Below are positions 1-64,000 of a stretch of 64,000 nt of DNA, one piece after another. Position 1 is the stretch's first letter. Every line of letters begins with the position of its first letter. The notes beneath the pieces are model-generated. The model saw nothing but the letters and a program-made list of their open reading frames with translations. It had not been told where the DNA came from and made no database searches. Source of the stretch: Daphnia carinata. Taxonomy: Eukaryota > Arthropoda > Branchiopoda > Diplostraca > Daphniidae. Location of the stretch: positions 1,550,001 to 1,614,000 of the forward strand of contig NC_081335.1 in the NCBI RefSeq assembly GCF_022539665.2, read 5' to 3'. A program made the translations under genes and the position numbers.

Positions 1-53
1 CATAATTTGTTTTTGATGACAAGCATCTTAAAGAAATGTTTACCTCTTCCTAG

Positions 54-2265
54 ATTAACGAAAAAAACGCGAGAGATTGTAACGTGGACACGCAACGCAG
101 GTGCGTCGTTGGTGATTTGACCATGAAACACGGCCGGTTAGTGATTGCTGGGTTAGCCAGCGAGGTCAAAACAACACAGCGCCTCTTCACAGATGTCAAT
201 TTACCGTTGTCTGGCCCGCAATCAATCGTTGGACGTTCCATTGTGATCCTTGATGACAATTCCCCCAAACAGAGAGGCAATCGTCTCGCCTGCACACCGT
301 AAGTCAGCGTGGCAACAATTTTTTACTTAAGCAATTCATTTTATGGCTTTTCGATCAGGATAATGTATTACCATCGTCACAAAACTGTGGTAAAGGACTG
401 GTTTGGCAACGGACTGGCTACGCCAATTGAAGGAAAGGTAGAAATTATTCAAGAGACCGAGTTCAGTAGTTCGTCAATCCAAATGGATTTGACAGGATTG
501 CGTGGTGAAGTTGGAAAATATGGAATTTATTCGGTAACTAGTTTTTTCCAACTTCCAGTAAAATAGCGACTGCATCACTGATCAAAACTATTTCTAGGCT
601 CCGGTAAAAGTCGATTTACAATTTCCCTGCACTGAATCAGTGCTTGGCTTGCCGCACAACCCTTTGAATATTAGTGTGGGATCAGGTATTCAAGCTGGAA
701 CGTCGGATCAATACCCCGTTGGAGATTTGAGCTCAAAATTTGGTCAATTGGATGGATTCAGTGTAATTCATTCTGTTTTTAATGACACTAATATGCCTCT
801 CTATGGAGCAACGTCGATCGTCGGCCGTAGCTTCGTGCTGAATCGAGCTCGAGACAATGAAAGGTAACTCAGACTAGGCGATTTTCGAGGTAAACATGGC
901 TTTGTAATGTTCACCACGCTTTAAAATTCTAGATGGGCTTGTGGAACAATGGGATGGGGATTCTCCCCATCAGAGGCATCGGAAATTCGAGCAATTGCAT
1001 CCTTTCATCACCCTGGAGGTTTTTTAACTGGATACGTGCGAATGGTACTCAGTTGATTCGTTTATATGTTCTGTTTGCATGTTCGATTCCTATCTTAAAA
1101 TATTTCATGCCATTTATGCAGAGTCAAGTAGTATATCACGATGGTTCTGCCACTGATACTGTGATAGAAGTTTTCTTGAGGCATCCTGGTAGGCAAAACA
1201 CACGCAATCAATTAACCATAACACGAAATCATCGATGGGCAGTATATGTCAATCCCGTCGGAGTGGACGCGGCCGTAGCTCCAGTTGATACCCGCTGTGT
1301 TGCTTCTGGTTACATGTGGAACCCGTCTTTCGTTCAGCTTACAGCGCCAGTAGTCGCTGACCAAAGAAATGTAAGTTATTGTTTTATGCAGTAGTGAAAT
1401 GAAAAACGAATTAAACTTTTCTCTGTTACCTTTTTGCAGGAGGAGGTATACCACCAAGAGTGTCAACCTCATGTACCTTATCGTTGCATGATCGGTGATC
1501 TTTCAGGTCGTTTGGGTCCTATTGATGTAGGTACCGGAAGATACGTATTTTCAGATAAAAATCTCCCGTTACGTAAGTAGATGAAATGTTGTGTCTTTAA
1601 TTTAGTTATTGACTCTTTCCAATTCACTGAATAGATGGGAAATATTCGGTGCTTGGGCGTTCATTGATCGTCTTCTCTCCTGATGGTGGACGAGACAAAT
1701 TTGCGTGTGCCAACATCGAACCAGATAGTGATATCTTCAAATTTATTGTTATTCGTAAACCCCGCAAATTTGTAGCGTAAGTTATTCTACGCGTCCGAGT
1801 CGTCCAACAAGTGCTGATGGAATCATTTTTTAGTTCTGAATTCGTAGAAGACGTCCGTAGGGTGCTCGGAGTTCCTCCATGGATGCTTCTAGTTGACACA
1901 CGTCATACAAGAAATATTCAGAACGACCGCTGCGTCCAATTCAAAGTCCATTTTTACGGCCCTGTCGCTACACGAATTGAACAAGATTTAAGTCAGCTAC
2001 TTTCCAGAGGACAGCTCGATTCACCCACTATCCAGGTCCATGGCTCTCATGTCGACCCCAAACGATCGAAGACCATCCCGTATCATGTTTGTGACGAGAG
2101 CGATAATGGTAATTGACTTGGAAATTCAGCGTTACTAAGTTTATCGTAATTTTTCTCGTACTAACAGCTCATCGACAGTCTTCAAGTGACACTTCGGCCG
2201 CTACTTCGGTTTCGTTTGCAGCAGTGCTGCTCGTCTTGACGATTCCGCTCATCATTTTTACATGA
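54..2265 (+). CDS. Cu-only SOD-repeat protein (CSRP-like), 3' part, membrane-anchored
   Basis: Partial gene entering from the left edge. Exons: 54-298, 359-533, 598-863, 933-1044, 1122-1370, 1440-1572, 1635-1776, 1834-2108, 2168-2265, all in continuous phase with GT-AG borders. The protein repeats a block resembling the C-terminal half of Cu/Zn superoxide dismutase: a GDL motif, a D.NLPL or D.NMPL strand, then a S(I/V)(V/L)GRS strand and a conserved Cys (RLAC, WACG, KFAC). Three such blocks are visible. The last exon ends in a Ser/Thr-rich stretch and a hydrophobic tail without a cytoplasmic domain, suggesting a GPI or tail anchor at the outer cell surface. The family is known as Cu-only SOD-repeat proteins in animals. 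The region matching the SOD HGFHVH copper site reads HRWAVYV or KYGIYS, so most copper ligands look lost in the visible repeats. The N-terminus lies outside the window. Confidence 0.8.
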
Positions 2266-2449
2266 ACTCTCCGTCCTTATTCCACTCTTAATCGAATCTC
2301 TTAGGTTGTGATACATATCGGTAGCTTTTAGATTTTTAACATTCTTGTTTATCAAGTTTGATGATGCAGGTATGATGACTATCAACATATTTTATGTATT
2401 CATCTAATAATAGTACGTATAACTTGAAAATGTGGAAGATGAAAAAGTG

Positions 2450-4341
<1,892 letters not shown>

Positions 4342-4417
4342 TTAATACTTGGGTAACGACTTTCCGAACTGTGTTCGAAACTGGTTAACCTAATGATAGA
4401 CCTTCAGCTTTCAAGCG

Positions 4418-4425
4418 CTTATATA
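4418..4425 (-). promoter_or_regulatory. TATA box of the GH9 cellulase gene
   Basis: On the minus strand this reads TATATAAG, about 80 bp upstream of the cellulase ATG, leaving room for a start site near 4390 and a short 5' leader. A clear TATA box fits a strongly and tissue-specifically expressed digestive gene; the housekeeping genes nearby do not show one as clearly. Confidence 0.6.
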
Positions 4426-5595
4426 TGTGTCGAGCGTTATCGTCTCGAACTGTTTTTGTGCAGTACATTTATTTTTATACTTTGCTCAAAACGCAGTTTT
4501 GCTAGATAAATCTAGATTGTAAATAATTGTTAAATTTGTGGTTGCTGTTCGAGCTTATAGGGTAAATCTCTTTCATCGGATAAGGTAGGAAAATGCAGAT
4601 ATTTGGCCAAATTTACCTCATTGACCGTTTGACGTACCAATTATGTAAGTATGTATTTCATGATTTAGTAGAATAGCACACGTGTAAACTATGCGCCCTG
4701 TGTGGGTATATCTTTGTCTTATCGTGACGACCTTTCCTCGTTAGATCATGTGTAGTGCACGTGAAGTTATCACGCTAGAAAAAACCACACTGTTGTTTAA
4801 TTAAACTTTGTATACACTGAAAAAGTCAACATAATTATCATCCCCTGTGTATTATGGCTTAATGTAGGTGGCTACACGTTGGTGCACAAATAGTAACTTA
4901 AACTCATGATCTCTTTAATTCACTGACGTCGAGGCACTTTCGTATGTGTAGTTGCTGTCTAATCCATTTATGATTTTCAAGTTGGTTTTAATGTCTTAAT
5001 TGCAATACGACGTAAAACGTTAGCTTGGGTAATGCTAGCGAAATGTTAAGTTAAATTCAAATTTTTCTCTTTTCTTTTGTCGAATGATGCATAATTCACT
5101 CCTTATATTAAATTATTAATCATGTAAAAGTAGTGACATGTGATTTTACTTATAGTCACCAAAGCTTTTCGGAGTACAAATTTGATGTTTTAAAATTTAA
5201 ATCTATACAAATCTCTGTGAAGTTGAAATCGCCTTGACGGAACGTATTACGCGTGATTTTCGAAGTAGCATATTTGTCTAATAGTCCATTTGGGTACCGC
5301 ATCCAGTATCATGGCCGTGGACTCCTGGTGCTCGGCTTTTCTATTACCACTAATATCTTTCTATTACAGCACTTGTCGGAAGAAGGAATAGATCGGAAAT
5401 TTGGAATCGGAAAGAATATTGGCAAGAAGCACAGCTGAACCATATGGTTGATTTGGCAGCGTAGCATTGGTGAGTTGTTCATTTCTGCTTTTGACGTTTA
5501 CCTCATATACCGGTTAGACTTGCGAGTTAATGTCAATTCCAGCGACGTTTTTGGAATTCCTGTTGAACAGTCATTTAATTTGAGAAAGAAAAAAG
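4426..5595. other. Intergenic gap between GH9 and SPCS3 promoters
   Basis: AT-rich, about 1.2 kb, between two divergent genes. A short open frame near 5253-5438 has no family signal. I see no RNA gene or repeat. A CACGTG E-box lies near 4758. Contains the upstream regions of both neighbours. Confidence 0.5.
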
Positions 5596-6270
5596 ATGCA
5601 TACTTTTTTGACTAGAGGAAATGCGCTATTAACGTTCACGCTTAGTGTTCTAGCTGGGCTCACTTTCTTTTGCTTCCTATCGACCGCCCTAAATGCGTAT
5701 TCGGCCACAGCAACCATTGACACTGTGAAAGTGCTAGTGTGAGTTTAAATGGATCCTTAAATCTATTGAAGATTTTGTAGAATTGAGCTTTTATTTTTGT
5801 TTCTAGTAAAAATGTGCCTGATTATAGTGCACAGAAAGAGAAGCAAGATCTTGGATACCTGATGTTTGATCTCCAGGCTGATCTAAATCCTCTCTTCAAC
5901 TGGAATGCCAAACAGTTGTTTGTCTTTCTGATGGCTGAATATGAAACTGCTGATAACAAACTGAACCAGGTAACTATCTTCTTGCTATAATATAAAATAA
6001 ACTTATTTTTTAAAATTACCTATGGCACCATAGGTTGTGCTGTGGGATAAAATTATTCAACGAGGAGAAAATGCCAATCTTGACATGAAGAATATGAATA
6101 CAAATTACTATTTTTGGGATGATGGGAATGGACTAAGAGGGAACCCAAATGTAACTCTTACTTTATCCTGGAATGTTATTCCAAATGCTGGAATGCTTTC
6201 CATTGTGAGGGGCTCAGGTTCACATACATTTAGTTTCCCAAATGAGTATACAAATGTAAGAGCTCAGTAA
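5596..6270 (+). CDS. SPCS3: Signal peptidase complex subunit 3
   Basis: Three exons: 5596-5738, 5807-5969, 6034-6270, giving 180 residues, the same length as the human protein. One N-terminal membrane segment (residues about 11-30, LLTFTLSVLAGLTFFCFL) is followed by a lumenal domain with the family run FDLQADLNPLFNWN, the KQLFVFL strand, a QVVLWDKII segment and an N-glycosylation site (NVT). SPCS3 is the non-catalytic lumenal subunit of the ER signal peptidase that removes signal peptides from secretory proteins. Intron phases are consistent throughout. Converges on the NARS2 gene, only 57 bp from its stop codon. Confidence 0.95.
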
Positions 6271-6327
6271 ATATAAAACTATTTTCTGTTACGTATACTG
6301 TAATACCAAAAATTGCAAGTTCTTTGT

Positions 6328-8062
6328 TTACATGGGGCAATGGTGAGGTGTTCGTGGGAATGGGACAATGTCTTTCACATTTGGTATCTTTAGCAAATAA
6401 GAAATAAGTCTCTCTACACCCATCCCAAAACCACCAGTTGGAGGTCCTCCAAATCTTCTCAGATCGAGGTACCAATTCAGTGTTTCTGCTAGGCTTTGCA
6501 TTTCTAGTCGTCTCTTAAGGACTGAGTGTCGATTCTCTCGTAAACTTCCTCCGCATAATTCCCCTACTCCTGGTACCAGTAAATCAACACAAGACACCTA
6601 GGTAAAAGCAAAAGAATGGGGCAACGTTTAATTGGTAGAATACTAATAGAATGTATACCAGACTGTTATCGTCTTCTGTGGTCCGCATATAAAAGGGTTT
6701 TATTTTTGCTGGCCAGTCGACAACAAAAACTGGGCCTCCGATATGTTTGACAAGAAACAACTCGTGTTCCGATCCGATGTCTGCTCCGTCTCGAGGAGAC
6801 TTTTTAAACAAACTTTTATTTTCCAGTAGTAATTCCAAAGCTTGTCTATAGGTAATTGTAGAAAAGTCTGTTTTTAACAGGTCATCCAGTGATTCCTTGG
6901 AGACAAATAAGATTGATTACAGACTAGTATGTGGAATAGTATGTCACTCAAAAACCTCCAGATTTTCTTTGTAATATACTCCCACCGTAGCTAAATCTTG
7001 TTTTCCGTGCTCCAGAAGGCTTCTAGCGGATTGCTTTACTAAGCCTTCAACTGTTGAGAGAATGGGCTGCAAATCACTACAAAAGGCTATTTCTGCTTCT
7101 AGCATTCTAAATTCTGCTAGATGTCTCCGAGTTCGCGAATTTTCGGAACGAAAGGTAGGACCCATTGTGAAAACTTTGGAAATTCCCCTGGATAGGTGAA
7201 TACACTTCAAGATTTAAGATATCATAAAACTAATTTACAAGCACTATACCCTGCCATGGCCTCTAGATGTAGTTGACCTGAAACTGTCAGATACACTCTC
7301 TTGTTAAAGTAGGATTCTTCTAGCTTTTCATCATTACCCATTTCACGACACAGTTCTTCAGAAGCAGGTCGTACAAGAAAGACTTCACCTGCTCCTTCAC
7401 AGTCATTTGAAGTAAGAATTGGTGTAGAGACACTGACAAAACCATCTTGAATCAAGGTATTATGCAGTGTGGTAGTTATTAGGCTCGATAACCGGAGGAT
7501 TGCTGAATATATAGTGGTTTTTGGTCTAAGATGAATGTGTTGCCTGACATATTCTGGTGGGTAGATTTTTCGTGGACCAAACGGGAAGCAATCCACATCT
7601 AGTCTGCCCACCACTTCTAGATTTTCAGCTTTGACTTCTATAGGTTGGTTGACTTTAGGACTCTGCACTACTGTGCCCCTTACCACAACAGCTGAATTGA
7701 AGCTGCAGTCTTCCTGACAGAGTGACGATGGGATTATGACTTGTATTTGTTCAGCTGAGCCATCACCAATATGCATGAAGGTATTTTCTTTTTGCCTTCT
7801 TAATGATTTCACCCATCCCTGGATGTAAATAAATAGATTTAAAGTAAAATACCTTTGGGAATAACAAGTGATTTCAAACTTGTGTTACTTTAACTAAAAC
7901 GTTCGAACCCACTAGGTGATCTTGAAGCAATGACTTTACGGAAACGGCGACATCGGATTTTAATCTGCTGAAATTTATTTTTGAAGCAACTGACGTTTTA
8001 TTAGAGAATAATCGGTTAAGTACGAATTGAAATTTTATGTTTTTAAAAGCTGCCATTATCAA
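6328..8062 (-). CDS. NARS2: Asparaginyl-tRNA synthetase, mitochondrial
   Basis: Five exons on the minus strand: 7880-8062, 7250-7818, 6956-7187, 6659-6895, 6328-6597, about 496 residues. The N-terminus is basic and Ser-rich, as in a mitochondrial targeting peptide. Next comes an OB-fold anticodon-binding domain (GWVKSLRRQKENTFMHIGDG), a class II core with a TVSGQLHLEAMAGG block, motif 2 (FRSENSRTRRHLAEF, with the ATP-contacting Arg), and motif 3 near the C-terminus (GGFGMGVERL). It attaches Asn to tRNA-Asn in the mitochondrial matrix. The C-terminal PNVKDIVPFPR is typical of the AsnRS/AspRS/LysRS group; overall order and presequence favour NARS2 over the cytosolic enzyme. A second in-frame ATG six bases downstream is an equally possible start. 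Confidence 0.93.
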
Positions 8063-8078
8063 TTGGCTTCCAAAGCAA

Positions 8079-8091
8079 CGCCATCTGCTAT
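8079..8091 (-). promoter_or_regulatory. CTCF-like motif (weaker match)
   Basis: The reverse strand reads ATAGCAGATGGCG, matching the 3' two-thirds of the animal CTCF consensus (SYAGRKGGC). It lies between the NARS2 start and the inverted duplication. Single-motif evidence only. Confidence 0.3.
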
Positions 8092-8890
8092 TCTATTTTA
8101 TCAACGCGACTTCGGTTTAAAGATCCCATTTACTATTTGATCCGATAGGTGCCATGATTAACATGCGACAGCACGAAGCAAAGTAAAGAGCGCTATTTGG
8201 AATGAGAAGGCTATCCGTTTCAAACTTTATCATTTAGCTCATTTTATAATTTTTCCTTCAAACACTATAAGACGAACGGAAATATCAATTTGATTTTCAT
8301 GAAATTCATTCAATTTCGAATCGAAATGTATGTTCCACGGAGAAAAACAAAGTGTCGCTAACAGCACTTTATTTTCTTTTATTTTCAAGACGGCTGGTTT
8401 AAGAAGAACACCAATAGCAGAATTGAAATCAGCATCGCTAGCATTGTGTCACGCTAGCGCTGTAGCATACTGGCGCGCGAGTAATGGTTTCCATTCGCAC
8501 ACACGCTAATTTTATATTTTAGATTATTCAAAAACTATAAACTCTACGTAAAAATAGATTTCATATTCGTGTTTCTTGTTAAATTTTGAATAAGAATCAT
8601 ATATTGTTATCTAGATTTGTGATATTATTTTCTAACAGGAAAAAATTTTAAGCCCGAGAATATAAGCCCGAGAAGGCTATATAGCCTATGGCAATCCGTT
8701 TTACACACAAAAAAAAAAATTTCGCCAAAAAAAAAAAAATCACACTTTTTTCTTTTTTTCCGACACGTAGCCATCTACCGCTCAGACCCGTTATTACTGG
8801 CGTAGGCAATTTCAGTCCATTAGATGCCATTCGCAGTTAGTTCAGTAGCGTGGATGGAGAATAACGAGTGGCTGGAGGAACAATTGAAAA

Positions 8891-9467
8891 ATGAATAAGA
8901 TAATACAACAAAAGGATGGTAAGTATAAACATTATTATATTGGTTTTCAGTTATTAATTATTGTTTATTAGATCAAATTATGAAGCTGCATGCCCAATTA
9001 TTGGAACAACACAAAATATTAGATAACAGCAAAGCTAAGGATGGTAAGGCCTAATACGTAATGATTCTATTTATTTGCTTTTATACATTTGTGTTTTGTA
9101 GCTCAAATTTTGAGTCTACAAGCTCAGCTAGGGGAAAAGAACAAATTGGAACAGAACAGTTTCCAAACAGTGAAGGATGTTTTTCCAAACTCATCCCTAA
9201 CTGAACATGAGGATGAATTGGCATTAGGCGAACACAGTCAGGTACCTAAACTTTTCAAATAAGAATTCAAAATAAGTATAGAATTTTAACAAACAATTAT
9301 TTATTGTTTAGTTATTCAGTCTACCACCTGACAGTGTGTTAAAGTTAAATTCTGTTAGTGCTGCACTAAAAGAATTGTTAGTAATTAGTCCATGCAGCGA
9401 AGGAAGTGAACAATTGTGGGACCGTATTTGGGCTGAAAATGGGTGTGGTATGGAAACCCAGAAATAG
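8891..9467 (+). CDS. Unrecognised small coiled-coil-like gene in the left arm
   Basis: Four exons in consistent phase with GT-AG borders: 8891-8918, 8972-9043, 9102-9241, 9312-9467, giving about 131 residues. Exons 2 and 3 begin with related units (DQIMKLHAQL and AQILSLQAQL), suggesting exon duplication and a short amphipathic helix. The last exon contains ELLVISPCSEGSEQLW and a WAENGCG segment before the stop. I recognise no family. A further exon-like stretch lies downstream, 9566-9664 then 9728-9901, ending in CSDEHHTWTL and a stop; it could belong to an alternative form or a longer ancestral gene. The right arm has a shortened copy. Could be a decaying copy of a host gene elsewhere in the genome. 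Confidence 0.4.
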
Positions 9468-10420
9468 CATGAGTTCAACATAAAACATGAATTAGGTACT
9501 TTTCGTTTTTTTGTCTATCGAAAAAGTATTTTTAATGCTATTATTTTGCATTCACAGAATTTTAGTGGGGGATCAAGTCAAGTCTGGAAGTGTTACAGGA
9601 TGGAAGAGTGAGCCTGCAGTTGAAAAACACTGAAAGTACATTACCATTAAGGTATGAGGTAAAGTAATAGAGTATGCAAATTGTCTAATGAGAAGTACCA
9701 TCTTGTGTGAATGAATCCTTTGTAACAGCAATCCTTTATAGTTCTGTCACAGCTAGAAGCCTCAAATAATTTTGCTTCTCTTGCTAAAGAACAACTTGTC
9801 CTTTACGTTCAGAGTGTTGGTGAAGCTGGGTACTTAAATGGCCCTAAAGATGTTTCATTTCGTTGGCATTGCAGCGATGAACATCATACATGGACTCTTT
9901 AGGTATGAAAGGAATTTTCTTGAAAATTTTTTGAATTTATGACAAAGCATTTCTCCTGCTTTTTGCCAACCATGTCTAATCTAAAAAAAAAAAATTTATC
10001 CAATAGGAAAGGATTTTCAGCATACTGGGAACACAACTATCAACAATGCAACATTCTAGGGGTGTTATTTTATCATTCAAGAGCCTTATACAATGATTTT
10101 CATCTGCAATTTGTATGGCCTTTCCCAAGCTTCTGCCAGAAGTTGAATCTATAAGTCATGTAAGTCACATGAGCAACAATTGAGATGCTTAATGGTGTTG
10201 TTTTTCTTTTCTCAGTGTAGGTTAATAGTAACATTGGATCTGAAAAAATTCTTGGTTGGGGCATGACACTGAATAAATTGTAATGATTGGATGGATGACA
10301 TGACATTTCTATACTTAATTTGGATTCCCGAGACGGTATTTTATATTTAAAAAATTGAAGTGCATATCTGGGCTCCCTTCCTTTCCGTAGCCCCGTTTCC
10401 CCTTGACTCGTAATAAGCCC

Positions 10421-10693
10421 GTAGGGGGTCATGCCCCTACTGTACGGTATATATAAAAACAACATATACCGAGGTTTGGAGGGCTCTGGCCGGAAAGGGG
10501 ACGTGGATGTCCGCTTAGTCCGATGATGTGTTCACGGAGGGCTCTGTGGCTACCCACAAATCCGAACTAAAGGTTAATCGCTACTGTAAAAATGTTCCAA
10601 ATCTTCAGCTCTTCTTCCGGCTTCTCTTAGCCAATCACCGGGTAATCTCCCCGGTGGGTCAACAAGGCAGTGTCTCCCCCTGCCTGGGTTGAC
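10421..10693 (+). other. Cassette of four consecutive perfect hairpins, left-arm copy
   Basis: Four stem-loops follow each other: GTAGGGG/CCCCTAC (10421-10427 with 10434-10440), CGGTATAT/ATATACCG (10445-10452 with 10464-10471), CACCGGG/CCCGGTG (10636-10642 with 10650-10656), and a compound stem GTCAAC/GTTGAC plus GGCAG/CTGCC (10658-10693). The local composition is GC-richer than the surrounding AT-rich DNA. A phrase GGAGGGCTCTG occurs twice between the second and third stems. The same cassette is present in reverse complement in the other arm. It looks like structured RNA or a recombination or packaging element of an unknown mobile unit; function unknown. Confidence 0.5.
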
Positions 10694-11039
10694 GGCAACT
10701 TTTGAAAGGGCTATTGTGCCTTTTTAAAGTTGCAAAAATAATTGTGGTGTGCAGAGAATTGTCAATAAAATTTTTTTTATAAAATATTTTTTGCAAAATT
10801 CGTTTCTTGCATTGTCTGTGTTAGCTGTATTCACACATTACATATATCAACTTTTTTTTTTTGCTTTGCTTTATTTGTTTTTGTCACCTTTGATGGTAGG
10901 CATTGTTTCCATTAGTTTATCGTTTATCTGTAAGTATTCAATTATTATTTATTGCACTCCTTGAATTCTTCAACTTAGATTCAAGGAACAACGTGTAATA
11001 TCTGGATATTTTTTGAAGTAATTTTGTATTTTGTTTTAC

Positions 11040-11104
11040 TCGTATGGGAACCGATCCCCAGACATTCAGCGTGCAACGCCGATGCTCTAACATTGAGCCA
11101 CGAG
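11040..11104 (-). other. tRNA-like sequence 1 in the palindrome spacer (pseudogene or SINE head)
   Basis: The minus strand has a tRNA-style D arm (GTGGCTCAATGTTAGAGC), a 5-bp anticodon stem TCGGC/GCTGA with loop GTTGCAC (anticodon TGC if functional), and a T-arm with GGATCGGTTCCC. The acceptor stem does not pair properly, so it is probably a tRNA-derived relic, not a working tRNA. Confidence 0.45.
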
Positions 11105-11206
11105 ATATATCTAAATATTTTATTATCGCATATCATGTTATCGTCTAGGATGTTTATGCAGTCTTTCACAAGTATATATTTATCTTTCTTCTGGTTTCAT
11201 AAGTTT

Positions 11207-11270
11207 CATAGCTCTGTGGTATAGCCTTTAGCTGCGATACTTGTTACCCTGGGTTCAAACCTCAGTAGAT
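11207..11270 (+). other. tRNA-like sequence 2 in the palindrome spacer
   Basis: An A-box-like TGTGGTATAGCC is followed about 35 bp later by a B box GGTTCAAACC. It resembles the tRNA-like unit at 27366-27422 in order and wording (TGTGG-ATAG, then GC-rich stem, then GGTTC). Internal Pol III promoter boxes are present but no good acceptor stem is. Probably a SINE head. Confidence 0.4.
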
Positions 11271-11395
11271 GTGTAAAAATGAAGTAGAATAAATGTAGTA
11301 GAGTATATTGCAGGATTGCTTTTCAGTTTTATTCTAAGTGTAAATGCAAGTCCACAAGTGACTAGAAAAAAGCCAACTTGACATCATATGATTCA

Positions 11396-11452
11396 TGGCT
11401 CATTGGTAGAGCATCGGCGCGGTATGCCGAACATGTAGGGTTCGATCCTTGG
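11396..11452 (+). other. tRNA-like sequence 3 at the inner edge of the right arm
   Basis: Reads TGGCTCATTGGTAGAGC (A box and D arm), an anticodon stem TCGGC/GCCGA with a 7-nt loop, then B box GGTTCGATCC. It sits exactly where arm similarity starts. The acceptor and T stems are degenerate, so a functional tRNA is unlikely. Confidence 0.5.
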
Positions 11453-11700
11453 ATAATAATAGAATGCTTACAGATAAACGTTAAACCAATGGAAACAATA
11501 CTTACCATCAAAGGTGACAAAAACAAATAAAGCAAAGCAAAAAAAAAAAGTTGATATATGTAATGTGTGAATACAGCTAACACAGACAATGCAAGAAACG
11601 AATTTTGCAAAAAATATTTTATAAAAAAAATTTTATTGACAATTCTCTGCACACCACAATTATTTTTGCAACTTTAAAAAGGCACAATAGCCCTTTCAAA

Positions 11701-11990
11701 AGTTGCCGTCAACCCAGGCAGGGGGAGACACTGCCTTGTTGACCCACCGGGGAGATTACCCGGTGATTGGCTAAGAGAAGCCGGAAGAAGAGCTGAAGAT
11801 TTGGAACATTTTTACAGGAGCGATTAACCTTTAGTTCGGATTTGTGGGTAGCCACAGAGCCCTCCGTGAACACATCATCGGACTAAGCGGACATCCACGT
11901 CCCCTTTCCGGCCAGAGCCCTCCAAACCTCGGTATATGTTGTTTTTATATATACCGTACAGTAGGGGCATGACCCCCTACGGGCTTATTA
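11701..11990 (-). other. Four-hairpin cassette, right-arm copy
   Basis: Reverse-complement copy of the 10421-10693 cassette: GTCAAC/GTTGAC compound stem, CACCGGG/CCCGGTG stem, the ATATACCG/CGGTATAT stem and the GTAGGGG/CCCCTAC stem appear in mirrored order. Conservation between arms is nearly complete here. Confidence 0.5.
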
Positions 11991-12497
11991 CGAGTCAAGG
12001 GGAAACGGGGCTACGGAAAGGAAGGGAGCCCAGATATGCACTTCAATTTTTTAAATATAAAATACCGTCTCGGGAATCCAAATTAAGTATAGAAATGTCA
12101 TGTCATCCATCCAATCATTACAATTTATTCAGTGTCATGCCCCAACCAAGAATTTTTTCAGATCCAATGTTACTATTAACCTACACTGAGAAAAGAAAAA
12201 CAACACCATTAAGCATCTCAATTGTTGCTCATGTGACTTACATGACTTATAGATTCAACTTCTGGCAGAAGCTTGGGAAAGGCCATACAAATTGTAGATG
12301 AAAATCATTGTATAAGGCTCTTGAATGATAAAATAACACCCCTAGAATGTTGCATTGTTGATAGTTGTGTTCCCAGTATGCTGAAAATTCTTTCCTATTG
12401 GATAAATTTTTTTTTGTAGATTAGACATGGTTGGCAAAAAGGAGGAGACAAGCTTCATCATAAATTAAAAAAATTTTCAAGAAAACTCCTTTCATAC

Positions 12498-12719
12498 CTA
12501 AAGAGTCCATGTATGATGTTCATCGCTGCAATGCCAGTGAAGTGAAACATCTTTAGGGCCATTTAAGTACCCAGCTTCACCAACACTCTGAGCGTAAAGG
12601 ACAAGTTGTTCTTTAGCAAGGGAAGCAGAATTATTTGAGGCTTCTAGCTGTGACAGAACTATAAAGGATTGCTGTTGTACCGGATTCATTAACACAAGAT
12701 GGTACTTCTCATTAGACAA
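12498..12719 (-). pseudogene. Exon-like segment ending CSDEHHTWTL in the right arm
   Basis: An open frame that includes FIVLSQLEASNN and LVLYAQSVGEAGYLNG and ends at a stop after CSDEHHTWTL. The left arm carries the same segment at about 9728-9901 with a few substitutions. An acceptor (ACAACAG or GTAACAG) precedes FIVLSQLEA in both arms, with a GAG-GTAAAG donor about 70 bp upstream, so it looks like a last exon. No family recognised. Confidence 0.35.
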
Positions 12720-12935
12720 TTTGCATTACTCTATTACTTTACCTCACACCTTAACGGAAATGCACGCTCAGTGTTTTTTCAACTACAGGCTGACTCTTCC
12801 ATCCTGTAACACTTCCAGACTTGACTTGATCCCCCCACTAAAATTCTGTGAATGCAAAATAATAGCATTAAAAATACTTTTTCGATAGACAAAGAACGGG
12901 GAAGTACCTAATCCATGTTTTAGGTTGAACTCGTG

Positions 12936-13138
12936 CTATTTCTGGGTTTCCGTACCACACCCATTTTTGGCCCAAATACAGTCCCACAATTGTTCAGTTC
13001 CATCGCTGCATGGACTGATTACGAACAATAATTGAGCCTGCAGGTTCATAATTAGAGCTAAAAAACAATAATTAATAATTGAAAACTAATATAATAATCT
13101 TTGTACTTACCATCCTTATCTTTTATTATCTTATCCAT
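12936..13138 (-). CDS. Shortened right-arm copy of the unrecognised small gene
   Basis: Two exons on the minus strand, 13111-13138 and 12936-13057, give about 49 residues. It starts like the left-arm copy and ends with the same VISPCS.G.EQLW and WAKNGCG segments. The deletion that removed about 370 bp joins NLQAQLL directly to the VISPC segment and keeps the frame open. Unknown function. It may be chance survival of a frame in a decaying duplicate. Confidence 0.3.
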
Positions 13139-13560
13139 TTTAACATATTTTTCTCCAGCCACACGTTATTCTCCATCCACGCTACTCAATTAACTGCGAA
13201 TGGCATCCAATGGACTGAAATTGCCTACATGCCAGTAATAACGAGTCTGAGCGGTAGATGGCTACGTGTCGGAAAAAAAGTAAAAAGTGTGATTTTTTTT
13301 TTTTTGGCGAATTTTTTTTTTTTTTTGGGGGTAAAACGGATTGCCATAATAGCCTTCTTACTTTTTCAATTTTGGCAAAATTTTATATTTCGCTTTAAAT
13401 ACATAGTTTCGATGCAGAATTTTACCGGCATCACGAATATGCGGTTGGTTTTTTTCATTAGGTTAATATTTTTTTATTAAAACGTAAAAAACCGTGAAGT
13501 TGGGTTTAAAAAATAAGCCCGACAAAATATGTCCGACTTTTTCATTTTACCACCATTTTG

Positions 13561-13573
13561 CCGCTAGATGGTG
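13561..13573 (+). promoter_or_regulatory. CTCF-like motif upstream of LAMTOR1
   Basis: CCGCTAGATGGTG matches the CTCF core CCRSYAGRKGG closely. It lies between the inverted duplication and the LAMTOR1 start. Confidence 0.4.
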
Positions 13574-13785
13574 TAGTACGTTCCCTATAAATTTCCACAA
13601 ATAAATGTTGTCGAATTTTAGTTCAAAAATCGATGCCAAGATGTCACTTGCGTTTGTGCAATTTACCCTGAAACGTTTTGTTTGTTCTTAAACGAAATCT
13701 GCTATTAATATTATTTCGGTATTAGTGGTTGATATTTGTGTGAATAGAGAGGGCAGAAGTTGAAGAACATAAGCTCCGTTTTAAA

Positions 13786-14562
13786 ATGGGTTGCTGTTGT
13801 TCAACTGATAAAGATTCCAACCAGGTTTGTTTACAGGAATATTTGCTTGTTTATGTCTTATACGCCCCCTAATTCTTAAAATCTTCGTGTTTACGTATCA
13901 GAATGGAGAAATCAACGAAAGAACTCACTTGCTAGGGAATCCAGTGAGCAATAACACACCTATTCAGAGAACACCGTAGTAACTGAATTTTTAAACTACC
14001 ATTTCTGCTGTACTAAAATTGACATGTTCTTTTGAAAATAGTGATGGTCTGCGATATCCAGGATCTGTTCCAAAACCAACTGACGAACAGTCTGCTTTGA
14101 ACAAAATACTGCAGCAAACTGCCACGTATTGATAAGTTGTTTCAATTTTACATTCATTATATAAAGTATCTTCTTTTTTTTTTTTAAAGAAATGTAATTG
14201 ATGTTGCGGCTCTTGATTCACATAACCTGGAGCAGCATGAGTATGTTGAAAGAGCCAGGCAATATATCCAGAAAGCCCAAGCTGCTCAACCAGTATTACA
14301 GTCAAAATACAGCAAGCTCATCCTTTCTAAAAGCTCAGGTATGTCTACATGCAGAAGTTAAAGAGGAAATACATTATTTTGTTTTTGAATGTTGGCAGTT
14401 TTGAAGGATGTACCTGCAATTGATAATTTGCTGATTGATTCTCCCATTTGTGTTATGGACTATCACATGATGATCAAGAATTCAGCCAAAATTTCCAAAG
14501 CATTAGATGACATTCACATTGAGCATAAGGAAGATTTAGTAGTTCCATTTGCTATTCCCTAA
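13786..14562 (+). CDS. LAMTOR1: Ragulator complex protein LAMTOR1 (p18)
   Basis: Five exons: 13786-13824, 13902-13975, 14042-14125, 14190-14338, 14399-14562, about 169 residues. The protein begins MGCCC: Gly2 for myristoylation and adjacent Cys for palmitoylation, which anchor it to late endosomes and lysosomes. Other family signatures are PTDEQSALNKILQQTA, NVIDVAALDS, LEQHEYVERARQY and the C-terminal EDLVVPFAIP. LAMTOR1 wraps the other Ragulator subunits and recruits Rag GTPases for mTORC1 activation by amino acids. All intron phases agree. Converges with TPX2, 225 bp between stops. Confidence 0.95.
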
Positions 14563-14787
14563 CAATGATTTTAAAACTGACTAACTTTCATTGATTATCT
14601 GACTTCGAAAGTGTGATGTTGCTAAAATCTAATGTTCTATTAAACATGGGAAATACATTGTTTAACACCAAATTTTAGTTCTGTAAAAAAGTGTCTTTGT
14701 TTGGATTAAAATATGAAGTTCAGATTATATTGCTGACAAAATACAATTAAAATTGTGGAAGATAAGACTTGAATTTCATTGCTGAAG

Positions 14788-17236
14788 TTATTTTTTCATA
14801 AATTTTGGTGTTTTGGGAATGGTGAGAATCTCACCATCTGCCTTTTTTATTTCTATGCATTTGAAATGCCGTATCGGATTGGCAACAAAGTTAGTTTCTT
14901 CCCGCATCCGCGCCGCTAGCTCTGCTTCTTTCTGGAGTTTTTCTTGCTCACGCTATAAGGCAAAAAAGATCAAATGAATAGAAAGATAAACCACTTTTAT
15001 CATGCTTCATTTATTTACCCTGAGTTTATGCACTTCTTTTTCTTGTTCTCGTTCTTTCAAAAACTGATCAAAGTTTTTCCTTTCGGCAGCTCGTTTTCCC
15101 GTTGTCAAAGAAAACTCGACAACGTCCGTAATATTGTGTTGGCTATGGTCTAATTTTACTTTGAATGGCTCCTTAGTGAGAACTTTTGCTGGTTGTGCCT
15201 TGAACTGTGCAGCCTTACGTTCTTCTAAACGCAAGTCTGCCAACTGAACAATAAAATTCGAAGAGCTGTCGTTATTGTCAAAGACTATTCTTTTGTATAG
15301 ATATACCTGAGTAAGAAATTTTTCTTTCTTTGAGATACCGAGAGTGTCACAACTGAGTTGAAATGGCGCGGGCCGTGTTGCGATGAGGGTTGGTCGCTCA
15401 GGAATGACAGGATGTGAAAAATTTGGACAAGGGTTAGCGTGAAATTCTCTTTGCTTGCGCTCCTCTTGCACAACCTACCAGGAACGCTGCGTAAGTTTCT
15501 GGTGTAAAGTGTTTATATATTCAAGGAAGTTACCTTTTCAATTTTTTTTTCTTTGCGACGCTGTAAAAGTTTGTCACGATCTTCGAAACTAAACGGTTCA
15601 ACGACAGTTGACTTCAATCGTTCTCCGGTAGATGTAAGTGAGCCATTGGAAGAACTGCGACCGGCTGTTAAACTTCCATTAGACTGAACGCGGCAAGTGA
15701 TTTCAATTAGTTACTCATGTACACTTCGTTTGTAAATAAAAACCTACTCTTGAACGCTGTCTTCTCTCCCTCCACGAATATAAAGATGCTTTACCAGCTT
15801 CGCTGAATTTAGGTGTCTGAGGCACGGTCGTCGGAATAACTTGTTTTCGTTCCCCAGATGGAGCCTCGAATTTTGGAGCAGGTTTGGCATGGAACTTAAA
15901 ATCATTTCCTTCTGATTCGCGAGGAGGAACGTTCTGTTGTTTCATGGCTTATGTTAGATAAATAGAGAAAAAAAACGAGCAGCAACATATTTACCTCTTT
16001 CTTATGACATTCAGTAAGATGGAATGGTTCAATTGTTGTTGATTTGACTCCTTTTTTTGCAGGCAACACCGGAGGTTTAAAAACTTTTTCATCTACACCA
16101 TGGGCTTTAAACTGGCTCCTTAAGTCGCAATTATACGAAATTATTTTCGAGACAAAATGACAGTAAAACATTGAAAAATAATTATAAAAAATATAAATAT
16201 ATAATAAAAATTTTATGAACATAGTAATTTAGAACAATTTTTAAGTAAAAGTAAAACTAATAAATTACATACTTTTTCATTTCTTCTAGCTCATTTTGTT
16301 CTTTTTCTTCACGGCTTAAAACATGAACAGGGCGATGGCGTTTCGCTGCCATAAGCTGAGGGGTATGCGCCTCCGTTGAACGCATTTCGACTCTCTAATC
16401 GTTTGTAAACACTATTGTTTTGCAGCTATTAAGATATTCAAAAGCTATTACCTCCACCATTCGATAAACTTCTCCGTGTCGAGATGAATGAAAACGCTCT
16501 GGCGTTTTCTTCTGCCAATTCTGAACACCTTCAGCCATGCTTGGGTTCGACGGGGCAGTCTGCACTATTTTTTTTTTTGACTCAGTTAAATTAAATGGTA
16601 CTGGTTTCGTAACTTTCAGTATATCATGGGACTGAAAAAATTATCAGAACAATACAGTAAGTTACTGCAATTTCTGTCAGTTACAATATTACATTATTTT
16701 TTACTTTGACAGGATTGTAAGATCTCAAACCACCAATAAAATACTTATCAGAATCATCGCTGGGTTTCACTCCTTGGGCTTTTATGGCAGGTTTTTTAAA
16801 AACACTGCAATCACCAGATAAATTTTTTAAATGGAACCAATTGTAATGAAGTGTAAAATAACATACTTCACACTATTTGGAGCAACTGGACTTTGTTGTT
16901 TCCGATGAAATAATGGCCTGCTTCCAACTGAGCGTGACCTGCGTCTAATTACTGGATATTCTTTCTCTTCTTCCTGAACAGATGATATCTGCTCATTCCA
17001 CAACACTGTTGCTCTGTCATCATCTTCATCATGAGGAGTAACATCTTCATACACTGTGTCATCTGCCTTTGCTACATAGAACAATAACTAAACCATAAGG
17101 GTACTGTTAAATGCTACAATTTTATACCAAAAAAGTATTGGTCAGCTTGCTCGGAGTCATCATCTTTCACAGCCGATGGCAAATCGCAATAGTGTTGTGG
17201 TGCATTAAAATCCCAAGTGCTGTCTTCATCCATCAT
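14788..17236 (-). CDS. TPX2: TPX2 spindle assembly factor
   Basis: Eleven coding exons on the minus strand: 17128-17236, 16867-17071, 16705-16804, 16452-16631, 16273-16394, 15995-16118, 15748-15933, 15534-15683, 15307-15474, 15019-15243, 14788-14952, about 577 residues. The N-terminus has a short acidic Aurora-A-binding-type segment (WDFNAP near the start; QYFFAKADD). The C-terminal two-thirds repeats the TPX2 pattern F.A.P.P.F: FKAHGVDEKVFKPP, FHAKPAPKF, FHANPCPNF, FKAQPAKVL, each paired with EPF or APF modules. The last exon has the Glu/Arg-rich helix of the TPX2 domain. Promotes Ran-dependent microtubule nucleation and activates Aurora A in mitosis. A 5' non-coding exon probably exists, as the ATG is preceded by a CTGCAG acceptor. 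Shorter than the vertebrate protein (about 750). Confidence 0.9.
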
Positions 17237-19505
17237 GTCTGCAGGGAAATGGTTTTGTCTAGAAGAAGATGTAACAGAAAAAGCTATTACCTCAAAAATT
17301 GAGAAAATGAAACCTAATATGAATAATTAGTAGTTTGTTACGGAAATACTTCAATGGTTGAAAAGGCTATTTATACGTTTCACGACAAGACGAAGCCGGG
17401 ATGTTTTCCTGCTTCACAGAAAAGTTTGAATGTCTGAACTGACCGTTGATCACTTCCTATAGGTTGTTGCATTTAGGAGTCGACTCTCGCGAGGTTGAAA
17501 CTTTTGTCGTTGGACTCCACTGGTGTTGCAGCCTTGCAATTTGTAGTTGGGTTCTAGGTTTTTTCAGTTGTGATTAAAATGAAAATTTTTTCAAAGAAAT
17601 AAATTCCTAGTATATTATATATTCATGGACCTTTAAAAAAATTATGATGAAAAAAATAATAATTTCTCTAACAGGGCTTTTGCCTTTGAATGCTGGCAGA
17701 CTCTGGCTGATGACTAGGAATTGACCCCGATTGATTGTAATCGGGTAAACCATTCTGGTGCGATCTGTTGCGGACTTACGGTCCTTTTAAAACAGATCAC
17801 CTCGTTGCGGTTCTTCTGATGCACACCAATACAAGCTGCCGCCATTTTAAAGATAGCAACTTAACAATAACAACTGATGTTGAAGTTATCTGTTGACTTT
17901 ATTTAGCACTTTTGCAATTTTAGAAACTTGGAAACATATTATATGGAATTGTAATGTTCTCTTAGTTTAGCTATCTTTATGATATGGGAATTTTGGCAAT
18001 GTCCATTGTCAATTCTATACTTAGCAGCCATTTGTTACATGACTATTGTCCTATTCATTTACTCCTTGTTGTCGGGGTAGAGAGCGTGTAACCGGGTTTT
18101 GGATCTGGGTTCCTTTTCCGTTTTGCCCGGCCCGGCTTCAACCACTCGATTTATGCAGGAACATAAACGAATTTTCTCCCCGATCAAACCCCATTCTACC
18201 CGACTACCACGATTTTTACCCCGAAACCATACCACCTTCTTTTAAAATGGCATCGGGCCTTTCGGGTATCACCCGATTTTTGCCCACCCCAACTCTAGTT
18301 TACGGAGTGCTCACCCGATTGTGTCCCGAATGGCTTCTCCGGGACCGCGATAACATATCCTCCAGGAAGCTACCAAATTGACGCGGGGCTGATCCATTGT
18401 CTGAAATTCCGTATATTAAACCAAGTAGGAAAAACACTTTTTTTTTACCACAATGAGAACGTAGGAATCCTCTCTCCCACCCCCACTCCGTCCTTTTTTT
18501 CATTCTGGCGCAGCAAAATTTAAAAACAAAAAATACAGTGGCAACTGTTACCTGACAGCTAAAATGAGTCCGAGACCATTTTAAACATCCCTGTTGGCAA
18601 TGAAGTTACAATTGGTTTTTGTTTTTCGTCGCCGAAGAAAACGTTAAAAATCTTACGTTGCTGCGGATGAATAAAAAAAATAAATACCTATATTCCATTG
18701 ATTATGTTTGGTTAGATAGAAAACATGTCCAGCTTATGGTTTGTTAAACCAGTGTATTGTTATTGTTGCTCTATAGAAACAACGTTGCTTGTTAAGCATT
18801 ACATTAGAAGTTCTGCACTGATAAATTCAAATGCTTTTCTGCTGTATTCTCTCTATCTCTCTCTCTCTCCCCCTCAAAAAATTGAAAAAAATTCACAAGA
18901 ATAACGAAACCGATACATTGAATCTACATTCTACTTAATGCTTTAAGGAAAGAGGCATGAACCATTACTATTCACGAACACAGAATTTGGCGGAAGGAGG
19001 CTTCGGTCTGAGTAATGGTATCAATAAACATCGATGAGAAGTTGTAAAAATAATTTTAAAAAAATGTGTGGCTAATGAAGAGGTTGGGGTGACTCAATGG
19101 GACTCGAGATTAACCACTGAGCACTTACCTCCCCTATACGACGAATAACTATAATCATCGAGCAACTCAAGGAGGACTTCCTCCTATTTTAGGGTTTTTG
19201 CCTAAATGATTAATTGACCTGCCCTAGCAATCATATGGCAAAGCAAATCAGTCATAATGAAATAAATGGGAGGGTTTCACTAGGGAAAACGGATGAGAGT
19301 GAGAGGCAGAGAGAACAAAAATATTATGGAGGTTGCTGGTCTTTCAACCTACCAAAGATACATGGGATCGAGAAAATAACTAGGTAACTGTATGTACATA
19401 AGTTTACACAAAAGTCACACGGGGAAACTTTAGACCACAGCAAATGACGACAACGCGAACTTGCTGAGGGAAACAGTTGCATTTTCATAGATAGAAAATT
19501 GTCAG
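17237..19505. other. Gap between TPX2 and the phosphatase gene
   Basis: About 2.2 kb with no convincing protein gene. It contains a hairpin-rich stretch at 17690-17830, a degenerate C-rich area at 18050-18380 with repeated CCCGATTTTT-type phrases, and a (TC)n run near 18845-18875. A CTCGCGAG palindrome near 17486-17493 lies in the TPX2 promoter region. Confidence 0.5.
17690..17830 (+). ncRNA. Candidate structured RNA, class unknown
   Basis: Two perfect hairpins lie side by side: CCCGATT/AATCGGG (17726-17732 with 17739-17745) and GATCTGTT/AACAGATC (17762-17769 with 17791-17798) enclosing GGAC/GTCC. CTGATGA near 17707 and CTGA near 17817 loosely resemble snoRNA C and D boxes but spacing and flanking stem are poor. 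Strand is a guess. Confidence 0.25.
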
Positions 19506-21652
19506 TCAACCATGAAAATACCTGAAACCAGCATATACCAGAACAAAAATACCCAAGCTGATACCGACCCATTTTGAACCAGCGATCACCTTCCCATGTC
19601 TCTCCGACTTTCGTTCTTGTTCCTTTTGCTTCTCTTTAATGTTATTGATGATTTGCTGTGTTATTTTACTCTTTTCTTTTCTTTCCTCGCGTCTTTGGCG
19701 AACTCCGCCATTGTCAGATTCTGCTGTCCTAACCAGATTTAAATTGAATAAACTCATTCGTAACTATAGTTTAAGAGTATGGAAAACAATTGTCTTTTTA
19801 AAATAAATAGGTATTGTTATCAACGAGCTACTACACTCCTAGACGAATTTCCACCAACCTTGGAATGGTGGTTTCTGCTTGTTTTCGGCGTTTTCGTTCG
19901 CATTCGCTGGTTGTAGTCTCTTCAACTACCGAGTCGCTCTCCGTAGGGTCTTCTTCAGTTTCCGAAGCAGTAGAAACTTCCATCTCTTCGCGAGGCCGTT
20001 TCGATGGAAGAACAGGAAGGGGGCGGTCATAATCTGAAAACAAAACGCACATGAAACGAAGGTGTGAATGTGCCTTTAAAAAGGAATGCCATTACCAGGT
20101 CGCACCAGCGATTCTGCGCGAGGAGGAATTGGGGGTGGGAGTTCTTCCGAATCATTGGTAGAATTTATCTCCTGGTTAGTAATAATCTCTTCTGTCCCAC
20201 GTTGGACATTGCATCCTTGATTGAAGTTAATTGTTTCAGGAGAAGTAACGTCATCCTCTTCTTCAACCTCTTCGGGATTGTCCGACTCATCGTCTTCTGA
20301 TCCACTATCAGAATCCGTATCACTACAACTAGCACTTCCAGGTACTTGAGGAGGAATCCACTTCGTAGATCAATATTCATCGATTCGGCTCCCTCAATAA
20401 TTGAGAGGTATGAAAAACGTAACTGCTCTGCAGTTTGAATTAAACCCATTCTATAGCGGCGCATTTCCAATAGTAGTTCCTTGACGTTTACCCGCTCGCC
20501 ACGTTCCAACTACAAAAATAAGGAAAATTTCCCAGAAATGTTAAAGTTATTGATACAATAAAATTTTTACTTGTAAGAGCGCAGTGTCAACTATGCAAAA
20601 CGTTCCTGATCGTCCAATGCCGGCTGAACAGTGGACAACAGCAGGCCCTATTGGTCTAAATATATGTATGAAAGACAAAAATATTCTGATGAATTATGAT
20701 TTATGAACGAATTACTCTTCTTCTGTTCCAGGTCCAAGTCCCCCAGTATTTCGAATATCTTGAAGATATTGGATAAAATCCGATGGGGTAGCAGGTACTC
20801 CAAAGTCAGGCCAAGTGGTGTAATGATATTGTTTAACTAATCTTACTTCTTCATTGTCCAAATCAGTAAGCCTTGGAAATAATACGAAATTATTGAAGAC
20901 ACTTTATTTACTTTTAACGTCGTCCTTCACCTTAATGTTCGCAGAATATAATTTTGTTTATGGTCTTCTTCAATAAGTTCAACAGTCAGGTGAACATCAT
21001 CAAATGTCAACATTTGATTTGGGAGGGTTCCCACTGGCCAATAAGTATGGCATTTTATCTGTAAACAGAAAAAAGTGCATGACATTTCCATCTTAGTCTT
21101 TAAGTTGTAAAAGAAATACCTGGTTTTTCTCAATAGTATTATTTAGCATTACAATTATTTTACAATTTTGCTCCCATACCATTGCCCAGAAATGTGAGAC
21201 AGTGGCTGCTAAAGGCCCTTGTGTCAATATGTATGTTCTTTCTACAGCTTGTACCTTTTGAAAATAAAGACTTATTATTATTCTGAAACATAAAGTTTAA
21301 AATATATATACTTTGACAAGACTGGCATTGATGTAGCTGCAATTTCCTCTTCGTAACACTATCCTGCTATGGTCAAAAGGATTGACATCCCGATAACGGT
21401 TTAAATCACGGTTGGCAATTTTTTTTGATTCAGCTATACTGAAATTGGCTGACTTCTCTCTTATTTCCTGAAGTAGAAAGAACATATTGAACGAACATTG
21501 AAAGTATAGAATTTCACAAAAGATAAAAATAAATGAGGAAAGTATGATCTATCCATGAATTTCGAAATTTGTATTACCGTGAAAAGTGGTTGCCATCCAC
21601 GACGACTCTCAATAGCTTGGTATTCGTCTTTCACTCCATAATCACATTCCAT
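19506..21652 (-). CDS. Ptp61F: ER-anchored protein tyrosine phosphatase (PTPN1/Ptp61F type), one-base frame break
   Basis: Nine exons on the minus strand: 21578-21652, 21312-21467, 21120-21254, 20931-21058, 20716-20871, 20571-20655, 20096-20509, 19859-20033, 19506-19728. The catalytic domain shows [27 protein letters not shown], the WPD loop (TTWPDFGVP), the P-loop [10 protein letters not shown] with nucleophile Cys, and the Q loop [11 protein letters not shown]. Proline-rich SH3-type motifs follow ([20 protein letters not shown]), as in Drosophila Ptp61F. The final exon adds a Lys/Glu-rich helix and one hydrophobic segment ([16 protein letters not shown]), an ER tail anchor. Exon 7 needs one extra base near 20330-20370 to join the catalytic frame to the acidic tail frame. 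Family role: dephosphorylates receptor kinases and JAK/STAT pathway proteins. Confidence 0.88.
19831..20033 (-). CDS. Ptp61F: Alternative 3' end of the phosphatase (intron retained, soluble isoform)
   Basis: If the last donor (CCAAG-GTTGG at 19859/19858) is not used, exon 8 reads on for nine codons (LVEIRLGV) to a stop at 19831. This would give a protein without the tail anchor, with basic ERKRRKQ left exposed, a possible nuclear signal. Drosophila Ptp61F is known to make a membrane and a nuclear form by alternative splicing. Inference from frame and splice sites only. Confidence 0.45.
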
Positions 21653-22306
21653 TTTGAATAACGTTTCCTCCAGGATGTCGGAATATGGAGGCAAATGCTG
21701 AATGGCAAATAATCCAGTCAAAGACAAAAAATCTTAAGAAAGATTTTTGGCAGAATGCCTTTTTGCTTGTCCTTCAAATAGGAAAGAATGTTAATGAGAT
21801 TAAATCTTGTCATTGGACAGTGTTTTTGTTAGGCAACAAATAGGAAACAAAATTAAAAAACAAAAAGAAAAAAAAACACCTCGAACGACGTTTATAGGAA
21901 CGAAGCTACTCAGCCGGCGGCGCTAACTTCAAAGTGGCGTGTGTTAATGACTAAACGTATACAAAATCACCCTTACGAAAAAGTTGGGTATAAAAATAAA
22001 TTTCACATCGAGATACTTAAAAACTATTTGATTTATGAAGATACATTGGTGGCATCAAAGCTTCTATTTTCGATTCAAGAACCTTTTCATCGCTCTGATC
22101 GAATGGCGCCACTTAGGCTAGATGCTTGATAGATATACTCTTTGTCGCCCTCCTTCCTCTTCAGAATAACCATGATCTAACTATAATTCCAGGCCAGAAT
22201 AATGTGCGGGTGCGAACCGCGGACTACGCACTAGGTAAACTGTGGACTTTCAAGTGCGGATCACCTTCGTGCATTCAAACGTAATACGGCTTTCCAGAGC
22301 TCTGAG
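21653..22306. other. Divergent promoter region, phosphatase side
   Basis: Gap upstream of the phosphatase. A weak CTCF-like GCGCCACTTAGGC lies near 22105. No gene seen. Confidence 0.4.
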
Positions 22307-22592
22307 GGCGCATTTTGGCGTCAACCTTTTGTTGAACCTTTTTAGTTCAACTTTTCGTCAAGGTTGACGCCAAAACGGAAGAGTTGAGAAAAAGTTGAGC
22401 AAGGGGAGGAGTTGCAGTTCAACTAAAGCTCAACGGTGGTCTGGACCACCGTTGAAAAAGCTCAACTGTTTCAGTTGAACCACCCACTTTGTCGCCAAAA
22501 CGGTCGCCTAGTTGAACCATCTACCGGGCAGTTGACGCAAAAATACAAGTTCACTAAAAAAGTTGAACTAAAAGTAGACGCCAAAATGCGCC
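22307..22592. mobile_element. Foldback MITE with 16-bp terminal inverted repeats
   Basis: A 286-bp element with perfect ends GGCGCATTTTGGCGTC and its complement, flanked by the 5-bp direct repeat CTGAG (22302-22306 and 22593-22597), the likely target-site duplication. The interior is full of GTTGAAC/GTTCAAC phrases in both orientations and has a strong central palindrome (CAACGGTGGTC/GACCACCGTTG near 22432-22455), so the whole unit can fold on itself. No coding capacity. Superfamily unknown; the 5-bp duplication does not fit mariner (TA) or typical hAT (8 bp). Confidence 0.75.
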
Positions 22593-23072
22593 CTGAGTCA
22601 GGTCTTCTTTCACTGATTTGGTCATTTTTCACAGGAGTAGTAAATTTCAAGTGAATTTGCCGAGCGCGTCAAAATAATACTAAAATGCGGCTGGATTGTT
22701 GAAACTGTCTAACAGATATTTTCAAATCCCATTATGGTTGCGCGTTTTGACACATAGAGTGTTCAGCATGATACGTGGACTATGGACTTTTATAGTAGGA
22801 GGTAAACGGCGGACTGCTGCGAAATTATGAGGGCCAGTCCACAGAACGCAAATTACTTTGGCCCTCACAGTTCCACAAAGAGGACTCTTCTTTTTCTCAA
22901 TGGTTAACTGGCACCAAGCGGTAGAAGTTTGAACTGCTTGATCAGCTGCAAAAAAATCACAAATCCTGTATGATCTATATAAGACGTGACGCATTGTTTT
23001 TTTTGTGTGTGTGTGTTTTTGAAGTTAAATAAGTTCTTTACTTGTCCATTTTACGTTTCATCTTTTGGTGTA

Positions 23073-25035
23073 ATGGAAAATTTTCAAAGTATAAACGATT
23101 TATTCTCTAGCTATCGGTCAAATATATCTGATGCTTGAACGTTACTTGTGTTTGCATAATGTTGCAGTCTTATATTTTCAATATGTTTAACTACTTTCCG
23201 TCTAAGGAGATGGACGAGAACCACATGCACACCATGATGTTTTGGAGCTTAATCTGCACAGTAGTGAAGAAGAATACATCGGTTCCAGTGAAGATGACGA
23301 AGACTTCATTGTCCCTGCTAAATATGTCAGAATTACAACCCTTGCAGAAATATTGTCACACAGAATTCAGCTTCCTATATCAAGTAGCTCTGAAGAAGTC
23401 AAACTTGATCCACGTCTTGTATCTGAACACTTGGTATGTTAGTTAAACATAACAAATTCAGTTCGACAACAATGAATGTTTTTATTTTTTTTTTTTTTGG
23501 TTTAGTATATGGGTTCAGATATGGAATTCATTGCACAGCCTGCTGCCTCGTTAGAGGAAGGAAGAGTATATGAACTACTTGCTCTGGTTCAGTCAGGAAT
23601 AGTCACATTTCCTGAACATATTCTTCCACTTGTACTCTTTTCACCTTCACTTATATCAGCTTTGAGATCTGTCTTCAATGATTTAAAAGTCATTGCCCTG
23701 ATTCCTGCCAGACCTAATTCCTCCACAGCTGATCCTTCTCTTGCCCAGTATGGTACCACAGCAGAGGTATATGAATACAGTGGGACAGAACCTGGTTTGC
23801 GTATTAAAACCAGAGTGAAGCAAAGATTCAAAGTACTAGCCACATGGATTGATGAATATGAGTAAGTTTTCCTTTTTTTTAATCTTTAACCATCATTAAC
23901 ATCTTAATCATTTTTTCCTAGGAATCTAATGGCAAGAGTGAAAATTCTTCCAGAAAAATCTTTGAGCCCAATGCAACCATGGCTATCATCAAAACTCATT
24001 CACCAAAGAACTTCGCTAATAGAAAGAGCAGTGCTAGAGAATTCATGGACAAGCTATCGCAATTCACTCGACACCAAAGTGTCTCCCCTAGCCGGCTGGG
24101 TGTTGCAGCAATTTGATTGTCATTCTTTGGCCGCTCGCGTTCGATTACAAATAAAGAAATTAATGGCTATCGACGATTCGAGCATGGAATTAGTGCCAAC
24201 AGAACCTCATTCTCTATCCTTCTGGGCAGCTAACAACCTTCTCATGGACGACGAAGGTCGCTTAGAACTCCTTGAAGAGGATAACGTTATATATCGTTTA
24301 AGGACAGTGCTGGAATTAATAAGCAAGGTTTTGTTCTCTTTTTCACTCATTTTTATCTGGTCGTTTACGCAGTCGTGCCCGTGCGGTAAAGCAATCATGT
24401 TTGACAAGCTTCCTAATTTCCTGGTTATCAAGGTTGCTTTACCACATTTGGGTTTCGAAAAAGCGTGGTTGCATGTCAACGTAACAAGGGGAAGTTAGCT
24501 TCCACACGAAGTTGTGAATGAAGCCGTTTTTGGTTTCTAGTGACATTCCACAGAATTTAATAAGTTTTTGGTTTTTCTTTAGCGTCACGTCTTTTCCTGT
24601 TGCGTCTGCTCGGTGCCTATTGCTGATCACACGGACGTCATCCTGATATGCAGCCAGGGAACTAGTCTATTCTTCAACAATCCAAGAACGGCCCAGGTTC
24701 GCAAGGTCATGACTTTCAGACAAGTTCAAAACATTCGCGTCGTATCCCGTCCATCAGTCGAGTTTTCGTGGTTTCCTGGGTATTAAGATGTCACATTACT
24801 TAACTTACTCGTGCTTATAAGTATTTTTCTCAAGATGGTGATTAGAAATTATGTTTCTTGCAGATACGCTTGGTCACCTGGCGAATGTTCATCGTGCCGA
24901 AACCATTTGGGCTGGTACATAACATCTGCTGCAACTAAACAAATGAAACCCAAGAACTTTTGGGTCTTGTGCAGTGAATCTCTGCAGACGGAGACCATAG
25001 CTAAGTCTTCTGACGTTAACGTCAAACTGTTCTAA
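23073..25035 (+). CDS. CRBN: Cereblon, CRL4 substrate receptor
   Basis: Clear exons: about 23205-23433, 23506-23861, 23922-24327, 24583-24779, 24864-25035; a first exon starting at ATG 23073 is likely but its donor is uncertain. After an acidic N-terminus (SSEEEYIGSSEDDEDF) comes the LON-like domain (YMGSDMEFIAQPA, LPLVLFSPSL, AQYGTTAEVYEY, RVKQRFKVLA), then a helical DDB1-binding part, then the CULT domain with zinc pairs CCVC and CSSC and the tri-Trp cage (FSWFPGYAWSPG and HLGW). Cereblon recruits substrates, such as proteins with C-terminal cyclic imides, to Cul4-DDB1 ubiquitin ligase. The residue at human Val388 is Pro here. Start site confidence is low, identity is high. Confidence 0.92.
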
Positions 25036-25237
25036 CTTCCTTGAGTTCCTTTCCACATCTGTGGTTGTACAAAACACGCGTGTAAATGTGGATTTACTTG
25101 TTCGTCACGAAATGTAAAAAACGGACTGTATGGTGTGAGGGTTGTACAAATTGTGTGTGTAAGACCAATATGATAACAGGATACATTTTTAAAGCTTTGA
25201 TACCTGGATAAACGGAGTGACCAGAATGTTTTCATAT

Positions 25238-26518
25238 TCAAACGTGCTCAACTGGAATATTTAATTTGAAAAGACAATTCGCATTGGAAAGCAGCAAACG
25301 GATGTTATTTTCGAATTGGCTTCGAATTCTTCCAAATTCCATTATCGTAGGAGGCTTCTCAGCCATCCAAAGCTTGTCAAACTCAATGAAGAGGTAACAG
25401 TAAAAACGATGGAAATTCAGTAGCGTGGGACCAGGCACTTGAAGGTGATGGCAGCAGATGTTGTATATATGGCTTTTAGCTGTACCGTCTTTCCACAAAT
25501 TGTACGCTAAATGAGTCAAGTTGATTCCTACTATAGCAAATGAATACCTGTAATTCCAAACTCCTATTAGTTATGGTTGGAAAGGATATAAGAGAAAAGA
25601 AAAAATAAAACAGTGAATTACCCATGGATGGGATGATTCGAATGAGACAGCACCTGAAGAGCAACTTCTGGATAGTTTTTTGCAAAGAAACTGAAGAACA
25701 AAGATAATTCTATAAGTATGCCAACTATAGAGGTGACAACCATCACGTAAAATACAAAAAACCCTACTGTAAGTTTTCAAGTCCTAATAGTCCCATGCCA
25801 CGAAAATCAGTCTTAGGATCATCCCCTTGAAATCCAATATCCTTCCACAAGTTGCTGACACGGCAATCAAGCTTTTTCGTTGGCATAAGAAGATTCCATA
25901 ATTCCAGTAACTTTTCCTCGTGTTCCATATTAGATGAGTCATATGCAGTAGTTCTAATATTCTCCAGGTCATGTAATAACTGTTTTAAACTCCATATTAT
26001 GGATACACATTCTCCAAATAGTTTCGTAAATCTGTAAAGAAAACTTTTGATAATGTATTATGACTCACACAGTTACACACAGGGAAACTTACGGTTGATG
26101 AGCATCAAGGTGAATTTTTTTAATATAGCAGATTGTTTCCACAGTATTGTGAATGATTTGGGCAGAACCTGCAGCAGTAAACCTTTTCTCCCTAGCTGCA
26201 AGGTCTAAAAATTGGAGAAGTGTATGCACTTTAACACTTTTTGACTGCTTCAACGAATCCTCTTTTATATATAAATGTTAAAGAAATAAGTGTTAGTATA
26301 GAAAACAGTATCTCACTATGTAATATCTAACCTATTCCAAGAATCCTTGGTGCACCAGATGGTTCACAGTAGCAAGTTCTCTGTAACTCACACAAACCCG
26401 TCGTTTGTCTCAATATCCATTTAATAAAAGGGCGTAAGATTCTTTTTATAAAATTAAATACAGGAGAGAGGAACCAGCCAAAGAAATTTGAAATGTAGGA
26501 TACCGGTTGAGAAAGCAT
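25238..26518 (-). CDS. ELMOD2: ELMO domain protein, ELMOD1/2 type
   Basis: Five exons on the minus strand: 26332-26518, 26093-26261, 25768-26031, 25622-25690, 25238-25547, about 332 residues. The N-terminus has a hydrophobic or amphipathic stretch and the family KWILRQTTGLCELQR. The ELMO domain contains YDSSNMEHEEKLLELWNLL, MPTKKLD, the signature GFQGDDPKTDFRGMG with the conserved catalytic Arg, HPIHGYSFAIVGINLTHLAY and FYCYLFIEFDKLW. ELMOD proteins are GTPase-activating proteins for ARF/ARL GTPases, notably ARL2, at ER, lipid droplets or mitochondria. ELMOD1 and ELMOD2 cannot be separated by eye. Converges with CRBN, about 200 bp between stops. Confidence 0.93.
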
Positions 26519-27365
26519 TGCACACAGTTTACTTAACCATGCAACATACTATGTTCTTTCTATTACAAATGGTTCTAGTTGACACACCTAGCCTCATCAA
26601 TGAAATATTTGATTTGCAACAAAACGAAAGCAACCGTCAACATGAAGAACAAAATTTGATATGGTAATGCACAATAAGTTAGCAGACTGCAATGGGCGTG
26701 GTTTCTGCATAGAAATAGTGATGTTTACTACCGGAATAGTTCCGCATAGACAGTCGTTAGGAAAATGTGGGAACCAATCTTGAACTTACATGGAAATCTC
26801 TAGTCACTCTGAAATTCGAGTGAATTTAAGTTATGTAACATCGGTATAAAATTTCAAACGATCAAGGTCTTTAGCAATCATACTAATTCAACATTTTCAA
26901 TTGGTTCGATAATCGCGCGCCCCTTACGATTCAGTTTCATTAATAAAGAAAATCTAACCAGGAACCGTTAGACATTTTTTGTGCCGTGTCGACTTCTTGA
27001 TGAGTAGTTACTAATTTTAAAAGTTTTTGACAGAATATAGTAAAGTAAAACAACCAAAATCATTTACCGTAGGAAATAAAAACGTAGTGCCAATTGTTTT
27101 GTAGGTCAACACAGGAGGGGATATTACCTTTCTTCAAGGACGTCGGGACTACCTTTCTTAAACCTTATTGCTGGGAAAAAAACTTTTGGTCTGCGGTATG
27201 TAAACAAGTACGTTGCGATATCAATGCACTAGAGCCAATTGTTCACAGTTCCCTATAACAATCGTGGAAGTAAAAATTTTAATGTAATTCACATGTTAAT
27301 TTGCGAACTATTTACGTATTTATAATAAATACAGAATTACATATTTAAATAGCATAACAAAAAAG

Positions 27366-27422
27366 ATTCGAACCCGTAAGATCAGCATGGCAGCCGCAAA
27401 CTATGCCACAGCGCCATATTTC
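27366..27422 (-). other. tRNA-like sequence with Pol III boxes and T-run terminator
   Basis: On the minus strand: TGTGGCATAGTTTG (A box) then GGGTTCGAATC (B box) then six T, a Pol III stop. No acceptor stem pairs well. Similar to the relic at 11207-11270. Probably a tRNA-derived SINE head. Confidence 0.5.
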
Positions 27423-27487
27423 AATCACTTACTTCATGTATAAGCTACCTATTTGAATGGGTGACACCTAAAACTAATTTTGTTTGG

Positions 27488-27791
27488 AATGTGCGGTCCT
27501 GGCACAATGGTTATCGCCCTCGCTTTGTATTCTGTGGTCCCGCGTTCAAATCCTGCCACCTCCAATTTCCAAGCTTCCCTCCTCACCCTCTCCTCCCTCC
27601 CACCCCCACACATCAACATTCAAGATTCATCTCAACGGATTCGCAAGACTCTTCATCTCATCGGATTACGCAACATTCAACATCTCATTACAATGGATTC
27701 TCAACATTCTTCAACTCTTCGGATTACGCAAGATTCTACATTCATCGCTTCGGACATCATCTACACAACTGCCTTCAAGAAAAAAAAAAAG
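27488..27791 (+). mobile_element. tRNA-derived SINE with tandem body and poly-A tail
   Basis: Head: TGGCACAATGG matches the A box consensus exactly, and CGTTCAAATCC is a good B box 43 bp later. Body: three degenerate units containing CGGATTACGCAA or CGGATTCGCAAG spaced about 36-70 bp apart, rich in CATCTCA/CAACATTC phrases. Tail: an A-rich run at 27779-27791. This order is that of a SINE. Long open frames here come from the stop-poor repeat and are not genes. Confidence 0.65.
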
Positions 27792-28114
27792 AGAAGAGCC
27801 ATGCCTACTATACAGGGGCTAAGATGGCACACTAGAAAAATCGATCTGTAGTACCGTTCACTACATTGAAGATCGACCCACACACTCAGGTAGAGAAGAG
27901 GTAATCGTAGCTCGTAGGTTGTTGGTAAGTCTCCCCATGGCCACTAGGCATCATGGATGCAGGCAGCTAATCATCGAGGTATGTGACTCTCTTCGATACC
28001 GTTTTTGGTTTTCCTTACTATAACGGTCGTCTAGTAACAACAATAGTGCGGTTAGTAGGTAGGTAGGCTAGTGACTGTTTGAAACAATGTAACCCAAATG
28101 TGGAAAATTACGAT

Positions 28115-28250
28115 ATGGTTTCTGAAAATTCATCTCAGGCCTCCAAACAGGAGAAAGCCTTGGCTTTGGGCGCCCAACTCGACTTTGAAAAGACAAATTA
28201 TGAATCCACCATCCAGCTTCTCTCAAAATTGGAACGCTTTTGTAATATCC
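28115..28250 (+). pseudogene. Orphan first exon resembling CNOT10 N-terminus
   Basis: An open frame from ATG 28115 reads MVSENSSQASKQEKAL then ALGAQLDFEKTNYESTIQLL, followed by a possible donor (TTTT-GTAATA near 28238). The pattern QEK-L...F....Y....Q.L resembles the start of the first TPR region of CNOT10, a CCR4-NOT subunit. No second CNOT10 exon was found on this strand in the next kilobase before the ORC2 gene. Either a gene fragment left by duplication or a chance resemblance. Confidence 0.35.
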
Positions 28251-28269
28251 AATTTCAAGGTTCATGACA

Positions 28270-29380
28270 TAAGTTGGATGAAAAACGATGGCTGGCGGAC
28301 CGGTGGATACCGTACCGTCTCTCTTTTTTTTTAGGGGGGGGGGGCCTTTTTTTTTATACGCCTGATTGTGCTGTAATTATTCACGTATCAAGCGCATAGT
28401 ATGACCATTTATGTATCGACATTGAACTGGAAGAATTAGTCTAAGGTTACTTCTTTCACTAATCCTTGGAGCATTAGGCAACTGTATTTTAACATCCTTG
28501 TCCGGTTTCCAACGCCGCCTTGCGAGCGATGGAAAATTGGATGTATAAAAAGGCAGCTATTGGAGGCGAATGGAAAAGTAACTCGTGCAATCCCACAAAA
28601 GCAACAACCAAAACGTCTGGTGTGAGGTAAAAAAATTGTCAACTTTTAACAAAAATGGATACCTATAAAGTACTATAACGTAATTCATATCACTTACGTC
28701 TTGACATTTCTAATTTTGAATCATTCGCAGATTATACTGCTTCTTGGAGCATAAATTGGTGCATTCTAATTTACTCGAGATGAATTTTTATACTTTCTCA
28801 AATCTACGGTTCTCAAGGCGTCAAATACGCTAAGGCTATAGTGGAAATGGAGGTAATTTGTGTTGAAGAGGCAAGGGCTTTTCGATTCACAACCAATTCT
28901 AAATTTTACGCTTTCTTTAGGATACCGTTAATCTAAAAACCATATTTTTAAGGGAAAAATTGTAAATATTATGTCCACTTTGTCCTCCTCTTTACGATTC
29001 GTAATAAACAGCAGCCAATATTACCATTTTGACTCCTTCGCCTTTTTTTTCACACGCTTGCAAAGTTGACAGAGAACTTCCATTAAGCGTCCAATATCTT
29101 CTTCTTTCTTTCACGCAAGAAACCGTGACAACGTGTAAACCGCTGCCTTTCAGTTTTTTTACACCTAAAGGTTCCATCAAGGTTTTAAAATTTTTAGTTA
29201 TTTTTTAAATTAATTTATTGTTTTACCAAAAGCCACGGATCGATAGAAGTAAATTTGCTGGGGCAGAAAGTACATTCGCTATACTTTAGATTAAGAATGT
29301 TAGTACGTTTACTGAGCGAGTTTGTCGAGCAACTCTGTTTCACGGTACCACAGACTTTGGCGATCGCTTGCTACCGGAGG
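28270..29380. other. Gap between orphan exon and ORC2 3' end
   Basis: No supported gene. Contains a T-run/G-run/T-run block at about 28322-28357 with 13 consecutive G. Confidence 0.4.
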
Positions 29381-31511
29381 CTATTCTTGATGTTTTTGAA
29401 CAAACTCTTCAAGCTGATTTTTTTCTAGGGGAATGTGCAGTACTTCAGTTCCATCTGGGGTTCGTCGGATCCGCAATAGCTTGTGATCTTTGAATTCAGT
29501 CAACTGGGCACGCAGAGTCAAATCCGAATTGACCAACATCCGATCTCTGCATTCGCTGTAGAGTTCATGGAACGGAAATCCTGTGACAAACAACACATTT
29601 TTTAAAATTCATACTACCAAAAGAAGTTGGAAAATAAAACAATACCGTGATAATTAGTTTCATTATTGTTTTCAAGTTGCCGCTGCGCAATCAGAATGAA
29701 AATCGCCTTGGCGTTGAACGTCAACGACGCAAATACATGCACGAGGGAGGCTAATCCGAGCGTTGTAGATTGTTGGACTAGGAGTGAATTTTCGTACGAG
29801 ATTTCTTCTGAGTAAGGGGCGAAAGTGGTGCAATCAAAATAAACAAACTTTGATTGACTTAGTTTACGCTGATCCCACACTTCGAAATAAAACAGATATA
29901 AGACAACGTGAGGGTGCACAAAATGGTAACGACACTTACGTAATGGAGTGTTGATATGGTCGGTGGAAGCGACAACATGAAGACCAGGAGCTGCAGCCAA
30001 TCGACATAGAACTTCTTGTTCTCGGCTGAACTGCAAGCTGGGGCCATCCATATTGTGAATAATAAGATAAGCCTCAATTTTTGTACTGTTAAATTCCTGT
30101 TCTATGAACTCCAACTGTTCGACGGTGCTAAAGAACGTGCCAGAATGCTCCAAAATGCCATCTGTTATTGAATTAAATATCTCCTTGATTGTTAAACCAG
30201 GGAAATAACCGTTAACGACGATCACGTTTTTTCCGTCAAGAAACCGAGTGCGAAATTCATCGAGTAAATATCGCTTTGAGCCCAATCCGTAAACAAGAAT
30301 GTTGAATCCTTCCCTGTAATGATATTTCAGGTTTTTAAACTCTATCTTTACGTAACTCTGTAAGTATCGGAATATTTCTGTTCACCTTAAAAGGAAACTC
30401 CACTGAAGGAACTGTTGTTGGTATTCTTTCATTAGAAGTACTTTCTCTTTTGAATGACAATCATCAAAATTTTCCATCAATGAATCGACCGCTTCTTGAC
30501 TCAACCTAGGGTTACTCAAACGGTTGAGCGTTCGATCAGAAGTGTGCACTGAAGAGCTTTGCGCCAAAAAATAATCTTCAGTATTAACACTGATATCCAT
30601 CGCCTGATTTTTCGCAGCTTTCAGTTTAAGCTTTTTTCTGTCTTCTTCATCATTTGAGCTGGAGTCACTTTCCGAACCATCGCTCTCTGCATCGCTGTTT
30701 CCTTCTAACACTTGAGATGTCACCTTCACAATTTCTATGGGAATAATGTTATATGATCTTGAGGCATTGATAACCTATTAAATCGAGATTTACTGTTCCG
30801 TAATTGTCGCCGAACTGTCTGTGGAGTTTGAGCAGGGATGGTTTTTCTTCCTTTGTCTGGTGTTTTCAAAGGTGTTTTATTTGGAGTTTTATTTATTCTT
30901 TGTTTCAAAACAGATGTTGGAGTTTTTAAAGGTGTTCTCAGTGTGGTCTTCTTTCTAGGAGTCTTCCATCCAAATCCAAACAATTCTGCACCTTTATTAA
31001 CTGCTTCTTCATCTTCATTGTCTCCACCATCTGTACAAAAGAAACCATGAAACAATTACAGCTGTACTACTTCTCCTTTGATAGTAATTTTAAACTGAAT
31101 CAACTGGAAAGCTATTACACAGGAAATCCCAATTAATTCAAACTTACATTCTCCTCGAGGCATCATTTCTTCATCAGCAATTGGTTGAAAAGCCTCTGAG
31201 CTTTCTTCACTTGTTAATCCATCTTCAGAAACAGCATAAATTGGTCGATCATATTTATCACCCTGGTTAAACAATGTAGTAATCTTTACACGAGCATGCT
31301 CAGCACATTGCCGTGACGATCTTTTTCTGGCGCTTGAATCAGAAGACTGTGATTTCTCGGCGCTCGAAATTTTCTTGCTTGGCGTCCGACATTCTTTTTT
31401 CTTCCTAGATGCTCTTATTATGTCTTCTATAATGAGATTGTCTAAATCTTCCTCGGATTCCTGAATAGTGGGTAAAGCTAATGATCCTCTTTTTTTTTCG
31501 TCACACGCCAT
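29381..31511 (-). CDS. ORC2: Origin recognition complex subunit 2
   Basis: Six exons on the minus strand: 31148-31511, 30794-31030, 30386-30734, 29940-30313, 29646-29879, 29381-29580, about 585 residues (human 577). The N-terminal third is charged and low-complexity, with basic Thr-Pro repeats (LRTPLKTPTSVLK, TPLKTPDK) likely to be CDK sites. The conserved ORC2 part has the QFLQWSFLLREGFNILVYG motif, GSKRYLLDEF, VVNGYFPGLTIKEI, IHNMDGPSL, the ASTDHIN segment, PYSEEISYENSLLV, and the winged-helix C-terminus VNSDLTLRAQLTEFKDHKL. ORC2 is a structural AAA+-like subunit of the complex that marks replication origins and loads MCM. A typical E2F site lies upstream. Confidence 0.95.
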
Positions 31512-31609
31512 TCAATAATTTTAAATTTTCTTCTACGAAACACCGAATGAGGAATGATAACCACAAAGCAAGATCGTCTGCTTCCCTGCATCTGGGAACG
31601 GAGGTCTTC

Positions 31610-31619
31610 TCCCGCCAAA
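31610..31619 (-). promoter_or_regulatory. E2F site in the ORC2 promoter
   Basis: The minus strand reads TTTGGCGGGA, a full consensus E2F/DP element, about 100 bp upstream of the ORC2 ATG. Replication-licensing genes are well-known E2F targets in animals, so S-phase control of this gene is likely. Confidence 0.65.
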
Positions 31620-32404
31620 ATTAGTCATCGCGATTTTTAACAAAGGCTCTGTTGGACAACGTAGTATTTATTTAATTTATACCTTTTCATTCCATTTTCT
31701 TTCTCGTTTTGGTTTTCCATAGCTTTTTTCCCCTTTTTTTCTTTTTTTTTGTACATGAACGGATTCTCAGGTTATGCTGTTAAAAAAATGCACAAGTAAC
31801 TACGATATTCGTATACGTTAGCGTTATACCGACCTGATTTTGATTTAAGCATTCCAAACATTTAACTCTATCATAATTTAAACATGATTAGATTAGCACA
31901 CAACTAATTCCTATTCTTTTCCATTGATTCATCCTAGTTATGGAACTCCATTAATACGACGTGGATAGTCTTTTCAATTCCATTGTACTGCGAGTCCTTT
32001 GTATTCAGCTATAAATGACTATAACACGACTAACCTACTAAGAAACGCGGTAGGGACAGATGTTCTTAATCCTGAAAGAACTAATGAGATATCAGATGTT
32101 ACACCAGCTAACATTGGGTCGTAGCACGCGCAAACTTCATTTAACCTATAGCTGCTTTAAGCCTTAAATTTCCAGTCCCTGCGAAAGTGTGAAAATATAC
32201 TTATATAGTTCCAGTACTTATTCACTATTCTATTTCAACCATACCTGTACATTACTAAACACCTAGTAATTATATGAAAAAAAACACATTATTTAAATAA
32301 AATTAATCTTTTTTCTGTGTACCATATTCATAATAAAAGTCATTTGAATGTGCACTAGTTTGCCACTGTGAGTTTGGCTAGAAAATTGCATAGACAATCC
32401 AAAA
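31620..32404. other. Gap between ORC2 promoter and ENY2 stop
   Basis: AT-rich with T-runs. No coding frame with family support. Part of it is probably the ENY2 3' untranslated region. Confidence 0.4.
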
Positions 32405-32939
32405 CTAAGTTTGCTGGTTAGCTTGTGCTTGCGTAAATTCAATAATACTTTCAATAACAGCTCCACTTGCTTCTTGGGCGGATGGCAATGAGCCTAGAAT
32501 AATGGTGGGAGAGATTATACATTTTATAGCCCATATTTCCTTGTTATGTAACATTTACCTCTTAGCTGTTCAACAATGGTTTCAAGATTCACATTATTGA
32601 CCCCTCCGTTTTGTTGCATTATCTGACGAACCTGGTTCTCCAGCAAATTTCTGACATGAGAATTTTTCAGTCTTTCATGTAACTCTTGCCTGAGCCTGTG
32701 AAATTAAAATATAAAAGTAGTGAAATGGACAACTTTTTAACTCATGAGCATGGTCACCTATCTTTTTCACCAAGTGCCACCAGTTGTTTATTTACAGATA
32801 TAAAGGCAGCCAAAACATCATTGTTGTCACGGGCACTGCATTCAAGGAAAAATAAATGCATTTTTCACCATATGTATATTACATGTTATATGACATATTA
32901 TTAAGATGACTTATATTAAGGGTTAGCAATTTACTTCAT
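32405..32939 (-). CDS. ENY2: ENY2 / enhancer of yellow 2, SAGA and TREX-2 subunit
   Basis: Four exons on the minus strand: 32935-32939 (Met plus two bases), 32758-32835, 32559-32695, 32405-32493, total 102 residues; human ENY2 has 101. The central part follows the ENY2 layout: INxxL-type VNKQLVALGEKDRLRQEL, then LENQVRQIMQQNGG, then LETIVEQLRGSLP and a terminal helix ESIIEFTQAQ. All joins agree in phase, including the 5-nt first exon. ENY2 sits in the SAGA deubiquitinase module and in TREX-2, linking transcription to mRNA export. Sequence is diverged from vertebrates, so I rely on length and pattern. Confidence 0.75.
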
Positions 32940-33450
32940 TGTTTGGGGGAAGTTTCGGCCAAATAAATAAATTTAGTTGAAATTGGTAACTCGCAACTCA
33001 AACACGTTCGCTTGGTACTATGGTAATTTATTCCGCCAATCATGAGATTGTTTTGGTAAACAGCGGCTTCTTGTGACAGGCGTTGAAACTAAAAAAAGAA
33101 GTAAACTTGTATGCTCGTCAAATTTATTGGACTTCGTGCGTGTAATCCCGGAACAAAACATAAGCGATAAATACGTACAATTAGATTACGAAACAATTCT
33201 TTTTGAAAAAGAACTTGTCACCTTACATGTGAAAAAAGAATATACATTGTAGTTTTCACTCAAATATTTAAAATGTACATGTGAAAAGGCCGCTACCACT
33301 ATTGGTTACATCAAACCGATGGCATAACTAGTTCTGTTGTTGTGATCGGGTAGAGTCTTCTCGTAGTGTGGATGGACAAGTTAATATTTGCTTTCTGTTG
33401 TAACCCCGTAATTAATAATCAACAAGAAATGAAAATATGTTAAGTAACGA

Positions 33451-36400
33451 TTAACCAAATAAGTTATATTGCCCCAATAATTTAGCCAATCCGGCCAGTG
33501 GAGATTGCATGCCGCGTAGAACCATGTCGCCAAGTTGCGGCGTTGGGGCGGGCGCCGGAGGAGAAGGAGGAGGAAAGATGGGTGGTGGTTGAAGCACGGG
33601 AGGGGGTGCCGGGACTGGAGCCAACGAGGAGGAAGAAAGGGGTGGTGGTTTATTGACTGCAGCTGAAACAGGAGATAATTGAAGTTGTAATTGATCGATG
33701 GTGGTCGTTGCCGGAGCGGTGCATATCAAATCGCGATAATCAACTCCTGCGGAAGAGGGTGGTATCTCTGCCAGTGTCAAATAGGCAATTATCTTTAGTT
33801 CACTGTGATTGATCTTCTTTGCGTTAACATCTTCATTTAAAGGAAACTAACAATAGTTGTACGCAGCATTGGAATACGTACCACAAAGTCCAGGATAGCG
33901 TCTGGATGTTGCTAATCCTTCGTTGATGCACATCGTCTGACCAGGCCGACCTGTTCTGTACATCGTGGCACCAATGACATTCCCTCTAAATCATCCAAAA
34001 ATGTTTTATTTTTAAGACGCACCGTGAAATGTACAACGCGTAAACGCTCTTGTGTTTGGCCAAACTTCTCGGCAGACAGCCAGTATACAACCAGTACAAT
34101 GGGCATTTACGAACTTACCCAGGTCCGTAATTGCAAACATAAAGTTTGGTATAACCACGCTGCGGATCCCTAAAGTAACTGTAACCGCAACCGACAGCAT
34201 ACGTCTCGCTCCAAGCAATCTACAATTAATACAAATAAAAAATTATTTATATAGAAAAGTTTTGATCTTTTCATCTGTGCTGATGCGCTGGTCAACAGTG
34301 AGCAGTTAACTAGAAGCTTTGCTCAGTATTCATGTTTTCTCTTCCACGAAACCTAACGTTTTCAAGTCCTAATCTTTGCTGAAAAGCTTGCTATGCTATA
34401 GAGAATGCGAGAACATGGTAAAGGGCGCGCTATTAAATTTAATCGAAACAGATTTTGTAATACTACGATGAAAATAGGAAATGAAAAAGAAAGACATGCT
34501 TTTAGCCCAATTTTTTTTTCTGGTTTGCTTGTTTTGTTTTTTTTGTCTAGATTCTTGAAGCGATTTACGATCAAGAGATTTGAGTCTTTCACCAAAGGAT
34601 CAAGTTGTTTTCAGCTGAAGATCTTGCCGTCCATTAATAAATAACGATGCAAACAAAAACATGGAAACGCTACAAGAATTGATTCCCTCCAAAGCATTTT
34701 CTTCGTCATCCCAAAAAATGCCACGTAAAAACAACAGCGTTACTCACTCCTAAAAACCAAAGGTACACGCAAAGCATTTAAGCTTGTTTTTCTGTTGCAT
34801 TTAACTTTAAATCGTAGAGTGTATTTTGACAAAAATATTAAATAATAATTTTACCGATAGTCTGCTCTACTTTTCTTTGGTTGTTATCCTCGCACTGTGC
34901 TCTATTCCAAAATTCAACATCGATCTATCTTATATAATTCGCCAAATCGGACATAAAATACCGTTCATCAAAGACCAATCTTGTCTACGATCTCAAATAT
35001 ATCAAATGGTCCTCTATTGTAAAGTCTGACGGAGTGGCAAAGCGATAGCGAAAATGGCGCTGTCCTTCTATATAATAACATCAATTTATTCTTTTCTTGT
35101 ACCACAAATAGTCACAGATTAACGTATGTAACGCGGTTACGTTGGATGTCGAAGGTTACATGGGATGACCCGTTCAAGCGTACAAGGTTCCCTCAATAAA
35201 TATGCAAACATGACAACTGTTTGATCGATCGATACCAATTGTGGCCGTGAGTCTGAGGAAGAATGTCACACAGGGTGTGGTATTCGAATTTAACGACCAT
35301 TTATCCGGCGTATAAGCTTGGTTTCCACTCCAGTTGTTTGTTTTTTTTCACCAAAAAATAAAACTACTGCCATCTTTGCTATATCGCATTACTCCGATTA
35401 CGTCAAGCCTTTTTGGGCGAAGAAGTATAATGGAGCCACGCAGTGTGTCAGACAACAATGACTGGACCGTAACAAAGTGCCATTTTTTTTTAATTGAGCA
35501 TTTTCATTTTTGCTGTTGTTGTTGTAAGGTTAACGCACAAAAAAAAAGAAGTTGGGCAATAATTATTGGGCAATCTCACCTGAGAATAATGTCCCGCTTG
35601 TCGGTTGAAATTAAATGGATCAATATCTTTCGGTCGAAACCCGATTTGCGTCACCTCATTAAACCAGGCTTCGATTTGACGCTTGAATTCAGGTTCCTCG
35701 CCAGTTGGGCTAGGCTTATCAAACGTCCATGTGGCTGCTACATTCTGTCCAACACTAAATCTATCTGTTTTTTTTTTTTTTAATGAGAAAAAAAAAGTCA
35801 TTTGAAAGTAGAAACAAGTTGAATCATTGTTCGTTTGGAAAACATGATTGTGAATTAAAACCGCCTCGAGCAATTAAAAAGAATTTTGCAAAACGTAGCC
35901 TTAGCCTACCTATTCTCCTAAGACGGTCGTGTCCAGCATTGCATTGATCTGCCCACCTTTGAGCAATGGCCGCCAGTTCTTCATCCCAGACCTTATTTTT
36001 CAGATCCAAGAATAAGATCGCATTATGAAACACATTTTAAAAAAACGAAATAACAAGATGAAAAAAAAATGAATTTATTTACTAACGTACCAGTTCCCGC
36101 ATATCGAGCGACGGCGGTTGGCCTCGTATTTGACCCAAGGCTAACATTTGCCTCAACCGATTGTGGGTCTCCAAAATGATCTGCTTATCGTGACAGCTCA
36201 TTCCGCTAGCACCTTTCAGAAAACATTAATCGACATTATATATCTTTTTTAAAAAGAAAGGCAGTTAATTTAAAATAAAAAAAATTCTCCTGGAATTACA
36301 AAACGATAAGAAAGGATAACACTTACGAATGAGTGTTTTCCCGCCGCAATTTCGTGGTGAATACACACACATCGTGTGACCGGGATCGACGCGTTGATAG

Positions 36401-36489
36401 TCACACGCTGACGAAGGTCCAGTCACCAAACAACAAATGAAAATGGCCATCAGGACTGACCGGTGTTTCTTTGTCCTATACAAGGACAT
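33451..36489 (-). CDS. Secreted CAP (SCP/antigen-5-like) domain protein with Pro-rich tail
   Basis: Seven exons on the minus strand: 36327-36489, 36091-36212, 35910-35991, 35580-35764, 34119-34219, 33882-33985, 33451-33767, about 357 residues. A signal peptide (VLMAIFICCLVTGPSSA) is followed by Cys-containing CDYQRVDPGHTMC, then the CAP domain: ILETHNRLRQMLALG, VWDEELAAIAQRWADQC, SVGQNVAATW, GHYSQIAWSETYAVGCG and YVCNYGPGGNVIG. The C-terminal exon is very Pro-rich (PPPIFP, PPSPPAPAP repeats). CAP proteins are secreted and often bind sterols or lipids; role here unknown. The intron between exons 4 and 5 is unusually long for this locus (about 1.36 kb) and contains no gene I can support. Confidence 0.88.
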
Positions 36490-39400
36490 TTGATGGTCAA
36501 TGATGTGATCTTCCTCATTACGTAAAAGAAACTTGTGATATTATACATATAGTGCGGTTACGTGTATGGATAAGCTGATGCAAATAAGGAAGCTGCATTA
36601 TAGACCCATTAGTCTTTCATATCTGATTGTGATTATCGATCCCCACACAGCATTAGAAAGCACCAACTGACCCGAAAATTTGCATCTTTTTTCTTATTGA
36701 AATCAACGGATTGCAATCTGAGTCGAAAACTGATGATTCCACTTTTTAAAACAACACGAGAAATTTAATTTATTTTAAAGCAGAGTCGTGTTGGTTGAAC
36801 ACGGAGGTTTTTTTTTGGGGGGGGGGATGGGGGCCTGCCATTGTAAATTTCGTGACTTCAAACATAACGTCATCACGAGTAACAAGGTTGTCGGTCACTG
36901 AGTGTTTCATTTTCCCTTCAAGCTTTTACACATTGTACGCACTTCAAAACTATTTTTCAGTGTAAGGTTAAAACATGTTGACGCTGTTCGTGCGTGTGTC
37001 GGGAAACCTTTGATGTAATTCGTCACGAAAAAAAAAAAGAATCTCGTCTGTCGTGTGCCCCCCTTTTTTTTTCTTATGGGGATAGAACGGACTGGGAAGT
37101 GCGGAAGAGAATAATAAACGTGCCTGTGCGACAGTCTATATACGGCCAAGGCAAAGCAGGAAACGCCAAATGAAAAAAGAAAATTAAATAAAAAAAAGGG
37201 AAGAAACTGTAAAAAAAAAAAAAAAAAAAGAAAATGAAAGGAGAGACGATGGCGGAGGTCTTTCACGCCCGACTATATGGCCAGGTGCCTTCAATATCGG
37301 CCAAGGTCCCGCGTCCGCGCTGCGGGCGATATAACACGAACTGCATGGAAGTCTTTTGGCGGTAAGTTTTTTTTTCTTTTCTTCGTTCCAGCTTTAAACA
37401 TCTTTCCGTCTATTCTAATTCCATTTTTTTTTCTTGTTAGCCAAGGGGTTGAAAATATACAACGAAAGGTAACGTGACGGCAAACGGTCGTTTTTCTTTT
37501 CCCGAAAAAAAATATGGACTTAATCATTTTAAAAATAAAAATAAAATGGATATACCCAATCGATTGTGTCAGTCGGCCGTCAGCTCGTTTGATTTATGTC
37601 AGCAAACCAATGTTCTCCGTGACCTGTCGGGAATATTCCAAAGACTTTTCCTTTTTCTTTTTGTTTTCATTCTGACTGTTGGTGCGACGATGATTCATTC
37701 GTTTGAAGAAGGGAGTTAAATAAAAATAATAATAACTCTGACAGACGCACTTGGCACAATTGAAAATGAAAAAAAAAAAAATGCCCAGCGTGAGTTGGCG
37801 GAACGCTGTCGAAACACGAGCGGCATAACGCTGGGGCGTCCTCACGGCCGTCACGGGAGGTCCGTTTCCTGCCGGATCACGTTTGCCGCATAAGAAGCTG
37901 ACCGATCGATAATTTTAAACAATAATTTTGTTGATTCTTTTGTCACTGTTCGCGATGTGTTTTGTTTTCTTTAGCGATCGAATTGCCACATGTCCCCGTC
38001 AGATACATTTCCATAACATGAGCTATGATTCCCGTACGATCATCAGTTGCTGTCTGTGTTCACTCGCTTTTTCTTTACGGCTTGCGGGGAGAGCCGTAAT
38101 TCAAGGTAAATGTCACCTAACGCGGCCATAAATTTTGTATTGTTTGAGTTCGTGCCTACGCATACGACAACCTTATGTTTCTCTTTTGTAAAGGTGAAAA
38201 GAGTAGCGCTCGTAAAAAAGAGACATTGGACTCATAGCAACTCAACTTCTTTGTGTTTAAATATCTGTTTACACAGGGACTCGCGCACACCGGTTTCTCA
38301 AGGTTAGTGCACTTTTAAAAAGAGTAGAGAAACCTTTATGAATGGAGCGAAATCAGAGTGGGCAATCCATGTCAATAAAAAATAAAAAAAAATTAAGCGT
38401 TGCGTGTTCGCAGCCGGTTTGCGCAGATGGGCGGGATAATAGAGACCTCGTCCGTAAAAGTTCGATAAATTGTTATTTTAAAAAATAGCTTTACCTATTT
38501 CCAAAAAGATGATGCTATCTATTGACTAAACAATTAGCAAGTTCTTGGGCAATGTTCCAACAACAATTGGCCTAAAACATTTTTTTTTTTTTGGAACCTG
38601 TCATTTTCGTTTTGAAACAGGTCACCGTTGTCCCGCCAGGTGCGACCGTGTCCTCATCCAACATTTTGCGAAACGAAGTTCAGCTCGCGGCTCTCGCCTT
38701 GATACCAATCGATTTGCCACACACACTCTCGTTGTTGTTAACGTAAAAGACTTGGCGTGACGCCCTCTTGTCGTGCAAAACTCGTCGTATATATATATTT
38801 TTTTTTAGCATTTTCTAACAGATCCAGGTGCCGATCAGAAAAAGATTGACTCACGAGGCAACGCGGACAGCGTGTGCTACTTTTTTTCGAGAGGGGAGAG
38901 CTAACGGAAGGAGAACACACAAAAGATAAATAGTTTAAAATGTTGGTGTATAGACAGTTTTTCTCCTTTTCTTTCTTAATGATGATGACCTTATGCCCGC
39001 TATAAATGGCTCTGTCTCCTTTTGTTTTGCCCGTGTTTCTTTTTGTCTGCGTCTCTTCCCCCGACGTGGCAAAGTTTGGCGCTGCTACCAGACTCTCGAA
39101 CCCCCCCCCCCCCTTCCAGAACAAAAAAATATAATAATAATACCTGAATTTTCTTTTTGCGCACACGTGAAGGAAGGTAAGAACCTTGAAGATTTGAAAA
39201 GGGAGGGACAAACTGCAGGCGAATTCAGAATTCCATCTTTTTTTTTTTATTTTAGCCCAATTCGTCATGTTTGGAAACGATCTTCCGATATCTGCTGTCC
39301 ATGTTAAACGTTTCGGATTAAAAAATAAATAAATAATAAATGAATCCGTTTGGATTGGCTGTGGCGGATGGCCAGACAGCAAAACAGCCAAGGGGGAAGA

Positions 39401-42400
39401 ACCGAAGAAGGACGGTCGCCATTCTGTCTGCTGATTTTTTTTTTCCCGCTCCTGGCGTGAGTGTGCAATCACTCCACCCTGCACTGGCTGCGGGTGTTCC
39501 AGTTTGGTTCGATTTTTGTTGGCGGCGCTAGAGGCAACAGAGAAGGTCGTGACGTCATTTTCCCACCTCAACCCCTCCTCACTCCCGATTTCCTTTGACT
39601 ATATAGTAGCGTTTTTTGTTATCATGGCCGGGGTTTCGCCTTTATGTCAAGGTCGTGACTGGCTCACGCCTTTTCGCTCTCCCGCCGCTTGGATATCTCC
39701 CGATGTTTCGAAGATCGGGACTTTTTTTTGGCAACGGTAGACAAGATTTACACACACACTCACACGCAATGGAGGATTCGTTCAATTTCCGGAAAACCCA
39801 TAGAAAAATATCTTCAGACTTGGGCACCGCCCAATCGTCTGCGCCTTCGTAAAATCGGATTTTTATAAAATAATAATAATTCATTAACTGTCACGTTAGC
39901 CCCACCCAGCCTTCCCTATATTTTCATTCAATGGTTTTCCCACGTTTATAGTATGTCTACTATTGTAAATGTATGAAACCCGTTTGGCAGAGATGATTTG
40001 AAAATTAGGTCAAAATTCAATCGAAAAAAAAGGTTTAATTTTTTTTCTATTTGTTCAGGTTTCGAAGAAAATAAAATTAAAAAAAAAGTGGAAAGTCACC
40101 GGTACACGCGACACGCCGCTACGCATATTAAACAAGGCCTACTATTTCTTGCTACCTTAGCCTCTTTTTTTGTTGTGTTGCAACAGAAAAAAAATACCGA
40201 AATGGACGGACGGGAATGTGGAAACCCCTTCCCTTTCGGCTTGAAGGACTTTTGATGTCCGCCGTCGTTTTATACGAAACAAAAAAGAAGAAGAGAATGA
40301 AGAGAAAAAACCCAAGGCTATGAAAACGTACATTCCAAAAATAAATCAGACACACACACAAAAAAAAAAAAAAATTCCTCCTCCCCTTGTACGAAAAAGC
40401 CATTTCGTTTTATTCCATCACATGTTCTTTCTTTAAACCTATTGTCTTTATACGATGTTTTTCAAATAGGAAAAAAAAATATCAAGTCACTTAATGATCG
40501 TGCGATGACTGAAACGCATAAAGGGACATTTCTTATTTTCTATTAGAATGCAAAATGAAATCAGAACCAGTTTTTTGTTTTACTCACGTGAATCGAATAA
40601 AAGATGAACGCGTTCCAGCGATCCTCTCCGATCGATCGACGCGTGTCGTCATTTCGAGTCAACGATGCACAGGCAAATCAAGCCGAGTTGTTTGAAGATA
40701 GCGTCCTTTTCTGCGTAACTATGTGTTTCACTACACCCGATTTTCTAGTCCGTTCAATTCATGACGATCGCACAATAAAACACCATCGAAAAAAATTGTC
40801 CTTTGAAGAGCTTTCTTGATTGACACGCACAATGCAATTCGTAGACGTTCGAAACTCGAAATTTCAAGTTTCTTATTTGTTTTTGTTTTTCCCTTTTTCC
40901 CCAGAACGACCACGAGCTTTTTATCTGTGAATGGGTGTGTTGGCTTTGGCGGGATGCGTGTGTGAGAAATTGTTTTTTTGTTTTTTGTTTTTTTTTTCAG
41001 AGCGATGCGTGTAAGTGAAAGTCGTAGCGCGCGTGATGACTGGAGTCGGCCGTGAATTCTTACCTGCTCTTTATATGCACGCCGGGTCTTTCTTTTTAAA
41101 ACAGGAACCACCTCCGCTCCATTGGTTGGAGGAATGGACCCACACAGTCAGCAAACACCTTTTTTAGTTACCGCCGGCTATTTATTTTTTCTATTTCCTC
41201 CAACTTCCACCTCCCAACAATCTCATCCTTCCTCCTTTTTTTTTTTTATTGTTCTTTCTTTTTGCTTTATTTTAAAAGAAAAAGCGACAGCGCAATTCAT
41301 TTCTTTTCTACCGTGATGAGGGTCGTAAATGGGATGTCGAAAACAAGACATCCATCAGCTCAAAAACTCGCTACCAGTCCCTCCACTTGTTTATCGCGTG
41401 CATTCACGCGTTTCTCCAACTCGCGTGAAAACATCGGTTGTGTATTTTTGTTTTTTACTGGATTCAAAACTGCGATCGAGTTTCATCGACACAGCGATCC
41501 AAACGAGCTCATCGAAATGATTACTATAGCAAACGGAAATAGTTAAACTATTTAGATATAAAATAAATCGGTCGTGTATTTCTCTTCGGGTAGCCGAAGA
41601 GAAAACAATAAAAAGAAAAAACGAGACACAAGAGGAAGTCGAAGGACGAAAGACGCTCTATTACCTTCTCCTTAGTTTCTTTTTTGTTTGCCATTTTTGC
41701 TCTATAGATATATGGCCAGCATGCGTGATAAAAGCAGCGGGAACTAAGGCGGTGGAGGAAGAATTTTTTTTTCAGAGGAAGGGAGGTCGTCGTTATAATT
41801 TGCCGACGTTCTATTGTGTGTGTCTGTCTCGGGGCAAATCCGGACGTTTGCGGGATCGTCCATCATACGGACGCCGTTGGACACGTAAAAAATAGCAGTT
41901 GTAAACTACGATGGCGTTATGGAAGGGGGGCATTTCTATACATTTGGCGAAGAGCTATATACATTTGTTTTCTTCTTTGTGTTGCTGTACAGTTTTATAA
42001 ACCAGCAGCCAACACGTACGTTTTGGAACCTTGGATCCATCGTATAGATGGAGCGAATTGTGTTTCCCGCTAAATGTTAATAGAGCGCAAATCATTTAGC
42101 TGTCGTTTGTTTAGATATATACGGGTGCTGACGACACGTCAGTCCACGTTGGGCTAAAAAAGATCGATTGGCTTATAACAAGACTAACCACATATCTTTA
42201 AAAAGAAAAACAAATGATTTATATATTTTTGTTGTGAAGTAAAAACAGAAACCAAAATTGGCCGGGCCAAAACAGGTATTTTACACCTATTGCCACTTTT
42301 AGAGCGATTACAAGACAAACAGCAGAGAAGATGGAAAATGATAAAATTGTAGTTTGTCTTTATGTATTGGTTGGATATATCAAGCCAGGTTTTTTTTTAA

Positions 42401-43107
42401 GTACAGGGACCTATCTCGGTGGCCAGACCTGTTCCGTCTGCATGTAATAGACGACAAGGCCGTCGTTTTTCTGGAACTAAATGACAATGCAAACAACGCA
42501 GTCACCCATCGGAACAAAGCCATTTCCTTTTCTGTAAATGTGCGTGTGTGTGTGTGTGTGTGTACAATAATATATGATCACCGTTCTCTTTTTTTTTTTC
42601 TCTCTTTCTTCCTGACTTGTCGCATTTCACTACACCCTATTATGGATGTCGTATAGACTTCCTTCGGATAGAGCTACTCAAGTGTGTGTGTGTGTACGGT
42701 TCCAGACGAATAAACCCGATGGCTCTAGTAAATAAAACGAACTGTTTTTGTTTCATGTTTCTTCTTTTCCCCCAACGAAAAGTGTTTAACAATAGTGAAA
42801 TTTAAAAGTACGCAAAATTTTGATTAGAAATACTTTTTTTTTCATTTTTATCGAGCGATATTAGAGAAGATTTTTTTTTTTTATCAGGACAAGTAAGTGC
42901 TGTATAGAGAGCGGAATTAATCGTGATATATATATATAAAACGATACATGATCAAAATGAATAAGATTATATATGGAATTAAAGTATAAAATAAAATAGA
43001 TGCAAAATTGGCTACGTAGCTACGTAATGGAGCCACTATGTGATTCATTTTCGACTGGAAACCAATTTTATGTTTTTTTTCTTTGAAATAATTAGCATTT
43101 TCTATGT
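36490..43107. other. Long gene-poor interval, pyrimidine and homopolymer rich
   Basis: About 6.6 kb with many open frames caused by T-, A- and CT-rich tracts but none with family or splice support. Notable items: 16-plus A run near 37210-37228, C-run at about 39101-39113, (GT)n at 42541-42563, a CRE palindrome TGACGTCA at 39550-39557, and an octamer ATTTGCAT at 36678-36685. Part near 43.1 kb is likely the acetylcholinesterase 3' UTR. Confidence 0.5.
42541..42563. repeat. (GT)n microsatellite
   Basis: Uninterrupted GT dinucleotides preceded by TGTGCG, in the gene-poor interval. A second short (GT)n lies at 42682-42694. Confidence 0.8.
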
Positions 43108-47928
<4,821 letters not shown>

Positions 47929-50902
47929 ATTCACGTGCTTTTTTGCGATCAATTTATTATTTTTTTTTTTATGTTCTATTTAACTGGCGCGTGTAATCAA
48001 GATCGTTCACTTAGCCGCACTTTAAGTTCATTTTCCAGATGATTGTGATATGTGCATATACAAATACGAGTTCAGCAAAAACCACACGACACATCCGGCC
48101 TCCGCGCCGTTCCACCACTTGACTGAGCAGACCGGATCGCTCCCTACCAGTTTTCGTTGGCTAGTACTTCCAATACAAGAGTATGTAAGAGACTCCGAAA
48201 AAAAAAGAAAAACCTTTTGCTGCAACCTCGGCGTCGTTTTCACGCATGTCTTGTAGAAGTCCCGAACGTTTCAGAAAAGGGGAAGCCGGTTCGTGGAGAG
48301 TGTAGGTTGGATGTGGCCGACATTTCTATCTTTCTCCGCATACATCGTTCCGCAGTAGCAATTATCCAGGCGTTTCCATCTTTAATCGTTATAGCGACGA
48401 CAGAGAGAGATCGAAAGATGAGATGTTTTGGCTTAATATCGTACGCTGATTGCTAACTGATGGCGCAAACGATTTATTTTAAACTTGTAATCCTCGTTTG
48501 TCCGTGAGAAAAGGCACGTTCCTAACTGATCGATTTTTAAATTTTCTATCTTTAAGGGTTGATTGTTCTTTTGGTAAATTAGCTGTTTCTTAACAAAAAT
48601 GTCTAATCCGAATGATTAGAATCACATTCACGTGACAATGCATGCCGTGTTCATTAATTCGTTTAAAGCTCTGGATGTTTGGAGGACAAGGGAAAACCAC
48701 CACTGTTTCCATGCAATCCGGTTGATTGGATTGGTCAACGTAACCAGTAAAAAAAAAAACGTGAGTACGTCTATTTGGCTGTCGTCGATGGCCCACAATA
48801 ACCCGGGATAATGAACGTCTTTAATCACTCACGGCCGCTCCAAGCTTCTCGTTCGTTTTGAAACGAAAACAAGTATACGAAAAATCATTCGACACTTTGA
48901 TTTTATCTTTTCGTCTGGCCAAAACTAAGCTTCTTTATCTATTTATAAGAATTTTCTGTTGATCCAGCGGGGTAGTATTTGGCTCGGTCATTGTTATCAT
49001 ATTCATGTGAGCTATATCGTATATGCATTAATAACATCATTGCCAACGGAAAGTTACTCTCGTATTCTCGAAACTTGAGATGTTCAGATGATGCACTTAC
49101 GATGAAGTAGATCTATAAATCCCCGAGGATAAAAAAAAAAAAATAACGCCGAGCTTCTATCACGAACTGATCCCACCTTAAAATACTGAGCTCCAACTTT
49201 TCAATCCCGAATCGATGCCTTTAAACTTTTTTTTTTATTCTTTTTTTTGGCGTTGATTGAAGGCAAAGAGAAGTCGGTCCCTGTCGATGGAACAAATGCC
49301 AACTCCCCAGCGCTGATGATGATGGCTCTTCTATGCGATCGAATAGATTCTTTTTCTTTATTTCCTTTTTTTTATAGACTACCACGAGACATAAAAGTGG
49401 GGAGCAAAAGAGGAAGCACTACGCAATTTTTTTTCTTCCCCAGTATGTCTCTGTCTCCGTTCATTTGTGACATGCCATTCCCTTTTTTTGTAAGTGAAAA
49501 AGAAAAAGGTTACTGCCACGCCTCCGTGAATTTCAACGTCAAAATAGTATCAGGCTTATTTGCCAGCTGTTTGACTGCTCGTATAGTTAATTAAAAATAG
49601 AGAAAAGTTTGGCAGCTGGAACAATAAAGAATAAGGGTTCAAGCAGATAAAGTGACGTCATTTAATTCAGATTTGTTCTATATCCAGCCTAGAGTTGTCC
49701 TTATGCAGAGACTTTCTTGTGTCTTTTATATACGTTATGTTAGCTGACTGGCGTCGTGCGCAATCCTATCGATTTCACCGCGACGCAGAACCCAGGCAAA
49801 ACACGGGCGAGCACCTCCAGTTCCAAAGACACACACGGCCCTTCTAGGACGTCAATCGATAGGGTCTTCTACACGGAGGAGACATGCGACAGCGGCCACC
49901 TTCTGCCCGGCAATGCGAAACATTCGCCATGGATATATGTTTTCTATTTATTTTTAAATCATGTACTGCAATAAGAATAAATTTTATGGAAGACACTGTT
50001 ATAGTAAATGAGGCGTGCTCCAAAAGAGAGGGAAGAAATTGTTACATAATAAAACTGATTTATTGGAGGCTTTCTTTTTTATGTGGCATTTGAAACTGGG
50101 AGAGTTATAACATGGAACAAATTAGATTCTGCTACGTAACGACCAGTCCGGGAACATCTTTGTGTTTCAGTGCGGTCGTTCCTCAGTACTAGGAGCCGAT
50201 CAATGTGTCTGAATGCATTAAACCCAATGAGATCGAAAAGGCCAAGATTTATGGCACCGCAAATTCGATCGTTGCTGTCTTAAGTATACGTGAATTCACA
50301 GCACGCGAGAAACATTTTGCTGATTTACTAATACTAATCTAATATTAGGGTAGAACCCAATTCGGCGATCAAGACATAGAATCCAATAAAACTTTACATG
50401 ATAGATAGCTATATCTACATGAACAATCACTTTCATGTGACATTTCAGTGCAGGAGGATGACTGCAATCAAATGGTAAACTAGCTTTTGATGATTCAGTT
50501 CCATGCACGAAGAATCGACATAATCTCAACACTATGTTTCGCGCACCTGGATGATATTACACCCGTTTGATGGTTATGTCCGCATACCATAATCAATCGA
50601 TAACTAAAGTAAAATTTTTTTTTCATGGCTTGTTTTTATTTGTCGTAAATTTTGCGCTATATTTATCTTGGAGATATTAAAACGGGGCAAAAAATAGCTT
50701 GGTATAATTGACTTCGTCCTTTCTCCACAGTTTACGTTTCGTCCTGGGCCTAGAGGTTCTTGAAGAAAATCGATTGCTGATTGCTATGAGCAACGGGCCG
50801 TGTGTCACGTTGTCCTTCACGTAACATGAAACCTTGGTAGGCGCAAAGATCGTGAAAAACAAATCATTTGCCATTGCTTAGGCAACGGACAGTAAAGTGG
50901 AA

Positions 50903-50910
50903 ATTTGCAT
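50903..50910 (-). promoter_or_regulatory. POU octamer site
   Basis: ATTTGCAT, a perfect octamer on the reverse strand, 340 bp from two further perfect copies. Confidence 0.35.
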
Positions 50911-51227
50911 ATTTCCCATCTTTTCGAAATATTGTTTTAATGCATTCAAGTGAAAAAATTTACATAATTTGCTGCACGTCCACAGGGACTACTTTAGAAA
51001 AAAAAACAAAGGAATGATGAAATTTATCAAGCTTAGTTTTAAGGTTTGTAAGGTAGGCAGGGTAAGAAACTCGTAAGCTGTGAAGGTCGTGGGGAAACAA
51101 AGGGGGGAAGAGTACAAACTTTTTGCATAATATTCATCAGTAATTGAATTGTGGCACGTGTCAAAGCAACAAAAAAAAGGTTCAAGGACAACAATATTCA
51201 GGGGAGTTCCAAAAAAGAGGAATGGTA

Positions 51228-51325
51228 CGCAAAAAGGCAAGGAAAACATGCAAATGATCAACAAAACAAATTGGAACGTAAAAAGTCGACAAAAACATGC
51301 AAATGATCAAAAAGATCGAAAAGAA
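51228..51325 (+). repeat. Two-copy 49-bp tandem repeat carrying POU octamers
   Basis: The phrase ACATGCAAATGATCAA occurs at 51246 and again at 51295, exactly 49 bp apart, with related A-rich flanks (GGAATGGTACGCAAAAAG and TTGGAACGTAAAAAG). Each copy holds a perfect ATGCAAAT. Confidence 0.6.
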
Positions 51326-52193
51326 TGTCGGATAATCGACTGAAATTAACAAACAAAATGACAATTAACTATTTTCCCGCCATGTTTCTCCGCTGAATTG
51401 ATTAAAGACTTCTTGCACCCAACACGAAACTGTTTTCTTTTTAGGAGCCTTTCAAGACTTACAACAATCTGGTGAAGCAGACATTGCCACAAACTAGCCG
51501 AGAAGTCGTCCACGAAAAAAAGTGAATTATCTCTGTATGCCTTGCGTAATCAACTTTTCTCATTGTCAAAGTGGGAGTGTTTCTTTTTCATCAGTTTTCA
51601 ATACACAAGCCTGCTGATTAATATAAACATGTTTTCCGTGTCTAACAAAGAGCTTTAATAATATTACGATATATGAAAGCACAATATACCATTACCGCGT
51701 CTCTGGGTATGTGGGTTTCTTTATTTGTTGAATGTGATACGGGATAAAGTTCTTGGATGTTTACACATTTTCTGTAAAGAAAAGTAAAACTCTCTTCTCA
51801 GTATAGAGTACGTTTGCCAAGGATTTCTGCGTAGTACCTAAGCAAATGCTCACGGGAATCCTGACTACGTCACTGCCAATGTCTAACGAGACATTTCCTC
51901 TGTACCACGAATCGATTAAGGTAGGCAAAACAGCACAAAATGTGTTGGAGATAATAATGTTCAAGGCCAAAGTGTGCGACATTTTGACTATGTTTACGTG
52001 ACGGGATTAGATGACAACAGATGTGAATCACGTGAATAGTCTAATGCTTATTTTATGTTAGCCGTAACGGCACCTTTTGGCCTTGTGTATGGATTCTCAA
52101 ACGGGATTTTCACGATTGAATAATTGTGCAATGGCAAAATGATACGAAAATGCAAGAACGAGCGTGTAGCTCGAAAATGTAACCAGCAGCTGA

Positions 52194-52206
52194 TGCCACC
52201 TAGCGG
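52194..52206 (-). promoter_or_regulatory. CTCF-like motif, strong match
   Basis: The reverse strand reads CCGCTAGGTGGCA, agreeing with the CTCF core CCRSYAGRKGGCA at every position. It lies 780 bp upstream of TMEM161, between two divergent genes. Confidence 0.5.
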
Positions 52207-52979
52207 TAAAATGAAAAGAATATAAGTATTGGTTGTCAAGAACGCAACGTGAACGAAAAGCCTTGCACGATCCCTATTTTTGTAGTAACTTTTTTCAAAA
52301 AATCAAGCAACTAAAAATACGGCGAGGAAATTATTTCTATTTCTAATCCCTAAAACAAGGTCTGACCTCCTTGGAGGACGCCTTTCTATACAAGAGCGTT
52401 TAGCTAGATGAGCCATTTTTTCTCGATTTTCAAATTTTTAGGAAAAATCTCGTTTCCTAAAAATTTACACAGAGCCTGACTAGAATATTGGCTATTTTGC
52501 TGTTAAAAATTTTTGCAATCAATAGTCTATAGCATGAGGATAAAAACCAAAAATTAATTTGGCTGGTGACGAGTTTTGTTGCTTTGCAATTTATTTAATC
52601 TCACGATTCTCAGCAATCGACCATTTGGAAGTCATTGTAAGCGTACAAATGAGAAAATGGATAGCACTGGAATCTATGCAATTTTCGTAAAAAGTCTACA
52701 CTTTTTAATTGTTCATCTCTGATTAGCCTCCGTCAGATAGAATTTGAAATACTTGTTTGTCCAAACTGTGTGGACTGCTCCGCGTGCTCTTTCCGTCTGC
52801 TGCTCCACTCGGGCGTGTGGCAGTTTCTTTGGAAAGAAATTCGGTCTCTTAAAGATTTGTATTTTGTATTCTATACGTGCGGCCGTTTATTCTTAAAGCG
52901 CTAAGGGCTGTGCCCGTCAAAGAGTTAGCCGGCTAAGTTTTTCATTTCAGAATCTGAAACTATTTATTCGGCCAGCAAA

Positions 52980-55229
52980 ATGGTAATTTGCAAGATTGTA
53001 TTAAGAAATCGTTAATAGAAGGAAGACATGTGCTAGTCTGTTCAGTTTTAACTTTTCATATAATTTCTTTTCCTTTAGGCAGTCTTGGGAATCCAATTGA
53101 TAGTCACTTTACTTACAATCAGTATCATGCAAAAAGTGACGCAACGGTTCTCATTTGGAAAATGGATTCTCTGCAAAACAGGGTATGTTTATGTCCTATA
53201 CAAATATTACAACCAGATACAGAAAACTCAATACCTCTCTCTAGTCTGGTGTACTATCTTCATCCTACGGATGCAGAGTTGAGAAAGCTAGCTGGAATTC
53301 CCCAGCCCAAACCAAAACCAAAACCCAAAGAAGGAGAAAATAAACGAGGGAAAAACAAACGAAAATGGGAGGAACCTGTAGAGGATAAAACATTTACTGT
53401 CCCTAGAAATTTGGAGTTACAGGTAAAATTTTGAATTTTCAAGGTAAAACATTATAGTTAAATTCCATCTTTATATTTTCAGCTTGAAACAGCCAAAATT
53501 TTGCCAAGAGATGTTTTGCAACTCAAATTTTTTACTGAATTCATTTGGCTAGTTGATTACAGTGTGTTTGTTCTTATTGTCTATGTTATAACAGAGGTAA
53601 GTTTAAATTTCCTGTAGTATCCACATTAAGCTTCTGTTAAACTATGTATTTTACAACAGATATACTGTGGACTATATCCTAAGGCTAATCAAGAAGTTAA
53701 TCTTAGCATGCTATGGTGCCTTCTGTTGGTTGGTTTTGCTTTGTAAGTATTTTTTCAGAAAAACAACAAGAGCAAAAGTTCAGTTAAAATTTCAATAACT
53801 TTTTCATGTCCACTTTTTAGAAAATCCCTTTGCAGTGTCACTAGTCTCTATTTTTGGAATAATGAAGCGGCCGCTGAGCGGTCGTTAGTCCTAGTAGGTG
53901 GATCCTTTTGTTTCGTCCTAGCATTAGGACTGCTATTGATAGACGAGTCAAATCTAGAGATCGGATTGGATGCCGCCTACTCTGCGTTCAATCAAAGTGC
54001 ATCCGTGTTTTTGGAACAGCAAACTATGGATTCGGAGTATAACTATACGTTTTCGAACTAAATTAAGATGTCACATTGATTTCTGTTTTTTTTTTAATAG
54101 TGGTCCAGCCTCAAAACTGATTCTGAAACTCTGTTTTGCTGTTTGGTGTGGTATTACTGGTGCTTTATTTATTTTCCCTGGCTTACGAGTAAGTCGCATG
54201 CATTTGGATGCTTTACGGTAAGCTGCAGGTCATCCATTGGAACTTTTGTAAACTAAAATTCATCGTTATCATTACAGTTACTGCAGTGAAAGATCAGTGT
54301 TGAAAATATTCATGTACATCAATCTAGTATCACCCTTCCTGCTTTCACTACTCTGGATTCGTCCTTTGGCGAGACATTATTTCTCTGTCCGAGTTTTTGG
54401 CAACATGGGGGCTCCTCTGTAACGCGCTGTTCTTTACAGTTTTTCTAAGGAAGACGTTGAATTTACGCCTACATGTTTTGTAGGATGTCGGAGCAATCGT
54501 TTGACAGCATGCGCTTTTGGCTCTGTTTAATTCTCAGTCTCGTACGGATCCTTTCGGCACCATCGTGCTTCCAGGCGTATCTTAACCTAGCTCAAGAGAA
54601 GATTGAAACAATGAAAAAAGAGGCTGGCCGAATTTCAAATGTTGAGCTGCAGCGAAAGGTATCTTTTCACACAGTTTCTCCTTTTGAATTGAAGAAATTC
54701 TTTGACCGCTCTTTCTGGTTCTAGGTGGCTATTATTTTCTACTATCTCTGTGTAGTTGGGTTGCAATTTGTAGCACCAATTGTACTTTGTGTCAGTTTCA
54801 CATTGATGAACAAAACTATGGGTAATTATTTCTTTTCAACCTATAGTGTTAGACTTCATTGTTGATTATGTTTAATATTGTGTAGGAGGATATGGTTGGT
54901 TTGGACAGCATTTCTATAACCCAGACGAATGCAATTCGCAGCAGGAACCAACTGCAACTCTTTCGAATCTCCTACCCACCGATACGACTACATTGGGTGA
55001 TGCTAGAGAACAATGGCTAGTGGCTCTCGGCGCATTTCGTCAGGTTAGTTTTGCACAATTTATATTTGAAATGTGCCTTTGATTATTCCCAACTTGTTTT
55101 TCTTTGTAGATATTTTCGTATGAAGTTTTTCGCGGCGTGTTTGGGTTCGCAAACTGGTGGATGCAATTTTTGTCATTCTTTACGATTGGATGTGGCCTTG
55201 CCTACCAATCCTATTTCAGTGAAGCTTGA
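52980..55229 (+). CDS. TMEM161: Transmembrane protein 161
   Basis: Twelve exons: 52980-52982 (the ATG alone), 53079-53182, 53245-53422, 53483-53596, 53660-53742, 53821-54036, 54101-54217, 54278-54418, 54484-54658, 54725-54821, 54886-55043, 55110-55229, 501 residues. All phases agree. Family markers: MAVLGIQL start, HPTDAELRKLAGIP, a Lys/Pro-rich cytoplasmic linker, FTEFIWLVDYSVF, ERSLVLVGGSF, FPGLRVSRMHLDAL, AYLNLAQEKIETMKKEAGRI and FYYLCVVGLQFVAP. About eight membrane spans. Molecular function is poorly known; vertebrate TMEM161B affects neural development and cardiac rhythm. A and B types cannot be separated by eye. Confidence 0.95.
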
Positions 55230-55644
55230 AACCAGCATAGATTGGACATGCCTACGGACGAGTGGTGCCGTGCATCACAATCCTGGCGGCGTGCAGATAC
55301 TTGCAATACTAAGTAGTCCCATGTCTTCCGCAGTCGGATGGATGCACATGCAGCACAAGTAGTCAAAATCCGTAGGAAGCCGAGTGGTTCTTTTTGTTTT
55401 AAATGCGTGTGTGTGTGAGCGTGAGTGTTAACTTCTATTCTTCGAACAACAGATCTCATTCATTGGGATGACGGTTGTGGATCTGTGAACAAATCCCTTA
55501 ATTGCCCAGTCTCTTAAACTATTTATGAATAAATAGTAAATTTATTTCATAAGCTATATAATTTCAGAACTTTTTATCGGGTGATAATAATCATGAAATA
55601 TTTTGTTGATAATTTTTTTCGCGCGTTCTATTTAGGCCTTCGTA

Positions 55645-56570
55645 TCACATAGGATTGGTGCTAAAGTACTCATCCAGATTGATGTTCTGAACACCTCCAA
55701 AATAATCGAGAAGACATATTTTGCTGATAATTAGTTTGCCAAACCACCAACCGTGATCTAAAATTATAACCAAGATGGAGATTTTTGAAATTTTAGCTCG
55801 TTGCTTTCATCTACCTTTTGGCCAATCTTTCATTTCTGGATGTCTGGAGAAGAGTCCTTGTCGGGCGAAGCTCTTTTCGCCGGGATCGGTGACCTAAAAA
55901 TTTACTGGATCACTACCCGAGATTTTATGGAATATTCCATAGCTAGAGTTCGTTACGTACACGAACGAGAGTCCCGGTCAGAATAACGTGAGCACAGAGT
56001 GGATCTTCCGGATCATACTGATGCTTTTTGCAAAAATTTGTTTGAGCTAGACTCATTGTGATCGTCGTCCTGGCATCCTCCTATTCAATATAGAATAAAA
56101 TTCAGTAAATCGCCATTATAGAGGCTTTAAATTCTCTCTTACTTTCAAATCCTGGACGGATATTTCCATGTCCGTCAGGTAAAAATATGGGATTCCCTTC
56201 GACTTGTGAATAGGTCCATCACTAACGGAGAAAACATTGGCAAAAGGGAAGCCTTTAATCGGTTCATGGGTCGAGATGGTAGCAAGTGCAGTCCAGTCTT
56301 GAATTATTTGATCGACAATTAATTTCAAACGATTAATTCCATTATCTTACTAGTTTTACCGCTCTTGTGCACTATATAGCGAGCCATTTTGGCTGCGAGC
56401 TCATGTGGAGGTGGTTCGGCTCTCACCACGGTGAGATTATTTTCACGTTGTATTTCGTAGGGACTGTTGACATATGTTACGTGGTTGCGGTTGCTAAGCG
56501 AAGCATTTCCCTGTATGATCCAACCAACTAGGAAAAACATCAAAGTGACCGATGTCCTGCTGTGTTCCAT
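55645..56570 (-). CDS. CREG1: CREG (cellular repressor of E1A-stimulated genes) glycoprotein
   Basis: Five exons on the minus strand: 56360-56570, 56143-56297, 55961-56080, 55815-55893, 55645-55757, 225 residues (human CREG1 220). A signal peptide (VTLMFFLVGWIIQGNAS) precedes the flavin-reductase-like CREG fold: PPPHELAAKMARYIVH, DWTALATISTHEPIKGFPFA, SDGPIH, GIPYFYLTDMEISV, MSLAQTNFCKKHQYDPEDPLC, FSRHPEMKDWP, and the terminal DYFGGVQNI. A secreted lysosomal glycoprotein whose fold cannot bind FMN in known members. N-glycosylation sequons NLT and NAS are present. Divergent from the CNC gene, with 850 bp between starts. Confidence 0.94.
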
Positions 56571-57421
56571 GGCTTCGCGCTTTACGCAAGAACTGCGTCA
56601 GAGACTTTCTAATGAACATAAATTTCGTTACAGCTCGTTTCACGTAAGCCAGTTCAAGTTTACTCGCTCTGGCAATTATTGGAGGATAACAAAAAAATAA
56701 AGATAATCGGGGTACACTTTCTATTACGTAAACCACGGTTCTAATCACTTCAGTTTGTTTATCAGTAAGGCAAACGGAATACTAACCTTGTTTACAATTA
56801 ATCTTTTTGACGATTTCAAACTGTGCCTTTGTGATCCGCGCAAACTATGCTGTTTTGCCGAAGAGGCCCGCTGACGCACTGTGTACGTGATATGATTAAA
56901 TATTAATCCAACTATCCTTTTCGTCTCAAGGCTTTCTACTGCGATGAAAAAAACGGGCTGAGAACTGAGCTAATTTTGCTTACGTCGTCTTGTGTTAAAA
57001 AAAAAAACGTTGCCAGTTCTAATTTCGTTCCATGTAGAGTCAAGTGTTTGATTTCGTAATGACAAATGTTATTGAGGTCTGGGAAAAAAAAGGTGTTAAT
57101 TGGTTTCAACATATTTGCGTTGATAAATTTGATCAGATAACCTATCATTGACTGAATGGATAGCAAACCAAAATCATAAGCGGCAGCAGCCATACTGCCA
57201 CAGGCTGAATCGCGCGCCAACTATACTTTGCGTCCGTATATACGTTCTGGCACCTCCTACTTTTGTACACACAGACGAAATAGTGGGACATTGTCAACGC
57301 ATTCTTCTCTCAAGTCCCGAATACGACTCACGCTTTAGGCATCGTGTGCCTGTCGTCATTGAAGTGGGAAATCAAAACAAACTATTGTTTTTAAACCGTG
57401 AAACATAGAAACCTGACAAAA

Positions 57422-57532
57422 ATGGTGGATATTGATCTACCCGTGATGACGAGTTTCTCACCTGAACCGGATTCTCCAGTGCCCAGCACATCCCGTGCCA
57501 AAACACCAACTAAATGCAGTATTTTCGAAGAG
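57422..57532 (+). CDS. Small upstream coding exon, possible N-terminal exon of the CNC gene
   Basis: ATG at 57422, 37 codons (MVDIDLPVMTSFSPEPDSPV and on, with Pro/Ser/Thr), ending at a GAG-GTTAGT donor in phase 0. Two in-frame acceptors exist: 58024 (reads VSLSSVKAESLVPLE and stops at 58200), or the AG near 58298 that reads in frame into KSNKMLAF, the start of the CncC frame. So it may be a short independent protein or an N-terminal extension of CncC. No family recognised for the exon itself. Confidence 0.4.
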
Positions 57533-58023
57533 GTTAGTGTATTGCCTTTCTCTTGTTTTCTCTCAGTTGCTACGCGAGTTTTTTTGCCGGGCGTTTACTT
57601 CTAATAACATGGTACACAAGATAAGGTATCAGGCTGAGTCCAAAGTTTGCGAATCTCCAGAGAGAAGATACTTTCGTCACTTTTTTGTCTATCACATCAC
57701 TTGCTTGAAGTGGTTATGCCACTTGCCTGCTGCTATTGCTTTACGAAATTACAATATCTGTGCCAGGAAAAACGTGTCTGCTTTTTCTGGCAACGTCGCA
57801 GGAAACTACGTCATAGAACCGGAAAAATTTAGACATCAAAAGGCATTCTGGTATACTCGAACTGAAACCACCTTGCATGTCGCGTGACTTGCTGGCGCCA
57901 ACGAATCTTCCCATCCAATATTCAATATGGTCATCTAAATTTGAGTGTTTTTACAACGACTCCATGCTGAATGTGTATTGGAACCATATTGCATCATCTC
58001 TTTGTTTGTCTCATGCTCCCTAG

Positions 58024-58200
58024 GTGTCTCTGTCCAGCGTGAAAGCTGAGTCACTTGTTCCTTTAGAAAGAGGAATAGACTTGGAAATTTTCACGCCGCT
58101 GTCGAGCAGCAGCAGCTGCATCTTCCTTTCAAAACAAACGATTGAGATCGCAACATTCGTCCAAATGTTCGTGAATAGTTTTTGGGAACACTGCTTGTAG
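58024..58200 (+). CDS. Possible second exon of a short upstream gene
   Basis: After the acceptor CTCCCTAG, phase 0 from the 57422 exon, the frame reads VSLSSVKAESLVPLERGIDL then a Ser run (AGC repeats) and stops at 58200. In this reading the small protein is 96 residues. Without transcripts the joining is uncertain. Confidence 0.3.
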   Translation: MSLSSVKAESLVPLERGIDLEIFTPLSSSSSCIFLSKQTIEIATFVQMFVNSFWEHCL

Positions 58201-58310
58201 TGATGTTTTCCTCGACAACGGGAACCTGACCTGCTTGAAACTACGTTGTAGTGACGTGCTGTGCATAACGCCGTTTTAAGGGCTGTGACTTTCGAAAGAA
58301 ATCAAACAAA

Positions 58311-59896
58311 ATGCTGGCTTTTGTTAAGAAGATTCACAGGCATTCCGATGAACTGCTTCATCTTGCCCTAATACTAAGTTTGATCAGAGTGGATCCTGAA
58401 TCTTACCTTGGACTTGGTCTGGGAAGGTCCAGCTCCATTCAAGGGAGTTATCACAACATAACCATGGGAGACACATGGGCTCATGCACCGTCTGATTTTC
58501 ATCATGGATTCATAAGCAACTTTCCAGAAATACCGTACTTACATCCCAAGAGCATGGAGGCTTCTTTATCTCAGTATCAAGAAGAGCTAATTGAAGACTT
58601 GAATGATCTTGGGAGGTATACTAGCATTTTACCTTCACAAGGCCCAAGGACAATAACTGCTTACCTCTTAAATGAGAGCTCACTGAACCACGATTCAACC
58701 TTACCTAGTAGAAACACAGTCAGCCCTGTTGTTGCTGGTCCTAGTAGCTCTATGCTTGCTACTACCGTAAGCTCTCAGTCACAACAAGATGAAATATTGG
58801 ATTCCATACGACAGCACCCATCTCAAGAATCTTCAATTCCAGATGAGACATCTGCCCTTTCTCTGGAGGTAAAGCTACTGATAATCATGGTAGAAATCCA
58901 TTAAGCCCACATAGTCTACTGAGTGAGAAACTCCCCCCTTCCCTCCTGGAGTGTAAGCAGGTCTGTTTTGTTGTACAAAAAGGGTAAATGGTAGTCTTTC
59001 GGCGGCAGCAATCTGATGAATGCAATTGAAAGCTAGGATGAATTTGCTAAAAAAGAACGCATAGAAGCCATGCAGTCCGCAATTGGCATGTCATGCTGCC
59101 GATTTCTGTTTGTCATCTGGAAAACACGATGAATTCCATTTTGTCTCCATGACCTCTTGTAAGACCCACTTCTTGCTCTCACCGTCGCTCAACAGTCTGT
59201 TAGCAACATTCTGCCTGTTCTGTTGTCGTTTGACCTCGCAGATTTCAGTGGATACGTGACATCTTGATAATTTAGTTTTGTGTGTGTGTGTGTGTGTCTT
59301 GACGTGTAGTTTTAGAGGTAACAGAATTTTACTATTATCGTTTCGAGGAAACAATATCAGTTATGTAACGTTTCATTGCAAAGTGATGTAACATTTCGTC
59401 TCAAGGAAACAATTTTCTTATTTTTTTAATATTCATTTTTCTTTTACAGGATGCCGATCTGATCGAGATATTGTGGAAACAAGACATCGATATTGGAGCC
59501 CCCCGTGATCATTTTCTGTTTCCGGGAGAAGAATCCAGTGACATCGAAGACGTGGAGATAACAACGTCCAAGGACAAGTTATATTTGAAGGTAAATTTTT
59601 TTTTCCTGTCAAGAGGGATGTACGGGTTTTTTGGGTTGCGTCATAAGTTGCGTCATGAAGAGTTATTAGGTGTTCAAAAAGGCCGAAAAAAGTGCTGGCT
59701 GTGGAACCGTCATCGTCTAACGAGCAACAATAAATAACGGTGTGTAAAAAAACTTTCTTTATCTGTTTGCAGGGTGAACACAAGGATAAGACCAAACATG
59801 GCGAAAAAAAGAAGCTCGACGAAGACCCACCGGACAAATCTCCTTCAGATGACGATCCTTGGGCTGGACTCTCGTATCGAATTGATGATGAAACAG
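58311..59896 (+). CDS. cnc: Cap'n'collar / NFE2L1-type bZIP factor, 5' part (CncC form)
   Basis: Three exons in phase: 58311-58868, 59450-59590, 59773-59896; the gene continues beyond the window. The N-terminus has the ER-targeting homology box (LLHLALILSLIRVDPESYL), then HPKSMEASLSQYQ and TITAYLLNE (second NFE2L1-type box). Exon 2 holds LIEILWKQDIDIGAP, the Neh2-type DLG region for Keap1. Exon 3 has DDPWAGLSYRIDDETG, ending inside the ETGE Keap1 motif. The bZIP domain is not in the window. CncC binds antioxidant response elements with Maf proteins to drive detoxification and proteasome genes. The following 4 kb looks like a long intron. Confidence 0.9.
59279..59298. repeat. (GT)n microsatellite in CNC intron
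   Basis: Ten GT units in the intron between the two CncC exons. Confidence 0.8.
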
Positions 59897-60295
59897 GTGC
59901 GTGAAAAATAAAATGTCACAATGCTGGAGGGGTAGCAATGGGTTTTCTACAGGGCGGAATAGGGACCGTTGATGTAGCCAAATTCGAGACTCGTAAACTT
60001 CCAATACCAAGAATGGTATTCTGATGGTACCATTGATCGTGTGGCCGACCAATGCAATCAATGTCACAGCAGGTTGTCACATTTCGTTTTGATTATGGCA
60101 TATCTCTAAAATAGGGGGCTCCAATTCGGGGTTTCGCCGTTTTAACAATTCTATTAGTTATCGTCTCTTTTTTCTTTTTGGTTTTGTCGTGTTTCAGAAG
60201 CATCAGTTGAACATTTTATTTCTTGGCTAATGTTAGGTCATTTTTCTGTTATCAGATGGTGCTAAAGGATCTAGGCTTTTTAACGTTTCTTGTTT

Positions 60296-60309
60296 GCGCC
60301 ATCTAGCGG
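60296..60309 (-). promoter_or_regulatory. CTCF-like motif, reverse member of a divergent pair
   Basis: The reverse strand reads CCGCTAGATGGCGC, a close CTCF match. It points away from the next copy 48 bp to the right. Confidence 0.5.
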
Positions 60310-60356
60310 CCGTATTCTAAATGGCTTCAGAGTACTTGCGGTAGTTACGAGTTTAA

Positions 60357-60369
60357 CCGCTAGATGGTG
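60357..60369 (+). promoter_or_regulatory. CTCF-like motif, forward member of a divergent pair
   Basis: CCGCTAGATGGTG on the forward strand. Identical in its first 11 bases to the copy at 13561. Confidence 0.5.
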
Positions 60370-63108
60370 ATTTCATTACTAACTTGTTTTGTCCCGAAAC
60401 GCCGTTTACTCGGTGACTGTAAGCATGTTGTTATAAGCTGTCTCTAACCTTTGACGTGCAAGCCAATTATCGAAAAACTTAATCGATCCTTGGATCGTAA
60501 ATGAACTGTTTTCGTTGCTAAAACGAAACAATCAATGTAAAGGATTTCCGGCAAAAATCTTTCATAGCGTATGTCAAGCGACTCATCTGTCTCGTCCGTC
60601 TACCAAACCGCCGTTTCGGTAGAATGCAAAAAAAAAGTTACTTTTCAGCTTAAATAACAAAAAGGCAAAAGAATCAGAAAGAGAGGTAGGGAGGAAGAAG
60701 CTAGATGCATGTGGGCCGCCGTGAAGAAGAAAAGAGAGAGAAAAAAAGAAAAAATATGATATGGCTACACCGATGAATGCTATATCCCACATGACAGGCA
60801 AAGATCATTAGTCATTACTCAAAGTTCGACGCCCCGCTAACTCGGACTTGTCGACCAGAGGGGGATATATATTATATTTATATGTGATATTATATACATT
60901 TTTTTCTCGATATCTCTCGGCACAGAACATCGTATTTGAAAAATATTTTTCTTCATTTTTCCTTTTACAAAAATATTTTTCAAAGTTTACTTAGAGATTG
61001 AAGAATTTTGATTTTCGAATTCTGTTTGAACATTCAATTCAATAACCGTAAAAAAAAAGCTATGGACATGTTCAAATGAGTTTACGAGGTAGTAATGACG
61101 TACTAACTTTTTGATTCGATTCCGGAAATTCATACTGGTTTCGCGTTCCAGTTACGTATCTCCGGACGCTATTGCTCTCTGTCGACCGTGGCGTGTTCAA
61201 TAGACTTTGCTTGAATTTTTAAATGCGTCTTTTATTATGATTACGTTCGAATGGGGTTAGCCTTGATGCTGTGATAATGGAATGGAAAGCCTATTAGGAA
61301 ACGGAGAAAAATAGAACTGGCCAAGAAGAGCAGATGCCCGTCCATTCTGTCTGGTCTCTCTCCCATAGTCAGACGGAGAAGAAGAAGAAGAAGAGAAAAA
61401 AAAATCTCCCGCTGATGTCTTGTGCTGTTGCACCCGCAATCATTAATCATAAAAACCTGGCTCCCCCCACCAAAAAGGTGAAGCCGAGCAACACAACAGC
61501 GGGATTACATTCGACTCCGCGTCTCTCTCTGTCCGTTCGGCATTTCCATCTCCTTCATTTTTCTTCCGCACTCTGAAAAAGAATCTTTCTCTCTCTCTTT
61601 TGATATTTTCCATTATTGCATTCCCCCGTAGAAGCAAACACGTTTGAATTAAAATAGAGGGAGGCGTTGCTGCTGTACAAATTCTCTTAACATATATGGG
61701 AACATTGTGTCGCATCAGGGTAGAATCACATAGGAAGGTTGCGGTTCAGATCCGGCACTACGTGTAGACTACGTGTTCGGCGAAAAATTCATAAACAATC
61801 AAATGAATTTTTTGTTGATCAAGATTTTTGTTGTAGAACTTCTAATTTTGAGAAAATTGGTTTTTGTATACTTTTCTTTATTGGCATTTGGGTCTTTTGT
61901 TATTATTGTTGCTTTTTTTCTTCGCCCCTGACCGTTGAAGGGATTATTGGCGCGGAAATGGTCTTTTCAGCGGGGGATGACCCCTCCGAAGTGAAAAGTT
62001 GGATGTCCTCTCCTTATAAAGATACTTAAAAATCCCAAGCGCGGCGAGAATTGGGCGCGATCATTAACTCAACACTGGTCGGGCCTTATGACCCGTGTCC
62101 AAGAGAAGAGAAAAAACAAAACAAGCCGGGTAGAAAAAGAGAAAGACAGTACCGCAAAGAGTTTGTTATGTACCTCTTTCCGTCTCAGGTGCCTGCGAAT
62201 TCATTAAAATAGATAGGAAAAAAAAAGCTCCATTTGCGGTCGGAGACAAAAGGGAAAAAAAAAGAATCTTGGAACCGTAGCGCAAAAAGATACAGGACGG
62301 CTTCGTAAAATCATTTCCAACACCAAAGAATAGTTTGTCCAGTATTGACTTTTTTTTTTTCTCTTCTCCGCCTCGTCCTTTAGAAATCTGTGAAAATAGA
62401 CTCTTTGTATTCTTTATCAACGTCGCTGCGTACGCGCGTGTAGAGCAAAAAAAGAAGAGCGAAATAATGAAAATCCCAAGATTTATTTTTAAAAAAGTAC
62501 CGACCGCCGGGATCTGATCTATTTTCGTAGATGCTGGGTCGAACGGAATTTCAGCTGACAGATAATAAAGTGAGGCCATAGAAAAAGATGTCTTGTACAA
62601 GCAGATTTTTTTTCTTTCTTTCTTCTCGATGTTGCGGCGATCGAAATCGCACAGCAGCGAGTGCGTCGTCGCGTCTTTCTCGACGACCCCCCGATGTCAA
62701 AGGGCCCAGCACCGTTGGAGGGAGGCCGTCGTAGAAAATGCCCAAGTATTTCTCCCGATGCAGTGCATTGCGACTTGCATGAAAAATTAGTGTGAGATGG
62801 CGCTGATTGGAGAGAGAAAAGAGAGATGGAGGTGGAACTGTTTTCTTTTTTTTTTTTTTTTTTTCTTCTTCTTCTTCTCCCTTCTCCTTTGTCCGAACAG
62901 ACAAGACAGTAGAAAAAAGAAAGAGATTCCGTCACGCTTTTTTGGCTTATAGCTTCAACCTAGCGTCGTTCCACCCAGCGGGATGGAATGCAAAACATGT
63001 ATCTGTCGGAGTTTTTTTTCCCTCGTCTTTTTCTTATATCTATTATAAATGTAGTACGGGATTTTCCTATTTGTGTGTTGCTAGAACACGTTCCATCGTT
63101 CTTTTCTT

Positions 63109-63139
<31 letters not shown>

Positions 63140-64000
63140 TAACTTGAATATCCAATTTAGTCCGTCTTTCTGTTTCGCTATCGAAATCGCGGATAGACCA
63201 GCACGTTTTTTCCCCCTATATCTTTCCCTGCTTTTTCCGGGGGGAGGGATACCTTATTCTTCTCTTTTCATATCGTCGTTGCTGTTGTGTGAATTCATAC
63301 TCACACAGCCAGAGGCTAGCGTGTCTTTTCATACGTATCGTTCTCCCCCTTCTCTGGTTACGTATTGGGGGAATTTTCATTCGGCGTGTGTGTGTATATA
63401 CACTATACACACGCACCATGTAACTGTATGATACCAAAAGAAGGAGAAAAAGAAAGAGGATGGTAAGTCCATCCGTTTCATTGGCCAGTCCTCGCGATTG
63501 GTTGGTTGCGTAGAGAACCACCCGCCGCTCGCTTATTATATCATGCTGTTCCCTCGATCTCTCTTTCTCCAAACTTTTCGTATCTTCCATGAATATTACA
63601 TTAAAAAGTTTCGAAGTCAAAGAAAGGGGGGAAAGAAAAAATTCCAGAGAATCATTTGTTATAACCCTCTTTTTTTCCGATCACCCGCGCGATTTCTTAT
63701 TTTACGCTCTCCATGATTATTTTTTTCCGATCACGATTCTTGTCTTGAATTAAAACAAAAACAAAAAAAAACAAGGAAAGATGGGAACGGAAACAGCATT
63801 GTACATAAATTATGTATAGTGTGAATCTTATTGGCTTGATAAATATGCGCATTTTACCGATAACGCGGAAAGTGGTAGGGAGGCTTCAAGAGTCGTTTGA
63901 TCATCAGATTTCATCGGCTATTTCTTAGAAATCAAAAAGTATGCGGATAGAGCACGGAGGTCAGGTGTTTTGTCTATTCCAAGAGATTGGCTTTATCCTT

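Follow-up and report, generated by a model that had tools for sequence, protein, structure and literature searches.

The 64,000-nucleotide stretch analysed here (the window) belongs to a 9.75-Mb contig of the 108-Mb Daphnia carinata genome and contains a 4.66-kb palindromic mobile element (8687–13348) that carries the same hairpin-rich cassette in both arms. The left arm (8687–10948, plus strand) and the inverted right arm (11453–13348, minus strand), delimited by arm-to-arm comparison, are 96% identical in their inner part and 88% identical in their outer part, with positions 9004–9373 of the left arm having no counterpart in the right. Between them lies a 504-bp centre (10949–11452) with decayed tRNA-like stretches, recognized partly by eye, such as the one at 11040–11104 on the minus strand, antisense to the left cassette. 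ARAGORN made no tRNA call in the window and a single one across 20 loci tested; in that locus (L023) the centre keeps a tRNA-like sequence called as tRNA-Thr (ggt). The conserved cassette, of about 440 bp, occupies 10335–10775 on the plus strand and is mirrored at 11626–12066 on the minus strand. Over 10421–10693 the two arms differ at a single position (A/C at 10583), in agreement with an earlier account of the cassette as intact in both.

That preliminary description had reported four tandem hairpins within 10421–10693. The span holds four perfect stem-loops against a mean of 0.54 in dinucleotide shuffles, none of 500 shuffles containing four or more, and the claim that they exceed chance is borne out. 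H1 (10421–10440; 7-bp stem, loop of 6) and H3 (10636–10656; 7-bp stem, loop of 7) are near-invariant, and H2 (10445–10471; 8-bp stem, loop of 11) is AT-rich. H4 (10658–10693), which shows compensatory changes, consists of an upper part (10665–10685; 6-bp stem, loop of 9) followed by a small internal loop and then the GTCAAC/GTTGAC pairing. A fifth hairpin, H5 (10695–10733), lies beyond the span originally reported and occurs as several differing sequences that refold. The predicted fold also includes a domain (10473–10632) closed by a long-range helix (10473–10501/10610–10632), with inner helices at 10504–10507/10553–10556 and 10513–10521/10539–10547; the phrase said to be repeated between the hairpins, GGAGGGCTCTG, is indeed present twice, starting at 10478 and 10536. 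All these features are on the plus strand, as is a poly(A)-signal hexamer, AATAAA (10764–10769), near the 3′ end of the cassette. GC content is 0.516 in the reported hairpin span against 0.352 in the adjacent arm (9300–10330) and 0.394 in the window, so the span is GC-richer than its surroundings, as had been stated. The four-hairpin cassette is therefore real, but its extent was drawn too short: the unit runs from about 10335 to 10775, takes in H5, and has H2 as a part that is not general. H2 was found in window-type copies and at loci L065, L066 and L073, and the diverged families described below have replacement sequence there.

Upstream of the left cassette, on the same strand, are the exons of a predicted small gene (8891–9467), whose frame is cut short in the window copy by a stop at 9465–9467, identified by eye. 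When the joined exons were compared with the database, all 15 matches (from 24 candidates) were uncharacterized D. carinata LOC proteins of 102–162 aa, and four of the eight LOC relatives retrieved end in LEF right after the fourth exon. An intron acceptor and a short last exon can be seen by eye ahead of the cassette. None of the five LOC proteins scanned, nor any of the exon pieces, reached a Pfam cut-off, and thus no known domain was recognized. The conserved poly(A)-signal hexamer that terminates the module and the predicted multi-exon gene upstream share one strand.

The element is bounded by the termini TATGGCAATCCGTTTTAC ... GTAAAACGGATTGCCATA and flanked on either side by ATAGCC, a possible 6-bp target-site duplication in window flanks that are themselves palindromic. 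Most of the 18 elements examined share the TATGGCAATCCGTTTTAC ends, and TA..TA termini (TATGGC...GCCATA) are present in the window and in most of these elements. Both ends could be located in 12 elements; among these, a script found an exact 6-bp duplication in two (ATAGCC in the window, GATGAA in L010), a third was seen by eye in L029 (TCATTT, outside an additional terminal repeat) and none was found in the other nine. The 18-bp terminal motif TATGGCAATCCGTTTTAC is tandemly repeated at some element ends (window 8687/13348; L012, L014, L020, L027, L029 and L030) and also appears in other, nested elements, such as a 567-bp element at L013:1826–2392. TA..TA termini and 6-bp target duplications are given for IS3EU in the part of PMC10045372 that deals with the IS3EU/GingerRoot DNA transposons, and the window's family resembles these in its termini and, in a few copies, in its duplications. 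Unlike them, as they are portrayed there, it has arms that make nearly the whole element palindromic and shows no IS3-type transposase: neither the exon pieces nor five related LOC proteins gave a Pfam match to a transposase, an IS3/IS481-like DDE domain included. Since no transposase was seen, the window element is IS3EU-like at most.

The cassette core is present in more than 900 copies in the D. carinata genome, mostly as facing pairs inside mobile elements. The exact H1 20-mer and the exact H3 21-mer each have 937 genome copies, and with up to three mismatches there are 431 matches to the 40-mer 10473–10512 and 851 to the 35-mer 10636–10670 (H3 and the first arm of H4), 812 of the latter being exact. 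By comparison, a flanking 35-mer gave 558 matches, of which 60 were exact by hand count among the matches listed. Of the first 100 H3 sites listed, which all lie on contig C1, 86 belong to 43 convergent pairs 1043–1171 bp apart and 14 are single, with no divergent or tandem pairs, which makes the palindrome the usual unit among these sites; in the window's family, each element carries two units tail to tail. These hundreds of copies in palindromic elements support the earlier suggestion of a cis element of an undescribed mobile unit. Contig C1 also has a 3.4-Mb interval (6.72–10.08 Mb) free of exact H1 and H3 copies among the matches listed, with one element per ~100–200 kb on both sides; this gap is perhaps a centromere region. 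Arms within one palindrome are 97–99% identical in L029, L030, L032 and L034 (88% in L031 and 93% in L033), and those of L029, L030, L032 and L034 are ~85–94% identical to the window's left arm, a difference that suggests homogenisation between the arms of an element.

Sequence diversity is distributed very unevenly along the arms. In 40-bp windows across 58 arms, it was 0.001–0.011 in 10414–10493 and 10614–10733, ~0.055 in 10494–10573 and 0.016–0.20 elsewhere. As loci L009–L028 had been chosen by similarity to 10300–10800, which biases variation there downwards, 20 more copies (L035–L054) were chosen via the flanking 35-mer, at which flank diversity is in turn artificially low. The flank-chosen sample repeats the pattern of the cassette-chosen one: in these 20 copies and the window, pi was 0.006 in 10414–10493 and 0.014 in 10574–10735, against 0.053 in the middle (10494–10573), 0.035 upstream and 0.199 in the inner arm. 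The preliminary description would have been contradicted by stems decaying at the same rate as loops; aligned over the core, 25 diverse copies vary less in paired columns (pi 0.076) than in unpaired ones (0.170), for a structure derived from that same alignment. H1 and H3 hardly vary in either the stem or the loop, and the primary sequence is therefore constrained too. Because the cassette is nearly unchanged while the surrounding DNA drifts, it has a job, probably, and most likely as a folded RNA near the 3′ end of transposon messages.

Covariation was examined in an alignment of 25 of the 99 extracted cassettes, chosen for diversity (A4); among the rows of a 32-row alignment (A3) that it omits are near-duplicates and the truncated L015 and L024. 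The plus-strand RNAalifold consensus has 67 pairs and an energy of -73.5 kcal/mol, vs -62.1 on the minus strand. In the main fold, 98.2% of cells pair across the 25 copies and 29 cells carry double changes, against 10.9 in shuffles (none of 500 as high) and 0–2 when partners are slid, counts that lean towards this fold since it was derived from the alignment counted. These double changes fall in 5 of the 67 pairs, a count that 17 of 500 shuffles match, and 245 of 500 match the count of pair types; most pairs vary little. H5 was counted apart from the consensus: 86.4% of its cells pair in the 25 copies, and double changes affect 6 of its 15 pairs (shuffles 2.6) and 14 cells (shuffles 5.2), with none of 500 shuffles as high in either count and 0–5 double-change cells with slid partners; its pair types were reached by 109 of 500 shuffles. 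In H4, a C-G pair has become U-A in 11 of the 25 sequences and the variants refold. At L056, L069 and L072, H4 is extended apically into a long hairpin, and H5 is absent from these three and from L075 (4 of the 25 copies). An inner helix of the 10473–10632 domain has three pairs with double changes, and the long-range helix that closes it has none in the 25 copies, so its support comes from folding and one-sided changes. Compensatory stem changes, proposed earlier as support for a functional RNA, were thus found across the diverse cassettes in both the main fold and H5, and together with the strong constraint they favour a structured RNA.

Several observations bear on the strand. An AATAAA or AATACA follows H4 within 90 nt in 26 of the 30 H4-bearing copies, compared with 18% of shuffled tails; in 20 of these 26 the hexamer lies 68–71 nt past H4, and in L056, L069 and L072, which have no H5, it lies 18–19 nt past it. 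Read on the plus strand, H5 shows G-U in 16 cells and A-C in none (the G-U cells being spread over window-type copies, L055, L068, L073, L074 and others), which fits a plus-strand RNA. Over all 48 Watson-Crick-majority helices there are 241 G-U vs 220 A-C cells (225 vs 220 without H5), and a 7-bp helix at 10405–10411/10556–10562 leans the opposite way, with 3 G-U and 34 A-C. Folding energy beats shuffles on both strands (mean z -4.1 on plus and -3.7 on minus in 17 copies), and for the window copy itself the minus strand gives the better fold (z -5.3 vs -3.4). Neither folding energy nor G-U against A-C over all candidate helices gives a clear winner.

Among the 99 extracted cassettes, 17 are diverged, with 76–79% identity to that of the window, and lie behind unrelated 5′ sequence. 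They include one context family formed by L055, L059–L061, L063 and L064, a second formed by L056–L058, and a lone context, L062. Comparing the families places the conserved module between ~10335 and the hexamer at 10764. No second cassette was found in L055–L058, for which at least 1.4 kb behind the cassette was fetched; the 0.6–0.8 kb fetched for L059–L064 is too short to show one. L065:655–2153 is a palindrome with the cassette on both sides and two differing outer arms and upstream sequences. L056 and L057 contain a short GC-rich tandem repeat at ~2700–3080, after the cassette (GGCGAGGCGAAGACGGGGCGAC in L056, by eye). In a second species, the 143-aa frame antisense to the cassette matches three predicted Daphnia magna proteins, P0001–P0003 (3 of 10 candidates). 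They share two pieces with it, in the same order, which correspond to the two conserved blocks, the second piece having been matched by eye. When P0003 was compared with the D. carinata genome (best 150 of 2057 candidates scored), the eight best matches held internal stops, and we therefore take the D. magna proteins for gene predictions placed across a conserved block that is non-coding. Judged by these sequence comparisons, the module is common to several element families, with pieces in D. magna. The upstream small protein had no D. magna match at E 0.01 in a word-based, length-limited search, yet pieces of the cassette are found in D. magna models, which means that the RNA block may outlast the protein.

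Known RNA classes offered no identity for the cassette. Rfam gave no match at gathering score in the window, ribozymes included, and a permissive scan of the cassette gave a single match at E 8.6. The same scan of six diverged copies gave 17 matches, all far below cut-offs, the best being a microRNA precursor model on the long H4 of L072 (E 0.00047, 32.7 bits, cut-off 93). A ribozyme or other known RNA was accordingly rejected, and the earlier idea of a ribozyme relative found no support in these scans. A viral or bacterial origin was also set aside, as the exact hairpin patterns are absent from viral_contigs and genome_contigs, in searches with exact 20- to 32-mers, which miss remote relatives. 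A plus-strand TATA-driven or polymerase III RNA gene was rejected as well: the TATA-like loop lies in H2, which is not general, and TTTT runs occur within the plus core of 17 of 24 delimited copies (25 given). Among the titles and opening lines of abstracts of mostly freely accessible papers on Daphnia genomes, transposons and structured RNA, we found no description of the element.

The explanation we favour, to which we give about an even chance, is that the cassette is a structured 3′-end RNA module (~440 nt) of Daphnia mobile-element transcripts that engages a host factor stabilising or exporting the RNA. The cassette would be transcribed on the plus strand within the 3′-terminal untranslated part; the transcript would fold into H1, the branched domain, H3, H4 and H5; and the folded module would recruit a host factor through which the element RNA is stabilised or exported, in a manner that may be akin to ENE triple helices or to the CTE/RTE export elements of retroelements. 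The broken coding frame of the window copy counts against it, as does the lack of any transposase among the Pfam results. The main rival, which we regard as unlikely, is a role at the DNA level, with the inverted hairpin-rich blocks acting as binding or cruciform sites (for a chromatin factor, or as a cis element of replication or transposition) and the palindrome as the functional unit. The invariant loops of H1 and H3 are also what a DNA-binding site would give, and the convergence and narrow spacing of all 43 close H3 pairs among the first 100 sites listed, the 88–99% identity between arms of one palindrome and the lack of an overall G-U over A-C excess agree with such a role. It is harder to reconcile with L055–L058, which carry no second cassette (L059–L064 do not decide the point), with the polyadenylation-type hexamer retained at one end, and with H4 and H5, which swap sequence and keep their pairing, something that a sequence-specific site would not need. 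We consider it improbable that the invariance reflects no selection at all, being due to recent origin or biased gene conversion among non-autonomous transposon copies. The few sublineages with shared variants would fit, as would arms that are often closer to each other than to those of other elements; but the same flank-chosen copies vary far more in their flanks (0.035 and 0.199) than in the blocks (0.006 and 0.014), whole-cassette conversion would not leave a variable middle between those blocks, and the module is common to families that are otherwise unalignable, with pieces in a second species.

In two further readings the product comes from the minus strand. One, a slim prospect, is a SINE-like polymerase III transcript with a tRNA head, which would start in the tRNA-like centre and run outward through the cassette. 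Viewed by eye, the tRNA-like stretches of both the window and L055 point toward the cassette on this strand, where the window copy also has its best fold; against this stand the near absence of ARAGORN calls, a TTTT run within the minus core of all 24 delimited copies (25 given), the weaker consensus fold and the G-U cells of H5, with no A-C, on the plus strand. tRNA-derived SINEs have an intact tRNA-like promoter at their 5′ end; the element resembles them in having tRNA-like sequence near a conserved body and differs in that its tRNA-like parts, which to the eye look like tRNA halves, are decayed and antisense to the cassette, and no SINE ends were found. It is scarcely credible that the cassette codes for a protein on the minus strand, as the 143-aa open frame and P0001–P0003 would have it. 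Among the 45 longest frames listed from a scan of 20 loci, open frames of 142–152 aa come from at least 7 loci, and overlapping proteins are annotated in D. magna; the internal stops in the eight best P0003 matches (shorter, lower matches can be open), the lack of any Pfam family and the restriction of what is common to D. magna to two pieces of the frame point the other way, and a protein-coding cassette was rejected on the stops in diverged copies.

For the 3′-end RNA module that we favour, the closest parallels are found among retroelements and other transposons. The ENE (element for nuclear expression) has a U-rich internal loop between stems, which pairs with poly(A). In the portion of PMC12501189 concerned with it, the ENE is a structured RNA in transposon 3′ UTRs, for example in Arabidopsis Evade, and engages the poly(A) tail in a triple helix. 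The cassette would resemble it, as portrayed there, as a candidate 3′ UTR RNA structure of a transposon, close to the poly(A) tail. Unlike the ENE, H5, which lies closest to the poly(A) signal, forms an almost unbroken helix in several families and is missing in 4 of 25 copies; no ENE-like U-rich internal loop was seen, since in the listed variants, L070, L068 and L066 for example, H5 is interrupted at most by one small internal loop or bulge. Elements of the RTE/CTE type are marked by RNA export through the NXF1 pathway. The passages of PMC1363727 on export elements describe the RTE of mouse IAP elements (226 nt) and the CTE of simple retroviruses (173 nt) as structured and cis-acting on RNA export, with reporters in which the export element is placed between the gene and the 3′ LTR. 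Compared with these by description, the cassette is likewise a structured RNA candidate carried by mobile elements; unlike them, as vertebrate retroelements, it is found in crustacean elements with DNA-transposon-like termini. The best reading is that the cassette would work like an ENE or an RTE/CTE without being one.

Non-autonomous DNA transposons are thought to need their ends only, and an internal block that is near-constant in hundreds of copies and several families demands explanation. As a more doubtful proposal, a family of cut-and-paste-type Daphnia transposons may carry a large structured RNA, not a transposase, as its selected part: there are more than 900 near-identical cores, the encoded protein would decay or be replaced, and this RNA, by itself or together with the small protein, might permit spread or tolerance. 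If true, this would be the DNA-transposon counterpart of retroelement RNA elements. The block also carries a warning for annotation, as LOC models in D. carinata lie upstream of it on one strand, and OUZ56 models in D. magna overlap it on the opposite one. In Daphnia, sequenced species and clonal lines make the idea of an RNA function testable, and an RNA role of the cassette would mean that DNA transposons, like retroelements, employ structured elements in their transcripts.
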